Shown here: positions 1 through 64,000 of the stretch, in pieces | Numbering within the stretch: position 1 is the first letter of the stretch | Layout of the letters: every line of letters begins with the position of its first letter | DNA from: Desulfomarina profundi | GTDB lineage: Bacteria > Desulfobacterota > Desulfobulbia > Desulfobulbales > Desulfocapsaceae | Direction: 5' to 3' | NCBI RefSeq assembly: GCF_019703855.1 | Contig: NZ_AP024086.1 | Coordinates: 3,430,501 to 3,494,500, forward strand | DNA: 64,000 nucleotides | Position numbers and translations under genes: made by a program | Notes under the pieces: generated by a model | The model's database searches: none | What the model saw: the letters and a program-made list of their open reading frames with translations, nothing else | What the model was told of the DNA's origin: nothing

Positions 1-364
1 GGCCGACTATCAATGGTTACTGTTTTTTCGTACGGTTTACCGTTTCTGATTCCTGAAATATACAGGTTGTCACCTTTCCGTTCAGCATTGATATCATGTC
101 TTTTCCTGTTTTTTATCTTCCACTTCAGTGTTGCTCCATCGCTTTTGCAGATATTGAAAAACGATTTTCCCTTTTCAAAAACATGCACAAGCACCTGATC
201 ATTCTTGACAACAGCCTTCCAGTAAAACTCTATTTTCCTGTCTCCGGTTCTCTCAATATAGGTATACAACCCGGCAGCCGGTAATCCCCCGGCCATTGCC
301 GGCAGAACCGTTTCCCAGAAAAAAAGACAGAAAAACAAAAACCTGAATAACAACTCTCTACTCA
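1..364 (-). CDS. Secreted hypothetical protein, 3' end outside window
   Basis: An open frame on the minus strand starts with ATG at 364 and runs off the left edge without a stop (121 codons seen). Residues 5-24 are strongly hydrophobic and end in PAMAG, which looks like a Sec signal peptide with cleavage near Ala24. The mature part seen is basic, rich in Lys and Arg, with no motif I recognise. Its start overlaps the stop of the upstream CoA-transferase gene (ATGAGTAG), so the two are probably translated as one operon. Function unknown; it may be a periplasmic or outer-membrane-associated protein. The reading frame is confident because signal peptide, start overlap and absence of stops agree. 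Confidence 0.7.
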
Positions 365-2235
365 TTTTCTTTCTGGAATTTACAGGTCAGACTTATCATA
401 TTGTCTTCTGTTTTGACACTCACTTCATAGTCAAGAAGATTGAACAGTTTTACCATCCCCTTATTGGATGTTGAGGTATAGGCGGTCAGCCCGGCAATAC
501 CACTTTCTCTTGCGGCTTCGGCCAGTTTTTTTATCACGATGGTGGACAGTCCCCTGCCCTGCCATTTTTTAACAACAGAAAAGGCAATCTCTGCCATATT
601 GGAATCAGGATCCAGGTAATATTCACCCACAGCCAGGATACGCTCGAAACCGGGCTCACCCTCCACCGCTACAATGGTCAGATCCCGGTGATAATCAATA
701 ATAAATGTGTTTTCAATCTGTTTACTGACAAAACTGGTCCGTTCATTAAAAAACCTGGACACAACGTCCACCTTGTCGAGACTGTAATAGTGCTCCTGGA
801 TAAATCTCTCGTCCGTCAGCTTCACCGGTCTGAAGGTTATCTTTTTATTGTCAATGACATGGATTTCCTCCAGCTTCAGGGGATAAATTGAATGCATCTC
901 CTCTTTCAACGACCTCTCCGGGCCAAGAAGTCCCATCTCCTTTGCCTCGTCAAACAGCATGTCTCTGAAATCCGGATGAGCGATACTGATCAGGGCAATA
1001 GCCCTTTCCTGGAAGCTTTTGCCGAACAGATTGACAGAACCGTATTCGGTAACCACATATTGCACTTCACTCCTGGGAACAACCACTGCTGAATCTGTCA
1101 GTCTCGGGACAATTCGACTCTCCCTGATGTTTGACTTGGTTGAGGTCAGCATGAGAATGGATTTCCCGCCTTTTGACATTGCCGCACCCCGGAAAAAATC
1201 GAGCATCCCGGTTATCCCGGAAAAATTGTTAAAGGGCAGGGCATCGGCCGCAACCTGACCGGTCAGGTCAATCTCCCGGCCCACGTTCATCGCCACCATT
1301 TTATTATTACGGGAAATGACCCGCGGATCATTAACATATTTGGAAGGATGAAACTCTATGGCGGCATTATTGTCCAGCAGGTCATAGAGGTCTTTATTAC
1401 CAATGGCATTACTGGCGATAAGCTTACCCTCATTATACCCTTTTTTCTTATTTGTAATAACTCCCATCGAAACAAGTTTCATGATAGTGTTCGTCAGGAA
1501 CTGAGTATGAATTCCCAGATCATTCTTCTGCATCATTGCCCGAAGGTTCGCCTCAGAAGTTGTTCCCAGGGACATTTGCATGGTAGAACCGTCATCAATA
1601 AGCCTGGAAACATACCTGGCGATCATATCCGCCATTTCCACATCCGGATATTTTTTTGCCTCAATAAGCGGTTCATCATGCTCAACAAAATAGTCAATAT
1701 CATTAACGTGAATATAACTTCTGCCAAGAACCCTGGGCATATTCCTGTTCACCTGGGCAATCACTATATCCGCCGCCTTTGCAGCAGATTCTGTAATATC
1801 AACCGAAATACCAAGACTCATCCAGCCGAAATCATCGGGAGGAGTAACCTGTATAAGGGCCACCTGAATGGGGAGCAATCGTGATTTTATCAGCCTGTGT
1901 ACATCTGAAATATTAATCGGAGTAATAAAGCGCCTGTCACCCTGGAAACTTTGCGAATTTGCGGAACCCAGGTAAAAGGAACGGATGTTCAGATTCTGAG
2001 ATTTAGATTTTTCAGCAATTTTAGATAATGATGTCGATTCCTTGCTGAACAGTCTGATAATCTCAAGGTCAGTAAATCTGATACTGGCATCAGCCAGTTT
2101 CTTTACAAGGTGCTGCGGCTCTCCACAGGACGAGCCGATAAAGATTCTCTGCCCTGAATGAATTTTTAAAATCGCCTTGTCTGCAGCCATGCGATTTTCC
2201 TGGTAATGATCTGCCCAATAACCTGTACTGGTCAT
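358..2235 (-). CDS. Acetyl-CoA hydrolase/transferase family protein with C-terminal GNAT domain
   Basis: This 625-residue protein joins two enzymes. Residues 1-430 resemble the acetyl-CoA hydrolase / 4-hydroxybutyrate CoA-transferase family; the segment VTEYGSVNLFGKSFQERA near residue 390 matches the conserved C-terminal signature of that family, and the preceding region carries the Glu expected to form the CoA thioester. Residues 455-620 form a GNAT acyltransferase, with the acyl-CoA loop KWQGRGLSTI near 570. The start is supported by GGAGAG six bases upstream. The partner substrate cannot be read from sequence; acetate or another short-chain acid is likely. The fusion suggests a CoA-transferase acting with or controlled by lysine or small-molecule acylation. 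A secreted protein gene follows with overlap; a kinase gene is divergent. Confidence 0.88.
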   Translation of the reverse strand: MTSTGYWADHYQENRMAADKAILKIHSGQRIFIGSSCGEPQHLVKKLADASIRFTDLEIIRLFSKESTSLSKIAEKSKSQNLNIRSFYLGSANSQSFQGDRRFITPINISDVHRLIKSRLLPIQVALIQVTPPDDFGWMSLGISVDITESAAKAADIVIAQVNRNMPRVLGRSYIHVNDIDYFVEHDEPLIEAKKYPDVEMADMIARYVSRLIDDGSTMQMSLGTTSEANLRAMMQKNDLGIHTQFLTNTIMKLVSMGVITNKKKGYNEGKLIASNAIGNKDLYDLLDNNAAIEFHPSKYVNDPRVISRNNKMVAMNVGREIDLTGQVAADALPFNNFSGITGMLDFFRGAAMSKGGKSILMLTSTKSNIRESRIVPRLTDSAVVVPRSEVQYVVTEYGSVNLFGKSFQERAIALISIAHPDFRDMLFDEAKEMGLLGPERSLKEEMHSIYPLKLEEIHVIDNKKITFRPVKLTDERFIQEHYYSLDKVDVVSRFFNERTSFVSKQIENTFIIDYHRDLTIVAVEGEPGFERILAVGEYYLDPDSNMAEIAFSVVKKWQGRGLSTIVIKKLAEAARESGIAGLTAYTSTSNKGMVKLFNLLDYEVSVKTEDNMISLTCKFQKENE

Positions 2236-2472
2236 AACGTCTCTCCCACTTTATCACTATATTTTGACAGGAAAACGAACTTCTCCTGGCGATTACGTTC
2301 CTCCATACTATTGTTAAACAGCCCATAAAGCAAGCCCGCTCGTTATGGTTAAAAGGAATCCAGTACACCATTTCCCTGGCTGGATCACCAAATTGGCCAT
2401 ATCTCCGATGATAATTAAAAATCTTTTGCTCACTTTCCCACTTCTCTGCTAGGATGAAAGAGAGGAGGGGAT

Positions 2473-3801
2473 ATGATTCTGCAATCGACAGCCGATACAC
2501 TACTGCTTTTCAACCTGTCGCCTGGAGAAACGCGGCTTATTGACAGACTTGTTTCCTCTTTTGCCCTTGAAACAGTTTCTCTTCAAATCAATAACCTCAG
2601 CGAATACCGAAGAACAGATCCCAAACATCAAGTATGCCTGGTAATTTTTCATGTTGACGCAGAAAACAACAGGCAGCATCTCGATATTCGCCAAATACGG
2701 GATCACCTCGGTGAGAACGTTCCCATACTTATCCTGATCCCAGCCAAAAACAGAAAAAATATCAGGAAATATCTGAAGGCCGGAGCTGATGACTACCTGC
2801 TTTTACCACTGAACCAGGATCAGTTCTCCGTCAGTTTTCTCATACTGCTCGAGATCGGCCAGACGATGGCACATGCGCAAAGACCGCAAACGTCACAGGA
2901 CAGCACATTTGCATGGAACAGGCTGATTAACCCATTCCGGGCAGGAGAAAGCTATTTCTCTCCGAGAACTCTTGCCGGAAACAGGAAAACTGAGGGCAGT
3001 TTTGATAAATGGGAAAAACTCCACCGTCTTGGTCTGGGTGGATTCGGTGTAGTCTGGCTGGTCAGGGAAACCGGGACAGGGAGACTTGCAGTTGCCAAAA
3101 CACCCCATTCACCGGCGCTGAATATACGTGTACTGCGATCCGCCGCTATCCTGAAACGGCTTATCCATCATCCCGGTATCTGTCAGCTCCTGGAGGTGGT
3201 CAAACATAACGGGAAATTCATTCTTATCCAGGAATATATCAACGGCCCGACCCTGCAGGAACTGTTAAAAACAAGAATTTCTGCCCGAAACAGGGAAGAC
3301 TACTTCAGCCAGCTTCTCTCAGCTGTGGCATTTTCCCATAATCACAGAATCCTGCATCGTGATATAAAACCTGAAAACATCATGATAAGCAAAACCGGAA
3401 AATTAAAACTGCTGGATTTCGGGATCGCCAGGGACCTTTCCTGGCAGGGGGCCGGAAAGAGTTCAGAGGGCACCTTAAGTTACATGGCACCGGAACAGTA
3501 TGCCGGCAAAAGCTGTCTCGCCTCCGATATCTGGTCCCTGGGCATTATTCTCTATATTTTTACAACCAATGCCGTTCCCTACCAACTTTACAATGACGAA
3601 TACCCCGAAGACATGGAAGAAGAACTGCGAAACAGGGCTCCGTTGACAATCAATCCCAAAATAGACCGTGAGCTTGACAGAATTATCATGGGCTGCCTGG
3701 AAGTGGATCTTGAAAAACGATACGGAAATGGCCACGCTCTACAGCAGGATCTCTTTAAAACTTTTCCCCTGTTCGGCTCCGGTGAACTTCTTCCTCCCTG
3801 A
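2473..3801 (+). CDS. Ser/Thr protein kinase with N-terminal receiver-like domain
   Basis: The 442-residue protein has a receiver-like fold at residues 1-125 (ending GADDYLLLPLN, like the alpha4-beta5 region of response regulators) followed by a linker and a Hanks-type kinase at 180-430. Kinase motifs are complete: glycine loop GLGGFGVV, Lys in AVAKTPH, catalytic loop HRDIKPENIM, DFG as LDFGIARD, and MAPEQYAG. The receiver is degenerate: the segment where the phosphorylated Asp should lie reads VCLVIFHVDAENN, so normal phospho-acceptance is doubtful. No membrane segment is seen, so it should be cytoplasmic. A strong AGGAGG precedes the ATG. It is divergent from the CoA-transferase gene and may link two-component and Ser/Thr signalling; its target is unknown. 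Confidence 0.9.
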   Translation: MILQSTADTLLLFNLSPGETRLIDRLVSSFALETVSLQINNLSEYRRTDPKHQVCLVIFHVDAENNRQHLDIRQIRDHLGENVPILILIPAKNRKNIRKYLKAGADDYLLLPLNQDQFSVSFLILLEIGQTMAHAQRPQTSQDSTFAWNRLINPFRAGESYFSPRTLAGNRKTEGSFDKWEKLHRLGLGGFGVVWLVRETGTGRLAVAKTPHSPALNIRVLRSAAILKRLIHHPGICQLLEVVKHNGKFILIQEYINGPTLQELLKTRISARNREDYFSQLLSAVAFSHNHRILHRDIKPENIMISKTGKLKLLDFGIARDLSWQGAGKSSEGTLSYMAPEQYAGKSCLASDIWSLGIILYIFTTNAVPYQLYNDEYPEDMEEELRNRAPLTINPKIDRELDRIIMGCLEVDLEKRYGNGHALQQDLFKTFPLFGSGELLPP

Positions 3802-3831
3802 CCCAATTAAAAAAAACTCTGAAACACAGTT

Positions 3832-4566
3832 TCAACGTCCTGTCATCAGTCTTTTTCCAAATTCTTCGGGAAGTCCTGATGAAAGAATCTTCTCTTTTGT
3901 CCTGTGAAAATCGTAGTCGAATCTGTAGAATTCAACCACATTTCTGTCTGTATCATAAATGAGGTAAGCTCCCCGTACATCACCGTCACGGGGTTGTCCC
4001 ACAGAACCGCAGTTGAAAATCTGCCGATTCAGGGGTGACATGGGAACAACAGTGCCATTCCTGGGAGAACGAATATAGACACAGAAAAAATTCCTGCGTG
4101 TAATGGCAACCGGCACATGGGTATGGCCGAGAAAGAGGAGTTTCGTCTTTGACCTGGCAAACGATTTGGAAATAGAACTCTTCTCGGAAACATAGTACCA
4201 GTTTCTCGGTCTATACGGGTTGGAGTGGCAGAAAAAGGTATCATTCCACCTGATTGTATCACTCATTTCCTTGAGAAAGAAGTAGTTCTCATCGAACAAT
4301 CTCTTTTTTGTCCAGGAAATCGCCTTTCTGGTTGCCGCACCGGCTCTCATCGGTGCACCGAGGACAGCGGCGTCATGGTTTCCAAGAATAAAAACAGCGT
4401 GGGATAGATTTCGCAGCAGATCTATACAACCGTTGGGGTCCGGTCCGTATCCCACGACATCCCCCAGGCAGATATAACGGTCGATTTTTCTGTCAGAACA
4501 GTGACGCAGAAACGCCCGGAGTGCTTCCAGGTTTGCGTGTATATCTGAAAAAACGGCAACCCGCAT
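3832..4566 (-). CDS. Metallophosphoesterase (YfcE/diadenosine tetraphosphatase-like)
   Basis: The 244-residue protein shows the calcineurin-like metal-binding series in order: FSDIHANLEAL at residue 6, GDVVGYGPDPNGC near 36, GNHDAAVLG near 62, and GHTHVP near 145. These coordinate two metal ions in phosphodiesterases of this superfamily. It has no signal peptide and is probably cytoplasmic. The substrate cannot be told; cyclic nucleotides or dinucleoside polyphosphates are typical. It is the last gene of a minus-strand run uspA-plsY-phosphoesterase, 34 bases after plsY, and converges with the kinase gene. Confidence 0.88.
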   Translation of the reverse strand: MRVAVFSDIHANLEALRAFLRHCSDRKIDRYICLGDVVGYGPDPNGCIDLLRNLSHAVFILGNHDAAVLGAPMRAGAATRKAISWTKKRLFDENYFFLKEMSDTIRWNDTFFCHSNPYRPRNWYYVSEKSSISKSFARSKTKLLFLGHTHVPVAITRRNFFCVYIRSPRNGTVVPMSPLNRQIFNCGSVGQPRDGDVRGAYLIYDTDRNVVEFYRFDYDFHRTKEKILSSGLPEEFGKRLMTGR

Positions 4567-4600
4567 AACTGCATCCCAAATTCTGAGGCCCTTGAGCTGG

Positions 4601-5194
4601 CTATTTCTTCCTCCAACTCTTTTCCTCGCCTCTGATCAGTCTGGATATATTTTCATGATGCTTCAGCCAGATAAGCAAACCAATAAAAGCGGCCGCCCCG
4701 ATGGTGGCCGGCGAACTCCCCACCAACCACAACCACACAGGTATCAAAGCAGAAGCCAGAAGAGAACCCGCCGAAACAAAACCGGTCAAAGCAACAGCAC
4801 CTGCGAACACAACAAGACTGATTAAAATGGCAGGAAGCGAAAGATAAAGAAACACGCCGAGCCCTGTAGCTACCCCTTTACCTCCCTTAAAACCGAGATA
4901 CACAGGAAACATGTGACCAATCACCGCTGCAATACCGGTTAGAAGTACAATTCCTTCCCGGCTACCGGATTCAGGAAGCAAAGACGCCACCAGGTACATG
5001 GGCAGAAAACCCTTGAGACAATCACATACCAGGGTCAGAAAACCGAGTTTTTTTCCCAGCACACGGCTCACATTGGTTGCTCCAATATTGCGACTCCCCG
5101 CCTGGCGGACATCCGTGCCCACAAGCTTGCTGAAAACAAGGCCAAAGGGGATAGCACCAATACAATATCCGAGCAGTGGAAAAAGATATTCCAT
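4601..5194 (-). CDS. plsY: Acyl-phosphate:glycerol-3-phosphate acyltransferase PlsY
   Basis: The 197-residue integral membrane protein catalyses the first acylation of glycerol 3-phosphate from acyl-phosphate in phospholipid synthesis. It has the three PlsY motifs: SRNIGATNVSRVLG near residue 35, the lipid-binding loop with KGGKGVATGLGV near 103, and a conserved C-terminal loop WLKHHENISRLIRGEE. Length and four to five hydrophobic spans match the family. It begins 20 bases after the universal stress protein gene and is probably co-transcribed with it and the phosphoesterase. Confidence 0.96.
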   Translation of the reverse strand: MEYLFPLLGYCIGAIPFGLVFSKLVGTDVRQAGSRNIGATNVSRVLGKKLGFLTLVCDCLKGFLPMYLVASLLPESGSREGIVLLTGIAAVIGHMFPVYLGFKGGKGVATGLGVFLYLSLPAILISLVVFAGAVALTGFVSAGSLLASALIPVWLWLVGSSPATIGAAAFIGLLIWLKHHENISRLIRGEEKSWRKK

Positions 5195-5214
5195 ACGATA
5201 TCAGTCTCCCTCCT

Positions 5215-5718
5215 CTATAACTTGCCTCTTTCCCTGTGCCGGATAAATTTTTTCAGCAAACGATCAGAAACATCATCATCGCGATAGGAAACAATGGTAA
5301 CAGGGCATTTTCGAAACATTCTCTCAGCGACAGATCCGGCAAAAATATGCCGGATATCATGGGTCTTAATACCCATAACCACCATATCGATATTCTCGTC
5401 CACCACAAGTTTCAGCAATTCGTTTGTCGGATCTCCAATTTTAAATGTAAAATTGACCTGATCATCAGGCAATGTCATCTCGGCCATCAGGTCCTTCAGT
5501 TCGGTACGACGCTCTTTCTTGACGGTTTCCAGGTAATCTTCAACACCGACCTTATACCCCAGGGAAGAAATCTTGTCGACGGCTTCCAGGTCCCGGTCAT
5601 TAATGACATTGACAATAATCAAGGCAGCATTAAAGGAAGCTGCAATCCCTGCCGCATAATTCAAAATACCTTTGGAGTATTGTGAAAATGCAATGGGTAC
5701 CAATATTTTTTTTACCAT
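5215..5718 (-). CDS. Universal stress protein (UspA family)
   Basis: The 167-residue protein begins VKKILVPIAFSQYSKGILNYA, typical of the UspA fold, and has the ATP-binding type signature near the end, where VVMGIKTHDIRHIFAGSVAE precedes CPVTIVSYRD. The G-2x-G-9x-G-S/T pattern is partly kept (MGIKTHD...GSVAERMFRKCPV). It is cytoplasmic and its precise role is unknown. An AGGAG lies seven bases before the ATG. It stands between the TAXI transporter terminator and plsY; Usp genes are often linked to TRAP transporters, where they may regulate uptake. Confidence 0.88.
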   Translation of the reverse strand: MVKKILVPIAFSQYSKGILNYAAGIAASFNAALIIVNVINDRDLEAVDKISSLGYKVGVEDYLETVKKERRTELKDLMAEMTLPDDQVNFTFKIGDPTNELLKLVVDENIDMVVMGIKTHDIRHIFAGSVAERMFRKCPVTIVSYRDDDVSDRLLKKFIRHRERGKL

Positions 5719-5747
5719 AAGATACTCCTGATGCTTTTATTAAAACG

Positions 5748-5773
5748 ATGGCCGGTGAAAAAACACCGGCCAT
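5748..5773 (-). terminator. Probable intrinsic terminator after the TAXI TRAP operon
   Basis: A perfect 10-bp stem (ATGGCCGGTG / CACCGGCCAT) with a six-base loop lies between the fused TRAP permease and the universal stress protein. On the minus strand the stem is followed by CGTTTTAAT, a short U-rich tail. It probably ends the transporter transcript and separates it from the uspA-plsY unit. Confidence 0.6.
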
Positions 5774-5899
5774 TCAGCTGCTTGAATATTTGGCTGAAAA
5801 TTCGGTCACTACAGGTTATTTTACCGCAGTCGGATTTTCATTTATTTTTGTACCCTAAAGGGTATAAACAGCTCAGCTGTTTATGCCCGGCCATGCCGG

Positions 5900-8497
5900 T
5901 CAGGAGGATGCCGCGACCAGCTCCTCTTCATCTATTTTGCGGGCACGAGCACGCTGGATTCGCCACAAAAACGCAAGAAGTATCATTGCCGGAATAAAAA
6001 CCAGTTGTTTAGGTGGACGGTCGGCCTTCATCTGGACACCGGTGATTTCCTGGTCAAAATCTATTTTTGCCTTTTCAGCAGGGCTGCCGAAAGCAACCAG
6101 ATCAACCAGGATTTTACCATCTTCCTTTCTGGTTTCAAGACCAATATCACTCAGTCGCTCCTTGCCGGTCGCTCCATCCCCCACGGGCAGCATCACCGTC
6201 ATTTTGAACTGTTTCCCATTATCCTTCTCCCCCTTAAGCTGAAGCCTGAGCATAGACCCGGGTTTAATCTTACCGACGACCTGCTCCAGTTCCGAAGCGG
6301 GCTTCTCCACCAAGGGCGGATAAACCTTGTCCCAGAAATAGCCGGGCCTGAAAAGTGCAAAAGCGATCAGAAGAAGTGCCGCTGTCTCCCACCACTTGTT
6401 TCTTGTCAGGAACCATCCCTGGGTCCCTGCGGCGAAAACCAGCATGGCGACAACTGCTGTCACGATAGTCAGAACCAGATGATACCAGTGTTCTACCCCG
6501 ATCATCAGCAGTTCGGTATTGAAAATAAAGATAAAGGGGAGAATAGCCGTCCTGATATCATAACCAAACCCCTGGATACCTGTACGGATGGGATCACCTC
6601 CCGAGATCCCGGCTGCGGCAAAGGCTGCAAGTCCGACAGGCGGCGTATCATCTGCCAGAATGCCGAAATAGAAAACAAACAGGTGCACGGCAATCAGGGG
6701 GACAATCAGTCCATTCTGGGCGCCGAGGCTGACAATAACAGGAGCCATCAGAGTTGAAACGACAATATAGTTTGCCGTTGTCGGCAGCCCCATACCAAGC
6801 AGCAGACTGATACCGGCGGTGAACAGTAAAATCAGCATTAAATTACCACCGGAAATAAACTCAACAAACTCGGTCATGACCAGACCGACTCCAGTGAGTG
6901 TAACAGTACCGACAACAATACCTGCTGCAGCTGTCGCCACACCGATACCGATCATATTTCTGGCCCCGGCCACCATTCCGTCAATCAGATCATTCCAGCC
7001 CCGGACAAAAGAAAAATCATCTCCCTGCATTTTTCTGAAAAACCCTTTCAGCGGATGCTGGGTGAGAACGATGACCACCATCAGGACAGATGCCCAGAAA
7101 GCAGACAGTGATGGTGACAGCCTTTCTACGGTAAGACACCACATCAGAACAACGATAGGTAGAATAAAATAATACCCGGCCTGGGCTGTCTCCCCGAGAG
7201 GCGGCAGTTCCTTGATATCGGTGGTAATCTCCAGTTCCGGTACACGACAGGCAAAGGCAATGAGAAGAACATACGCCACCGCCAGCAGAACACAGACAAT
7301 CCATATTGTGGCATCCCCGGCTACCGTTTTAATCCAGCCGAGTCCGTAATAGGTTACTCCCCCGAGGATAATAAGGGTAAGAATGGTTATGAAAAAACTT
7401 GTCACTCCCTGGACAAAAGTCTTTGTTTTACGCTTTTTCATCCCCTTCAGTCCCATCTTGCAGGCTTCCAGATGCACAATGTAGACCAGTGCAATATAGG
7501 ATATAATAGCCGGCAGAAAGGCATGCTTGATGACTTCAATATAGGAAATTCCCACATATTCCACCATCAGAAAAGCCGCAGCACCCATTACCGGCGGGGT
7601 CAACTGACCGTTTGTGGACGAGGCCACTTCAACTGCGCCGGCCTTCTCAGGAGAAAAACCAACCTTTTTCATGAGTGGAATTGTAAATGTCCCCGTCGTC
7701 ACCACATTGGCAATGGATGAGCCGGAAACCAACCCGGTCATGGCTGAGGATACAACCGCAGCCTTTGCCGGCCCACCCCGCAGATGACCAAGCCCCGCGA
7801 AAGCGGTTCTGATAAAATAGTTGCCGGCCCCGGCTGCCTCCAGAAGCGAGCCGAACAGGACAAACATGAAAACCATACCAGTGGAAACCCCCAGAGCAAC
7901 ACCATATACACCCTCAGTTGTCAACCAGTAGTGAGTCATTCCCTTGGAGAAACTGGCCCCTTTATGGGCAATGACCTCAGGCATATATGGACCCGCAAAA
8001 GTGTACAGGATAAATACCATAGCCACAACCATCAGCGGAGGGCCAAGTGCACGCCGGGTAGCTTCCAGCAACAGGATAAGCCCAACAAGAGATACACCAA
8101 GATCAAGCATTGTCGGTTGTCCCGGACGGGTGGAGAGATCAGAATAAAATAGAAACAGATACGCTGCACAGAAAGCAGCTATGAAAGCCACGATCCAGTC
8201 CTGGATCGGGATATATTGCTTCGGCGAAGATTTAAAGGTCGGAAATGCAGTGTAGGCTAGAAAGACAGCAAAAGCCAGGTGAATCGCTCTTGCCTCAGTA
8301 TCATTTAAGACAAAAATATTAAATAAAAAAGGTAGCGGAGATGCGTACCAGAGCTGGAAAAGAGTCCAGCAGAGTGGTACAAAAAAAAGGACTTTCTTAG
8401 AGATTTTTCCCTGAGGATTACGACCGCCTGTGTCCGCTTCTGCGACCATCTCCTGTATATGTTCACTGGGTAATGGCTTTTCGGTAGGTTGAGTCAT
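5900..8497 (-). CDS. TRAP transporter fused permease, TAXI type (4TM+12TM)
   Basis: The 865-residue protein fuses the small and large membrane subunits of a TAXI-type TRAP transporter. About 120 N-terminal residues hold the small-subunit membrane segments; the DctM-like part follows with the typical GLVSGSSIANVVTTGTFTIPLMKK (around 245-270) and GMGLPTTANYIVVSTLMAPV (around 560) segments. A soluble C-terminal stretch at 730-830 (PGSMLRLQLKG...) and a last membrane helix match the DUF3394-like extension of this group. It imports an organic acid or similar anion with Na+ or H+ symport, with the substrate captured by the adjacent TAXI binding protein. The substrate is not predictable. Confidence 0.93.
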   Translation of the reverse strand: MTQPTEKPLPSEHIQEMVAEADTGGRNPQGKISKKVLFFVPLCWTLFQLWYASPLPFLFNIFVLNDTEARAIHLAFAVFLAYTAFPTFKSSPKQYIPIQDWIVAFIAAFCAAYLFLFYSDLSTRPGQPTMLDLGVSLVGLILLLEATRRALGPPLMVVAMVFILYTFAGPYMPEVIAHKGASFSKGMTHYWLTTEGVYGVALGVSTGMVFMFVLFGSLLEAAGAGNYFIRTAFAGLGHLRGGPAKAAVVSSAMTGLVSGSSIANVVTTGTFTIPLMKKVGFSPEKAGAVEVASSTNGQLTPPVMGAAAFLMVEYVGISYIEVIKHAFLPAIISYIALVYIVHLEACKMGLKGMKKRKTKTFVQGVTSFFITILTLIILGGVTYYGLGWIKTVAGDATIWIVCVLLAVAYVLLIAFACRVPELEITTDIKELPPLGETAQAGYYFILPIVVLMWCLTVERLSPSLSAFWASVLMVVIVLTQHPLKGFFRKMQGDDFSFVRGWNDLIDGMVAGARNMIGIGVATAAAGIVVGTVTLTGVGLVMTEFVEFISGGNLMLILLFTAGISLLLGMGLPTTANYIVVSTLMAPVIVSLGAQNGLIVPLIAVHLFVFYFGILADDTPPVGLAAFAAAGISGGDPIRTGIQGFGYDIRTAILPFIFIFNTELLMIGVEHWYHLVLTIVTAVVAMLVFAAGTQGWFLTRNKWWETAALLLIAFALFRPGYFWDKVYPPLVEKPASELEQVVGKIKPGSMLRLQLKGEKDNGKQFKMTVMLPVGDGATGKERLSDIGLETRKEDGKILVDLVAFGSPAEKAKIDFDQEITGVQMKADRPPKQLVFIPAMILLAFLWRIQRARARKIDEEELVAASS

Positions 8498-8658
8498 TTC
8501 GACGACTTCTCCTTTTCATTCCTGAAACAGTAACTGAAAATTTGGAATCCCCGACCGGGCAGCACCCGGCAGGAAAACCGTCAATGCGAATACAGATACT
8601 TCTCTATGTGATGAATTTATTACATAATGAAAAACCTGTGGTGAAGATAAAAAAGAAT

Positions 8659-8683
8659 GTGCAGCCGTGGAACCCGGCTGCAC
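8659..8683 (-). terminator. Hairpin with T-tract between binding protein and permease genes
   Basis: The sequence holds a perfect GTGCAGCC / GGCTGCAC stem; on the minus strand it is followed by ATTCTTTTTT. It lies just downstream of the TAXI binding protein stop and upstream of the fused permease. Such intergenic hairpins commonly cause partial termination, giving more binding protein than permease. Confidence 0.65.
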
Positions 8684-8709
8684 ATGAAATTACAGAGTAT
8701 GGCTGATGC

Positions 8710-9690
8710 TTACATCAGACCTGCTTCTTTATAATACTTGACGGCACCCGCATGAAGAGGAGCGGAAAGACCGGCTTTGATCATTTCCTCTTTCTTCAAG
8801 GTCGCAAAGGCAGGATGGAGCTTTTTAAACTGGTCGAAATTCTCGAAAACAGCTTTAACTATATTATAGATAACCTTCTCAGGTACCTTGGAGGACGTTA
8901 CGAATGTTGCAGCAACACCAAACGTTTTGGTATCGGCATCAGTTCCCCTGTACATGCCACCGGGAATAACTGCTTTTTTGTAATAGGGCTTTTCTGCAAC
9001 CAGCGCATCAATTTCAGGTCCTTCAACGTTGACCAGAACAGCATCACAGGAAGTGGTTGCCTCTTTGATGGAACCATTCGGAAAACCCACGACATATACC
9101 ATGGCATCAATCTTGTTATCACAGAGAGCCTTGGACTGTTCAGCTGCCTTAAGCTCAGAGGCCAGTTTGAAATCAGATTTCTTCCAGCCCATTTTTTTCA
9201 TGACAACTTCCATGGTACCACGCTGTCCGGAACCCGGATTACCTATATTAACCCGCTTTCCTTTCAGGTCTTTAAAATTCTTTATACCGGCATCCGCCCT
9301 GGCAACAACGGTAAACGGTTCTGAATGGATGGAAAATACTGAACGCAGATCCTTATTTGGTCCCTGCTTTTCAAACTTGCTGGTTCCATGATAAGCATGA
9401 TACTGCCAGTCAGACTGGGCAACACCCATATCAAGCTCACCGGCCCTGATTGCATTCAGGTTGTATATAGAACCACCTGTACTTTCAACTGTCGCACGAA
9501 GTCCATGTTCTTTCTTACCTTTGTTTACCAACCGTGCGATTGCACCACCTGTGGGATAATAAACACCCGTAACACCACCGGTGCCGATGGTCACAAAGGT
9601 CTGATCAGCTGCCATGACACTGGTTGCTGAACTCAACGCAGTGACACAACCAAATGCAATTGCTGCCATTAAAGATGCTGTCCGTTTCAT
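8710..9690 (-). CDS. TAXI family TRAP transporter substrate-binding protein
   Basis: The 326-residue periplasmic protein has a signal peptide at residues 1-27 (cleavage after VMAA) and starts its mature part with [26 protein letters not shown], the TAXI signature. [24 protein letters not shown] and [14 protein letters not shown] are further family motifs that line the ligand site. It captures the substrate and delivers it to the fused permease encoded downstream. GGGAG lies eight bases before the ATG. Related members bind glutamate or other dicarboxylates, but the substrate here is unknown. Confidence 0.93.
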
Positions 9691-9797
9691 ACTTTTTCTC
9701 CCTCATTTTCATTAATTACCTTCCCCCCGACTCCGAAAAAAAATCGAGGAAACAAAAAACACATCCGTCATGTGTAATCGACATTTTCAGGCGTCCA

Positions 9798-10055
9798 TCA
9801 CACATTCTGTCCAGTCTTGAAAGACTGCAGACAAAAATACACATCACAACAATTTAAATGAGAAGTCAAGCTTTTTTCAAAGAGTTTCAAATGATTTTTT
9901 CGTAAATCTTTCACCAGGCCGAACAGCCCGTTTTTTCTGGCCTTGAGGAATATTACCTCTCTGTTTTTTTTCATCATCTGATATTCCAGCGTTTTCTTGA
10001 ATACTTGTATGAAAGAGACCTCAAACTCTCCAAAAAAATCCTGGTTGACAACCAT
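9798..10055 (-). CDS. Possible small basic protein, unrecognised
   Basis: An 85-codon frame starts at ATG 10055 (a GTG lies directly before it) with AGGAG twelve bases upstream on the minus strand. The product is basic (many Lys) with mixed hydrophobic residues and no recognised motif. It lies in the 540-base gap between the TAXI binding protein and def, which otherwise should hold two divergent promoters. It may be a genuine small gene or chance; base composition is AT-richer than its neighbours. Confidence 0.3.
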   Translation of the reverse strand: MVVNQDFFGEFEVSFIQVFKKTLEYQMMKKNREVIFLKARKNGLFGLVKDLRKNHLKLFEKSLTSHLNCCDVYFCLQSFKTGQNV

Positions 10056-10228
10056 CACCCCACCCTCTCCTATTTGAACAATGGCAGAAAAAAAAACCCT
10101 GTGGTAAAATAACAGATTACTTTTTCGTGATAATAAGTGCTACAACAGGCATAATTGCAAAATCGCTGTTGTGCCGGCCCCAAACCATAAAACAGGCAGT
10201 AAAAAGCCTCGTGATCAGTTACGATACA

Positions 10229-10738
10229 ATGACCATTCAAAAAATATACAAATATCCCGAACCGGTTCTGCGACAGAAGACAGAAAAAATCACTCTCTTT
10301 GACAAGGAACTGACAACCCTTGCGGACGACATGGCCGAAACAATGTACGATGCCCCAGGCATCGGCCTGGCTGCGCCCCAGATTGGCAAGTCTGTAAAAC
10401 TCATTGTAGTTGATATTTCAGAGGACCGTGAAGAAGATCAGGAATTCATGGCTCTGGTCAATCCGGAGATAACCCAACGGGAGGGTGAGCAACTTGACGA
10501 GGAAGGCTGCCTTTCCGTCCCCGAGCTCACAGCCAAGGTCAAGCGGGCGAGGAAAATCACTCTCTCCTACCTGGATCTGGAGGGAAACCCTCAGGAACTG
10601 ACTGCGGAAGACCGCTTTGCCGTCGTCCTCCAACACGAAATTGATCATCTTAACGGCATTCTGTTTCTTGACCACCTCAGTTCTCTTAAACGAAACCTGT
10701 ACAAGAAAAAAGTCAGGAAATGGCTGGCCAACAGATAG
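10229..10738 (+). CDS. def: Peptide deformylase
   Basis: This enzyme removes the formyl group from the N-terminal methionine of new proteins. All three PDF motifs are present: GIGLAAPQIG (motif 1), EEGCLSVPE (motif 2, metal-binding Cys) and QHEIDHLNGILFLD (motif 3, two metal-binding His and catalytic Glu). I chose the ATG at 10229, giving 169 residues beginning MTIQKIYKYPEPVLRQ, the usual start of the family; the longer upstream frame from 10127 has no family similarity. The fmt gene follows after eight bases, the common def-fmt pair. Confidence 0.96.
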   Translation: MTIQKIYKYPEPVLRQKTEKITLFDKELTTLADDMAETMYDAPGIGLAAPQIGKSVKLIVVDISEDREEDQEFMALVNPEITQREGEQLDEEGCLSVPELTAKVKRARKITLSYLDLEGNPQELTAEDRFAVVLQHEIDHLNGILFLDHLSSLKRNLYKKKVRKWLANR

Positions 10739-10746
10739 GAGAAACC

Positions 10747-11714
10747 ATGCCCAGGCAACCTTTACGCATTATTTTCATGGGAACCCCCGATTTTGGCGCA
10801 TCAACGCTGCGGGCCCTTCTGAAAGGCCCTGATGAAGTCGTTGCTGTGGTCACTCAACCGGATCGCCCGAAAGGTCGTGGCAAAATACTGACGCCTCCTC
10901 CGGTCAAACTGCTGGCAGAGGAAAACAACATCCCGGTCCTCCAGCCCACAAAGATAAAAACAGAAGAGTTCAGGAACGGACTGCGCAGCTATCAGCCGGA
11001 TCTCATGGTTGTTACAGCTTACGGCCGAATCCTCCCCAAACCCCTCCTTGAACTTGCACCGATGGGCTGTATCAACGTCCACGGCTCTCTTTTGCCTCGA
11101 CACAGGGGAGCTGCTCCCATCCAGTGGTCAATTCTTCTTGGAGACGAAAAAGTTGGAGTGACCATAATTAAAATGGACGAGGGAATGGATACGGGAGATA
11201 TTCTGCTGAAGGCCGACATGGAACCATCCCCCGGGAAACAGCCGGTACCCTTTTCAAAAAACTCGCTGAACTTGGCGGCGGAACCCTGCTCAAAGCCATA
11301 GCGGGGCTCAAGGATGGTACAGTCGCCCCGACGCCCCAGGATCATGAAAAAGCCACCGAAGCACCTTTACTAAAAAAATCAGACGGGCTTATCGACTGGT
11401 CAAAAGAGAGTGAAGAAATTGAACGCTTTATCCGCGGACTTGATCCCTGGCCCTGCAGCTATACCTACCTGAAGGGGAAACGGATCAAACTGTTTGCCCC
11501 CGAGGTTGTGTACCGTGACAGTGACAGCTCTCCGGGATCCCTGCTTGAAGTCAATAAAAACGGCTTGCTGATCAATTGCGGAAAAAATACTCTTCTCATC
11601 AGGGAAATCCAGCCTGAAGGGAAAAAAAGAATGTCGGTGGAGGCATTTCTCTGCGGCACTCCCCTGAAAGCCGGAGTGGTTCTCTCCGGACAGAAACCCG
11701 GCAAAGAGCAGTGA
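10747..11714 (+). CDS. fmt: Methionyl-tRNA formyltransferase (frame broken by one missing base)
   Basis: Fmt puts the formyl group on initiator methionyl-tRNA. The first frame starts at ATG 10747 (RIIFMGTPDFGASTLRALL) and includes NVHGSLLPRHRGAAPIQWS with the catalytic Asn, His and, further on, Asp. At the C5 run 11228-11232 the frame is lost; adding one C restores ETAGTLFKKLAELGGGTLLK and continues through SDGLIDWSKESEEIERFIRG to the stop at 11714. The corrected product has about 322 residues, normal for Fmt. Because fmt is nearly essential and the repair is one base in a C run, I read this as a sequencing error. The stop overlaps the larC GTG start. Confidence 0.93.
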
Positions 11715-12898
11715 GCAGTCCGGCGAACGAAAAAATCTGTTACGCAGACTGCTTTTCCGGTATAAGCGGGGACATGTTCCTGGGTGCTCTGCTGCATTGT
11801 GGGCTTGACCGGGAACTCCTGCTGAATGATATCGACAAACTTGGTCTTGAAGAAATTGAATTCTCAGTTGTAAATGAGAAAGAATCCTCAATTTCATGCT
11901 GCAGGGTTTTAATACGCTCCCGGCGAAAGCAGGAACTCCGCACCCTGCCCGTCATAATAAACAAGCTTGAAAAAAGTGGGCTTGATGACTCCATCTGTTC
12001 AAAAGCGGCTGCGGTTTTTACAGCTATTGCCGAAGCCGAGGCACGAATCCATAATATGCCGGTGGAAAAAGTCCACTTTCATGAAATCGGTGCTGTTGAT
12101 ACCATAATAGATGTTGTAGGCACCCTTGCCGGCCTCCACCATCTTTCTGTTTCCACCCTTTACGCCTCACCGCTTCCCATGGGCCGTGGATTTGTCAACT
12201 GCTCCCATGGGAAAATACCCCTGCCCGCACCCGCTGTTACTGAATTGCTACACGATATCCCTGTTTATGGTGTCAATATTCAACAGGAACTGGTTACACC
12301 GACCGGAGCGGCACTGCTCAAGGTACTGGCAGGTGATTTCGGTCCAATGCCCCCCATGACAATATCCGCAACCGGTTATGGAGGCGGCAGCCATGTTTTG
12401 CCTGATAATCAACCCAATCTGCTGCGACTTGTCATCGGATATGGCAGGCAGGTCAAAGAGAGCCAGGAAGTGCTGGTCATCGAAACAAATCTGGATGACT
12501 GGAACCCGGAGACCTTTCCTTTTCTCTGCGAAAAACTGTTTTCCGAAAAAGCCCTGGATGTCAGCCTCACTCCTATTCTGATGAAAAAGGGCCGGCCGGG
12601 ATACTCTCTACAGGTTATCTGTCATCCGTCAGGCGGACCGGGGATAAAAAATACAATTCTCAGGGAAACTACGTCCATAGGTCTGCGTTTTCGAAAAGAA
12701 TCAAGGCAGACCATGCCCAGGAAAACTGTGAGTATTGCAACACCCTGGGGTGCTATCAAGGCTAAAAAGGTCCAGGGACCGGACAGGCCTGTTATTTATC
12801 CGGAATATGAAGAGTGCAGAAAAATCGCACTCAAAAACAATGTCACCCTGCAGGAGGTTTATGACAGTGTGCGATGCGGGAAAGAGGGATCATCATGA
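11711..12898 (+). CDS. larC: LarC family protein (nickel pincer cofactor biosynthesis, former DUF111)
   Basis: LarC inserts nickel into the pyridinium dithiocarboxylate cofactor of lactate racemase. The 395-residue protein has the N-terminal DCFSGISGDMFLGALL segment, HFHEIGAVDTIIDVVG near residue 120, the SPLPMGRGFVNCSHGKIPLP region, and the C-terminal ETNLDDWNPE metal-binding domain. In some species LarC needs a ribosomal frameshift; here it is one frame. It starts at GTG 11711, overlapping the fmt stop (GTGA), and its stop overlaps pgpA (ATGA). No larA, larB or larE is in the window, so its role is inferred from family only. Confidence 0.9.
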   Translation: MSSPANEKICYADCFSGISGDMFLGALLHCGLDRELLLNDIDKLGLEEIEFSVVNEKESSISCCRVLIRSRRKQELRTLPVIINKLEKSGLDDSICSKAAAVFTAIAEAEARIHNMPVEKVHFHEIGAVDTIIDVVGTLAGLHHLSVSTLYASPLPMGRGFVNCSHGKIPLPAPAVTELLHDIPVYGVNIQQELVTPTGAALLKVLAGDFGPMPPMTISATGYGGGSHVLPDNQPNLLRLVIGYGRQVKESQEVLVIETNLDDWNPETFPFLCEKLFSEKALDVSLTPILMKKGRPGYSLQVICHPSGGPGIKNTILRETTSIGLRFRKESRQTMPRKTVSIATPWGAIKAKKVQGPDRPVIYPEYEECRKIALKNNVTLQEVYDSVRCGKEGSS

Positions 12899-13344
12899 AT
12901 AAAATCATCATTGCTCTGGCCACAGGCTGCGGTGTGGGAATGATCCCCGTGGCGCCGGGTACATGGGGATCACTGGCTTCCCTCATCCCCTGGTTTTTTA
13001 TAAAAGACTTTTCACTTCCTGCCTACCTTCTGATTCTGCTCTTCGTCTTTGTTATCGGTTTTTTTGTCTCAGGGTCTGCTGAAAAAATACTTGACCGACC
13101 CGATGCGGGTCCAATAGTAATCGATGAAATTCTCGGCATGTTCATAACCCTCACCCTGGCCCCGAATGGTCCTGGCAGCTGGATTCTCGGCTTTGCTCTT
13201 TTCCGGATTTTCGATATCTTCAAACCCTTTCCCGTCTCCTGGTTCGACAAAAAAATCCATGGAGGTATTGGCATCATGATGGATGATGTCATGGCCGGAC
13301 TCTACGCACTGGCTGCCCTGCAGCTTATCTACCTGATCTTTTAA
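12895..13344 (+). CDS. pgpA: Phosphatidylglycerophosphatase A
   Basis: PgpA dephosphorylates phosphatidylglycerol phosphate in phospholipid synthesis at the inner membrane. The 149-residue protein begins at ATG 12895 and shows GMIPVAPGTWGSLASL, DEILGMFITLTLAP, FRIFDIFKPFPVSWFD and GIGIMMDDVMAGLYA, all characteristic of the family. Several hydrophobic spans are present. The start overlaps the larC stop as ATGA, so it ends the def-fmt-larC-pgpA operon. Confidence 0.95.
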   Translation: MNKIIIALATGCGVGMIPVAPGTWGSLASLIPWFFIKDFSLPAYLLILLFVFVIGFFVSGSAEKILDRPDAGPIVIDEILGMFITLTLAPNGPGSWILGFALFRIFDIFKPFPVSWFDKKIHGGIGIMMDDVMAGLYALAALQLIYLIF

Positions 13345-13359
13345 CTTGAAACTGCAGCT

Positions 13360-13386
13360 GCCTGAAATGATGAAAAATGCGGGTTA
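13360..13386 (+). repeat. Short interspersed repeat A, copy 1
   Basis: This 27-bp sequence contains GATGAAAAATGCGGGTTA, also found at 22343-22370 and, inverted and diverged, at 41298-41325. It lies right after pgpA and directly abuts the 88-bp element that precedes the mipA-like gene. Confidence 0.65.
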
Positions 13387-13472
13387 GTGCCTTGGAGATG
13401 AACCTAACCATTTAATTTCAAAACACCTTCCCTGGTTTCTTTTTTATGACAGAACCTTAGGAGTAAGGCATT
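13386..13472 (+). promoter_or_regulatory. Conserved 87-bp leader element, copy 1 (upstream of mipA-like gene)
   Basis: This stretch is closely matched by the inverse of 17389-17476, upstream of cydA. Both begin AGTGCCTTG, share the exact core AACCATTTAATTTCAAAAC and a later TTTTTTATGACAGAA, and end GGAGTAAGGCA. The ends form a near-perfect inverted repeat (AGTGCCTT / AAGGCATT). In both places the element ends 12-20 bases before the ribosome binding site of the gene it precedes, in the same orientation. It may be a shared promoter/operator or RNA leader, or a tiny mobile element with terminal repeats. Confidence 0.6.
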
Positions 13473-13493
13473 AAAACCAACAGGAGTTCAAAA

Positions 13494-14341
13494 TTGTACA
13501 TTTACTTCTTGTCCTTCCTTTTCTTTTTTCTGCTGTCAGCAACACCGCCACTTTGGGCCGCCCCGACCACAGGCAGTCCCCTCCCTCTCTGGGAACTCAG
13601 GGTAGCCGCAACCGCCGCCCGACTGCCCCACTACAAGGGATCCGATGAATACAAAAATTACTTCTTCCCCCTGCCCTATCTTATTTACCGGGGGACTTTT
13701 TTCAGGCAGACAGAGACAACCTTCGCACTATATTTTACAAAAACAGCAAACTGGAAACAGATATCTCCATGTGGGGAAATCCACCTGTACCTGGAGACAA
13801 CAGAGCAAGAGAAGGAATGGAGGACCTTGACGCCCTCCTGGAGATCGGACCAGCTCTGAGATATTATTTCCACAGGGATGGTATCAGCGATGGTTTATAC
13901 CTCAAAGGAGCCGTACGGACAGTTTTTTCTGCCGGCTGGGACGGAGGCCCCGACATCCATTACCAGGGACTGCACAGTGATATTTATCTTATTTTTAAGA
14001 ACAATTCACTTTTTTCAGCACAGCAACTTCGCTTTCATCTCAGTGCAGGACTGCATTTTGGCGACGCAACATTCAACGAATATTTCTATGAGGTTGGTGA
14101 AAAAGATGCTCTCCCTGGGAGAAACGTATATTCTACGGGAGGAGGATATTCCGGTTTTTCCTTGGCCGGTTCTTTTGTGAAACGATTTACTCCGACAGTC
14201 AGTTTCGGTTGTTATGGGAGGTGGGACAATATCAGTGGTGCAGAATATGAAAACAGTCCTCTGGTGAAAGAGAATAATAATTACACAATCGGTGCCATGC
14301 TTATTTTCACCCTGCTGCAATCCGAAAGACTGCTGCCGTAA
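13494..14341 (+). CDS. MipA/OmpV family outer membrane protein (frame broken by one missing base)
   Basis: The gene starts at TTG 13494 with AGGAG seven bases upstream. Residues 1-22 form a signal peptide ending PLWAA. The mature part has HYKGSDEYKNYFFPLPYLIYRG, typical of the MipA/OmpV family of scaffolding or beta-barrel proteins. The frame is lost at the G5 run 13690-13694; one added G gives YRGDFFQADRDNLRTIFY and joins to NPPVPGDNRAREGMEDLD, the next family motif, ending at 14341 (about 282 residues). The C-terminal half has alternating hydrophobic strands as expected of a barrel. Function in the envelope is unknown in detail. Confidence 0.85.
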
Positions 14342-14353
14342 TTCTTCGGTTAA

Positions 14354-14453
14354 CCTGCACTCCCACAGGGTAACTGATCACAGGATTTGTAACTCTGTGT
14401 TTTCATTTACCTTACCCCTGTAAGTGATCAGAGGTTCCGGATGGGAGTGCAGG
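14354..14453. repeat. 100-bp imperfect palindrome between convergent genes
   Basis: The ends CCTGCACTCCCA (14354-14365) and TGGGAGTGCAGG (14442-14453) are a perfect 12-bp inverted repeat. Inside are further related segments (AACTGATCA and AGTGATCA, and CACAG / CTGTG). It fills the gap between the stop of the mipA-like gene and the stop of the small membrane ORF. It could act as a bidirectional terminator or be a remnant of a palindromic mobile repeat. Confidence 0.5.
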
Positions 14454-14460
14454 CTTCAGG

Positions 14461-14553
14461 TTACAGATTATCCGTCTTTTCCAGAATAATTACACTGCCT
14501 TTATATGACACCACAATCAGAAGGACCCAACCCACCAGTAATGCTGTAATCAT
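14461..14553 (-). CDS. 30-residue membrane protein, candidate small subunit of cytochrome bd
   Basis: A 30-codon frame on the minus strand starts at ATG 14553 with a very good ribosome binding site (AAAGGAG then six bases). The peptide begins MITALLVGWVLLIVVSYKG and ends with charged residues: a single membrane helix followed by a short cytoplasmic or periplasmic tail. It lies 148 bases downstream of cydB in the same direction. Many bd oxidases have a 30-40 residue single-helix subunit (CydX) encoded just after cydB; the sequence here is not like E. coli CydX, so the assignment rests on position, size and topology. Confidence 0.6.
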   Translation of the reverse strand: MITALLVGWVLLIVVSYKGSVIILEKTDNL

Positions 14554-14701
14554 TTTTTACTCCTTTTCTACCTGCTCCAAACAAGCCAATCTGCTTACCG
14601 GAAAATCCCGCCACCGAAGGTCATTTTGCCCCAGTTGAAATTTTCATAACAGTAAAACGATATCATTGTCGGGGCTGAACACTATGATTCAACCCCACTG
14701 G

Positions 14702-15844
14702 TTAATAAGCCTTTTCATCATTAATATCATTCATGCCGATCTTCTTCGAATCCATCTGGCTCCAGACATAAACGACATAGGCCAGAACACCCGGTATCAT
14801 AAAGGCGACATAAGTCATCGCCGTCAGAGTGAAATGACTTGAAGAGGCATTATAAATAGTGAGACTGGACTGCAGATCCACCTTTGACGGATAAAAGGCC
14901 GTATTATTGAACCCCGCCGTGAAAAAGATGGCGAGCCCAACAAATACCGTGCCGAGACCACCAAACCAGATACCTTTTGTGCTTGTGGCAAGACCGGTTC
15001 GCAGAACCCCCATAATAACAAGAATAAGACCAACAAGCAGCATACCCAGTACAACCGGCATGGCCAGCAGATTACCCATGTATTTATAGGATACCATGCT
15101 GACAATCCCGTTCTCGTCAAAACCGTAGCCATCAATGACAAGAAGAGCCACCAGTACATAGAGAAGAAACGGCAGGGAATAGAGAAAATTCTGCAGACAG
15201 GCTTTGCGCAGGCGTGTTTCAAGATTCGGTGCTTCGGAAAAATCTATATTATTGACCAGGTACATGGCCCCGAGGGTCCGTGCATTCAAAACAAGAAACA
15301 GCCCCAGAGCCAGATTGAAAAAGGAAAAGGCAGCCTCCACACCCCGAAGGGCATTTGTCCACACCACCTGGTTCAGACTGTTCAGGGTAAAGTTCGAACC
15401 GGTAAAAAAGGTACCGACAGCCGCACCGATGAGAAGAATACCCACTGAACCGTTAATAAAGAGAAAGAGTTCATACACCTTTTCCCCCAGGAGATTGCCC
15501 GGTTTGGTACGATATTCGTAACTTACAGCCTGAACAATAAAGGTAAAAAGAATCAGCATCCACACCCAGTATGCTCCACCGAAACTGGTGGCATAGAACT
15601 TCGGGAAAGCCGCAAAAAGTGCTCCCCCAAAAAGAACCAGGGTGGTAAAAGTCAGTTCCCATTTCCTGCCCAGTGAGTTTATTACCAGGGATCGTTCCAC
15701 CTCATCTCCCGCAACCTGCCAGAGCAGGGTCTGTCCCCCTTGCACAAAGGTCAGGAAAAGAAAGAGGGCTCCCACAACCGAGCAGATAATCCACCAGATC
15801 TGCTGTAGTGTCATTAAATCCAGATTCCCAATCATTTTATACAC
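14702..15844 (-). CDS. cydB: Cytochrome bd quinol oxidase subunit II
   Basis: CydB forms with CydA the high-affinity quinol oxidase of the inner membrane, used at low oxygen or for oxygen defence. The 380-residue protein has eight or nine hydrophobic spans; LMTLQQIWWIICSVVGALFLFLTFVQGG at residue 9-35 contains the conserved Trp residues of subunit II, and VQAVSYEYRTKPG near 105 is typical. It overlaps the end of cydA by eight bases, so translation is coupled. A 30-residue membrane ORF follows. Confidence 0.95.
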   Translation of the reverse strand: MYKMIGNLDLMTLQQIWWIICSVVGALFLFLTFVQGGQTLLWQVAGDEVERSLVINSLGRKWELTFTTLVLFGGALFAAFPKFYATSFGGAYWVWMLILFTFIVQAVSYEYRTKPGNLLGEKVYELFLFINGSVGILLIGAAVGTFFTGSNFTLNSLNQVVWTNALRGVEAAFSFFNLALGLFLVLNARTLGAMYLVNNIDFSEAPNLETRLRKACLQNFLYSLPFLLYVLVALLVIDGYGFDENGIVSMVSYKYMGNLLAMPVVLGMLLVGLILVIMGVLRTGLATSTKGIWFGGLGTVFVGLAIFFTAGFNNTAFYPSKVDLQSSLTIYNASSSHFTLTAMTYVAFMIPGVLAYVVYVWSQMDSKKIGMNDINDEKAY

Positions 15845-17369
15845 CCTCCGGTCCTGTTTTTATCTGCTTGAGCATAATTTTAACCTCTGCTATCAGCAGC
15901 ACGGCAAACAACAAAAAGAAAATCGAGAAAGTCGCGATAACATTGCTTTTGGCAATATTGGTTGTCGCTACCTTCACAGGCATCAAGTTCTGAATGGCCC
16001 ACGGCTGACGTCCCACCTCAGCTACAACCCAGCCCAGTTCCGAGGCAACCAGTGCCAGAAAGAATGAAAAGAAACCGAGCACCAGCAGCCAGGTCTTATC
16101 TTCAAGATTTTCCTTATAAGAAAAATAGAGATAGAGCATCAATAGAAGGATAAAGAAGGAGCCGAGATATACCATGCCATGGAAGGAGTAATAAGAGGAA
16201 GCCACAGGGGGAACGAGCTCTTCCGGAGAATCCAGGTAACCAAAACCAAGGTAATCCTGATTGACTTTAAAACGCTCAAGAGCCGCCGCTTTGGCCTCCA
16301 TATTTCCAGCCTTGTCCGCTGCCTTGATGGCCGCAAGATCAGCAATGGCCGCTTTTCCTCTTTTGATCTTGGCAGCGGCGGGTTCTATACCCTCCGCCTC
16401 ATTGCCATAGACAAGATCCTTGATTCCGGGCACAAACCCGTTCAGCTCCCGCTTTGCAAGAATTGAAAGTCCTTTGGGCAACGATACTTCAAAAGCAAAC
16501 GGTTTCTGGCCATCTCCCAGTCGCTTACCACTGGTCAGAACACCAAGGGCAACGATATCCGCCCCCCGGGATCCCTCGTACAATCCCTCATAGGCCGCCA
16601 GCTTCATGGGCTGATATGTCCCGTTCGCAAATGCAGATTCGTCTCCGGTAAATGCAGTAAAAAGGGAGGCCAGCAGACCAAAAACCGAGGCAACAATAAT
16701 GGACTTTTTAGCCATGCCGACATGTCGCCCTTTCAGTAAATAATACGAGGAAACTGTAATTACAAAGAGAGACCCCACAACAAAACTGGAACTGGTTGTA
16801 TGGGTGAATTTGGCTATGGCCACCGGAGAAAATAGAATTTCCCAGAAATTCTGCATCTCGAACCGGGCACTCTCAGGATTAAATGCCATACCCACGGGTC
16901 TCTGCATCCATGCATTGGCTACCAGAATCCACAGAGCTGAAAGATTAGAACCTATGGCAACCATCCATGTGGAAAAAAGGTGAAATCCTTTGGAAGTTCT
17001 GTTCCAGCCAAAAAACATAACAGCAAAAAAAGTGGCTTCCAGAAAAAAGGCCAGGATACCCTCAATCGCCAGAGGGGCACCAAAAATATCCCCAACCATC
17101 CATGAGTAATTAGACCAGTTGGTGCCGAACTGAAATTCCATAATAATTCCAGTGGCAACACCAATCGCGAAATTTATTCCGAACAGTGTCATCCAGAATT
17201 TTGTGAGGATTTTCCATTCTTCCTTGCCACTCTTCACGTAAATGGTTTCAAAAAAGGCGCAAAGAAATGACAGTCCCAGCGTCAAGGGGACAAAAATCCA
17301 GTGATACATTACTGTCAGGATGAACTGTGCCCTTGCCCAGTTCACCATGCCCAGATCAATTTCACTCAT
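15837..17369 (-). CDS. cydA: Cytochrome bd quinol oxidase subunit I
   Basis: CydA carries hemes b558, b595 and d and the quinol site. The 510-residue protein begins with [24 protein letters not shown], which holds the conserved His ligand of the family, then [31 protein letters not shown]. The quinol loop is present but of the short type. [19 protein letters not shown] (near 440-460) is the conserved C-terminal motif. GGAGGA precedes the ATG, and the 88-bp element is just upstream. In a probable anaerobe this enzyme would serve oxygen protection or microaerobic respiration. Confidence 0.96.
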   Translation of the reverse strand: [510 protein letters not shown]

Positions 17370-17388
17370 TACAGCATCCTCCGTTTTT

Positions 17389-17476
17389 AGTGCCTTACTC
17401 CCGAATTTCTGTCATAAAAAACAAGAAAGGGGAAGGCGTTTTGAAATTAAATGGTTCGGTTTATTTTCAAGGCACT
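17389..17476 (-). promoter_or_regulatory. Conserved 88-bp leader element, copy 2 (upstream of cydA)
   Basis: Read on the minus strand this begins AGTGCCTT and ends AAGGCACT, a perfect 8-bp terminal inverted repeat. It matches 13386-13472 along its whole length with scattered changes, and the core AACCATTTAATTTCAAAAC is identical. It lies between the DUF4492 gene and cydA and ends about ten bases before the cydA ribosome binding site, so cydAB may have its own promoter or leader here. Confidence 0.6.
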
Positions 17477-17495
17477 TATACACCCTTGTGGGGTG

Positions 17496-17723
17496 TTAAT
17501 ATTTAGCTACCGGCCGTGTCAGTTGGTCGATAACATGGTCGGCCCTTTGTTGGTCTGTCGAAAAAGCAGTATTGAGATAATTGGGAAAGAAAAAAAATTT
17601 TAAAACGGCAAACATAATTATCAGTTTGATGATTATGATTTTCCACAGGGTTTTACCCACAGTCATCCTGCGAAACCCATCTCGATAAAACCTGAACAGT
17701 TTTATTGGATACTCCCTTACCAT
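17496..17723 (-). CDS. DUF4492 domain small membrane protein
   Basis: The 75-residue protein has the DUF4492 layout: a basic N-terminal stretch with FYRDGFRRMTVGKTLWKII, one membrane helix (IIIIKLIIMFAVLKFFFFPNYL), and a polar tail. Proteins of this family are often encoded directly upstream of cydA, as here, and are thought to belong to the bd oxidase system, but their role is not established. A short ACACCC/GGGTGT hairpin overlaps the stop codon. Confidence 0.82.
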   Translation of the reverse strand: MVREYPIKLFRFYRDGFRRMTVGKTLWKIIIIKLIIMFAVLKFFFFPNYLNTAFSTDQQRADHVIDQLTRPVAKY

Positions 17724-18107
17724 GACAGAACCTCAAACTCCATATCCCAACAGGGACATATTTTCAAATTCCATTCCGGCAAATGGACAAAAACTGAATA
17801 CCACTCAATTTTATATTCCATTCTGCACATATGCAAATTTATTTATTACTTTGAGATCTTTTTGTCAAGAATAATAATTATTAGCAACTAACCCACATTA
17901 ATCATCGTATTTGTGACAGGTTGCAGGGCACCGTAGATTCTCACAAGTAGCCTGCACAGCGTATTGGTTTTACACTAGTCGGCGGATGGCGGAAAGATCC
18001 GGCATTCTGTGACCTGTTACGATTTTTACCGCCTGATCACGTATGGACCTCGACCTGACATTGAATGAACAGAAGATACAACTGTAATTTATAGACCCAG
18101 ACGTTTA
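17724..18107. other. Intergenic region, promoter of the DUF4492-cyd unit
   Basis: The 384 bases between the DUF4492 gene and the ygeW-like gene are AT-rich near 17790-17900. Both flanking genes are on the minus strand, so this holds the 3' end of the catabolic cluster and the upstream region of the cyd unit. I see no convincing gene, and no clear terminator or operator. Confidence 0.5.
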
Positions 18108-19313
18108 TCAGAAAACACGTTTGCTGTCGCGCTCCAGAAGTTGTAACAATTTTTCTGACGGATTGGAGAATCTTGCTAAAAATATCATTGCCGCAATAAC
18201 ATATGGCTTAAAACTCGCTTCCATATATAATTGATCCCGATAGCGGTCAAATACAGAAGCTGACACTTCACCACGTTCACAGCTGACACCGGAAATATCA
18301 GCAGGCAGACAGTGCATATAGAGACCATTTTTTCCCTTAGTCAGGCCCATAAGGCTCTCGGTACATTCCCATTCCATAAACTCTGCATTGCGCATGAGGA
18401 GTTCTTTTTCCAGGGATCTGATACCTTCCATATCATTGTCGGCATAGAGCTCCGTACGTTTTTCCATGGCACTGAACGGCGCCCAGCTCTTGGGGTAAAC
18501 GACATCCGCACCAGCAAACGCCTCGGCCATTGAATCGGTCTTAGTAAAACGACCGCCCCCGACCTCTGCATTTCGCCGTGCAACATCCTCCACTTCCGGC
18601 ATAACAGAGTAGCCTTCAGGGTGGGCCAGAACAACATCCATACCAAATCTGGTCATAAGGCCGATAATCCCCTGGGGAACTGAAAGAGGCTTACCGTAGG
18701 AAGGGGAATAGGCCCACGTCATTGCTATTTTCTTTCCCTTGAGGTTTTCCTTGCCGCCAAAAAAACGGATCAGATGCAGAGCATCTGCCATGGATTGGGT
18801 CGGATGATCAATATCGCACTGGAGGTTGACCAGAGTGGGCCTTTGTTCCAGGATGGCCGCACTGTGTCCCTGGCTTACCGCCCCGGCGACCTCTCTCATA
18901 TAAGTATTCCCTTTACCTATATACATATCATCACGGATACCGATGACGTCAGCCATAAAGGAAACCATGTTCGCGGTTTCACGGACAGTCTCTCCATGGG
19001 CGATCTGGGATTTTTCCTCGTCCAGGTCCTGCACAGTCAATCCCAGGAGATTGGCTGCACTGGAGAAAGAAAAACGGGTTCTGGTGGAATTGTCACGGAA
19101 AAGGGACACAGCCAGGCCACTGTCAAAAACCCTTGTGGATATATTATTCTGCCGCATATTCTGCAAAATTTCTGCGGTCTTGAAAACTGCAGCAATTTCA
19201 TCATCACTGCGATCCCATGTGAGCAGAAAATCATCCAGATACATTTTGGAAGATTCCAATTCTGCAAGTTGTTTAACGAGTTCTTTAATCTCCATCTGCA
19301 TGCCATCCACCAT
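18108..19313 (-). CDS. ygeW: Knotted carbamoyltransferase YgeW
   Basis: The protein belongs to the aspartate/ornithine transcarbamylase superfamily, YgeW branch. I chose ATG 19313 (GGGGGAAGG upstream), giving 401 residues, close to the usual 396. The carbamoyl phosphate loop is SLFRDNSTRTRFSFSSAANLLG near residue 75-95; LEQRPTLVNLQCDIDHPTQSMADALHL and MHCLPADISG are further superfamily motifs. By current models of related purine/ureide clusters it phosphorolyses a carbamoylated amino acid such as 2,3-diureidopropionate to carbamoyl phosphate. Carbamate kinase, encoded at 25474-26424, would then make ATP. Confidence 0.92.
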   Translation of the reverse strand: MVDGMQMEIKELVKQLAELESSKMYLDDFLLTWDRSDDEIAAVFKTAEILQNMRQNNISTRVFDSGLAVSLFRDNSTRTRFSFSSAANLLGLTVQDLDEEKSQIAHGETVRETANMVSFMADVIGIRDDMYIGKGNTYMREVAGAVSQGHSAAILEQRPTLVNLQCDIDHPTQSMADALHLIRFFGGKENLKGKKIAMTWAYSPSYGKPLSVPQGIIGLMTRFGMDVVLAHPEGYSVMPEVEDVARRNAEVGGGRFTKTDSMAEAFAGADVVYPKSWAPFSAMEKRTELYADNDMEGIRSLEKELLMRNAEFMEWECTESLMGLTKGKNGLYMHCLPADISGVSCERGEVSASVFDRYRDQLYMEASFKPYVIAAMIFLARFSNPSEKLLQLLERDSKRVF

Positions 19314-19435
19314 TTTCCTTCCCCCATTCCTGACTTTTGAGAATAACTCAAGAATACAAATAATTAACCAACTCTCTGTGACTAAACAAGATTTACACAA
19401 TGTTCACCCAAGGTCAGTCCAGGCGACGCCATCCT

Positions 19436-20896
19436 CTACAGCAGGCCGACCCTGCTGTTAAAGTCGGTGATCAATTCATCAATGGCATCCACCTGGTTGA
19501 ACATGGAATACCAGTAATTATCATGGTCGTACCATTGGTCATTCAGTTCCTCCACAGTTCGACCCTGTTGTTCCACCCATGTATAATACTTGAGATTATG
19601 CAGTGTTTTTCTTCCATAATAGGAAAGCTCTTCCGTATGATCCATGGTAATTGCGGAAATAAGTTCAAGATCCTTCTGGGCCTGAAAATCCGTATAAATA
19701 CCACGCTCATTTTCAAGTTCTTTCAGGCGCGATTCATACAATTGCATTGAATCGGTGGCGATGGAAACAACCATATCCTTTTCCGTCAATTCATTGTATT
19801 TGGCAAATTTTATGGCGGCTACCATATTGCCGATACCGGAAATACCAAGGAGGTCAAGATTCTCCGCAAGGGATTCCTGGACACCGGCTGCAATCAATGC
19901 GACTCTCCCTTCAGGTTCATTGAAGAGGCGCAACAACCGCATGGGAACTTCATCATCAACTCCAATGACGAAATCAGTTTCGCGGCAATCATGGACCCAG
20001 GGAACATGCTTGTCTCCGATCCCTTCGATCCTGTGGGCACCGAAACCATTGTAGAGCAGAGTCGGACACTGAAGCGCCTCCGCGGCAACTATTTTTGAAC
20101 GGGGAAATTTCTGTTTAAGATAATATCCGGCCCCCAGGGTTCCCCCGGAACCTGATGACGAAACATAACCGGCAAAGTGTTTTCCCGCCGAAATGTAAGG
20201 CTCAATAATTTCTTCAATACTGCTTCCCGTGACGACATAATGCCACAGGGGATTTCCCATCTCATCAAACTGATTGAAAATCCGTAGGTCTTCCCCACTC
20301 TTCCTCAGCTCCCAGCATTTATCAAATATCTCTTTGACGTTGGACTCACAACCCGGTGTGGCGATAATCTCACCAGCAATACTCTTGAGCCATTCAAACC
20401 TCTCCCTGGACATCTCTTCCGGAAGGATTGCTACAGCATTGCAGGCAAGAAGCGCAGAAATATATGCCCCTCCCCGACAATAATTCCCGGTTGACGGCCA
20501 GACCGCCTTTGTTTTCCGGGGATCAAACTGTCCAGTCACAAGGGCCGGAGCCAGACAGCCATAGGTAGCACCGACCTTATGAGCACCGGTGGGAAACCAC
20601 CGCCCGGCCAGCATGATGATTGTAGCCCTGCACCCTGTCAATTCAGGGGGAAGAACAAAATGATTGACACCCCCGAAAAGACCACCGGAATCCCGTGGTT
20701 CATTTTTCCAGGTAATCCTGTAAAGATTGGAGGGATGAACAGCCCACAATTCTGTTTCCTTTAATTTTTCCCGTATGTTATCAGGAACCAGCTCCGGGTT
20801 TTTCATCATTGCAAACGTGGGCAGGGTGATTCCCTTTTCCCGGCAATAGGTGATATTCTTTTCGAGAATCTTTTCATGAACGGTTAAGTCAATCAC
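19436..20896 (-). CDS. PLP-dependent fold-type II enzyme of a ygeW cluster
   Basis: The 486-residue protein resembles the cysteine synthase/tryptophan synthase beta superfamily. RWFPTGAHKVGATYG near residue 105 holds the likely PLP lysine; SSSGSGGTLGAGYYLKQKFP near 245 is the glycine-rich phosphate loop. A long C-terminal part (from about 400) with HNLKYYTWVEQQGRTVEEL is outside the core fold. It is not like E. coli YgeX, the diaminopropionate lyase usually found with YgeW, but it takes that gene's place. It may be a lyase removing ammonia from a diamino acid. Fifteen bases separate it from the preceding threonine-synthase-like gene. Confidence 0.78.
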   Translation of the reverse strand: MIDLTVHEKILEKNITYCREKGITLPTFAMMKNPELVPDNIREKLKETELWAVHPSNLYRITWKNEPRDSGGLFGGVNHFVLPPELTGCRATIIMLAGRWFPTGAHKVGATYGCLAPALVTGQFDPRKTKAVWPSTGNYCRGGAYISALLACNAVAILPEEMSRERFEWLKSIAGEIIATPGCESNVKEIFDKCWELRKSGEDLRIFNQFDEMGNPLWHYVVTGSSIEEIIEPYISAGKHFAGYVSSSGSGGTLGAGYYLKQKFPRSKIVAAEALQCPTLLYNGFGAHRIEGIGDKHVPWVHDCRETDFVIGVDDEVPMRLLRLFNEPEGRVALIAAGVQESLAENLDLLGISGIGNMVAAIKFAKYNELTEKDMVVSIATDSMQLYESRLKELENERGIYTDFQAQKDLELISAITMDHTEELSYYGRKTLHNLKYYTWVEQQGRTVEELNDQWYDHDNYWYSMFNQVDAIDELITDFNSRVGLL

Positions 20897-20910
20897 GGGA
20901 TAATCCTTTG

Positions 20911-22086
20911 TTAAAGTATCTCTTCAACTGAATGTATGGTTTTTTCAGGAACTTCAACGGCCAAAGCGGCAGATACACTGTCTTTCAATCCGTTTCCGGT
21001 TGTCAGAATAACAACTGTTTTATCCGGGTCCAATCCATGTGCGCGTTGCAGAAACCCGGCATAGGATGCAGCACCTGCAGGTTCAGTAAAAAGGCCGGTG
21101 GAACCGGCGAGAGCTGCCTGGGCCGAGAGGATTTCCTGATCTGAAACTGTCATCATCTCTCCATCAAACCGGTTAAGAAGATCAAGTGCATGAATTCCAT
21201 TACGGGGAACATCAACGCAGATGGAATCCGCAACCGTTGATGTGGGCCGATTTTCAAATATTCCGGTATGAAAAGCTCTGCTGAGGGCATCGGAGGTCCT
21301 GGCCTGTACACCGATAATTTTGGGAATTGAAGAAATCAACCCCATCTTCCGCAGGTCACGAAACCCTTTGTAAACACCCGCCAGAATACACCCATCTCCA
21401 ACTGACACAAAGAGGACGTCAGGAGCTTTTCCCAACTGTTTGAACAGTTCCAGGGAAACTGTTTTTTTTCCTTCAATGGTAAGTGGATTATAGGCAGTAT
21501 TCCGGTTAATACCACCTTTTATCCTTGAAAATTCCAGAGACATTTCATAGGCCAAATCGTAATTACCACTGACCCGGTATACCTTTGCACCGTATTGCAG
21601 AGCCTGCACCAGTTTGGCTGCGGGCGCCGCTTCCGGCAGAAACAGAGTTACGTTTTGCCCCGCGGCAGCTCCCACACCGGCCATGGATGAACCAGCATTG
21701 CCTGTCGAGGCCAGGGTGATATCGTGAATACCGAATTTACAGGCAGAAGCGGAAACCAGAAAGGAAGCCCTGTCCTTGAAGGAAGAGGTGGGATTTGAAC
21801 TGTCATCTTTTATAAACAGATTCCTGAATCCCGTTCTTTTGCGTATATTTACAGGTTTCCACAGTGGAGTATTCCCTACGGGTATGGCTGGAAAATATTG
21901 GGATTCCACACAAAGCAGATCAGAAATTTTAAAACCAGGTTCAATACTCCCATGCAACTCCACCTCAAGGATACCATTTAATGGCTGATCCTTCCGCTGT
22001 TGAGCAGAACAGTCCGGACAGACCATTATCTCCGGTACAATATCATACGTCGCATTACAGACGCTGCAGCGATAATTGAACTCCAT
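20911..22086 (-). CDS. Threonine synthase-like PLP enzyme with zinc ribbon
   Basis: The 391-residue protein starts with a zinc-ribbon (CSVCNATYD...CPDCSAQ, two CxxC pairs) and continues as a threonine-synthase-like fold-type II enzyme: KDDSSNPTSSFKDRAS near residue 93 with the PLP lysine, LASTGNAGSSMAGVGA and VSVGDGCILAGVYKG phosphate-binding loops, and LTTGNGLKDS near the end. In context (carbamoyltransferase, carbamate kinase, TRAP transporter) it is more likely catabolic than for threonine synthesis; it could act with the next gene on a diamino or ureido acid. Substrate is unknown. Confidence 0.8.
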   Translation of the reverse strand: MEFNYRCSVCNATYDIVPEIMVCPDCSAQQRKDQPLNGILEVELHGSIEPGFKISDLLCVESQYFPAIPVGNTPLWKPVNIRKRTGFRNLFIKDDSSNPTSSFKDRASFLVSASACKFGIHDITLASTGNAGSSMAGVGAAAGQNVTLFLPEAAPAAKLVQALQYGAKVYRVSGNYDLAYEMSLEFSRIKGGINRNTAYNPLTIEGKKTVSLELFKQLGKAPDVLFVSVGDGCILAGVYKGFRDLRKMGLISSIPKIIGVQARTSDALSRAFHTGIFENRPTSTVADSICVDVPRNGIHALDLLNRFDGEMMTVSDQEILSAQAALAGSTGLFTEPAGAASYAGFLQRAHGLDPDKTVVILTTGNGLKDSVSAALAVEVPEKTIHSVEEIL

Positions 22087-22146
22087 GCTTTTCTTCTCCG
22101 AAAATAATCAGGTCCGCCCGTACCGATTAACCCGCATTTCTCATGA

Positions 22147-22309
22147 GATGGACTCGTAAAAACTCCGATCTACTGCGTTGTGGGGTGATCGTGTAATGCT
22201 CGACGTACTCTATGTACGCCTGCGCTTACACGACACCGCCACGCCTTGTATATCGAAGTTTTTCCAGAGTCCATCTGAGAACGTTGAACGACTTTTTACG
22301 AGATCATCA
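22147..22309. repeat. 163-bp palindromic repeat, copy 1
   Basis: This segment is identical base for base, as far as I can read, to 28473-28635. It starts GATGGACTCGTAAAAACT and has an inverted partner AGTTTTTCCAGAGTCCATC about 110 bases later, then a second partner ending TTTTTACGAGATCATCA. A central CGTGTAA/TTACACG pair adds a third stem. This is a MITE- or REP-like non-coding unit. It sits between the dctP gene and the threonine-synthase-like gene. Confidence 0.85.
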
Positions 22310-22342
22310 TTATTTACTCTTGAAAATTTTGTTGCTGACGCC

Positions 22343-22393
22343 GCCTGAACTGATGAAAAATGCGGGTTAACTTGCCAATTGCAGGATTTAGGT
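22343..22393 (+). repeat. Short interspersed repeats A and B in tandem
   Basis: Repeat A (22343-22370, containing CTGATGAAAAATGCGGGTTA) is followed directly by repeat B (22371-22393, containing GCCAATTGCAGGATTTAGGT). Repeat A also occurs at 13360 and inverted at 41298; repeat B also occurs at 49912, inverted at 28646, and partly at 28879. With the 163-bp repeat they fill the 377-base gap between dctP and the threonine-synthase-like gene. Confidence 0.65.
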
Positions 22394-22463
22394 GAAAATA
22401 AACCTGCTCCACCGAATAAAACCCGGCAGAGCAGACCATGGGTATAGATTCAGTATGGACGAT

Positions 22464-23489
22464 CTATTGAACAGCTTTCAGAAACGCATTCAGCAGTTCC
22501 TCACCATCAGCACCAAATTTTTCAACGATCAGTTTCTTGACTGCGGGCACAGCAGCCTTTTTAAAGGTCTCTTTTTCTGCAGCGGTTAGAGTGTTGACCT
22601 CCATTGTCTTTGAAAGCTCTTTCAGACCCCTGTCTGAAGCCTCAATAACACGTCCCATACCCCGTCCTGCCACAATCGCCGATTTTGCCGCATAACTGAC
22701 CACTTCTTTTTCATTGTCCGTCAGGCTGTTCCAGAACTTACTGTTCATGGTCCAGACATATGGTGCAAAAAGATGTCCGCTGAGGGTCAGGTATTTCTGA
22801 ACTTCCTGAAATTTGGCAAAGGCGATGATTGGAATGGGATTCATCTGACCATCCGCTACACCGGTCTGCAGGGCAGTATAAACTTCCGACCAGGAAATGG
22901 CTGCCGGCTGCCCACCCATGGCTGTAATTATCGCCTTATGGGTATCAAGCCCCATGGTCCTTATTTTCAGACCGGCCATATCGGCTGGAGAATGAATGGG
23001 GTGCTTCGAGTTGGTCAGTTGAAAAAAACCGCCGGAATCACCAAAGCCCAGGACATGCAGGCCGGTTCTCTTCTCAATGTCTGCTGCCAGTTTTTTGCCA
23101 AATGGACCATCAAACACTTCATAGGTTTTGCTGATATTGGGAAATGCAAAAGGAATATCCAGGATACCGATCAGGGGATAGACAGAGGCAAAGCCGCCCA
23201 CTGAGTGAATACCCGACTCAATAACACCGGCCTTGACCTGCTGCAGGGCATCCTTATCCTTGCCCAACTGACCGCTTGGAAAGGTTTTTACCAACACAGA
23301 TCCATTAGTTCCTGCTTCCACAAGGCTTTTGAACACGGTGGCCATGGCACCGGTGGGGTTGTCAAACGGATCATCCTTGTTGAGATGGTGCAGTTTGATG
23401 GTTTTAGCCGCCAGGGCTGAACCCGCAACTGTCACGATTGAAAACAGGACTGCCATGAAAATAACGGATAATACTTTAACAGCTCTCAT
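22464..23489 (-). CDS. dctP: TRAP transporter substrate-binding protein DctP
   Basis: This periplasmic DctP-family protein starts at ATG 23489 with GAGGAGG just upstream; 341 residues. A signal peptide covers residues 1-27 (ending SALAA). Family marks include HHLNKDDPFDNP at the mature start, GLKIRTMGLDTHKAIITAMGGQPAAISWSEVYTALQTGVADGQMNP (the conserved Arg that binds carboxylate and the E-Y/LQ-G-DG segment). It would bind the substrate of the ygeW pathway, probably a carboxylate-bearing ureido or amino compound, and pass it to DctQM. Confidence 0.92.
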   Translation of the reverse strand: MRAVKVLSVIFMAVLFSIVTVAGSALAAKTIKLHHLNKDDPFDNPTGAMATVFKSLVEAGTNGSVLVKTFPSGQLGKDKDALQQVKAGVIESGIHSVGGFASVYPLIGILDIPFAFPNISKTYEVFDGPFGKKLAADIEKRTGLHVLGFGDSGGFFQLTNSKHPIHSPADMAGLKIRTMGLDTHKAIITAMGGQPAAISWSEVYTALQTGVADGQMNPIPIIAFAKFQEVQKYLTLSGHLFAPYVWTMNSKFWNSLTDNEKEVVSYAAKSAIVAGRGMGRVIEASDRGLKELSKTMEVNTLTAAEKETFKKAAVPAVKKLIVEKFGADGEELLNAFLKAVQ

Positions 23490-23595
23490 CTTAACCTCCT
23501 CTATTTTGGCAACCATGTTGCCTTTTGTGGTCTCATTCAATGACCGGTCGGCAATGCTGACCTCTCCCCCGAATCATGAATTGTTTTGGGCCAAG

Positions 23596-24871
23596 CTACA
23601 TAAGCAATCTTGGGATGAACAGGGTCATCTCATCCCAGAATGCAACAAGAAAAAGTATGGCGATTTCCACCACCAGAAACGGAATCAGGGACATGCTGAT
23701 TTTCTCGATACGCTCTCCGGTAACCGATGACATGACAAACAGACAGGCTCCCACCGGTGGAGTCATCAGTGAAATATTCAATGCCAGGACGATCATTATA
23801 CCGGCATGCACCGGATCCATGCCGATGGTTTTGGTCAACGGTCCCAGTACTGGAGCCAGTATGATCAGGGCGGCATTGATATCCATGAACATGCCCACTA
23901 CCAGCAGGAGGCAGAGTATCAGCGTAATAATGACATTCGGGTTGCTGGAAAGAAACAGGAAGAATGCGGCAATTTTCTGGGGGATCTGCATGAAGGTCAT
24001 CCACCAGCTCAAAATAGAGGCACTTGCTATTATGAGAAAAACAATCCCGGTAATTCTCGCCGTGCGGATAAGCATTTCCACGATATCATTGAAAGTTAAA
24101 GCACGATAAATCACGACACCAATGAACAGTGCGTAAAAAACCGCAATCGCAGCAGCCTCAGTGGGAGTCACAATACCGAAAAGAATGCCTCCCAGAATAA
24201 TTCCCGGCATGAGAATGGCCAGAAAACTGGATTTAAATGCCCAGAAAATCCTCAGTAAACTGAACCGTTCTTTACTCTTTGGCAGGTTGAGCCGCCTGCC
24301 TAACAGGGCAATCACGCACATGCACAGGGCACAGATGAGCAGACCCGGCACAATACCGGCTGCAAAAAGACCGGCAATGGAAACCCCCATGAGCGAGCCG
24401 TAGATTACCATAAGGTTTGATGGTGGAATCGTGGGACCGATAATCGAGCCGGCAACGGTTACTGCGCACGAAAACGGGCGTGTATATCCCTGTTTAACCA
24501 TGGCCGGCACAAGAGTATTCCCGAACGCCGCAGTATCAGCTACCGCGGCACCGGTCATACCGGCAAAAAGAACCGAAGCTATCATATTGGAATGGGCAAG
24601 CCCTCCCCGCAGATATCCCACGAGGGCATTGGCAAAATCAGCCAGCTTTTCTGTAATACCCGAGCGGTTCATGATCTCTCCCGCCAGAATAAAGAAGGGC
24701 ATGGCCATGAAAGTGAACAGATCCAGACCTTCAAAATAGCGTTTGGGGGCCATCATGAGAAAATTATCCCCCCGATCTGGACCAGACCAGCTATTCCTGC
24801 AACCCGAGGGTCACCCCGATGGGAAGACCGATGAGAATAAAGAAAAAGAAGATCAGCAGAACTGTAATCAT
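23596..24871 (-). CDS. dctM: TRAP transporter large permease DctM (frame broken twice)
   Basis: The large permease starts at ATG 24871 with AGGAGG upstream: ITVLLIFFFFILIGLPIGVTLG. Frame is lost at 24803-24805 (C3 on plus strand) and again at 24768-24773 (C6). Adding one base at each gives GVAGIAGLVQIGG and then DNFLMMAPKRYFEGLDLFTFMAMPFFILAGEIMN, continuing to 23596. The corrected product has 425 residues, the normal length of DctM. The rest shows twelve hydrophobic spans and the DctM motifs GAAVADTAAFGNTLVPAMVKQGY and GSIIGPTIPPSNLMVIYG. Both breaks are in G/C runs and look like sequence errors. Confidence 0.9.
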
Positions 24872-24880
24872 GACATCCTC

Positions 24881-25393
24881 CTATTGAGTCTGAACAATAC
24901 CCGGAATGGATGGTTCAGTGCGGCGGAACATGGCTGCAAAAATCTGAAACGCGGTCAGGGCAGCAGATACAGGTACCGCAGCAAAGGGAACTACCATGGT
25001 TATATTAAAAATGGTGGCGTATTGCCCCAGCCCGTCTCTGGCCATGCCGATACCGTACCAGGTGAGAAAGAGAAAGAAGGAAAAGCTGACCAGATCAAGA
25101 GAAATTTTCAACCCTCGAACCCCGGCCGGAGGCAGAAAACGACTGACAATGTCAAGGCCGATATGTTCCCGGTAAAAAGCACCGCATGAAACAGCCAGGA
25201 GTGCGGCCCAGATCATAATATATCTGGAGAGTTCTTCGGTCCAGGTATATCCCATATGCAGAAAATACCTCTCAACAACCCCGAACCAGATCACCAGAAC
25301 CATACCCGCCACCAGAAGAGCGCAAATTCGTTCAACCACCCAGTTCAACCGATGAGCCGCTCTATCAAGGAGGGTTCGTTTCTTTTCTGCCAT
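24881..25393 (-). CDS. dctQ: TRAP transporter small permease DctQ
   Basis: The 170-residue protein has four hydrophobic spans, as expected of DctQ, with the family segment RYFLHMGYTWTEELSRYIMIWAALLAVSCG at residues 43-72 and REHIGLDIV shortly after. It lies nine bases before dctM, so the two are translated together. With DctM and DctP it makes a secondary high-affinity uptake system driven by an ion gradient. Confidence 0.93.
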   Translation of the reverse strand: MAEKKRTLLDRAAHRLNWVVERICALLVAGMVLVIWFGVVERYFLHMGYTWTEELSRYIMIWAALLAVSCGAFYREHIGLDIVSRFLPPAGVRGLKISLDLVSFSFFLFLTWYGIGMARDGLGQYATIFNITMVVPFAAVPVSAALTAFQIFAAMFRRTEPSIPGIVQTQ

Positions 25394-25473
25394 CGACTAC
25401 CTCTGTGCTTTGAATTTTACCCACCGGATTACGATATTTTCATCCGGCTGAATGACAACAGGAACACAACCTG

Positions 25474-26424
25474 TCAGGGAACAATTCTGGTCCCTTTTTT
25501 TCCCTGGACTGCGGCCACCAGGTTTTCCGGACTGGTAATAATTACTTCCTTTCCCCCATGGCTGATAAATTTGAGTGCTGCTTCTATTTTTGGCAACATG
25601 GTACCCGGACCGAAATGTCCCTGACCAATCCGCCCATAAGCCTCGGCAACCGTCAATCGTTGCAACGCCTTGCGTTGAGGGCTGTCAAAATCCAGATAAA
25701 CACTCTCAACCTGTGTGGAAATAACGAGCAGATCAGCTTTGAGCTCAATCGCCATAAGGGCCGCTGTCAGATCCTTATCCACCACGCAGTTAACTCCCAC
25801 AAGGTTACCATCTCCGTCCCGATCCACTGGAATACCGCCACCCCCTGCCGCAATAACCACAAATCCACTATCCATCATGGTCTTGAGAGCTTCCATTTCC
25901 ACAATTCTGATGGGCCTGGGAGAAGGAACCACCCGCCGGTATCCCCTGCCTTTCTGATATACAATATGCCAGTCAGAATGTTTCCTCAGAAGGGAATCCA
26001 CCTTCTGTTTCGGATAAAAAACCCCGATGGGCTTGGTGGGATTTTGAAATGACGGGTCGTTGCCATCTACTTCAACCATGGTAACCATGGCCACCGGTTG
26101 TTCCACCATGCCCCGCTGGTGAAAAGTATTGTGCAGTGATTCCTGCAGCTGATAACCAATAGCCCCCTGGGTGTCGGCAACACAGTTTTTCAAGGGAACA
26201 AAATGGAGTTCCCCGGCCTCAAAGGCAAGCTCGGAGCGCCTGAAGATATAACCAACCTGGGGTCCATTACCATGGGTAACAGTGACAGCAAAGCCGAGTT
26301 GCATGATGTCGGCTATGAAACCTGCTATTTCCTGAACTGCCGCCAGCTGGTCATCAATCTCCCGGTGCTCACCATTCTTGATCAGACCATTACCGCCAAC
26401 GGCCAGGACCATACGTCGTTTCAT
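25474..26424 (-). CDS. arcC: Carbamate kinase
   Basis: Carbamate kinase converts carbamoyl phosphate and ADP to ATP, CO2 and ammonia. The 316-residue protein begins RRMVLAVGGNGLIKNGE, then VTHGNGPQVGYIFRRSELA near 60, RVVPSPRPIRIVE near 165, and AAGGGGIPVDRDGDGNLVGVNCVVDKDLTAALMA near 205, all typical. In this cluster it is the energy-yielding step following YgeW-type phosphorolysis, as yqeA is in E. coli. It lies between ygeY and dctQ on one transcript. Confidence 0.94.
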   Translation of the reverse strand: MKRRMVLAVGGNGLIKNGEHREIDDQLAAVQEIAGFIADIMQLGFAVTVTHGNGPQVGYIFRRSELAFEAGELHFVPLKNCVADTQGAIGYQLQESLHNTFHQRGMVEQPVAMVTMVEVDGNDPSFQNPTKPIGVFYPKQKVDSLLRKHSDWHIVYQKGRGYRRVVPSPRPIRIVEMEALKTMMDSGFVVIAAGGGGIPVDRDGDGNLVGVNCVVDKDLTAALMAIELKADLLVISTQVESVYLDFDSPQRKALQRLTVAEAYGRIGQGHFGPGTMLPKIEAALKFISHGGKEVIITSPENLVAAVQGKKGTRIVP

Positions 26425-26451
26425 ATTTTTTTCGACTGACCATGAAAATTT

Positions 26452-27665
26452 TCATTTATCCCTAAAGTTACGGGCATAAAGAGCAGGTATTACTGCATAC
26501 ATAGCGGCTGCCTTCACCAGTTCATCCTTCCAGGTCACTTCATTGGGGGCATGGGCCTGATCCTCATGTCCCGGGCCGAAGCCAATACAGGGGATACCAT
26601 AACGCCCCATGATGGAAACCCCATTGGTGGAAAATGTCCACTTATCCACTACTGGCTTTTCCTTAAACAGGGATCTAAAAGACTCCACCAGGGTTCTGCA
26701 GACTGTATGTTCCTCTTCCAGGACCCAACTGGGGAAATAGCACTGGGTCGGATAGACCAGTCCCCTGTATGAGGGACGGTCGTAATTGTACATGGAGACC
26801 CTGCCCCTGCTTTTTTCACCGCTGGCAGTTGTCTGATTTCCTCCAGGGCATCTTCCCAGGTCTCACCACGGGTAAGCCTTCGGTCTACTGAAATGGAACA
26901 ACCATCAGCTACAGCACACCGGGAAGGTGAAGTATAAAATATTTCCGAGACGGTCAGTGATCCTTTCCCAAGAAAAGGATCGTCCTTCAATCGAGTGTGC
27001 AGTTCCTGCAGTTCCATGAGAATCGGTGCCATCTTGAAAATAGCGTTGTCACCCCTTTCCGGAGCAGAGCCGTGAGAACTGACTCCATCCACTGCAACCA
27101 GAATTTCCATCCGTCCCCTCTGACCCCTGTAAATACCCAAGGAAGTGGGTTCGGTGGAAACCACAAACTCAGGGCGAATTCCGCTCTCTTCTATGATGTA
27201 CTGCCAGCAGAGACCGTCGCAGTCCTCCTCCTGAACAGTACCTGTGACGAGCAGGGTATAATCACCGGAAAGGCCCAGCTCCTTTATTATTTTTGCACCA
27301 TAGACCATGGAAGCCATCCCCCCTTCCTGGTCACTGGTTCCCCGACCTGAAATAATCTCACCATCTTCAAATCCGGTATAAGGATCATGATCCCAGTTTT
27401 CCCGGTTGCCCACACCAACCGTATCGACATGGGCGTCCATGGCAATCAGGTGTTTTCCCGTACCGATATAACCGAGAATATTACCCATGGGGTCAATTTC
27501 CACCCGGTCAAAACCGACATGTTCCATTTCCCCCCTGATTCTCTGAATAATCTCTTCTTCCTGACAGCTCTCGCTGGGAATAGCCACCATGTCTCTTAAA
27601 AAAGCGGCTATCTGCGGACGGTATTCTTCCGCTTTTTCCATCACACGCTTAAAATCAATACTCAT
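26452..27665 (-). CDS. ygeY: YgeY-type M20 family hydrolase (frame broken by one missing base)
   Basis: This M20/ArgE-like metallopeptidase-family hydrolase starts at ATG 27665, overlapping the gntR stop as ATGA. Metal ligands include [10 protein letters not shown] near 75, [14 protein letters not shown] near 110 and QEEDCDG near 145. The frame is lost at 26799-26807; adding one G in the C4/C3 region (plus strand) joins QLPAVKKAG to [19 protein letters not shown], a hallmark of YgeY, and ends at 26452 with 404 residues (E. coli YgeY has 403). It probably hydrolyses a ureido or amide bond in the pathway substrate. The break looks like a sequence error. Confidence 0.9.
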
Positions 27666-28374
27666 TGTTTCTGCCCCGTTCCTTCTGCCCCCAGGGAGGG
27701 CAAAATTGTCCTTGATTCAATATCTTTCAATCGCTTCAGACTGTTCTGCCAGTTGGATCGTATTTGTGCCTGTGCTTCCTGGACGTCCCCAGATCGCAGG
27801 GCATCAAGAATACTGAAATGTTCCTCCAGTGAATATTTTGCACTGGCATATCCCTCAAAATAGGTCACCTCCACCCTGCGATATTTTATTTTCAGATCCC
27901 GGAGAATTGTAACAAGATGGTGATTATCCGACCGCTCAATAAACACATCATGGAACTGAATATCCGCAAGAGACGCCTTGACTGGATCTTCTGTATCAAG
28001 AGCTTTCCCAAGGGCCGTATTCGCCATCTCCATTTTTTTGAAATCATCTTGAGTCAAATGAAATACGGCAAGGGATACGGCCAGCTCTTCCAGGGTCCAG
28101 ATAATAGGATAGATTCTTTCCGGTTCCTTTATTGAAACTTCGGAAACCCTTGTCCACCGATTGGCCGAAGATTCAACCAATTCCTTATCTTCAAGGCGTC
28201 GCAAGGCCTCGCGTACCGGAGTACGACTGACCCCCATATGTTCAGCCAATTCCTTATCAAGGAGTTTCTCCCCGGCCTGAGCTCCCCTTCCATGATCCAC
28301 GAGAGAAGCGTATTGTAGACCTCTTCTCTCATGATGGAGCGACTCAGTGGTTTTGTCTTTCCTGGTATGGGCAT
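27662..28374 (-). CDS. GntR/FadR family transcriptional regulator (frame broken by one missing base)
   Basis: The N-terminal winged helix begins at ATG 28374 (AGGA eight bases upstream; GTG 28380 is an alternative): [20 protein letters not shown]. At the C4 run 28270-28273 (plus strand) the frame is lost; adding one base gives [31 protein letters not shown], the GntR DNA-binding signature. The FCD ligand domain follows, with [18 protein letters not shown] and [14 protein letters not shown] metal-binding His residues. Corrected length is about 237 residues. It is the first gene of the ygeY-arcC-dctQMP cluster and presumably its ligand-responsive regulator. Confidence 0.9.
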
Positions 28375-28472
28375 AGTCACTTTCCTGAACAGAATGGGTC
28401 TTATGAACTTCTATAATTAACATATTGGATGTAATATATTACTTATGGAGACATGTCAACAAAACAGTTTCT

Positions 28473-28635
28473 GATGGACTCGTAAAAACTCCGATCTACT
28501 GCGTTGTGGGGTGATCGTGTAATGCTCGACGTACTCTATGTACGCCTGCGCTTACACGACACCGCCACGCCTTGTATATCGAAGTTTTTCCAGAGTCCAT
28601 CTGAGAACGTTGAACGACTTTTTACGAGATCATCA
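28473..28635. repeat. 163-bp palindromic repeat, copy 2
   Basis: Identical to 22147-22309 over 163 bases and in the same orientation. It lies about 100 bases upstream of the gntR start, so the two copies bracket gntR, ygeY, arcC, dctQ, dctM and dctP. Its open frames are a by-product of its structure and not considered genes. Confidence 0.85.
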
Positions 28636-28898
28636 GTTTCTTATTACCTAAATCCTGCAATTGGCAAGTTTTTCGGAGATGCGAGGCATCAAGGGCGCAG
28701 ACGTATTAACATACTTCAAGCACTTGATAACGAAGCAGATTCGATAAAATTGCCAATCCCCCAGGGCAAGGGAATAAAGAAAAAACAATCTCACTCTGAT
28801 AGTGAGTAGTACAGCCCCTACTGTAATATTATAACTATCTGTTTATACATTATAAATATTTTTTCTTTGTTCCCGAAGTGCAGGATTTAGGTATTACC
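28636..28898. repeat. Intergenic repeats upstream of gntR
   Basis: This stretch holds no gene. An inverted copy of short repeat B lies at 28646-28668 and a partial direct copy at 28879-28892. ATTGGCAAG (28660) and TTGCCAAT (28750) form another inverted pair about 90 bases apart. The region 28800-28870 is very AT-rich and could hold promoters. Confidence 0.5.
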
Positions 28899-28901
28899 TG
28901 T

Positions 28902-28950
28902 AAAACTCAGTCGGAAAGGAAGTATCCCTTCGTTTTCAGACCGAGTTTTT
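28902..28950 (-). terminator. Long hairpin terminator after the HAF-repeat gene
   Basis: AAAACTCAGTC at 28902 pairs with GACCGAGTTTT at 28939 with one mismatch, enclosing a second stem (GGAAG/CTTCG region). On either strand it ends in a T-run (GAGTTTTT on plus). It probably ends the minus-strand HAF-repeat transcript before the gntR cluster. Confidence 0.6.
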
Positions 28951-28993
28951 CACATAATGAGGAAAACAATCTATAAAGACAAACATGCAGATT

Positions 28994-30222
28994 CTATCGA
29001 TTGCTGGTCTCCATATCATCAGAAGAAGATGCCTTACCGGAAAACACCAGAAGGGAGAGAACTACATCCTCAAGATTGACATCACCATCACGATTAATAT
29101 CGCCACCCAGACCCATATTCAACTCATCAAGCATGAATCCGCGGGTACGCCCATGCAGTTGTCCGGTCCCGGCAATCTGACCATGATCGTTAATGTCTCG
29201 TGCGAAGGTGAGAACCCAGCTGGAAGAAGGCTGTAGAACATCGTTGAGATCCCTGACCCCGGAGAGTCTGTCAAAAACAAAGGCGTGTTCCACAGGGGTA
29301 TCCCCCATGGACCACATAACGCCCACCATCTGCCCCAGGTTGTTGATACCGTATATTTCTCCGTAGGGAAATTGTACCGGCATGGGGATACGAACGGGTG
29401 GAGCGGAAACATCATCCCAGTAATAGGGAAGACTCTTCCCCTCTTCGATGCTGACGGACCCCCGACCAGATGATGATCATTAATTACCGCCGCATACCAT
29501 TGCCCTTCCACAAAATCAGAATCGACCGGAAGTTGCCGCAGCCCCCTGTGACGGTCATATATAAACGGCCTGAACCTCTGAGAGGCGTCCGCAGCAATTC
29601 CGACGACTTCCCCCCTGTTATTAATTCCATGGGCAATGGAATAGCCCTGCCGGTATAGAGGTCCCCGTAAATTCAGTGTACCGAGATCACGTACCTGCTT
29701 TCCGTCAAAAAGGATCCCGTGATAGAACCGGGACGGCGTATTTTCGTTTTCAGGCAGGGTCATTACACCGACAACCGTGCCGTCATTTGCAATGTCATAC
29801 GCCCGGCTCTCCCCTTCTGTCATCAAGCTGCTTTTTTCCACAGTTACTGCATCGGGCCAGCGAACAATATATTTTCCTCCCTTGTCCGTTCTGAAAAAGC
29901 CTGAAACCTGACCGAAGTCATTTATTCCCCAGACACTGGTATTACCTCCTTCTGCTGGAGCAGGAAGTATCACCCTGACACCGGGAAGTTCCCAGGTCAT
30001 GGCGACTTCTTTTTCCTGTCCGGAGAAACTGACCGCACATATTTTACCGTTTTCATTGATGCCAAAAGCCCTGGAAGCAGTCATGCCATCCAGGGGCTCA
30101 ATAGGATGAACAGTGATTTCAGACATTGCTGCTGTGTTCCGGGGTAAAAAGGTCAACACAACGAACAGAAAAATAAAAAACGAAATGTATCTGGAGCAGT
30201 TATTCAGCCTGATGGCAGCCAT
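28994..30222 (-). CDS. Secreted HAF-repeat protein with dockerin-like C-terminus (frame broken by one missing base)
   Basis: The protein starts at ATG 30222 with AAGGAA upstream and has a signal peptide at residues 1-33. It then carries repeated GINENGKICAV, GINDFGQVSGF, DIANDGTVVGV, GINNRGEVVGI, VINDHHLVGG, GINNLGQMVGV and DINDHGQIAGTG units of the HAF type, about 45-55 residues apart, probably forming a propeller. The frame is lost at the C5 run 29459-29463; one added base restores VSIEEGKSLPYYWDDVSAPP. The end, GDINRDGDVNLEDVVLSLL, looks like one half of a dockerin or EF-hand calcium site. It is exported; function unknown. Corrected length is about 409 residues. Confidence 0.8.
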
Positions 30223-30461
30223 GATAGAATTTCCTTTGTCAAAAGAGTACAAAAAGGTTGATTCCTTTTAGCTGCTTTTATGGCAAGCAACGTGCCTGAT
30301 ATATATTCCTCATATTTTCAATATGTTAGAAAGATCACCCCCTCAAAATGAGTTCCCAAAAAATGCAAGATTGGGCAGATCTCTGATCAAAAGTGCAAAT
30401 TTTACCCATCACCACTAAAACCCGCATTGCTCATCGGGATTTACAACCTTGTGATTATAAC

Positions 30462-30809
<348 letters not shown>

Positions 30810-30813
30810 TTAA

Positions 30814-32151
30814 TCAATCTTTTGTGAACTCAGGATAAGCAGCCAGGCCACATTCCACCACATCAACTCCTTCGAGCTCTTCTTCCTCATCAACCCGAAT
30901 ACCTGTTGTCGCTTTGATTGCCAACCAGACAATGGAACTAGTAACAAAAGACCAACAGAAAATTACTGCGATTCCAGTTAACTGTGCAATCAACGACCCC
31001 TCATGGTTTGTAAACGCCGCTGCCAGCAATCCCCAAATACCAACAACTCCATGGACGGAAATAGCTCCAACCGGATCATCAAGTTTTAGCTTATCAAGAA
31101 AAATAATTGCCCCCACCACAATCAGGCCTCCGATACAGCCCACCATTGTGGCTGAAAACGGACCTGGAGCAAGTGGTTCCGCAGTTATGGCAACGAGACC
31201 TGCAAGCGCGCCATTGAGTGCCATAGTCAAGTCCGCCTTCCCAAACCAGAACCGGGCAAGAAGAAGAGCACTGATCAGTCCGCCGGCTGCCGCCATATTG
31301 GTGTTGACAAAGACAAGGGCGACATGATTGGCAGCTTCAACCGTACTCACTTTCAGCTCGGAGCCACCATTAAAACCAAACCAGCCGAACCAGAGGATAA
31401 ATGTCCCCAAAGTTGCCATGGGAAGATTGGAACCTGGAATCGGCTTAATTCTCCCGTTCACATATTTCCCTCTTCTTGCCCCTAAGAAAAGGACTCCGGA
31501 AAGGGCCGCAGAAGCGCCGCAGAGGTGAACAACACCGGAACCTGCAAAATCAAGAAAGCCGAGAGCATCAAGAAAACCGCCCCCCCATTTCCAATACCCC
31601 TGAACAGGATAAATAACCCCCGTCATCACCACGGCAAACAGAAGAAAGACCCACAATTTCATACGTTCAGCAACAGCACCGGAAACAATGGACATGGCAG
31701 TAGCAACAAAAACAACCTGAAAGAAAAAATCAGACATGTTTGAATAGGTGGTTTTTCCCCCACTATTCAGCACATCCGCCAGGCTGTTATCCCCACCCAA
31801 CAGAAAACCAATCCCGGGAACAAGACTGTTTACCCCGTCCCCGTACATGATGTTGTAGCCGATAAGCATATAGAGCACACAGGCAATAGCATACAGAGCC
31901 ACATTCTTGGTCAGAATTTCCACCGTATTTTTGGCCCGTACAAGACCAGATTCCAGCATGGTAAATCCGGCCGCCATCCACATGACAAGCGCCCCGGACA
32001 TCAATAAATAAAAAGTATCCAGAGAATAGGACAGCTGTACAACGGTTTCACCGAGTTTTGGCTCTTTTGCGAAAGCAGGCACAACGAATCCTGTTATCAG
32101 GAGACAGACAGCTCCCCCCCAGTATCTTCCATAATTTTTTTTCTTTTTCAC
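30814..32151 (-). CDS. amt: Ammonium transporter
   Basis: The Amt channel moves ammonium across the inner membrane. I prefer GTG 32151 as start, since GGAG lies eight bases upstream and it yields a clean signal peptide (KKKKNYGRYWGGAVCLLITGFVVPAFA); the longer frame to 32223 lacks support. Family marks include MLESGLVRAKNTVEILTKN, DFAGSGVVHLCGASAALSG (first channel His) and GAISVHGVVGIWGLLAA (second His). Eleven membrane spans are expected. glnK follows after 13 bases, as in the common Amt-PII pair. Confidence 0.95.
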   Translation of the reverse strand: MKKKKNYGRYWGGAVCLLITGFVVPAFAKEPKLGETVVQLSYSLDTFYLLMSGALVMWMAAGFTMLESGLVRAKNTVEILTKNVALYAIACVLYMLIGYNIMYGDGVNSLVPGIGFLLGGDNSLADVLNSGGKTTYSNMSDFFFQVVFVATAMSIVSGAVAERMKLWVFLLFAVVMTGVIYPVQGYWKWGGGFLDALGFLDFAGSGVVHLCGASAALSGVLFLGARRGKYVNGRIKPIPGSNLPMATLGTFILWFGWFGFNGGSELKVSTVEAANHVALVFVNTNMAAAGGLISALLLARFWFGKADLTMALNGALAGLVAITAEPLAPGPFSATMVGCIGGLIVVGAIIFLDKLKLDDPVGAISVHGVVGIWGLLAAAFTNHEGSLIAQLTGIAVIFCWSFVTSSIVWLAIKATTGIRVDEEEELEGVDVVECGLAAYPEFTKD

Positions 32152-32483
32152 AACTTCTCTCCAGTAAGATTTCTCAGAAAATATCTTTTGCCTGGAAAGA
32201 CTTTTACAAAACTCGAGCCACATGGCGTGATTATTTTTAAATACGGATAATTCAATAAGTTACACAAACATTATGATGATCTTGGCAAATGCTTTTTATC
32301 ACATTTTTGTTTATTTTATATAAATTTATATTACAAATATGTTATTTATTAGCTCTCGATCCAGCGTCTCAAGGCCAAATATGTCAGATAAAAAAGGAAA
32401 ATTCTCTGGAGAATTTTGCAGCCATATGATCAAATATTTCTCTATCCACCCACATCACTTAAACAAACATTGAAAGGAGCACC
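32152..32483. other. Divergent promoter region between amt and the MotA-like gene
   Basis: This 332-base AT-rich stretch separates the amt-glnK operon (minus) from the small MotA-like gene (plus). I see no gene. A TTGGCA at 32282 resembles half a sigma-54 site but the spacing to the next GC pair does not fit. Confidence 0.5.
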
Positions 32484-32875
32484 ATGATTCGCGACCTCGC
32501 CCTGGCAACAAAAGCAACCTGCAGTCTTGAAGATCAGGAATCACTTGTACCGCTTGTTCTGCAACTGAAAAAACTCACTGAAGTTGCAAGCAAACAGGGG
32601 CTCCTCGCCCTTGAAAATGAGTTGACGAACATCAAAGATCCTTTTCTTAACCTGGGGTACAGCTCATTATTGACAAAGTGGAGCCCGAAAACATCAAAGA
32701 CATCCTTGACTCTGATATCTACTACAATGAATCAAACGGAAGAGAACTACTGAAAAAGATACTCATAAGAGAAGGACTCCTCCGAATTCAGGCAGGAGAC
32801 ACCCCGAGAAACGTACTGATCTGCACAAAAATTTTCCTTGGCAAGGTTCCGGCCTCACAGTTCAGAGCCACATAA
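32484..32875 (+). CDS. Stand-alone MotA-like cytoplasmic domain protein (frame broken by one missing base)
   Basis: The gene starts at ATG 32484 with AAGGAG five bases upstream. The first frame reads to LENELTNIKDPFLNLG, then is lost at the G4 run 32654-32657; one added G continues VQLIIDKVEPENIKDILDSDIY to the stop at 32875, about 130 residues. KQGLLALENELTNIKDPFL and LIIDKVEPENIKDIL closely resemble the cytoplasmic torque-generating loop of MotA/flagellar stators, yet there is no membrane helix. It is therefore not a stator. It may bind a motor partner or be a domain reused for another role. Confidence 0.65.
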
Positions 32876-32929
32876 TCCCCATACCAAAGAAAACAAGACA
32901 AACCATGAAAACATGGCAGTAAAAATCTT

Positions 32930-33517
32930 ATGACAAACTACATCAAGCTTCGACTCCTGGCGGTCTTTCTACTGGCTGTTCCCACGATGTCTCATGCTTC
33001 CAACGCATTTGAAACCTGCCGGGACCATTTTCTGCACGGACGATATTTCGTTGCAGAAGACTCCTGTCTGCAGGCAGCTAACGAAGGGATACTTGATGCC
33101 CAGAAATGGGTTGCCTTTTTATATACCAAGGGCAAGGGAGTGCCGCAGGATTTTGACAAGGCATTTTTCTGGACCGAAAAAACGGCCAGGCGCGGTGACG
33201 CTAACAGCCAGTACCTCCTGGGACGGTGTTATCAATTCGGTACAGGAGTAAATAAAGACCTGCAACAGGCCCTGCACTGGTACAGGAAATCGGCAGAACA
33301 GGGTAATATTAACGGACTTTATGCCATGGGGAACATGTACAGAAATGGAATCGGCGTTACTGTCAACCACGCCAGAGCCTACGCATGTTACAGGTCAGCA
33401 GCGGAAAAAGGGATGTATCTTGCAAGCCAGGCCAGGGACAATGTTGAAAACAGACTGACGGATGAAAAAAAAAAAATTGCTGAACAACTCGCCTGTACTG
33501 CCCAGCCTGAATCCTGA
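32930..33517 (+). CDS. Secreted Sel1-repeat (TPR-like) protein
   Basis: The 195-residue protein has a signal peptide (residues 1-24, ending SHA) and then Sel1-like repeats: EGILDAQKWVAFLYTKGKGVPQDFDKAFFWTEKTA, RGDANSQYLLGRCYQFGTG and QGNINGLYAMGNMYRNGIGVTVNHARAYACYRSAAEKG. Such repeats form helical solenoids for protein contacts, often in signalling or envelope assembly. It ends at a strong terminator shared with the convergent rhodanese gene. Partner unknown. Confidence 0.85.
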   Translation: MTNYIKLRLLAVFLLAVPTMSHASNAFETCRDHFLHGRYFVAEDSCLQAANEGILDAQKWVAFLYTKGKGVPQDFDKAFFWTEKTARRGDANSQYLLGRCYQFGTGVNKDLQQALHWYRKSAEQGNINGLYAMGNMYRNGIGVTVNHARAYACYRSAAEKGMYLASQARDNVENRLTDEKKKIAEQLACTAQPES

Positions 33518-33557
33518 ACAAGCAGGCATGGCCAAACCCAATGGCTCAGTTCAGATA

Positions 33558-33591
33558 AAAAGACCGCCGACTCATCAGCCGGCGGTCTTTT
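33558..33591. terminator. Bidirectional terminator between Sel1 and rhodanese genes
   Basis: A near-perfect stem AAAAGACCGCCG / CGGCGGTCTTTT with a short loop, with A and T runs on both sides, lies between two convergent genes (stop 33517 on plus; stop 33626 on minus). Confidence 0.85.
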
Positions 33592-33625
33592 AACATTGGA
33601 AAAGCAATTTCTCAATATTTATAAG

Positions 33626-34960
33626 TTATTCCTCAATATCGCAGTCATCCAGCTCACAGGAAACTTCCGCAACAAGATATTTGGCGTTTTTATAACCATT
33701 CTTCTGCAATTCCTTGTACGCCATCTCCGCACGCGCTCCTGTCGTGCAATGGACGTAAATATCCTGATCCTTGGACATGCCGTCAATCGTTGCAAAGAAT
33801 TCATCCATCCTGCTGCATAACTGATCAAGCGGAATATGTCGTGACATGGGCAGTTTCCCGACTTTCACCTCTTCAATAGTGCGAACATCGAGTATAATTG
33901 CCTTGCTGGGATCTTCCATGGCTGCTTCAAATTCTGCAATGGACACTTCACCCGGAGCTAGCTTTCTTTTCCAGTTGACTTCCGTGACAACAGGCCCCTT
34001 GACGAGCCGACCACCCAGATGTTTCCACCCACGGTACCCGTCTTCAACAAGAGAAACCTTTTTATAGCCATTTTCCCTGAGCATTTTCAGGGCGGCCAGC
34101 ATCTCATCTTCCTTGTCACTGTACAGGACGACAGGCGCCTTCACCGGAATCTCATCCATGACATCTGCAAATGTCGCAAACGGCATACTCACAGAACGGG
34201 GGATACGGGCAACTGCATCTTTTTCAGCGCTGCGTAAATCAACTATGACATTATTTCCCTGGCATATAAAACCATACCCGGCATATGTCGGGTATCCGGC
34301 TTTACGCCATGCCGGCTCGCCATCAAGATAAACTCGAATATTTTTAAACCCTGCCTGGACCGCCTGACCGGCGGACATTGGACTCATACCTCAGGTAGGT
34401 CCTCCACAATAAAAAACCAGGGCCGCATCAAGGTCTTTAGGAAGAAGCCCCATCAGTTCCTGCATTTCACATACCGGAATGGAAATAGCACCCGGCAGAT
34501 GAGACTGGCTGTAACGGGCAGCGGGCCGGGAGTCAATAAGAACAAAATCTTCTTTGTTATCAATCATCTTTTTTAGATCAGCCGTCTGGATGATTGAAGT
34601 ACCTTTCGGCATCTTCGCAAGCTTGGGCCGGATAGATTTTGCATAAAAATCCTTACCCTGCTTTTCGTAGGAAACTATTACTCCATGCCCTTTATTTGCA
34701 TGTTCTATTCCATCAGTATTTTGATCAAACTTGATCAGAACGGCATGAGCCTTCTTCCCTTTGCCGACCTGAACGGAAATCGTTTTCGCCTTCATCGATT
34801 TCCCTACAACTCGACCTTTAAAAACCGGTCCGGTAACCTTCTTGGCAACCGCGACCGGCTTGGCCGCCGATCCGAACTGGCTGTCCGGCTGAACGCAGCC
34901 GCTCAACCCAAAAACGGCTACAACCAGAAAAGGCAGTAACCTGACTAGCATCTTCTGCAT
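33626..34960 (-). CDS. Selenocysteine-containing triple-rhodanese lipoprotein
   Basis: Two frames that look separate (34960-34391 and 34387-33626) are one gene read through an in-frame TGA at 34393-34391. The product has 444 residues: lipoprotein signal with LSGC22; an OB-like region at 45-105; rhodanese 1 at about 115-215 with FYCGGPT(Sec190)GMSP; rhodanese 2 at about 225-310 with no Cys in its loop (VVLYSDKED); rhodanese 3 at about 330-425 with VHCTTGARAE. Relatives have Cys where the TGA is, in the common pattern YCGG..C..S. A SECIS-like hairpin lies 16 bases downstream. The second half has no ribosome binding site. It probably handles sulfane sulfur in the periplasm. Confidence 0.88.
34360..34374 (-). 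promoter_or_regulatory. Bacterial SECIS element
   Basis: On the minus strand CCGCC-GGTCA-GGCGG forms a perfect five-pair stem with loop GGUCA, beginning 16 bases after the UGA. The E. coli fdhF SECIS has a loop containing GGUCU, eleven bases from its UGA, and SelB reads the G and U of that loop. Match of loop, stem and distance supports Sec insertion here. Confidence 0.85.
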
Positions 34961-35459
34961 ACTTCCCTCCTTAAATTGAATTGACTCTTACCTGGTTCCT
35001 CCCTGGAAAACAGCCCACCCCCTGCCATTTGCGGCAATTTTTCGCTCAACAAACAGCAATAACAGGAAAACTATTTGAAATATATACATATTTTACAACA
35101 ACAGTTCTCTTGTTTTAGAGAAACAGTTATCCAGATGCTCACCGTTTTAAAACATAAAAAACGTAACAGGCACAATGCCTGTATTACTAACAATTAAATA
35201 CTACCGGGCAAAACGTGTCGGCGTGATAATTAAAATTCAGCTTCAGCAATTAATTTTTTAACTGAAAATTTAATTACATGGCACACCCGAGCTCTCAAGA
35301 ACAACAACTCTGCATAGATTTTTCAAAACCATGTACCACATTCAGGGAAAAAATACAAAATAATGGTGCTGAAGTCAACGCCATTAATAATGGCTCAGCC
35401 GTTTATGCTATTGGGTGCAACAGAGTAATAAAAAGGTAGATACTATTTTCCCCGACCAT
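34961..35459. other. AT-rich intergenic region
   Basis: This 499-base stretch lies upstream of the rhodanese gene and downstream of a minus-strand glycosyltransferase. It is AT-rich from 35040 to 35280. The only open frame of note is 53 codons at 35278-35439 (plus), beginning MAHPSSQEQQLC, but it has no ribosome binding site and no recognised motif. I see no clear promoter or terminator. Confidence 0.45.
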
Positions 35460-36632
35460 TTACAGTACCATGTCCGCCAGAATATCCGCAGCTTCTACCC
35501 CCCCATTAAGGTTCACAGAAGACGATGAGTTATTTTTTTGAGAAAGACCGGCAAGAAGATGGGACACAAGCAGTTCCCGTGTCAATTCAGTCTCTGCAAT
35601 AGCCTGAATTGCGTCGCATCCATTTTTCCTCAACTGTTCAAGGTGCAGATGCTGTTCCCGATCCTGCATCTTTCTTTCCAGGACCAACGCCGGGATACCA
35701 CAGTACAATGCATCCGCAATACTATTATAACCACCATAAATTACACACATCTTAGAGGAAAGCAGGGCCTGGGGATAGTGTTCTCCCGGCAGTTCCAGGC
35801 TGCAATGATCCATCCCTTCAAACATTTTCCATATCTTCCTGTGCCGCAATACCGATGTGCCGGTATCTATAAACAGTTTCCATTTTCCGTAATTTTGCGG
35901 AACAACTGCCAGGGCACGGGCAAGTTGTTCAAGAAAATTCATGGAATGCTCACCAAGCCAGGGTACGGAAACCGTTCCGGCCAATTTTTCCCTGCACTGC
36001 AAAAACTCCCCCTGCCATGCGGCAAGCTCGGCCAGCCTTGAAACATATCCACACTCCCGTGGAACCTCTCCGAACCGCTTTTCCAGAGCTTTCAGGTGTG
36101 AATCACCTAGAATAATTTTGTCTCCATACCAGAGTAACCCGTGGAAGTACTGCCTGAAGAGGTCTCCGGCCAGATCGGAACCAACCTGGGAAACGGCACC
36201 TATAACCCCGCGAATTCCGAGAACCCAGCGGGTTCCGATTTCCCGACTGACTGCCAGTGCCGGAACAAGTTCCCTGTGCTTTCCCTGTGGAGTATGATCC
36301 ACCAGTACAAGCCTTGGCCGATACAATTTAATCAGATGCTCCAGTTCAGCAGCGCGCAGCTTTCCAAGCTCCCTGTCGCTGAACATGGACTTTCCCATGC
36401 AGCCCTTTGATTTTCCGTCAACCACAACCGTTTCATAGGCGGGCAGTTTCAACCAATCCAGAGGAACCTGACCAATCAGTTCCCCGCTCTGCCTGCAACC
36501 GGTTACAAACAGCACTTTCAGCTGTGGGTAAAGCCTGCGGACAGCCATACCTATGCCGATACTGCGACTGGCATGACCCAGCCCCCTTCCGTCATGGGCG
36601 TAAATAAGTATATCCAGGCAAAACTCCTTCAC
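35460..36632 (-). CDS. MurG-like glycosyltransferase
   Basis: The protein starts best at GTG 36632 (AAGGAG five bases upstream), giving 390 residues. It begins DILIYAHDGRGLGHASRSIGIG, the GxGHxxR acceptor-side motif of the MurG/UDP-GlcNAc transferase type, and its C-terminal half has KMCVIYGGYNSIADALYCGIPALVLERKMQDREQ, the donor nucleotide site. It has no membrane span and is probably peripheral. It is divergent from a second glycosyltransferase, suggesting a polysaccharide or glycolipid pathway. Sugar specificity is unknown. Confidence 0.85.
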   Translation of the reverse strand: MKEFCLDILIYAHDGRGLGHASRSIGIGMAVRRLYPQLKVLFVTGCRQSGELIGQVPLDWLKLPAYETVVVDGKSKGCMGKSMFSDRELGKLRAAELEHLIKLYRPRLVLVDHTPQGKHRELVPALAVSREIGTRWVLGIRGVIGAVSQVGSDLAGDLFRQYFHGLLWYGDKIILGDSHLKALEKRFGEVPRECGYVSRLAELAAWQGEFLQCREKLAGTVSVPWLGEHSMNFLEQLARALAVVPQNYGKWKLFIDTGTSVLRHRKIWKMFEGMDHCSLELPGEHYPQALLSSKMCVIYGGYNSIADALYCGIPALVLERKMQDREQHLHLEQLRKNGCDAIQAIAETELTRELLVSHLLAGLSQKNNSSSSVNLNGGVEAADILADMVL

Positions 36633-36786
36633 ATCTTCTCCTTTCAACAATCAGGCTCATGGGTTCGGGAAAGAAATCATCCAGAAACATTGAAAAAAAG
36701 CAGCTTATTTGGTTTTCTTGCATATTGCAAAGAGTTCCTGATCACTTTTCCGTGTACCTTTCAAAATCGGATACCACTTTGAATCG

Positions 36787-37896
36787 ATGAATATTGCCTA
36801 TTACATGCCCTTTAAACCGATGGGGCACCAAAACCCTTCCGGAGATCTGGTAACCGGAACAGAACTCTTCAACCATCTTGCTCAAAACAACAGGATTTCC
36901 CCTGCCAGTCGACTGCGCTGTCGCTGGATTTATTATCATCCCTCCCTCTGGCTGCGCTTCCTGCTGGAAAAACGACGCATTCTCCGAAAATACAGCGTCT
37001 ACCCTCCCGATATCTGGTTCAGTTATCACTCTTACTACAAAGCTCCTGATCTTCTCGGCTACCACTGCAGCAGAAAACTCAATATCCCCTATGTGATTTT
37101 CCAGGGTATCTATTCAACCAAGAGAAGAAAAAAACTGAAAACCCTGCCCGGATTCATTCTGAACAGAAAGATCCTCCTTGCTGCTGATCATATTTTCACC
37201 AACAAGAAAAAAGACCTGAAAAACCTGCGCCGCCTCCTGCCTGAAGAACGACTTTCCTATATTGCACCGGGAATCCACCCTGAAAAATTCACCTATTGTG
37301 AAAAATCAAGAAACGAGCTGCGGACACAATTGAATTGCCGGGACAAAACCGTCATTCTCACGGCAGCCATGTTTCGTCCCGGTGTAAAAACTGAAGGGAT
37401 ATCACAGGTTATCCTTTCCTGTGCTGAGCTCCTGACTGAAAATCCCGAAATTGTCCTCTGGATAGTGGGGGACGGGAGCTGTCGCCGGGAACTGGAGCAG
37501 AAAGCTGGAGAATCACTCCCTGGCAAGGCCTGGTTCACCGGCAAAGTCGAGAGAAATGAAATGTACCGTTATTACAGTGGAGCCGATATTTTTGCCTTTC
37601 CCGGTATAAATGAATCCCTCGGCATGGTCTACCTGGAAGCCCAATCCTGCCGCCTCCCCGTTATCGCACTGGCCGACTGGGGAGGAGGAGAAGCAGTCAT
37701 CCACAACCAGACGGGTCTTCTGTCACCAGCCGCCGAAAAATCGGAATTCACCGCAAACATGGAAAAACTGCTCAAAAACCCGGAATTAAGAAACAGACTG
37801 GCCAGGGAAGCGGAAGCTTATATCCGCTCCCACCACAACCTGACCGAGAACTACACCCTGCTGGAAAAACAACTCAAAACAATTGCCAGGGATTAG
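36787..37896 (+). CDS. Glycosyltransferase family 4 protein
   Basis: The 369-residue GT-B enzyme begins NIAYYMPFKPMGHQNPSGD and has the GT4 donor-binding region GADIFAFPGINESLGMVYLEAQSCRLPVIA (E-x7-E motif) near residue 260-290 and WFTGKVERNEMYRYYSG before it. It transfers a sugar from a nucleotide donor to an unknown acceptor. The gene is 155 bases from the divergent MurG-like gene and 26 bases from the convergent ExeA-OmpA gene. Confidence 0.88.
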   Translation: MNIAYYMPFKPMGHQNPSGDLVTGTELFNHLAQNNRISPASRLRCRWIYYHPSLWLRFLLEKRRILRKYSVYPPDIWFSYHSYYKAPDLLGYHCSRKLNIPYVIFQGIYSTKRRKKLKTLPGFILNRKILLAADHIFTNKKKDLKNLRRLLPEERLSYIAPGIHPEKFTYCEKSRNELRTQLNCRDKTVILTAAMFRPGVKTEGISQVILSCAELLTENPEIVLWIVGDGSCRRELEQKAGESLPGKAWFTGKVERNEMYRYYSGADIFAFPGINESLGMVYLEAQSCRLPVIALADWGGGEAVIHNQTGLLSPAAEKSEFTANMEKLLKNPELRNRLAREAEAYIRSHHNLTENYTLLEKQLKTIARD

Positions 37897-37921
37897 CCAT
37901 TGCCGGTAAAAAAAGCTCATA

Positions 37922-39694
37922 TCACTGTCCATCGCCCAGAACTTCAATTTCCACTCTTCTGTTTTTTCTTCTGCCTCCGGCAGTTTTGTTGCTGCCTATC
38001 GGATCACTGATGCCCATTCCCCTGATCTCCAACTGCTCCCGATCAATACCGTATTTCATCAACAACCGACCGACTGCTTCGGCCCGTTTCTCCGAAAGCT
38101 CTCTGTTTTCCCGGGAATCGGTATCTGAGGAGACATACCCTTTAACCAGGACCTGTGTCCCGGGATATTTCCGGAGTTTTTTCACAAATCGGATAAATTC
38201 TCTTTTCGCCTGCCTGGTCAACTGCAGAGAATTCGGCCTCAAGGGAAGGACAATCTTTACGGGTTCCATAGGCTGAATATCTTTTTTCGGTTGCTCGACC
38301 ACATCCTTTGCTTCCAGCAGTTTTTCAACCGGTGCCGCTACTACATTCTTGCTGTTTTCAGCCTTTTTTGTAACTGACCTTTTATCAACAGTTGGAATTT
38401 CACCTTCAACACGGGTTGTCTCCGCCCGTTCAACCACCGTTTCATCTGTTAATTCCGCTACTGCCTGGTAGCCCTCAGCGCCATCCTCAGGTTCATCCCG
38501 GTATGCTTTACTCAAAATAGCATGTTTAAGAGCTGCGGCTTTTTTTTCATTGATTTCAAAATCATTGCCCTTTAACACCGAAGCTGCAGGCGAAGTGGTC
38601 ACCTTCACCAGTGGCTCCTTCAACACAACAGGCTTCTCCTGTTTTTTTTCTTTTTTCACTGTACGGGCAACATTATCGCGGGGATAAAAATAGTAGCCAG
38701 AAGAACAGATAAGAAAAAGAAGGGGCAGGATAAACAACCATCCCCTTTTGCCGATTTCATTTTCAACAGAGAAACCTGACATAGTCGGCAGCCCATTGTT
38801 TCTTTCAATAACAAAAGTATCCCGTTGATAATTACTGTGTATGTTTTTCCCATCAGAAGACCTGAAATCCATCTGATCCGGTGATGCTTCAGCCGTAAGA
38901 TCAAGCCGTTGAACGCACTCTTTAATCAGCCTCTGATCTACCTTTTTTTTCCCCAGCGTAGCTCCTCTCTGAAGAGCATACTCACAGAGTATGTTTATGT
39001 AACGGGGTACTCCGCCAGAATGCTTATAAACTAACTGAATCGCCTTAGCCGTAAACATTTTATCAAGTCCACCAGCAGCACAGATCCTGTACTGAATATA
39101 TTCTCCGGTTTCATTTACATTCAAAGGCAGCAGTTTTGACTTGAGAGTAAGTCGCTGACGGACAGCTTTGTTCCTCTGGCGGACAAGCACCTCATTGAAC
39201 TGGGGCTCTCCTATAAAAAATATGTTAATGAGTTTGGCATCCGCTTTTTCTATATTGGAAAGCAAGCGCAGTTCTTCAAGCATATCCTGGCTTAAAAGAT
39301 GACAATCATCGATCAGGAGCAGCACCTTTTTCTTTTCATCATGAGCTTTATGAAGAAAATGACTGAACTGAATAAGAAACTGAACTTTGGAAGAAAATAG
39401 TGTGTTCATACCAAAACCTGCGGCAATTTCATTGTAAAAATCGATACGATCAAGACGCGGATCGGAAATAATCGCGCACTCCACATCATCACCCAATCCT
39501 TCAACAAGGCTGTTGATAAGGGTGGTTTTCCCCATTCCCCCACTTCCAGTCAGGAGCAGAAAGCCTTTATTGGCAAGGATTCCATATCGTAAAGTTGACA
39601 GTACTTCTTTATACTTTTCCCCCAGCCATAAAAAAGCCGGATCAGGTCTCAGCTCAAATGGTTTTGATTCAAATTTATACTGTGAATGATACAT
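37922..39694 (-). CDS. ExeA/GspA-type AAA ATPase fused to OmpA peptidoglycan-binding domain
   Basis: The 590-residue protein begins HSQYKFESKPFELRPDPAFLWLG, typical of ExeA-like ATPases, with Walker A GSGGMGKTT at residue 50, Walker B VLLLIDDCHLL near 125 and a C-terminal lid (SGGVPRYINILCEYAL). A single membrane helix lies at about 318-335 (WLFILPLLFLICSSGYYF). A long Lys/Glu-rich linker follows, then an OmpA-like domain at 490-585 (VKGYVSSDTDSRENRELSEKRAEAV, GGRRKNRRVEIEV). The layout links cytoplasmic ATP hydrolysis to peptidoglycan. ExeA/GspA assembles secretin pores or serves polysaccharide export; here it neighbours glycosyltransferases. Confidence 0.88.
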   Translation of the reverse strand: MYHSQYKFESKPFELRPDPAFLWLGEKYKEVLSTLRYGILANKGFLLLTGSGGMGKTTLINSLVEGLGDDVECAIISDPRLDRIDFYNEIAAGFGMNTLFSSKVQFLIQFSHFLHKAHDEKKKVLLLIDDCHLLSQDMLEELRLLSNIEKADAKLINIFFIGEPQFNEVLVRQRNKAVRQRLTLKSKLLPLNVNETGEYIQYRICAAGGLDKMFTAKAIQLVYKHSGGVPRYINILCEYALQRGATLGKKKVDQRLIKECVQRLDLTAEASPDQMDFRSSDGKNIHSNYQRDTFVIERNNGLPTMSGFSVENEIGKRGWLFILPLLFLICSSGYYFYPRDNVARTVKKEKKQEKPVVLKEPLVKVTTSPAASVLKGNDFEINEKKAAALKHAILSKAYRDEPEDGAEGYQAVAELTDETVVERAETTRVEGEIPTVDKRSVTKKAENSKNVVAAPVEKLLEAKDVVEQPKKDIQPMEPVKIVLPLRPNSLQLTRQAKREFIRFVKKLRKYPGTQVLVKGYVSSDTDSRENRELSEKRAEAVGRLLMKYGIDREQLEIRGMGISDPIGSNKTAGGRRKNRRVEIEVLGDGQ

Positions 39695-39939
39695 AGTTGC
39701 CCATGTTCCTGAAAAAATGTCGTATTTCAGAGAATAACAATTACTTACAAAGAATGTTCATATCAGAGATTTTTATAATTCTTTTCCTAACATCAACTGA
39801 CTGATTCTGCAAATCTAATTACACAATCATCATAAGAAAACAATATTCCATTCATCGGTTAACTCATGGTAATATATTCCCGGACCTGAATTACACTTGC
39901 TCAGATAATACCTGATTACATACAAAGAAAATACGGAAT

Positions 39940-41301
39940 ATGCGAAGTATGAAGACATCTTTTTGCTCCTTTATTTTACCTGAAAATCCAGCTACTGAAA
40001 GTTATTTTGCCGCAGTCGGACTGTGCTGCTTTGTCCTTTTACTGTTACTCCCACTGTTTCCTGCGCGGGCCGATGAAACGGCTGCGTGCAGACGATACCT
40101 TGAAATCGCCAGTAAACAGATCAAGGCAGATCATCACTTTGAGGCAAGCGACGCATTGCGAAAAGCAATTGATCTTGATGACTCAAAACATCCCTCGCTC
40201 CACATGAAACTGGCGGTGCTCTATTACAGCCTCGGCCTTATTCCGGATGCGATAAGGGAAGGAGAAAAAGCTGTTAATCTCAGCCCATCCTCAAAATGGT
40301 TCAAATACGATCTCGCAAAATTTTATTTTGCCAACAACCAGCTGGACAAGGCAGAAAGACATTTTACAACACTGCTCTCCCTGGATCCCGGATTCACTTT
40401 CGGTTATTATTATCTGGCCGAAGTCTACTTTCTCAAACAACAGTATGATCTGGCCTGGCTCAGTCTTTCAAGGGCACAGTTTCTTGGTTTCAAAGGAACT
40501 TTTCTTAAAGAAAAACTGCTGCCACTCACCGGAAAACCGACTGAAAACTTTGAAAAGCCATCAGGCGACAAACTCTTCAGATTTATAAAACTTGCCTCCC
40601 GGGAAAAAGCTGAAGCAGTTCTGCAGGACATCAGGAGGGGAGCACTCTTTGAAAAGATAGAAATTCAATTGAAAAAAAACCACGTTTCCGGGTTTGGTTC
40701 CGGGATAATGACCCTTTCGGAACTGAAAAAATCCCTTGCCGATACACTGAAAACAAGCAAACCATACTCTTCTCCCCGAATTATCAAAACCGGATCGGAC
40801 TACCGGATCATGCAGAGAATTATGCCTTTTGATCCTTCTGTGTGGCAGGTACAATCCAACAGACCATCTCCTCCCCAGGACAGATCAGCACAGGAGAAAA
40901 TAAAAAATCCATATCAGCAAAAGCCCGCTGCTGAAAATCTGTTTTCCGCAAGGCTGGCAGCATTCTATGCCCTGGAAAACTGGAAAGATTCCTGGGAAAA
41001 TGGTGATATAAAATCCTATTTTGATGCGTACAGTGATTCGTTTATCCCATCATCTCAAACCAGCCTGACCAGATGGAAAAAAAAAAGAGAAACCAGCCTG
41101 ACACGACCAAAATTTATCCATATCGATCTGATCAATCCTGTTATTGAAATGATACAACCGGATACAGTCACCATCACCTTCCAGCAGATTTATGAATCAG
41201 ACAGATATGCTGACGCCGTAATTAAAAAATTGACCCTCAACAGGGAACAGGATGGCTGGAAAATTATTCGGGAGGAGACAGTCCAGGTACTTACGAATTA
41301 A
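39940..41301 (+). CDS. TPR protein with Cds6/NTF2-like C-terminal domain
   Basis: The 453-residue protein has an N-terminal hydrophobic segment at about 22-40 (signal or anchor), then at least three TPR motifs at 45-170 (HFEASDALRKAIDLDDSKHPSLHMKLAVLYYSLG and following). The middle is low in recognisable features, with GTFLKEKL... and SPRIIKTGSDYRIM. The C-terminus (about 340-450, ALENWKDSWENGDIKSYFDAYSDSFIP) matches the NTF2-like domain found in L,D-transpeptidase Cds6. It is probably periplasmic and tied to cell-wall or secretion processes; it is divergent from the ExeA-OmpA gene. Confidence 0.8.
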   Translation: MRSMKTSFCSFILPENPATESYFAAVGLCCFVLLLLLPLFPARADETAACRRYLEIASKQIKADHHFEASDALRKAIDLDDSKHPSLHMKLAVLYYSLGLIPDAIREGEKAVNLSPSSKWFKYDLAKFYFANNQLDKAERHFTTLLSLDPGFTFGYYYLAEVYFLKQQYDLAWLSLSRAQFLGFKGTFLKEKLLPLTGKPTENFEKPSGDKLFRFIKLASREKAEAVLQDIRRGALFEKIEIQLKKNHVSGFGSGIMTLSELKKSLADTLKTSKPYSSPRIIKTGSDYRIMQRIMPFDPSVWQVQSNRPSPPQDRSAQEKIKNPYQQKPAAENLFSARLAAFYALENWKDSWENGDIKSYFDAYSDSFIPSSQTSLTRWKKKRETSLTRPKFIHIDLINPVIEMIQPDTVTITFQQIYESDRYADAVIKKLTLNREQDGWKIIREETVQVLTN

Positions 41302-41325
41302 CCCGCATTTATAATCAGTTCAGGC
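41298..41325 (-). repeat. Short interspersed repeat A, inverted copy
   Basis: The sequence contains TTAACCCGCATTT and CAGTTCAGGC, the reverse of repeat A (22343-22370), with a few changes. The stop codon of the TPR gene lies inside it. Confidence 0.55.
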
Positions 41326-41346
41326 GATACCGGGGATACATTATGT

Positions 41347-42251
41347 TCATGAGAAATGCGGATCAAGTTTGATATGCCATGGCTCATAACGAACCCCAAG
41401 CAGATTGTCCCGTTCATAACGGTATTGCACGAGCCCTCTGTCCGCCAGTTTTCTGAAAACCGGTGTCGTTGTAAAACGTTCGGAAAAATTTGCCTTCCCA
41501 AACCCTTTCTGGCCGACATCAAAATCCCCGGTGGCATGATAAGAATAACCGGGGGAGCCAGAGAGCGGGAGGCAAGCGAAAGATTACCTCCATGGCGAAA
41601 TGCCTTATTGAGAAAAAGATAAAACTGTTTTGTCACACCACGGATTCCCGATGTGAGAATCAGCTCCTCACCCAATTCTTTTTTTACACGCTGATATTTT
41701 TCATGGGAGGCTCCCCTGAAGAGATAGTTCCCACTGTGCTGTACCTTGAGAACATCCTTTCTACCTATCGTCCGCGTCAGGGTCGTAACCTGTTTTTTTC
41801 CTTTAAAGCCATATTTACTGGCATCCTGAAAGTAAATCATCTCAAGAAAATCGAGCTCTGACTTAGTAAACCTGCCTACTTTTGAATAACGGCGACCGAT
41901 ACGAAGAGCTTCGTCAAACCCAATGACACAGAAATTGCCATGGCCTGTAATCGCTCTTACCCGTTCAAGTCTTTTTACAATCCTGCCAAGCAAGACGAAT
42001 TCCTCCCGGGAGAGAATAATATCATCTGCATTCGGCCTGTCGGGAAAACGGATTTTTGCCAGATAATCTTTGATGTGTTCATCTGTAGAATGAAAGCTGC
42101 TGCCTCCGGAGAACCCAGGAGAATGCACTGTAACCTGGTAAAATTTCTTCTTTTTTTTGTTCGCAGAAATATGAGTCATCGCCGCCAGAAAAGAATCTGG
42201 AGAGAGAAGGGTTGAAACAATGATAAACTGCAGAAAGTCTCTTCTTTTCAA
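41347..42251 (-). CDS. Tat-exported VanY-like D,D-carboxypeptidase, M15 (frame broken by one missing base)
   Basis: The gene starts at TTG 42251 with GGGGA eight bases upstream; KRRDFLQFIIVSTLL is a Tat signal. The frame is lost at the G5 run 41551-41555 (plus strand), exactly before the catalytic part. One added base gives GYSYHATGDFDVGQKGFG (zinc His and Asp) and YEPWHIKLDPHFS (second zinc His), the M15B/VanY signature, ending at 41347; about 301 residues. The enzyme would trim D-Ala-D-Ala in the periplasm. It is convergent with the TPR/Cds6-like gene. The upstream 150 residues (DYLAKIRFPD...) are not recognised. Confidence 0.85.
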
Positions 42252-42331
42252 CTATCAAATCCCCTGTGAAAATCGCAACGCTCTATTCAGTCCTGCCATA
42301 CCATAATTTTCCTCCCCCGTTTTATTATCTG

Positions 42332-42491
42332 GTGTCTATCCAGAAATGAGATTTTTTGTTCGAGTTCAAGTAAGCGAAGACTCCGAGGAGCATAGAAAAA
42401 TAAAAAGCGCAGCATATTAGGCATATGTGAGCATTTTTATTTTTCGTAGCGACGCAGAAATCGGGCAAAAAGGCCATTTATGGACAGGCAC
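42332..42491. repeat. MITE-like element C, copy 1
   Basis: The element has terminal inverted repeats (GTGTCTATCCAGAAATG at the left; CATTTATGGACAGGCAC at the right) and an internal stem of GAAAAATAAAAAGC with GCATTTTTATTTTTC. A second copy lies at 60244-60386 and lacks 17 bases found here (TAAGCGAAGACTCCGAG). No coding capacity. The rest of the 488-base gap between the peptidase and the GT2 gene shows no gene. Confidence 0.8.
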
Positions 42492-42739
42492 TATCTGATC
42501 CCCATAATAAAAAATTACCTGCACCGGGGCATGTTGTCAAATAGTTCTTCCAATACAATCGGCACCTTCTGGAAGTGAATAATGCAGGCTATCCTGGGAT
42601 ACCTGCTGCAATACAAAATCACTTGAGTTTGTTCTGAATGTCTGGTAACGATGGAAGGTTGGAATTTTACCTGGTTCCGGCTATCAGCCATGGAGAAGGG
42701 TAAAGGATGTTCTGGAGTAATACAGGAGAAATCAGTCCG

Positions 42740-43456
42740 ATGGACAATACGTTTACCGTTATAGTTCCCGTTTATAATGAAGAGGAGAGCCTGCCCGCCT
42801 TTTTTGAAGCCATTGAACAGTTTCTCGGGACCAGCCCGGTCCCAACCCAGGTTCTCTTTATTAATGACGGATCTTCAGATGAAAGCCCTGCTCTTCTCCG
42901 GCAAAGATGCGACACTGAGCCCCACCTTCATTATCTGACACTTGATCGAAATTACGGCCTCTCCACAGCCATCAAAGCGGGAATAGACAACTGCAACACC
43001 TCACTTGTGGGTTATATCGATGCGGATCTGCAGACAAAGCCAGAGGATTTTCTTCTCTATTTTGAATATTTCCCCGACTACGACATGGTCAACGGTATCA
43101 GAGCAAAACGAAAAGACAGCCTGATCAAAAAACTTTCCTCAAAATTTGCCAACAGCTACAGAAGATTAATGATTAATGACGGTATCAGCGATACCTGTTG
43201 TCCCCTGAAAATCATCAAAACAGATTATGCCCGGCAGATGCCGTTTTTTACCGGCATGCATCGTTTCATACCCGCCCTTGTCCAGCTGCAGGGAGGCCGT
43301 GTCAGAGAAATCCCCGTCTCCCACTACCCGCGATTGGCCGGAACCAGCAAATATCACCTGCTGAATCGCCTTGTCGGACCTTTTTTTGACACCCTTGCCT
43401 TTCGCTGGATGCGCAGCAGGTATATCAGCTACGGGATTGCAGACCGGTCCAGATGA
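42740..43456 (+). CDS. Glycosyltransferase family 2 (dolichyl-phosphate-sugar-like)
   Basis: I prefer the ATG at 42740 (AGGAG eleven bases upstream), giving 238 residues beginning NTFTVIVPVYNEEESLPAFF. The GT2 motifs are FINDGSSDES, then YIDADLQTKPED (DxD-type metal site). There is no C-terminal membrane region. It resembles enzymes moving sugars to polyprenyl phosphate. The stop overlaps the next gene as ATGA, and the three genes GT2, LpxB-N-like and GT39 form a lipid-linked sugar operon like those modifying lipid A. Confidence 0.9.
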   Translation: MDNTFTVIVPVYNEEESLPAFFEAIEQFLGTSPVPTQVLFINDGSSDESPALLRQRCDTEPHLHYLTLDRNYGLSTAIKAGIDNCNTSLVGYIDADLQTKPEDFLLYFEYFPDYDMVNGIRAKRKDSLIKKLSSKFANSYRRLMINDGISDTCCPLKIIKTDYARQMPFFTGMHRFIPALVQLQGGRVREIPVSHYPRLAGTSKYHLLNRLVGPFFDTLAFRWMRSRYISYGIADRSR

Positions 43457-44100
43457 ATCAGTATTTCATTTTCAGTATAGGGTTTCTCTCCCAGCTGCTC
43501 TTTTCCGCCCGACTTCTTGTCCAGTGGATCAGCTCAGAAAAGGCGGGACGTATTCTCTCCCCCCTGCTCTTCTGGCAACTCAGCATTCTCGCCTCATTCC
43601 TTATGATGGTCTATGGTATTCTCCGTAATGATCTTGCCATAATCACCGGCCAGGCCATCACCTACGGGGTCTATATCAGGAATCTCCATTACCATGGTTT
43701 CTGGAAAAATATTCCCACACCGGTCCGTTTTTTCGCCATCTGTTTTCCGATCCTTGCCATTGTCTGGTTGCTGAGCGGTGACAGCTATAATTTCCAGACC
43801 ATTCTCTCCAACAACGATATCTCCCGACCGCTTATGATGTGGGGGGTGGCCAGCCAGTTTGTCTTCACCTTTCGCTTTGTCTTCCAGTGGATTTACACGG
43901 AAAGGAAAAAAGAATCACTGCTTCCTGTCGGATTCTGGGTTATCAGTTTCACTGGTTCCATCATGGTTCTTTCCTATGCAATCATCAGAAGAGACCCGGT
44001 TCTTTTTATCGGCCAGATCTTTGGTTTTGTCGTCTACAGCAGAAATATCATTCTCTGGGCAAAGGGGAAAAAACAGGCAATACACCGGAATGAAAAATAA
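43453..44100 (+). CDS. Membrane protein with two lipid-A-disaccharide-synthase N-terminal (LAB_N) domains
   Basis: The 215-residue protein is an internal duplication of the LAB_N unit: FSIGFLSQLLFSARLLVQWI at the start and ASQFVFTFRFVFQWIYTERK at about 130. Each is followed by a hydrophobic hairpin. Six membrane helices are likely. This domain is found next to lipid A glycosyltransferases and is thought to handle lipid-linked sugars, perhaps by flipping them. It overlaps GT2 by four bases and shares one base with GT39. Confidence 0.88.
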   Translation: MNQYFIFSIGFLSQLLFSARLLVQWISSEKAGRILSPLLFWQLSILASFLMMVYGILRNDLAIITGQAITYGVYIRNLHYHGFWKNIPTPVRFFAICFPILAIVWLLSGDSYNFQTILSNNDISRPLMMWGVASQFVFTFRFVFQWIYTERKKESLLPVGFWVISFTGSIMVLSYAIIRRDPVLFIGQIFGFVVYSRNIILWAKGKKQAIHRNEK

Positions 44101-45575
44101 TGGAAAAGACCGGGAAACGATCCTTAACTCTGTATTTTATTGCTGCGCTGATCACGTATTTTTCACTGCATATAGTTCTGCGGATCCTGGTTTCCGACTC
44201 CCTGGACTATGATGAGGCGGAGCAGGCCCTCCTCGGCCAATGGCTTCTGCCCGGCTACACAGAACAGCCACCTCTCTATACCTGGATACAGTACGGACTC
44301 TTCCAGCTGCTTGGTAAAAGTGTTCTGGCGGTCAGCCTGCTGAAAAACAGCCTGCTTCTTCTCACCTATCTCTTTGTCTTTCTCAGCGGCAGAAAACTGT
44401 TAAACAATGATCGAGCGGCCATAATGGCGGCCTGCTCTCTGCTCCTGGTCCCGCAGATCGCCTGGGAATCCCAACGGGACATGACACACACTACCCTGGT
44501 TGTATGTGGTGCTGCAGCAGTTTTATGGACAGTTTTGAGACTGCTGGAAAACAGGTCGTTTTTCAACACTGTTCTTTTGGGGATTTTCTGGGGTATCGGC
44601 ATTCTTGCCAAGGCCAATTTTTTTCTCTTTCTCCTGATTCTCTTTCTCACCCTCCTGACTTTTCGCCGGGGAAGAAAGCTGCTGTTCTCAAAACAGTTCT
44701 TCTTCAGTTTCTTTATTGCTCTCTGCCTCAGCAGCCTCTACCTGTACTGGATGTATACCCACCAGGATATCGTTTTTTCTGCAACCGGTAAATTCAAACA
44801 GGCGGTTGAAATGTACCAGGTCAAAGGTGTCACAAGCTTTTTTATCAATACATTTCTTTTTCTCACACCTCTCTGGTTTATCTACCTGCTTTTCTTTCCC
44901 TCCGGTTACCTCGGAAAACCGGCAGCGAAGAAAAAATTCTCCGCGCGATTCATGCTTCGCTACAGCCTCTTTTTTGTGCTTGTCCTCCTCACCGTTGTTC
45001 TTTTGTTCAAAGTTTCCTATGTCAAGGACCGCTGGATGCAACCCCTTCTCTTTGCCGCGCCCCTGGTATTTTTTACACGCTTTGATGTCAATACAATCAC
45101 CAGAAAACAGTTTAACCGGTTTATTAGTGTTATCATTCTCGCTGCAGTTGCCGTTTACTGTGCCTTTTCACTGCGCGTACTGGGCGCGCCGATGACCCAT
45201 CGCTATTGCAGACTGAACTATCCCTTCAAAGAATTAGCAAGTGACATCCGCAAAGATGGTTTCACCAGAGGTCTGATAATCAGTAACAACCGTTTTCTTG
45301 CGGGCAATATGCATTTTCAGTTCCCCGACAGCCAGGCAGTTATCCCGGGATATAATTTTGAAAAACTGGTTGATTCAGCGGTATTCTCACACGCTGCAGT
45401 GATATGGAAAATTAATGACACCTCACCCCATGTCCCGAAACAACTCGTGTCATATCTCCAGAAACAGTTTGGCATCAACTCCATTGATTACCCTGTCACT
45501 GTCCATGAAGCACCCTATAAATATTCTACGGATGACAGGGTCAGGATGGGAGTATTGCTGTTCCGCCTGCAATGA
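44100..45575 (+). CDS. GT39/ArnT-like membrane glycosyltransferase
   Basis: The 491-residue protein has about eleven membrane spans and SLDYDEAEQALLGQWLLPGYTEQPPLYTW near residue 37-65, the conserved acidic first periplasmic loop of ArnT/PMT-type enzymes. LFLTPLWFIYLLFF and other helices follow, and a periplasmic C-terminal tail of about 130 residues. It would transfer a sugar from an undecaprenyl-phosphate carrier to lipid A, a polysaccharide or protein. It is the last gene of the GT2-LAB_N-GT39 operon. Confidence 0.88.
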   Translation: MEKTGKRSLTLYFIAALITYFSLHIVLRILVSDSLDYDEAEQALLGQWLLPGYTEQPPLYTWIQYGLFQLLGKSVLAVSLLKNSLLLLTYLFVFLSGRKLLNNDRAAIMAACSLLLVPQIAWESQRDMTHTTLVVCGAAAVLWTVLRLLENRSFFNTVLLGIFWGIGILAKANFFLFLLILFLTLLTFRRGRKLLFSKQFFFSFFIALCLSSLYLYWMYTHQDIVFSATGKFKQAVEMYQVKGVTSFFINTFLFLTPLWFIYLLFFPSGYLGKPAAKKKFSARFMLRYSLFFVLVLLTVVLLFKVSYVKDRWMQPLLFAAPLVFFTRFDVNTITRKQFNRFISVIILAAVAVYCAFSLRVLGAPMTHRYCRLNYPFKELASDIRKDGFTRGLIISNNRFLAGNMHFQFPDSQAVIPGYNFEKLVDSAVFSHAAVIWKINDTSPHVPKQLVSYLQKQFGINSIDYPVTVHEAPYKYSTDDRVRMGVLLFRLQ

Positions 45576-45762
45576 TCACACCACTCTACACTGGTTCTCT
45601 GTCTGCTGATATCGCTGGCTATTGCCAGGTTTATGCATACAGTTATAGCTAAAACGCGGTTGAACTGGAAAGCTATGCCCGAGCAGGCAGGGGTCATTTC
45701 CAATCCTGCTGAGTTTCATGGGGAGCCAGATAATAATTTCACACTGGACTGAAACCACAAAG

Positions 45763-46311
45763 ATGTCTGCAAAAAGCCGGAAAAAAAATAAGTATAATTT
45801 TCTTATGCGCATGCGACCTGTCCTCCGCTGGGTTCTCAGGTTACGCTCCACTCCAAAAGCTATAGCCGGAGGACTCGGACTCGGTACGTTTATTGCTTTT
45901 ACCCCAACCATGGGAATTCAACTTATTCTTGCTGTACTTGGAGCGACTTTTTTCAACCTGAACCGACCGGCAGCCGTTATTCCCGTATGGATCACAAACC
46001 CTATTACCGTGGCTCCCATCTACACGTTTAACTACTGGTTGGGCCGCCACATCTGGGAAGGTCCTCCCCTTACGGAAGTGAGCAGGCAATTCCTGGAAAT
46101 CGGTCGAACAATGGCCCGCCTCAGCTTCTGGGATATAAAAGACCAGATTATCGCTGTTCTGAGTATGGGCCGGGATGTTCTTATACCTCTTGTTATCGGA
46201 AGCCTTGCAATTGGCCTGATTACCGGTATACTTGTTTATCTGTTCTCTTACAGGCTTCTCTGCATTTTTCTCTTTCGCAGAGGCAAAAAACGGTTGCTCA
46301 ACAACAACTGA
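45763..46311 (+). CDS. DUF2062 family membrane protein
   Basis: Starting from ATG 45763 (SAKSRKKNKYNFLMRMR) the 182-residue protein has the DUF2062 motif RSTPKAIAGGLGLGTFIAFTPTMGIQLIL, then NRPAAVIPVWITNPITVAPIYTFNYWLG. Two or three membrane helices are seen, one at 140-170. DUF2062 proteins are common in Proteobacteria with no settled function. A PEP-synthase-like gene follows after 25 bases. Confidence 0.85.
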   Translation: MSAKSRKKNKYNFLMRMRPVLRWVLRLRSTPKAIAGGLGLGTFIAFTPTMGIQLILAVLGATFFNLNRPAAVIPVWITNPITVAPIYTFNYWLGRHIWEGPPLTEVSRQFLEIGRTMARLSFWDIKDQIIAVLSMGRDVLIPLVIGSLAIGLITGILVYLFSYRLLCIFLFRRGKKRLLNNN

Positions 46312-46336
46312 GGATCTCAGGCAAGAGAGGTTGCCA

Positions 46337-48795
46337 ATGTTTAACAGTACCCTCTTTCAGCGCTGGACTTACAGATTTTTCGCCCCCACCTTCTCCAGAG
46401 AAGAACCTACGAGGCATTCAAACGGCTTCTTGAGGAAGACCGGAAGTGTCATGAACTTATTGCAGATTTCCAGGATCTCTTTTTCAGAAAAGATCCTGTT
46501 GAATGGACCCGGATAGCCCACCTCTATAATCAACTGAGCCTGGCTGTGGGAGCAATGGTAAAGGAGGTCACCGCCATTGCGGAACGGGATTCAGCCGACC
46601 TGGCGGTCTATTATAAAAAATTTGACTCTTATATCAGATACCTCCTGCAACCACCACCCCAGCCCACGGAACCACCTTTTATCCTCAGGCTGGAGGACAG
46701 TCGACTCCATCCCTCAATAACCGGAAACAAGGCAACCAATCTCGGCCGGATTGTGCAGGAGCTCGGGCACCCGGTACCATCCGGATTCGCAGTTACGACA
46801 AATGCCTGGAACCGGATCATTGAACACAACGATCTTCGTCCACAGATAGACAATTTCCTCATTGATTTTGATCCGGCCAACAGCTTCTCCCTGCATGCTG
46901 TTTCAAAATCACTCATGAACCTTATTGAATCGATCCAACTTCCTCCAGACCTGGAAAAGTCTTTCAACATTGCATCTCAACACCTGATCAAAACTGCGAG
47001 TGACAGAGAAAACCCGTTTTTTGCCGTTCGATCCAGCGCGGTCAATGAAGATGGTATGAATTCCTTTGCCGGCCAGTACCTGTCCCTCCTCAATGTTCCT
47101 CCGGACAGACTTCAGGATAGTTACCGCAAGGTACTGGCCTCCAAGTACAGCCCAAAAGCCCTGCTGTACAGAATCTCGGCAGGAATCAGTGATACCGAGG
47201 CACCGATGGCTGTAGTGATCATGGAAATGGTACAGGCTGAACAGGCAGGAGTCATCTATACAACAGATCCCACCGGAAAAGAAAAAGAGACCGTTTTTGT
47301 TCACAGTGTCCGGGGAGGTGGTGAAAAACTGGTTGGTGGCAAAACAGAATCCGAACTTATCCGCTTTCATAAAACAGACAGAAACTACCTTGAAAAATTT
47401 TCAGACCTACCACTCATTTCCAGAAAACAGGCTGACGATCTAGTCCGTATTGGTTTGGATCTGGAGTCATTTTTTGGCACAGCCCAGGATGTGGAATGGG
47501 CCTCGGACAACCAAAAAATAATTGTCCTCCAGAGCCGCCCATTGAAAGCAGCAGACGAAATTCCTGAAAAACAGAGCAGAAAAACCCCACAGATGGATGG
47601 CCTGCCACTTCTGTACCATGGAGGAACGACTGCATCCATGGGTATTGCCAGTGGACCTTCATTTTTTCCCGTACCACAACAGGATCCCGATTCCATCCCT
47701 GTCAACGCCATACTCATCGTTGATCATATACCCGCTTCGCTTATCCTTCTACTGCCACGGTGCAGTGGTGTTATAGCCGTACATGGTAGCGTGGCCAGTC
47801 ATTTTTCCACCATCTGCCGCGAACTTGGAATCCCCCTGGTTGTCGGTGCTGAGGGTATCAGCTCAAAAATACAACCGCGGGAACAGATTACCATGGATGC
47901 CGTGCACAGAAAGATTTACCGCGGAAATATCGAGACACAGTCTCTTTTTCCCCAAAACATCTCAACCAGAAAAAACCATCCCTATTTCCGAAGACTCCAG
48001 GCCATTCTCGATTTTATCACTCCCTTGAGTGTTCTCGACCCTGACGGAGATGATTTTACCCCTGGTGCATGTCGATCTTTCCATGACATTGTACGTTATT
48101 CACATGAAAAAGGTGTCCAGGCCATGTTTGCCATAGGCAGTTCCGGGAGCAGACGTGGTCGCAGAAAACAGCTGAAAACTGATCTGCCATTTGAACTCTA
48201 CCTCATGAATGTCGATGGAACAGATCCACACACGGATGACATCATCACCATTGACCAGGTAACCTCCACACCTTTTCAGGCACTCTGGCGCGGCCTGACT
48301 CACCCGTCAATTACCTGGGGAGATCACCAGTACTATAACTGGAAACAATATGACCGGGGTGCCATGACGGATGGGTTTGTTTTTGCCGACAAATCAGAAT
48401 CAGCAAGTTATGGTGTGTGTGCAGCCGACTATCTCAATCTCAATATCAGATTCGGATACCATTTTACTGTTGTGGACACCCTCTGTGGTGAAAACAGTGA
48501 ACAGAATTACTGCACCATCAGGTTTGCCGGTGGGGGCGGTACGGTGGAAGGAAGGTATTTCAGGCTGAAATACCTGGAAAGAATACTTCGGCGTCTCGGC
48601 TTTTCAGTAAACGCCAAAACCGATCTCCTGGACGCACGAATCGAAACCCTGCCGATTGACCAGATGAACCAGTGCCTGGTCACCCTGGGCAGAATGCTCG
48701 GGACATCCAAACTGATGGATATGGTATTGAAAGACAGTGAATCTGTGGCATCCCACCTTGAACGCTTTTTTCAGATTGATGATCGCTTCAATTGA
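46337..48795 (+). CDS. PEP/pyruvate-binding (PPDK-like) protein with unique C-terminal domain (frame broken by one missing base)
   Basis: The gene starts at ATG 46337 (GAGAGG upstream). The frame is lost at the C5 run 46383-46387; one added C gives FAPHLLQRRTYEAFKRLLEEDRKC and joins the main frame, for about 819 residues. Residues 125-400 match the PPDK/PEP synthase nucleotide-binding domain (GNKATNLGRIV, AVRSSAVNEDGMNSFAGQYLS). The phosphohistidine domain follows with HGSVASHFSTICRELGIPLVVG, where the usual GGxTSHAA is altered but the His is kept. The last 270 residues, with RKNHPYFRRLQAILDFITPLS, lack the PEP/pyruvate-binding barrel. It may phosphorylate a target other than pyruvate. Confidence 0.82.
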
Positions 48796-48822
48796 ATCAA
48801 AAAAACCACAAAGGCTGGCATT

Positions 48823-49877
48823 ATGAGCTATACAATCACATGGATAACTGAATACCTGGGAGTTGGTCGAGCCCCCATGTCCTACAATGACCTTGACTCC
48901 ATCGGCCGCCAGGGAATAAATGCCATTTTCAACCTCTGTCATGAATTCAGCGATCTGCACAAACTCGAAGAAGAAGCCGGATTCGAAGTGTACTACATGC
49001 CCATTGATGACGAATGTGCCCCTGATATTGAAGAGCTCGAAAAAGGTCTGCAATGGCTGGATGAAGCTGTTTATCTGAAAAAAAAGGTCCTGGTCCACTG
49101 CCGGTTCGGCCAGGGTCGTACAGGCACAATTACCTCAGCCTATCTCCTGCGCCGGGGGCTTGGCATGAAAAAAACACAGAAGGAGCTGAAAAAAACCAGT
49201 GCCAAACCCGCCACATACAGGCAATGGAAACTTCTCAGGAAATACAGCAAGAAACAGGGTCGCCTTTCCCTCAAACCGCCCAGGGTCGCCCATGATCAAC
49301 CCGACGATCTTGAGCATTTTTACAGGGAATACCGTTTGCTTGCAGAAAAAGTTGATGCAAAAATGGCCGAAATCGGTACCAGACAGCTTTGCGGGCCACT
49401 ACCGATTGCTGCTGCCATACTTCGTTTTCCCTTCCCCTGCTTGAAGCACTTCATCTGAACGAATCCCTCAATCGACTGCTTAGCGCAGAAGCCAGATCGG
49501 CAGCAATCAAACGTGCCCTGGCATGCAGAGAAAAACTGCAGCAATGCTTGAAATGCCTCACTCCTCCACAGCCATTCGGCCTGCAGGAACTCTATATTAA
49601 AGAGGGTATCCTGTGCCCCCTGTCAGTAAATGGCTCCTGCATTCTTTTTGAAGCGAGACCGATCCGCTGCAGAACCAACGGCGGCTCTACCCTTGATCCA
49701 CTTTTTCTTGAATCGGTTATGGGTGAACTGTCCCGTCTCTCCCAGGAAACATTTCTCGTTCTGGCCGGTCAGTTTCCCAGGGGTACAGGTATCTACTCTT
49801 CCCTTATTGATACTGTTTCCGGAAAATTCATCCAGACCTATTTTCACCTGATGGCGAGAACGAAAAATCAATCCTGA
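48823..49877 (+). CDS. Dual-specificity phosphatase fused to YkgJ cysteine-cluster domain (frame broken by one missing base)
   Basis: The first frame (to 49458) is a cysteine phosphatase: VHCRFGQGRTGTITSAYLLRR is the CX5R P-loop, and the Asp loop is in MPIDDECAPDIEEL. It then enters a second frame. Adding one G to the G3 run 49393-49395 gives LCGATTDCCCHTSF, continuing to the stop at 49877 with ILCPLSVNGSCILFEARPIRCRTNG, the YkgJ-type metal-binding cysteine cluster. The joined product has about 351 residues. If the added base is wrong, these are two adjacent genes, but the second has no start site. It follows the PPDK-like gene by 27 bases. Confidence 0.75.
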
Positions 49878-49911
49878 TCTTGATTCAACCCCCTGTGTTC
49901 CCGGTATACCG

Positions 49912-49931
49912 GCCAATTGCAGGATTTAGGT
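49912..49931 (+). repeat. Short interspersed repeat B
   Basis: GCCAATTGCAGGATTTAGGT occurs exactly here and at 22374, inverted at 28646, and partly at 28879. It lies just before the sigma-54 regulator gene. Confidence 0.6.
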
Positions 49932-49990
49932 GGTATTTTTTCGGGATAACTGTATGATTATCAGAAACTGAATAACCGAAACAGAACAGG

Positions 49991-51412
49991 ATGAAAGAAG
50001 GGAAGCAACTGAAAAGACGTGTCCTTATCGTGGATGATGAAGAAGATTTTCTCGTCCTTCTCGAAAAGGTGATCTCAAGAAAATGCAGATGTGAAGTGTC
50101 CCTCGCCACTTCGGGTTACCAGGCTCTGGAAAAAACAGACATCTGGCAGCCTGACGTGGTGCTGACGGACATCAAAATGCCTGATCTGGATGGTCTTGAA
50201 CTGTTAAAGAAAATTTCCGATGCTGATTCCACAATCAGTACGGTCGTCATGACCGGTTATGGCACCATAGAAATGGCAGTACAGGCATTGAAAGACGGTG
50301 CCTATGACTTCCACCAGAAGCCTTTCGACAATGAAAAAATCATCGGCTCCATCCACAGGGCCCTGGAACGAACCCACCTGCTGAGAGAAAACAGACGTCT
50401 CCAGCAGCAACTTGCAAAACCGCTGCTGAAAACAGGATTCATCGGCCAGTCCAAACCAATTGTTCACACTGTAGAGCTGCTCTCCCGCCTGGCAACGACC
50501 TGTGCAACCGTACTTATCCGTGGTGAATCCGGCACGGGAAAAGAGGTGGCCGCTCGAGCCATCCACAATATGAGCAAACGTGCCGACAGGGAAATGATTA
50601 CGGTTAACTGCCCGGCCCTTCCCGAACATATTCTTGAAAGTGAACTGTTCGGCTACGTAAAAGGTGCATTCACCGGTGCGGAGACCGACAAGGACGGACT
50701 CTTTCTTGAAGCTGACGGATCAACCCTGCTTCTTGATGAGATAGGTGATATTCCTGTTTCTGTGCAGACAAAACTCCTCCGTGTCCTCCAGGAAAAGGAG
50801 ATCCAGCCCCTCGGGCAGACCCGCACTATCAAGGTTGATGTCCGGGTGCTTGCCTCAACCAACCAGAATCTCGAGGAAAAGATGGCCAGTGGGGAATTCA
50901 GGGAAGATCTTTTTTACCGGCTGAATGTCATGCCTGTAATCCTGCCGACTTTGTCTGAAATTGCAGAGGATATCCCCCTGCTTGCCCACCATTTCCTCAA
51001 GGAATTCAGCAGGGAGTATGAGCGGGAGGAACTGGAATTCAGCCCCGAAGCACTGCAGTTTCTCATGCGTAAAACCTGGAAAGGCAATGTCCGCCAGCTG
51101 CGAAACACCATCAACAGAGCCACCCTGCTCTGTCGTGAAAAACATATTACTCCAGAAGATCTTATGGCTTCCGCCCGGTTTGACCGCTATACACAGCCCG
51201 AACCTGTCGCCGACTGTGCATTTCTCTCCGGGGACTACAAAGAGGCCAAGGAAAAAACAATTCGACGATTCACAACTGCATACCTCACCCAGGCCCTGAA
51301 AAACACAGAAGGTAATGTTTCAGCCGCTGCACGACAAAGTGGCATAGACCGCCAGGCATTTCAGCGCCTCATGCGAAAATACAAGATCGTTTCGGAAGAT
51401 TTTCGTAAATAG
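49991..51412 (+). CDS. Sigma-54-dependent response regulator (NtrC family)
   Basis: The 473-residue regulator has a receiver (residues 8-120; VVLTDIKMPDLDG with the phosphorylated Asp), an AAA+ domain with Walker A GESGTGKE and the sigma-54 contact loop GAFTGA (in YVKGAFTGAETDKDG), and a Fis-type helix-turn-helix (NVSAAARQSGIDRQAFQRLM). It should activate sigma-54 promoters; one lies 177 bases downstream of its stop, before the sensor operon. No kinase gene is directly beside it upstream, so the HK at 52224-53810 is the likely partner. Confidence 0.95.
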   Translation: MKEGKQLKRRVLIVDDEEDFLVLLEKVISRKCRCEVSLATSGYQALEKTDIWQPDVVLTDIKMPDLDGLELLKKISDADSTISTVVMTGYGTIEMAVQALKDGAYDFHQKPFDNEKIIGSIHRALERTHLLRENRRLQQQLAKPLLKTGFIGQSKPIVHTVELLSRLATTCATVLIRGESGTGKEVAARAIHNMSKRADREMITVNCPALPEHILESELFGYVKGAFTGAETDKDGLFLEADGSTLLLDEIGDIPVSVQTKLLRVLQEKEIQPLGQTRTIKVDVRVLASTNQNLEEKMASGEFREDLFYRLNVMPVILPTLSEIAEDIPLLAHHFLKEFSREYEREELEFSPEALQFLMRKTWKGNVRQLRNTINRATLLCREKHITPEDLMASARFDRYTQPEPVADCAFLSGDYKEAKEKTIRRFTTAYLTQALKNTEGNVSAAARQSGIDRQAFQRLMRKYKIVSEDFRK

Positions 51413-51452
51413 TCATTTGTGATTTTCACCTCCATGCAACCTTTTTATCCTG

Positions 51453-51470
51453 TGCAACATTTTTAACGCA
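51453..51470. promoter_or_regulatory. Candidate activator-binding site 1
   Basis: TGCAACATTTTTAACGCA keeps the left half of the perfect dyad at 51703-51720 and differs in the right half. It lies about 120 bases upstream of the sigma-54 promoter, where enhancer sites of NtrC-type activators usually are. A third, weaker TGCAAC lies at 51435. Confidence 0.45.
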
Positions 51471-51588
51471 GGCAAATCCCTCTTCTTAGGCCATAACCAC
51501 CGACCCAACCCTCCCAACACCCAGCATTCATCTCTGTAACCATTCGACAAAACACTCTTTATAAAACGTATAAAGAATTCTGCATTAT

Positions 51589-51605
51589 CTGGCACACAAA
51601 ATGCT
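51589..51605 (+). promoter_or_regulatory. Sigma-54 promoter
   Basis: CTGGCACACAAAATGCT has the -24 GG (51591) and -12 GC (51603) with exactly ten bases between them, and TGGCAC matches the consensus in full. Transcription would start near 51616 and read into the membrane protein, histidine kinase and response regulator genes. The NtrC-type regulator gene directly upstream is the obvious activator. Confidence 0.75.
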
Positions 51606-51702
51606 TTAAAAGATGCCATTGCCAAGAACATGCTGTCCAATAACACCTCGGAGAGTATGCTCAATCCGGCACACTGGAGAAAAAAGAGAAACATTGAATT
51701 TC

Positions 51703-51720
51703 TGCAACATTTTTGTTGCA
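51703..51720. promoter_or_regulatory. Perfect dyad TGCAACA-N4-TGTTGCA
   Basis: TGCAACATTTTTGTTGCA is a perfect 7-bp inverted repeat with a T-rich spacer. It lies about 25-40 bases before the ATG at 51745, downstream of the sigma-54 promoter. It may be an operator for feedback control, or a second binding site of the NtrC-type regulator. Confidence 0.5.
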
Positions 51721-51744
51721 CTTTACCTGGGTACCAGTTTGACA

Positions 51745-52224
51745 ATGACAGCACTCAGAAACCATTACAGTACTACCCTGCTGTTTTTCACCGTGCTTGC
51801 GGTCTGCCTGTTTCTTCCGGAGCGGAGCATGGCTCTGCAGACACATGGTGAGCCGGAGGGTATGTATGTTCACCAGATGGCCCATATTCTCTATATGGCG
51901 GCTCTGGGTTATCTGTACTGGGACACCCAGCGCTCAGCCTTTTCAAACCGTGGCTGGACCTACCTGCGGATCTTCTGCGTGCTTACCATTTTCTGGAATC
52001 TCCTTGCCCTCATCGGCCATGAATCCACTCAGTACCTCCACCCGAAGGATTTCACCATTGTCGACGGGTATCTGTTCAGCAAGGTCAACAGGCCACTGAC
52101 TCTTATAAAAGCTGCCTACTATACAGCTAAATTGGATCACCTGCTGACAGTTCCCGCCATGTTTTTTCTCTATATAGCGCTTCGCTCTTTTTACCGAGCT
52201 TCCCTGGACGAGGATGGTGACTGA
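51745..52224 (+). CDS. Membrane protein partner of a histidine kinase, unrecognised
   Basis: From ATG 51745 the 159-residue protein has a signal-like hydrophobic segment (residues 10-24), then HGEPEGMYVHQMAHILYMAALGYLYW, a further helix at about 75-95 and one near the C-terminus. Several His residues lie at helix ends (HQMAH, GHESTQYLH), which could bind metal or heme. Start is not certain: no good ribosome binding site is seen and TTG 51739 is possible. Its stop overlaps the ATG of the kinase, suggesting a sensor complex. Confidence 0.65.
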   Translation: MTALRNHYSTTLLFFTVLAVCLFLPERSMALQTHGEPEGMYVHQMAHILYMAALGYLYWDTQRSAFSNRGWTYLRIFCVLTIFWNLLALIGHESTQYLHPKDFTIVDGYLFSKVNRPLTLIKAAYYTAKLDHLLTVPAMFFLYIALRSFYRASLDEDGD

Positions 52225-53810
52225 TGGAAATGTACATGCTTCCCTCCGTCATAACCGATATTATCGGCTCCCAGGTGATGATCATCCTCTCTTTTCTCTC
52301 CCTGCGTTACACCTTTCTGCTCATACGCCGGGAACCTGAAAATTTTATCTGGGGATTTCTCCACTACTTCTGCATCACTCTGGTTATTTTTTCCATCTCC
52401 AGGGCCGTGGGACACATGGTCAAACAGGCTCTGCTGATCAGTGATCAGAAAGAGGTCTGGAAAATGATCTCTCCATTTTCAGGTGGTCTGAACACCCTGC
52501 TTATGATTTCCGTGTCAGCTGTCACGATCTACTATCATAAAGGTATTGAAAGCTACAGAGCCATCCAGGAAAAGGCCGAGAGTCTCAAACGGGCCAACAA
52601 AAACCTGGAAAAAGCTGGAGAAATCATGAGGGAGATGAACCTGCACCTAGAAGAAATGGTTGAGAGTCGTACCCAGGACCTGGCCCTCTCTGAAGAAAAG
52701 TTCAGGAATTTTTTTCACAACTCAAAAGACATGGTGTTTTTCTGTGACAAGACAGGACGCATAATTGACATGAACCAGGCCGGTCTGAAAATGCTTGATT
52801 ACGCTGAAGACCCTCCCCCTTCCTTCTCCCTGAAACATCTCTTCACCCACCAGGATAACCTGGAAAACTTCAATGCAACCCTGCAGAACCAGAAATTCGT
52901 GGAAGACTTTGAGGCGGAACTGATCAAAAAAGATGGCTCAATTATTTATACCCTTCTTTCCGCCACCGCTCTGGTTGATGATAAGGGAGAATTTATCGGT
53001 TGCGAAGGTATAGCAAAAGACCTTACCCGCCTGAAGACTATGAACTCCCAGATGGTCAGCACTGAAAAAATGGCATCCGTAGGTCAGATGGCTGCAGGTG
53101 TCGCCCATGAAATCAACACCCCGCTGGGTATTATCCTGGGCTATGCTCAACTCATGAAGGATGATTTTCCAAAAGACAGTGAAACGTATGAAAACCTGGT
53201 AGTAGTGGAACGCCAGAGTCAGGCTTGCAGAAAAATTGTCGCCGATCTTCTCAAGTTTTCCAGACAGTCGGGCTCCTCTCCCAGGGAAGTAAACATCAAT
53301 GAAATTCTGACCGATGTTCTGGCCATAACAGAACATAATCTCCATTTGGACCACATCGAAGTTGAACGCTGTTTTGCCGAGGATCTACCGGTCATAATAG
53401 GGGATGAGGAAAAACTCCGCCAGGTCTTTGTCAACCTGATCAACAATGCCCAGCATGCCATGGAAGACGAAGGTGGTGTTCTCACGGTTCGAACCAGGTA
53501 TGACAGGGAAAAGCGGATTATCACGGCTTCAGTCATGGATACCGGCACCGGGATCAATCCAAAAATCAGCAACCGGATTTTTGATCCTTTTTTTACCACC
53601 AAGTCCGTAGGCAAGGGGACCGGTCTGGGTCTGTCTGTCAGCTACGGTATCATTGAGGATCACAGGGGAAGCATCAGGGTTGAAAGCCCCGTGATGTATA
53701 AGAGCAACAGTTGTCAACTCACACCGGGGACTGCCATGCATATTGAGCTCCCTGTTCCCGAGATTAATGAAAAAAAATTAATACAAAAACTGAAGGATCA
53801 AAATGGCTGA
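52224..53810 (+). CDS. Membrane PAS-domain sensor histidine kinase
   Basis: The 528-residue kinase has three membrane helices at about 8-35, 47-72 and 95-110, a coiled coil (about 115-155), a PAS domain at 155-270 (KFRNFFHNSKDMVFFCDKTGRI), and the catalytic core: GVAHEINTPLGIILGYAQLMK with the phosphorylated His, NLINNAQHAME (N box), DTGTGI and GKGTGLGLSVSYGII. It phosphorylates one or both response regulators (49991-51412 and 53803-54168). The input signal is unknown. The next gene overlaps its end by eight bases. Confidence 0.94.
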   Translation: MEMYMLPSVITDIIGSQVMIILSFLSLRYTFLLIRREPENFIWGFLHYFCITLVIFSISRAVGHMVKQALLISDQKEVWKMISPFSGGLNTLLMISVSAVTIYYHKGIESYRAIQEKAESLKRANKNLEKAGEIMREMNLHLEEMVESRTQDLALSEEKFRNFFHNSKDMVFFCDKTGRIIDMNQAGLKMLDYAEDPPPSFSLKHLFTHQDNLENFNATLQNQKFVEDFEAELIKKDGSIIYTLLSATALVDDKGEFIGCEGIAKDLTRLKTMNSQMVSTEKMASVGQMAAGVAHEINTPLGIILGYAQLMKDDFPKDSETYENLVVVERQSQACRKIVADLLKFSRQSGSSPREVNINEILTDVLAITEHNLHLDHIEVERCFAEDLPVIIGDEEKLRQVFVNLINNAQHAMEDEGGVLTVRTRYDREKRIITASVMDTGTGINPKISNRIFDPFFTTKSVGKGTGLGLSVSYGIIEDHRGSIRVESPVMYKSNSCQLTPGTAMHIELPVPEINEKKLIQKLKDQNG

Positions 53811-54168
53811 AATTCTCACACTGGACGATGTCCGCGACGCATGTGTCCTCATTCAAAAAATCCTTTCCAGAAAAGGGCATACGGTACATACCTTCACCGA
53901 AGAGGAAGATGCGATCAGATATGTGGATAAAAACCATGTTGATCTGGCAATTCTGGATATCAAACTCAAGAAAATGAGTGGTATTGAGGTACTGGCAGAG
54001 TTGAAACGGCTCCAGCCTTCCATCAAGACCATTATACTCACCGGATATCCCACCGTTGAAACTGCGCGGGATGCCTTGAGTTTCGGGGCAAATGAGTATT
54101 GCGTCAAACCAATAGACAAGCAGGAACTGGAAAAGAAAGTGGAAAAAATACTCGCAGCAAATGAGTAG
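53803..54168 (+). CDS. Single-domain response regulator
   Basis: The 121-residue protein is a receiver only: LDDVRDACVLI (acidic pair), LAILDIKLKKMSGIEVL with the phosphorylated Asp, ILTGYPT and CVKPID (Lys). There is no output domain, so it acts by binding or as a phosphate sink or shuttle. It overlaps the histidine kinase gene by eight bases and ends before a strong terminator. Confidence 0.93.
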   Translation: MAEILTLDDVRDACVLIQKILSRKGHTVHTFTEEEDAIRYVDKNHVDLAILDIKLKKMSGIEVLAELKRLQPSIKTIILTGYPTVETARDALSFGANEYCVKPIDKQELEKKVEKILAANE

Positions 54169-54182
54169 CACTGTTTTTTACA

Positions 54183-54205
54183 ACTCTGCCCGGCAGAGTC
54201 TTTTT
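54183..54205 (+). terminator. Intrinsic terminator of the sensor operon
   Basis: ACTCTGC / GCAGAGT with loop CCG and a TCTTTTT tail follow the response regulator stop. This separates the sensor operon from the TauE/SafE gene. Confidence 0.85.
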
Positions 54206-54271
54206 ATATTTAACCGGCCGTGCTGAAAACAGCTACGGAATCCTATTAACCCTTATAAAGGAGTGAGAAAA

Positions 54272-55963
54272 GTGAAGAAATCATTCTGGCCTGTAACCCT
54301 TTTAACCGCGGCAATTTTTTTCCTGGTCGCTAACACCGGTTTTGCCGAAACAACCATTTCAGCCAGCGAATACAAAGCTGGGGACACCGTTACGATCAAA
54401 GGAGCAATCACCCCGGGCGAAGAGCTCTATATTGCCATAGCCCAGCAGAAGATGTTTGCCCCGAAAGATTCAAACGGTATCAACGAAAAGAAGAAATTCA
54501 AGAAAAACGCCAAGAAATTCAACTTTAAACTCGATACCGCAATTCCGCCGCTTTACTATATGTTGACCACCAACCGGGAAGCTTTCGGAAAAGACAGTAC
54601 CAAAAAATTCGGTGGCCCCTCTTTTCTCTTTAAAAAAGGCGGCGGACTCTACACCGCCACCATGTTCAAGCTGAAAAAAGACTTTAACGCCATTGATGCC
54701 GGCGCCAGATCCATGCTTGGCCCGATCAAAACAGCCGACCAGTGGAACATGCTCAAATGGGGGCATGAGAAAAAATATGGTATCAATACCGTCGTCAAGG
54801 AAGGAAACAAAAAAGGTAAGGTTGTCATCTTTGCCAGAAGTGTTCTCGGCCAGACCGACAATTACTGGGACAAAGGCACTACCATCAAGCTGGACAAAGC
54901 AACCGGACAGTTCACCGCTTCCTTTGCCACCTTCCGTCATACTGCTCCCGACACCAAGTTTGACGTTTATGTAAACGGCGCCAAATCCGGTTCCTTTAAT
55001 GTTACTAAAAACGGTTTCTGGATGAACAAAGCTTATCGTTACATGAACCCGATCTTCGTCGTTATCGGCGCAATCCTGGTGGGAACCTATTTTTCCATGA
55101 TCGGTGCCGCAGGTGGTATGCTGATGGGCGCCTTTCAGGCCCTCGTTGTCCAGACCGCTGGACCTGTCGGTATCAACGCCGCCAACGTCCTCCGTCCCTC
55201 CAATATCGCCCTGACCCTTTTCTCTCCCCTGGGAAGTTTCTACCGTTTCGCAGTGGTTGAAAGACGTGTAGCCTGGCCGGTGGGACTGTCCTTCGGTGCA
55301 GGTATTTTTATTGGTTCTGTCTGGCTCGGTAAATATGCCACCCAGTATCTCTCCCTGAAAGCATACAAGGAATGGCTGGGCGTTCTCGTCGTCCTCATGG
55401 CTGTCAAAACCCTGATGGAAATGACTCCCAAGGCCATGGCCAAAAGAAAGAACATCAAGGCCATGACACAGAAATTCAACGCTGCAGTTAAAAAAGCCAA
55501 GGAAGAAGGTGGCGCTGTAGAGATGGGTTCCATTGAGCCTGTCAAGTCCGGTATCTTCGATTACCGTTTCAAGTTCTGGGGTGAAGAGTTCCGCATCAAC
55601 CCGGCACTGTTCGCTTTCCTCGGTATTATTGTCGGTGTTGTTTCCCGTGCGTTCGGTATCGGCGGCGGTTTTCTGCTCGTTCCGATGATGACCACCATCG
55701 CGGCCCTGCCCATGTATGTGGCTGTTCCTATTTCTCTTATCGGTACCTGTTTCTCAAGTATCGGTTCCTTTATCGGCTACGTGATGAACGGTTACCTGCC
55801 TGATCTTACTCTCGCCATTGCCATCATCATCGGTGGTTTTGTGGGTGGTATGCTCGGCAGCCGCTTTCAGAAACTTTTCAGCGAAAAAGCGCTGAAAATC
55901 ATCCTGGCCTGTACCCTGTTCTTCCTCTTCTTCAGATTCCTGAAGATCGAGTACTGGATATAG
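54272..55963 (+). CDS. TauE/SafE family exporter with periplasmic N-terminal domain
   Basis: I prefer GTG 54272 as start (AAAGGAG eight bases upstream), giving 563 residues with signal peptide KKSFWPVTLLTAAIFFLVANTGFA. Residues 25-250 form a periplasmic domain (ETTISASEYKAGDTVTIKG...), ending in a membrane region of about eight helices at 255-563 with GTYFSMIGAAGGMLMGAFQAL and FGIGGGFLLVPMMTTIAALPMYVAVPISL, the repeated TauE/SafE motifs. The family exports sulfite, sulfonates or related anions. A cytoplasmic loop near 390-430 is rich in Lys. Downstream genes for a molybdo-enzyme suggest sulfur oxyanion metabolism, by inference. Confidence 0.88.
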   Translation: MKKSFWPVTLLTAAIFFLVANTGFAETTISASEYKAGDTVTIKGAITPGEELYIAIAQQKMFAPKDSNGINEKKKFKKNAKKFNFKLDTAIPPLYYMLTTNREAFGKDSTKKFGGPSFLFKKGGGLYTATMFKLKKDFNAIDAGARSMLGPIKTADQWNMLKWGHEKKYGINTVVKEGNKKGKVVIFARSVLGQTDNYWDKGTTIKLDKATGQFTASFATFRHTAPDTKFDVYVNGAKSGSFNVTKNGFWMNKAYRYMNPIFVVIGAILVGTYFSMIGAAGGMLMGAFQALVVQTAGPVGINAANVLRPSNIALTLFSPLGSFYRFAVVERRVAWPVGLSFGAGIFIGSVWLGKYATQYLSLKAYKEWLGVLVVLMAVKTLMEMTPKAMAKRKNIKAMTQKFNAAVKKAKEEGGAVEMGSIEPVKSGIFDYRFKFWGEEFRINPALFAFLGIIVGVVSRAFGIGGGFLLVPMMTTIAALPMYVAVPISLIGTCFSSIGSFIGYVMNGYLPDLTLAIAIIIGGFVGGMLGSRFQKLFSEKALKIILACTLFFLFFRFLKIEYWI

Positions 55964-55998
55964 ACCGTTTCGGATCAATCCGGAGAACCGTAACAGCT

Positions 55999-56026
55999 CC
56001 CCTGCAGTAATTATTTCCTGCAGGGG
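55999..56026 (+). terminator. Hairpin after the TauE/SafE gene
   Basis: CCCCTGCAG and CTGCAGGGG form a strong 9-bp stem with a 10-base loop 35 bases after the TauE stop. There is no clear T-run after it, so it may instead stabilise the transcript. Confidence 0.5.
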
Positions 56027-56131
56027 ATCAGGACGACTAAACAGTCCGGCTGAACCCAATGGATCAGCAACTCAACAATGAAATTTTAACTGCGGAAACA
56101 CCTTCTACAGAAAAAATTTTCGGATACAATT

Positions 56132-56788
56132 ATGGAAACAGTTTTCGATAAAACCTGGGAATATCTTTATTCCCTCATCCGCCAGGGGGTAATGACTCTT
56201 GACTTCCTGCTCGAACACCTGCATTTTCTCGGGCCGGTAGCAGTCATTTTTCTCCTTGGACTTGTTACGGTTGCTGTAACAAAGGTGCTGAAAAAGTATA
56301 TTCGCACTAAACGACTGATAAAACTTGAGAAAGAGTTTCAATACTGGCTCTCCCTTCGAGAAGAGGCCATGCGCTGTGAGGACAGGGAAAAGGCAAAGGC
56401 ACTTGCAAAAAATATAGATCAGGCCAAACTCAACAAGGCCTATTATGACTATTTTTTCGAGGGCCTGATGCTCAGCTTTATCACGTTTTACCTGCCCGTT
56501 ATATCCATGGCTTCATATATCAACGAATCGTACAGGAGCAAAAGACTTCTGGAACTGTTCGGCAGAGATTACATTTTCAGGTTCGGCCAGGAAAACCCTG
56601 TTGTGATCGGAGCAGTTTTCTGGTTTCTCACAACCGTTGTTCTCCTCAACATTGGTCTCTATATCAAAAACTGGATGAAAAAACGTTACAGGGCTTCACA
56701 GAAGGGACAGGAAAAAAAAAGAATTGAACTGCCCGGAAAAAAAAAGGGAAGCCCACTTGATCAATCGGGCATCGAAAGATGTTCCTGA
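56132..56788 (+). CDS. Membrane protein, helix-coiled coil-two helices
   Basis: The 218-residue protein has a helix at about 28-48 (FLGPVAVIFLLGLVTVAVTKVL), a charged helical stretch (50-105, RTKRLIKLEKEFQYWLSLREEAMR), and two helices at about 115-135 and 155-180. The C-terminus is very basic (KKRIELPGKKKG). This order is reminiscent of DUF106/Oxa1-superfamily insertase proteins, but I see no decisive motif. It lies between the exporter and the molybdopterin gene, so may be part of their system. Function not assigned. Confidence 0.6.
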   Translation: METVFDKTWEYLYSLIRQGVMTLDFLLEHLHFLGPVAVIFLLGLVTVAVTKVLKKYIRTKRLIKLEKEFQYWLSLREEAMRCEDREKAKALAKNIDQAKLNKAYYDYFFEGLMLSFITFYLPVISMASYINESYRSKRLLELFGRDYIFRFGQENPVVIGAVFWFLTTVVLLNIGLYIKNWMKKRYRASQKGQEKKRIELPGKKKGSPLDQSGIERCS

Positions 56789-56804
56789 TTTTGGAGGTAT
56801 GATG

Positions 56805-58919
56805 ATGAAAAAATCTGTTTACTCCATCTGCGGGATGTGCACCGTACGCTGTCCCATCAGGGTGGAAACAGAAAACAACAAGGTAACCTGGATCGAAGGG
56901 AATCAGCATCTCTTAGGTGGTGCTCTCTGCGCTAAAGGTTCTGCGGGTCCGGCGCTGGTTGCCGACAAGGAACGACCCCAGCAGCCACTTATTCGTGACG
57001 GTGCCAGAGGCTCCGGCCGCTGGAAAGAGGTCAGCTGGCCGACAGCCTATGACTATATTACGGACAAGCTGAAAAAAATCAAAAGTGAATATGGACCCGA
57101 ATCCGTTGTCCTCAGTTCCAGGGGCGGTCCGTGGCAATCCCTGTACAAGGCATTTATTCACAGGTTCGGCTCCCCGAATTACACCAACCATGACAATACC
57201 TGTGGACGAAACACCCACCACTCCAGCCTCTCTATCAACGGAGTAGGCAGGAAAGGGTTTGTTTACGATATCAAAAATGCCAAACACCTGATTCTTTTCG
57301 GCCGCAATATGTTTTCTTCCCTGCGCATTGCCGAAAACCTGCAGACTCTTGACATGCTCGACAACGGAGGCAAGCTGACCTACGTTGACGTTCGCCAGAC
57401 AATGACCGGACTGAAAGCAACCCGTTTTTTCCAGGTGCGTCCCGGAACTGATTACGCTCTGGCGCTGGGCATGATTCATGAAATAATCCGCAGAGAAGCC
57501 TATGATGCGGAATTTATTGAACGATATGTTACAGGTTTTGACCAGCTCTGTTATTTTGTAGAACAGTACACACCCGCATGGGCGGCCAAGGAATGCGGAG
57601 TACGGGAAAAGGCCATCAAGAACTTTGTGGATGAGCTGCAGGAAGATATGCCGAAAGTCATCTTCCATCCGGGCTGGAACTACTCCAGGTACAAGGACTC
57701 CTTTTATGCCGCAAGAGCCCTGCATATCCTGAACGTCCTCATGGGCAGCATTGAGCAGAAAGGCGGCCTCATTATTCCCAAGGGACCAGGTGACTGTGGA
57801 GTTCCATCCATCAGAAATATTGACTTTCCCAAACCTGATATCAAACGTGGTGATGGTGTAGGCTGGAAATACAACCATTTCGACAAGGGACCCGGACTCG
57901 CCCATCTCTTCTTTCCCACCATGGAAAGTGAAGATCCCTATCCGATCAAGGCCTGGATAGCCATGCGTCATGACCCGTTCTCATGCATGCCCGAGCCCCA
58001 GAAGCAGGAAAAGTATTTTGATAAATGCGACCTGCTCGTATCCATCGACGCCCACTACAGTGAATTCGGCTGGTATTCCGACGTTATCCTGCCGGAATCC
58101 ACTTACCTGGAAAGGGATAACGGCATCTGTGTCCAGAAAGGGCCCAAGCCCCGGTTCGGCAGAAGACAGAAAGCGATAGAACTTGAAAATGATACCAAGC
58201 CATCCTGGCAGATCTTCAAGGATCTGGCAGACCGCCTGGATATGAAGGATTTCTTTCCGTTTGATACCATCGAAGATTTCTGGAAGTGGCAGCTTGAGCC
58301 CACAGGATTCAAACTGGAAGATTTTGATGAAAAGGGATTTATACCTCTCACCGACAAGGTGATCATGTACGATCCGAAAAACCTCGACGGCCAGTTCAAA
58401 ACTCCTTCGGGCAAAATTGAAATCATCAGTAAAAAACTCGATGACGCCGGCCTGCCTTCTCTGAAGGAATATGAATCACCCATCAGACCACCGAAAGGTA
58501 TGTTCAGACTGGTTTATGGCCGTACTGCGGTTCATACCCACGGTCATACCATCAACAATCCGCTTCTCAACGAGCTGATGCCTGAAAACAGCCTGTGGAT
58601 TAATGTGAAGGCAGCCAAGAAGCTTGGTATTGCCGATGGTGACCTGGTTGATGTCGTTTCCGAGAATGAAACCTACAGTGGAACAGTTCCGGCACGCGTG
58701 GTGGAATACATCCATCCGGAAGCTGTCTATACCCTGCACGGCTTCGGTCGGGAGATTCCACTCCAGACCAGGGCCTGCCATGCAGGAATCAGCGATCAGA
58801 AGCTGATGGATAACAAGCTGGATGACTGGGATCAGGCTGGTGGTGCCATTAACCTCTGCGAGGTTTTTGTTGTCGTCCGTCGCAGTGTCAGAAGTGCCAA
58901 GAGGAGGGTTGAGTTATGA
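56805..58919 (+). CDS. Molybdopterin oxidoreductase catalytic subunit with N-terminal [4Fe-4S]
   Basis: The 704-residue enzyme starts at ATG 56805 (GGAGG seven bases upstream; 56799 and 56802 are also ATG). CGMCTVRCPIRV and GALCAKG bind a 4Fe-4S cluster. NHDNTCGRNTHHSS has Cys as probable Mo ligand. VYGRTAVHTHGHTINNP and the C-terminal LHGFGREIPLQTRAC bind the cofactor. It is of the polysulfide/thiosulfate/tetrathionate-reductase-like branch of the DMSO reductase family. No Tat signal is seen, so it is probably cytoplasmic. The Fe-S subunit gene overlaps its end (ATGA). No membrane anchor gene (NrfD type) is nearby. Substrate unknown. Confidence 0.88.
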   Translation: MKKSVYSICGMCTVRCPIRVETENNKVTWIEGNQHLLGGALCAKGSAGPALVADKERPQQPLIRDGARGSGRWKEVSWPTAYDYITDKLKKIKSEYGPESVVLSSRGGPWQSLYKAFIHRFGSPNYTNHDNTCGRNTHHSSLSINGVGRKGFVYDIKNAKHLILFGRNMFSSLRIAENLQTLDMLDNGGKLTYVDVRQTMTGLKATRFFQVRPGTDYALALGMIHEIIRREAYDAEFIERYVTGFDQLCYFVEQYTPAWAAKECGVREKAIKNFVDELQEDMPKVIFHPGWNYSRYKDSFYAARALHILNVLMGSIEQKGGLIIPKGPGDCGVPSIRNIDFPKPDIKRGDGVGWKYNHFDKGPGLAHLFFPTMESEDPYPIKAWIAMRHDPFSCMPEPQKQEKYFDKCDLLVSIDAHYSEFGWYSDVILPESTYLERDNGICVQKGPKPRFGRRQKAIELENDTKPSWQIFKDLADRLDMKDFFPFDTIEDFWKWQLEPTGFKLEDFDEKGFIPLTDKVIMYDPKNLDGQFKTPSGKIEIISKKLDDAGLPSLKEYESPIRPPKGMFRLVYGRTAVHTHGHTINNPLLNELMPENSLWINVKAAKKLGIADGDLVDVVSENETYSGTVPARVVEYIHPEAVYTLHGFGREIPLQTRACHAGISDQKLMDNKLDDWDQAGGAINLCEVFVVVRRSVRSAKRRVEL

Positions 58920-59371
58920 ACAAATATATGATCTACCTCAACGGAAAACGATGTATAGGCTGCCACGGTTGCGAAATCCACTGCAAGGCCAACAAAAATC
59001 TTCCGGTAGGACCTCAGCTCTGTGAAATTGATCACTCCGAGATGGTCACGGTGAAAAGCGTTTCAAAAACGGAATTCTTTTTCCGTTCCTGCTATCACTG
59101 CGAAGAACCGTTCTGTGTTCCAATCTGTCCGACGGATGCCATGATCAAGCGGGAGGATGGTATTGTCTATATCGACCAGGAGAAATGCATAGGCTGCATG
59201 GCCTGTGCCGGAGCCTGTCCGTGGACAATTCCACAGATGAACCCGGATACCAAAAAAGCGATAAAATGTGATTACTGCATGGATCGCGTAGATGCAGGTT
59301 TGAAGCCAGCCTGCGTTACCAAATGTACCACCCATGCACTGAAATTTGTTATCCTTCAGGAAGTGGAGTAA
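58916..59371 (+). CDS. DmsB/PhsB-like four-cluster ferredoxin subunit
   Basis: The 151-residue protein has Cys groups for up to four [4Fe-4S] clusters: CIGCHGCEIHCK, CYHCEEPFCVPICP, CIGCMACAGACP and CDYCMDRVDAGLKPACVTKC. It is the electron-transfer subunit of the molybdopterin oxidoreductase whose stop it overlaps by four bases. It has no signal peptide. Redox partner is unknown since no quinol-linked anchor protein is encoded here. Confidence 0.93.
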   Translation: MNKYMIYLNGKRCIGCHGCEIHCKANKNLPVGPQLCEIDHSEMVTVKSVSKTEFFFRSCYHCEEPFCVPICPTDAMIKREDGIVYIDQEKCIGCMACAGACPWTIPQMNPDTKKAIKCDYCMDRVDAGLKPACVTKCTTHALKFVILQEVE

Positions 59372-59379
59372 TTTTTCAA

Positions 59380-59408
59380 CAGCGGGGTGCCATCCTGTCA
59401 CCCCGCTG
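59380..59408. terminator. Terminator-like hairpin at convergent gene ends
   Basis: CAGCGGGGTG pairs perfectly with CACCCCGCTG around a nine-base loop. It lies after the ferredoxin stop (59371) and overlaps the stop of tatD (59398) on the other strand. Confidence 0.65.
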
Positions 59409-60182
59409 TCTGCAGGTTTAGAATCTTTTTTGCATTCGCGCTGGTCTGCCTGGCAATTTCCTCCATGGACTCCCGCCGTATCAAAGACAGTGCCTCCAGA
59501 ACATTCGGTAAGTATTCTGGGCTGTTAGGTAAATTTTTTTGAGCGACAGGACCCACCATATCGGGGGCATCAGTTTCAAGAACAATTGCCTCCAGGGGCA
59601 ATTCAGCTGCCAGTTTCCTGATTTTTTTCGCCCTCTCCCATGTCACCATGGTCCCGTAGCCCAACACGAATCCCAATCGCACGTAAATATCCGCCTGTTG
59701 TCTGCTGCCATTGAAAGCATGGACAATACCACCATAACTGAAGTGCGACTGACGCAACACTGCCAGCACCTGATCATGGGCCTTTCTCACATGGAGCAGG
59801 ATCGGCAGGTGCAAGACCTTTGCAATATCAAGCTGCCCCTGAACAATTCCTGCTGTTTCTGCACATCTCTGTGCCCAGACTGGAAATCAAGACCGATCTC
59901 CCCCACGGCTACCACATTTTCGTTCTCACAGAGACTTCGCAACACCTCCAGAGCGTCAAGCTTACAGGGGAAAAGAGGATGCAATCCCAAGGCTGGATGA
60001 AGATATGATTTTTCACGGCATAAAGAGAGTATTTCCTGCCAGCTGTCATAACTGTAACCGGGAATAACAAAATCGGTGACCCCGGCTTTCCTGCTGCGAG
60101 AGAGAATTCCATCAAGGTCCGAAGCAAGAAGGGAATGATTGAGATGACAATGGGTGTCAATGAGTTCTATTTTCCTTTCCAT
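59398..60182 (-). CDS. TatD family metal-dependent DNase/hydrolase (frame broken by one missing base)
   Basis: The gene starts at ATG 60182 (MERKIELIDTHCHLNHS). LIDTHCHL, HPLFP..., VGEIGLDFQSG, LHVRKAHDQ and LETDAPDM are the metal-binding motifs of TatD nucleases. The frame is lost at the C4 run 59836-59839 (plus strand). One added base gives FRGQLDIAKVLHLPILLHVRKA and ends at 59398, for about 261 residues, the normal TatD length. Such proteins act in DNA repair or turnover. The stop lies inside the hairpin shared with the ferredoxin gene. Confidence 0.9.
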
Positions 60183-60243
60183 CCGTTAACTCTACTCACA
60201 AAAATGAAATATGATTGAAAAGAACCCGGAAAAAAGCTAGGTT

Positions 60244-60386
60244 GTGTCTGTTCAGAAATGAAATTTTTTGTTCGAGTTCAAGGAGCATAGAAAAATAAAA
60301 AGCGCAGCATATTAGGCATATGTGAGCATTTTTATTTTTCGTAGCGACGCAGAAATCGGGCAAAAAGACCATTTATGGACAGACAC
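60244..60386. repeat. MITE-like element C, copy 2
   Basis: The unit matches 42332-42491 over nearly its whole length but lacks 17 bases of that copy. The right end CATTTATGGACAGACACC is the inverse of the left end GTGTCTGTTCAGAAATG with few changes. The sequence just after it (60390-60410, GTTGTGTCAGTTCACAAATG) repeats the left end again, so a second, decayed end lies between the element and argA. argA starts about 50 bases beyond. Confidence 0.8.
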
Positions 60387-60440
60387 CAGGTTGTGTCAGT
60401 TCACAAATGAACATAATCTTCTTTTACATTGACCTTTTTC

Positions 60441-61787
60441 ATGAACAGCTACAACAATAATTTTTTGAAATGGTTCCGCCATGTGTCTCCCTATATTCAT
60501 CTTCACCGGGGAAAGACCTTTGTCATCATGATCCCGGGAGACTGCATTGAACAGCAGAACTTTCCCAATATTATCTGGGATATCGCGACCCTGCACTCCC
60601 TCGGTATACGCCTTGTCATCGTTCACGGGGCAAGAATACAGATCGAAAAGGAACTGTCGAAGGATAACATCCGATCCCGTTTTCATGAAGGGTCAAGAAT
60701 CACGGAAAGAAACCACCTGGAAGCCGTTCTCAAGGCGATCGGGTCCACACGCTTCCAGCTGGAGGCTCTTTTTTCCAGTGGCCTGCCGGATTCTCCCATG
60801 TCCGGAGCAAAAATAAAGCTTCGCAGCGGTAATTTCATAACCGCGAAACCACAGGGTGTAATCAACGGCATCGATCATCAGATGACCGGAAAAGTGCGCA
60901 GTGTCGATACTGATGCCATTCTGGAAATTGTCGCAGGTGGCGGACTACCTCTTCTCTCTCCCCTGGGATACTCGGTCACCGGGGAAGTCTTCAACCTCTC
61001 TTTCGCCGATGTCGGAATCAGTGTAGCTGCCACCATTCAAGCTGATAAAATTCTTATTTTCAATGACGACGGCCCCATCCACGATAAAAATAACAGTCTC
61101 TACCGTCAGTTGACAATTGAACAGTGTGAAACATTTCTCCATGACCAACACGACCACGCACCCGCGAGCTCCTATTTTTCCCTGCGTGCCTGCCTGGCTG
61201 CCTGCCGACGAGGTATCCCCAGGGCCCATATCATTTCATCCATGGAAGACGGTACCCTGCTCAAGGAACTGTTTACCCGGGACGGCAACGGGACGATGGT
61301 TTACGGTGATCACTATGAATCCATCAGAGCAGCAGAGACCAATGATGTTGTCGGTATCATGAATCTTATTTCTCCCCTGGAAAAAAAAGGAATCCTGGTA
61401 AAACGTTCCCGTGAGCTTCTGGAGAAGGAGATAGGATATTTCACCGTCATGGAAAAGGATAATATGATTATTGGTTGCGCAGCCCTTTACCCGATCCAGG
61501 ATGCAGCAGCTGGAGAACTGGCATGTGTTGCAGTCATGAAAGAATATCAAAAGGATGGTCGAGCAAAACAACTGCTCGACCATATTGAAAAGAAGGCGAG
61601 GCAACATGGCCTGAAACAGATTTTTTCGCTGACCACCAGGACCGCCCACTGGTTTCTTGAACAGGGATTTGTTGAAACCAGCCTGGACAGGATGCCGGCA
61701 AGCCGGAAAAAATTATATAACTACCAGCGTAACTCCAAGATTTTTGTAAAATCTCTCCAGGAACCTGTCCAACTATCTACAGAGTAA
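60441..61787 (+). CDS. argA: Amino-acid N-acetyltransferase (N-acetylglutamate synthase)
   Basis: This starts arginine synthesis by acetylating glutamate. The 448-residue protein, from ATG 60441 (TTG 60429 is possible; neither has a good ribosome binding site), has an amino-acid kinase-like domain at 1-280 ([33 protein letters not shown]) and a GNAT domain at 300-448 ([19 protein letters not shown], degenerate acyl-CoA loop). The order and length match ArgA. The upstream repeat element may have affected its promoter. The end overlaps the convergent chemoreceptor by eleven bases. Confidence 0.92.
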
Positions 61788-63416
61788 TTTTTGAAACCAT
61801 TTGCTCCAGATTTTCAGCCAGATTCTGTATATCTTCCCCATTATCCTTGACCTTGTCCGCGGAATTGGATGTGGCCTGACTGTGCTCTGAAACCTCGTTC
61901 ATGTCACCTGCCACCTCACTGGATACGGTTGACAGTTGGGCAACGTTTTCAGTAACCTCCTGAATTCCCAGGGAGGCCTGGGAAATATTGTCTGCTATTT
62001 CCATCGTGGTTGCAGACTGCTCCTCAACAGAAGTTGTAATGGTGGAGACAATGGAGTTCACCTCGTTTATGATTTTGGTGATCTGCTGAATCTGGGTCAC
62101 GGTGCCGGCAGTGGAATTCTGAATACCTTCGATACGGGATTTGATTTCATGGGTAGCGTCTGCTGTCTGTTTTGCGAGATCCTTGATCTCATTTGCCACA
62201 ACAGCAAAACCTTTTCCGGCCTCTCCTGCCCGTGCGGCCTCAATGGTTGCATTGAGAGCAAGGAGATTGGTCTGCTCAGAAATCTCGGTAATGGTCTCTG
62301 TGACCTTGCCGATTTCAGTAGCGGCCAAACCCAGCTCGTCAACTTTTTCAGAAGCAGAATTTGCCTCTGCCACAGCCTCTCCTGAAATGGTCTGGGCCTG
62401 CTCCGTATTATTCACAATTTCAGTTATGGTTGAAGTCATCTCATCGGTTGCCGTGGAGACCAGGGCAATATTAGTGGAGGCTTCTTCCGTTGCCGCAGCC
62501 ACGGTATTCATATTGGAACTCATCTGTTCAGCCGCCTGGGCCACATCAATGGAAATTGATGAAGTGGCCTTCGCCCTTTCCTGCATTTCAACAGCGATAT
62601 TACCGAGTGAAGTGGAGAGATCACTCAGTTTTTGTGAATTTTGAGATACCTCTCCAAACATTTCGTTTAAATTTCCACTCATGTCATCCAGGTAATGCCC
62701 AATCTGTCCTATCTCATCCTCACCTGAAATACCAGATTTTCGACTCAGGTCACCATTCCCGATTACCTGGGCGAATTCGGTAATCTGATTCAATCTGCCT
62801 ATGACCTTCTGGATGACAATAACACCAATAATTGAAAAAAAGATACCAATGCCGAGCCCGGCCAGCTGCAAAGCAAGAAGCAGAGACACTGATGATTCGG
62901 CATCTTTCTGCATCTGGACTACTGCCTTATTCATAGCGACAAGGAGATTATTGGAATGCTCCTCTATCCAGTGAAGTTCATCCTTTGCCGACGGAGCACC
63001 CGCAATCACCCTCTCCATTTTTCCCCTGTACTCCTTCCAAAGAGGTTGAACATTCTGAAGAAGCTGCAATGCCTCACCCTGCACGGGGGGGCAGGAAAAA
63101 CTTTTCTTGTTATCCAACGCCAGAGACAGGGGGATCTCCCCCCCTGCATGAGACTGTTGAGGGTTGTATTGAAAACACGCATGGAATTGGCAGAGGCATT
63201 GAATGCCTTCTCCCGTTCGATTCCATCATCAGCACTCACTCCTTCCAGAAGCTCCCTGGTCATTTTCTGGCTGAGCATTCGCTGTCGACCGGCCATATTT
63301 ATAATAGCCCCATCATTCTTCTGGTTGTTGGTCACCCACCAGGTGACAAGAAACATACCAAGGATGATTAACGCCAGACTGCCGGTGACAAGTATAATTT
63401 TTGTCCTCACTTTCAT
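61777..63416 (-). CDS. Methyl-accepting chemotaxis protein with PilJ-like sensor (frame broken by one missing base)
   Basis: The gene starts at ATG 63416 (GGAGGAG upstream). TM1 at 5-27 is followed by [17 protein letters not shown], the type IV pili/PilJ-like periplasmic sensor. The frame is lost at the C7 run 63138-63144; one added G gives [18 protein letters not shown] and continues through TM2 ([24 protein letters not shown]), HAMP, and the signalling domain with [38 protein letters not shown]. The corrected protein has about 546 residues. It senses a ligand in the periplasm, perhaps nitrate-like or surface cues, and controls CheA. The first half and second half are in different frames only because of the run. 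Confidence 0.9.
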
Positions 63417-63718
63417 AAAACGCACTCCTCCAGTCACTGAATTTCTGCCTGGGCTGTTCATACAGAAAAAAACAGGCTTTTTCCGGAACAGTTACTCAAT
63501 TTCCTCTCTAATTTGGGTTTATCACAAACAAGCTACAGATGTAAAATTTTTTCTCGGAAAAAACACTTTATGTGGGCTCTTTTTTCAAGTTATCGAAATG
63601 TAACATTTTTTCGCCCAAAACCCTTGGGCCACATTGTAATATAGTTTTATTTCTGATAACCTTTAATGGATCTTAACAAAAAAACATAACCATCAGTGTC
63701 TGCCCGAAGGCCTCCGAA
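63417..63718. other. Intergenic region between chemoreceptor and sensor gene
   Basis: This 302-base stretch is AT-rich. It should hold the divergent promoters of the chemoreceptor (minus) and the next plus-strand gene. AAGG lies before the ATG at 63719. I see no gene and no obvious operator. Confidence 0.45.
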
Positions 63719-64000
63719 ATGCGATACGGATCCGGATCCATTCTTTTTTCCATGCTGACACCTCTCCTTTGTCTTTTCCTGAGTCACGCGGCAGCACAGT
63801 CTGACAAAACCGTCTCTGTACCTGTACAGAACCAGCTGAAAATAAAACATATCCTGCTGCTCAATTCCTATCACCAGAGAATGACCTGGGTAAAAGATAT
63901 TGTGCGGGGAGTGGAAGACATTCTTCAGCCTGAAAAAAATGGTCTCTCTCTTCATGTGGAAAACATGGATTCGAAAAGATACCATTCTCGAGAATACTAT
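63719..64000 (+). CDS. ABC-type periplasmic binding-sensor protein, N-terminus only
   Basis: The gene runs off the right edge (94 codons seen). It begins RYGSGSILFSMLTPLLCLFLSHAAAQ, a signal peptide, then KIKHILLLNSYHQRMTWVKDIVRGVEDIL and VENMDSKRYH. This matches the start of periplasmic sugar/ABC-substrate-binding-type sensor domains joined to histidine kinases or diguanylate cyclases. The downstream part, which would tell the output, is not in the window. Confidence 0.75.
   Translation, partial: MRYGSGSILFSMLTPLLCLFLSHAAAQSDKTVSVPVQNQLKIKHILLLNSYHQRMTWVKDIVRGVEDILQPEKNGLSLHVENMDSKRYHSREYY

Follow-up and report, generated by a model that had tools for sequence, protein, structure and literature searches.

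Gene Structure and Expression Signals

The window, a 64,000-nucleotide stretch of the Desulfomarina profundi genome, contains on its minus strand two open reading frames, 34960-34391 and 34387-33626, that share one frame and are divided solely by a TGA codon at positions 34393-34391. The coordinates and the junction, YCGGPT-U-GMSPMSAG with the TGA read as selenocysteine (U), were verified on the sequence and agree with the first-pass annotation, in which the two same-phase frames were joined. Read through the TGA, a complete coding sequence of 444 residues occupies 33626..34960 on the minus strand with an ATG start and a TAA stop, as supported by the sequence and by the Pfam Rhodanese model. 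A ribosome binding site, AAGGAGGG, is seen at 34965..34972 on the same strand, 4 nt before the ATG. The TGA (34391..34393, minus strand) corresponds to residue 190, and its assignment as Sec190 draws on the sequence, the homologue column, a downstream hairpin, and a tree. The codon for Cys185 (TGT, 34406..34408, minus strand) occupies the position of the standard rhodanese cysteine in the sequence and alignments.

A likely intrinsic terminator is found 3′ of the second half at 33557..33592 (minus strand), where the longer stem was recognized by eye. A count of terminator-like sites gave 4, its inner stem among them, against 2.5 in shuffled sequence, so the site is statistically weak by itself. 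The earlier remark that the second half has no ribosome binding site is slightly off, since a GGAGG is present at 34405-34401, but this element stands 13 nt before the ATG at 34387, a distance that exceeds the usual spacing of ribosome binding sites. The same GGAGG doubles as part of the Cys-Gly-Gly codons.

Domain Architecture of the Joined Protein

The joined protein matches Pfam Rhodanese (PF00581) in three stretches with a score of 132.9 bits (cut-off 22.2), and the two halves score 36.6 and 90.6 bits. A lipoprotein with three rhodanese domains had been proposed from the sequence, and both parts of that description hold. The translation begins with a signal peptide (34895..34960) that carries the lipobox LSGC at residues 19-22, with Cys22 as its cysteine; the lipobox rule was used to call the lipoprotein signal. 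A conserved N-terminal region (residues ~45-115, 34616..34828), seen in the alignment, has no Pfam match at cut-off. These features and those below are all on the minus strand.

Rhodanese domain 1 (residues 127-220, 34301..34582, from Pfam) holds Cys185 and Sec190. The TGA falls inside its active-site loop, which has two residues more than the loops of the aligned ordinary rhodaneses. Rhodanese domain 2 (residues ~239-322, 33995..34246, from alignment) is presumably inactive, because by eye Ser281 stands where the catalytic cysteine would be. Rhodanese domain 3 (residues 341-429, 33674..33940, from Pfam and alignment) has the standard active site HC405TTGAR, an ordinary sulfurtransferase site of the CX4R type, and the translation ends in a Cys435-X4-Cys440 tail (33641..33658). 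An AlphaFold2 model built from four relative rows has a mean pLDDT of 49.2 and a pTM of 0.31, values too low for judging how far Cys185 lies from Sec190.

Codon 190 among Homologues

At least 109 of the 144 close relatives searched have a match to the three-rhodanese protein. From 138 matches, a set of 126 distinct segments of at least 100 bits was obtained after matches below 100 bits and identical copies were dropped; outside this set are five contig-end fragments above 100 bits from the search of the close relatives, two of them with the TGA. The column of codon 190 contains TGA in 97 segments, TGC in 13, and TGT in 6, and is aligned with glycine in 10. Neither TAA nor TAG appears in this column among the 126 segments. 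Cysteine had been expected in the TGA column of rhodanese homologues, and homologues ending at this position had been named as the contrary outcome. The homologues do not end there, and Cys or Sec fills the column in 116 of the 126 segments. A sequencing error at the TGA of the window is very unlikely, because 97 homologue segments have the same codon in this column.

The 10 Gly-aligned segments belong to a paralogue with a loop one residue shorter (e.g., YGVGGCLSP) and were scored neither as Sec nor as Cys. A cysteine is found one residue on in nine of them and is missing from the second copy of L077. Of the 9 segments with this shifted cysteine, 8 have lost Cys185 as judged by eye, and this loss suggests residue 190 as the main nucleophile. 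In three relatives (L067, L076, and L077, in G107, G116, and G123), the Sec form has a second, diverged copy close by on the same strand.

In a wider search of a phylum sample, 47 of the 395 genomes had a match, relatives already seen included. Column 190 was read in 21 of these loci (L158-L178), and the counts for this sample cover those loci; later matches, several of them without a stop, are outside them. The reading added 18 Sec rows. Locus L162 is a Cys row already counted, L164 has a TGA that was missed by the pattern, and L172 is without the motif. Counting the genome of the window, a TGA copy at the same codon is found in 86 genomes. An additional in-frame TAG is present in one relative (L039).

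Conserved Features of the Family

Cys185, Cys/Sec190, and Cys405 are invariant across the 36 family members aligned. The motif (H/Y)CXXGXX of domain 3 is present in 132 of 134 rows, 73 of which show the form HC(S/T)TGAR; in six rows the sequence is HCNTGIM or HCNTGIL and the arginine is missing. A cysteine pair near the C-terminal end is counted in 76 of 115 Sec rows and 12 of 19 Cys rows, figures that are rough since rows truly ending at the TGA are read past it.

The N-terminus is more variable. Of the 113 Sec rows with a full N-terminus, defined as at least 165 residues before the Sec, 30 carry a CXXCH haem motif located past the signal peptide and 159-167 residues N-terminal to the Sec; 31 Sec rows had shown the motif, and L085 was dropped as spurious. 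One Cys row (L114) also carries CXXCH. In these relatives the motif stands just before the conserved N-terminal region, where the protein of the window has its lipid anchor. With a loose pattern applied to the 134 rows, 58 have a lipobox, 32 have CXXCH (one spurious), and 44 have neither; thus the lipid anchor is not general.

SECIS-Type Hairpin

A hairpin of the bacterial SECIS type, CCGCC-GGTCA-GGCGG, occupies 34360..34374 on the minus strand, as seen in the sequence and by comparison with homologues. The stem and loop segments (34374-34370, 34369-34365, and 34364-34360) and the distance of 16 nt from the TGA were verified and are as described in the first-pass annotation. Bacterial SECIS elements have a small apical loop that contains a G, as set out in the available part of one report, and the hairpin has such a loop (PMC1088965). 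A search of positions 33400-35300 against Rfam returned 15 matches at E values up to 10, none of which reaches its gathering score. The folding z-score of the single sequence is 0.26. Since the energy of the hairpin alone is ordinary, the case for it rests on comparison.

By a strict test, the hairpin is more than a product of chance. The test asks for 5 or more Watson-Crick pairs, 4 or more of them G-C, a G at loop base 1 or 2, and a correct distance from the TGA. It is passed after 11 of the 2574 TGA triplets in the window, the TGA at 34393-34391 among them. Among homologues it is passed by 64 of 111 distinct TGA rows and by 2 of 19 Cys rows; 47 of the TGA rows fail it. The rows align in register downstream of the TGA and are gap-free. 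Each of the four inner stem pairs forms in all 111 TGA rows, and the outer pair forms in 67. In the 19 Cys rows, the four inner pairs form in 4, 17, 17, and 9, and the outer pair in 5.

One stem position is occupied in the 111 TGA rows by CG (92), TA (13), GC (3), TG (2), and AT (1). The mean number of core pairs is 4.60. Shuffling synonymous codons among the rows lowers it to 4.36, with 0 of 1000 permutations as high as the observed mean, and drawing codons from the codon usage of the family gives 3.14.

Selenocysteine Machinery

The genome of the window was searched for selA, selB, selC, and selD, a check proposed with the original reading, and all four are present. SelA is matched at 634.6 bits and SelB at 364.5 bits, and a tRNA-Sec with a UCA anticodon is found. 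Two selD genes are present (L179, G000:C1:3598297-3599223, and L180, 581421-582347). Both have a single in-frame TGA close to the beginning, which we take to be the usual position of the SelD selenocysteine. These two genes are internal controls for Sec decoding.

Of the 86 genomes with a TGA copy, 72 have a match to the tRNA-Sec model RF01852, 75 have a SelB match at E 1e-60, and 82 have either or both; the SelB match of G097 is below the cut-off. Thirteen of the 14 genomes without a tRNA match were searched again with laxer filters and still gave none at E 1e-8, and G139 is counted as lacking tRNA-Sec from its absence among the RF01852 matches listed. Neither tRNA-Sec nor SelB was found in G008, G017, G048, and G074, which are drafts of 130 to 810 contigs that contain the TGA gene. 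The only tRNA match in G033 reads as a tRNA with a Cys anticodon and the match in G038 is not recognized by ARAGORN, so 70 of 86 is the safer count for tRNA-Sec. Among the rows examined, 13 genomes hold the Cys form only and 10 of them keep a tRNA-Sec match; selenocysteine is therefore not indispensable in this protein.

Two other observations were made on tRNA genes. In six relatives (L200, L203, L204, L207, L208, and L209), tRNA-Sec-like genes are read by ARAGORN as tRNA-Cys with the anticodon GCA; selC-like tRNAs of the Cys-anticodon type occur in the literature. In two further relatives (L193 in G123 and L194 in G095), a tRNA-Sec (UCA) directly adjoins a second SelB match that covers profile positions 2-352 and 2-357 of 581, respectively, in frames of 699 and 684 aa. 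The pair is possibly a separate Sec module.

Sec/Cys Interchange, Selection, and Decoding of the UGA

A quick tree was calculated from 132 rows (114 Sec and 18 Cys), with two short rows left out; its alignment retains the cysteine of the Cys rows, so the column of the trait is partly within the tree. Twelve Sec/Cys interchanges are required by parsimony, and at least 9 are forced by well-supported branches. Many Cys rows are nested in Sec clades, and the tree gives no direction of change. In comparisons of the separate gene halves, dN is smaller than dS in all 14 computable cases, some of them near saturation; 6 of the 20 comparisons gave no dS value. These values indicate that both halves are under purifying selection.

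Two separate genes, with the TGA as a true stop and the second half starting at ATG 34387, perhaps through translational coupling, would account for the listing of both halves as open reading frames. The ATG does start three bases past the TGA, with the GGAGG 13 nt before it. This arrangement is nevertheless very improbable. All 97 interrupted homologue segments are broken by TGA and none by TAA or TAG, and the Met192 codon is not ATG in 27 of the 111 distinct TGA rows (22 CTC/CTG/CTT, 3 TTG, and 2 other). The split would cut a rhodanese domain in its active-site loop, the Cys homologues read straight through, and the inner stem pairs are retained with TGA and partly lost with Cys. The two frames are almost certainly one gene, whose internal TGA encodes selenocysteine in an exported sulfur-handling protein.

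An in-frame stop ordinarily points to a pseudogene or a sequencing error, and either would be exceedingly improbable here: 86 genomes share the TGA at this codon, the two halves are under purifying selection, and the hairpin is conserved. Insertion of an ordinary amino acid at the UGA by a suppressor tRNA is just as remote, given the UCA tRNA-Sec with SelA, SelB, and SelD, the cysteine at this column in 19 of 19 full-loop segments without TGA, and the retained SECIS-type hairpin.

From these comparisons, the UGA at codon 190 is, with very high confidence, predicted to be decoded as selenocysteine by SelB and tRNA-Sec as directed by the downstream hairpin. The locus as a whole is most probably explained by a single selenoprotein gene for an exported lipoprotein with three rhodanese domains. 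Standard calling of open reading frames halves the gene, so that misannotation is probably frequent for this exported sulfur enzyme, which most of the close relatives searched possess. The family offers at least 9 natural swaps between Sec and Cys, accompanied by decay of the SECIS element in Cys forms, and these provide a good natural experiment on the use of selenium.

Genomic Context and a Second Rhodanese

Across 83 sequences, made up of the window and 82 loci of more than 6 kb, no widely conserved neighbour gene was found; the commonest tight cluster is present in 15. The nearest relatives were lacking from this analysis and six of them were added afterwards; the sole neighbour of the window gene shared with these is a convergent open reading frame at 32930-33517, in two of the six. 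Two scans of viral contigs gave no relative, and no match was found among plasmids. The genome contig set gave three single-domain Bacteroidota rhodaneses only, without Sec or Cys at column 190.

The genome of the window contains a second likely rhodanese selenoprotein (L043/L184; G000:C1:593874-594641) with the junction FFCKGPG-U-LKSPEAA. A hairpin, CTGCC-AGGAA-GGCAG, is likewise located 16 nt past its TGA. Homologues from the same genus (G003 and G006) have cysteine at the Sec position and no such hairpin, and the second rhodanese stays below the cut-off of every NCBIfam model. In another relative, a Cys-form homologue of the second rhodanese with an in-frame TAG (L066/L188; G089:C6:220129-222537) adjoins a three-rhodanese Sec gene on the opposite strand.

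Proposed Mechanism and Function

We infer that the product is an extracytoplasmic (periplasmic) sulfane-sulfur redox enzyme, a proposal held with about even confidence. Sec190 and Cys185 are likely a redox pair. In the proposed mechanism, Sec190 would attack the sulfane sulfur of a polysulfide, thiosulfate, or persulfide outside the cytoplasm, and Cys185 would resolve the intermediate as a selenenylsulfide. From there the sulfur would either pass to Cys405 in domain 3 or be set free as sulfide, with electrons supplied by a periplasmic thiol or a cytochrome c partner. The substrate and the redox partner in this scheme are guesses. DsrA is matched in the host at 580.4 bits, from which the host probably has a dissimilatory sulfur metabolism.

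A selenoprotein without sulfane-sulfur chemistry is unlikely but of real weight. Such a protein would be a thiol/disulfide or peroxide reductase, or would handle selenite, tellurite, or metals at the cell surface in the manner of the Geobacter ext cluster. The available text on that cluster describes ExtH, a rhodanese lipoprotein of 49.0 kDa, within a cytochrome cluster (PMC5877670, PMC6148476). The haem motif in some family members points the same way, as does a gene with about five CXXCH motifs upstream in 7 loci (genera g3, g6, and g12). Domain 3 retains the ordinary rhodanese site, which argues for sulfur transfer, and the window has no open reading frame of at least 90 aa bearing two or more CXXCH motifs and no widely conserved neighbour.

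Within the sulfane-sulfur proposal, roughly one in four of the Sec members with a full N-terminus has the CXXCH motif, which suggests that the protein serves electron transfer and not sulfur transfer alone. A scheme for the whole family is offered as a speculation and is rather improbable: a periplasmic sulfur oxidoreductase whose Sec/Cys pair, carried by a rhodanese fold, would trade electrons with a c-type haem. The haem would be fused to the protein in part of the family; in the branch of the window, a lipid anchor and separate cytochromes would take its place. If so, a rhodanese that exchanges electrons with haem would be a redox enzyme of sulfur respiration or sulfur disproportionation with selenium at the key step. 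The haem-bearing members suggest that selenium, sulfur chemistry outside the cytoplasm, and electron transfer are linked in a way that can be tested.

Comparison with Known Systems

The statement in the first-pass annotation that rhodanese-like selenoproteins have been reported from marine surveys is correct for the parts of the two reports available (PMC1088965, PMC2398784). Five rhodanese selenoprotein forms are given in the available portion of a 2026 review (PMC13188914), and a similar list is found in part of another article (PMC9312934). A Sec-containing rhodanese-like domain is also reported in the accessible text on a marine deltaproteobacterial genome (PMC8318568). In the literature searched, part of it in excerpt, no description was found of a three-rhodanese selenoprotein lipoprotein or a haem-bearing selenoprotein rhodanese, which is weak evidence of absence. 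The excerpted text on Desulfocapsa sulfexigens counts nine rhodaneses, two of them with the consecutive tags UWK_03368 and UWK_03369 (PMC3739170). Our guess is that these two are the halves of such a split selenoprotein gene.

No NCBIfam model reaches its cut-off on the three-rhodanese protein. NF041203 (rhodanese form 3, LYCAU) is likewise rhodanese-related with a Cys/Sec active site, but its motif is CxU as opposed to CX4U here, and the score of 69.9 bits is below the cut-off of 115. TsoB (NF045694, form 5, UxxxxU) has the same spacing, with two redox residues five apart; it differs in having two Sec and a DsbD fusion-like architecture, compared with one Sec here, and is matched at 54 bits against a cut-off of 805.

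ExtH of Geobacter sulfurreducens (GSU2940) resembles the protein of the window in type, as a rhodanese-family lipoprotein of 49.0 kDa, but is not described as a selenoprotein in the available sections of the two reports, and the comparison is one of descriptions (PMC5877670, PMC6148476). In those sections extH sits in a porin-cytochrome cluster, whereas the window, with no multihaem open reading frame (at least 90 aa with two or more CXXCH), does not have a cluster of the extHIJKL type. In the part of the Geobacter literature available, loss of extI by deletion impairs the reduction of selenite and tellurite. A likeness to the Cys185/Sec190 pair in a protein of known structure is seen in BH2092 (PDB 3nhv and 3o3w), whose loop YCWGPACNGA has cysteine at both the 185 and 190 columns; BH2092 has a single rhodanese domain and no Sec, in contrast to the three domains here.

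Form 1 is defined in Table 1 of the 2026 review by PF00581, the motif UxxS, and WP_010941598.1, and is credited there to a 2005 paper (PMC13188914). Its UxxS in a rhodanese domain is matched by U190-G-M-S193, a likeness that was established by motif description only, from the part of the review available. The second rhodanese of the genome (L043) fits UxxS as well. Rhodanese selenoproteins are thus already known as a kind, and the three-domain lipoprotein is a further member, set beside form 1 by motif description.
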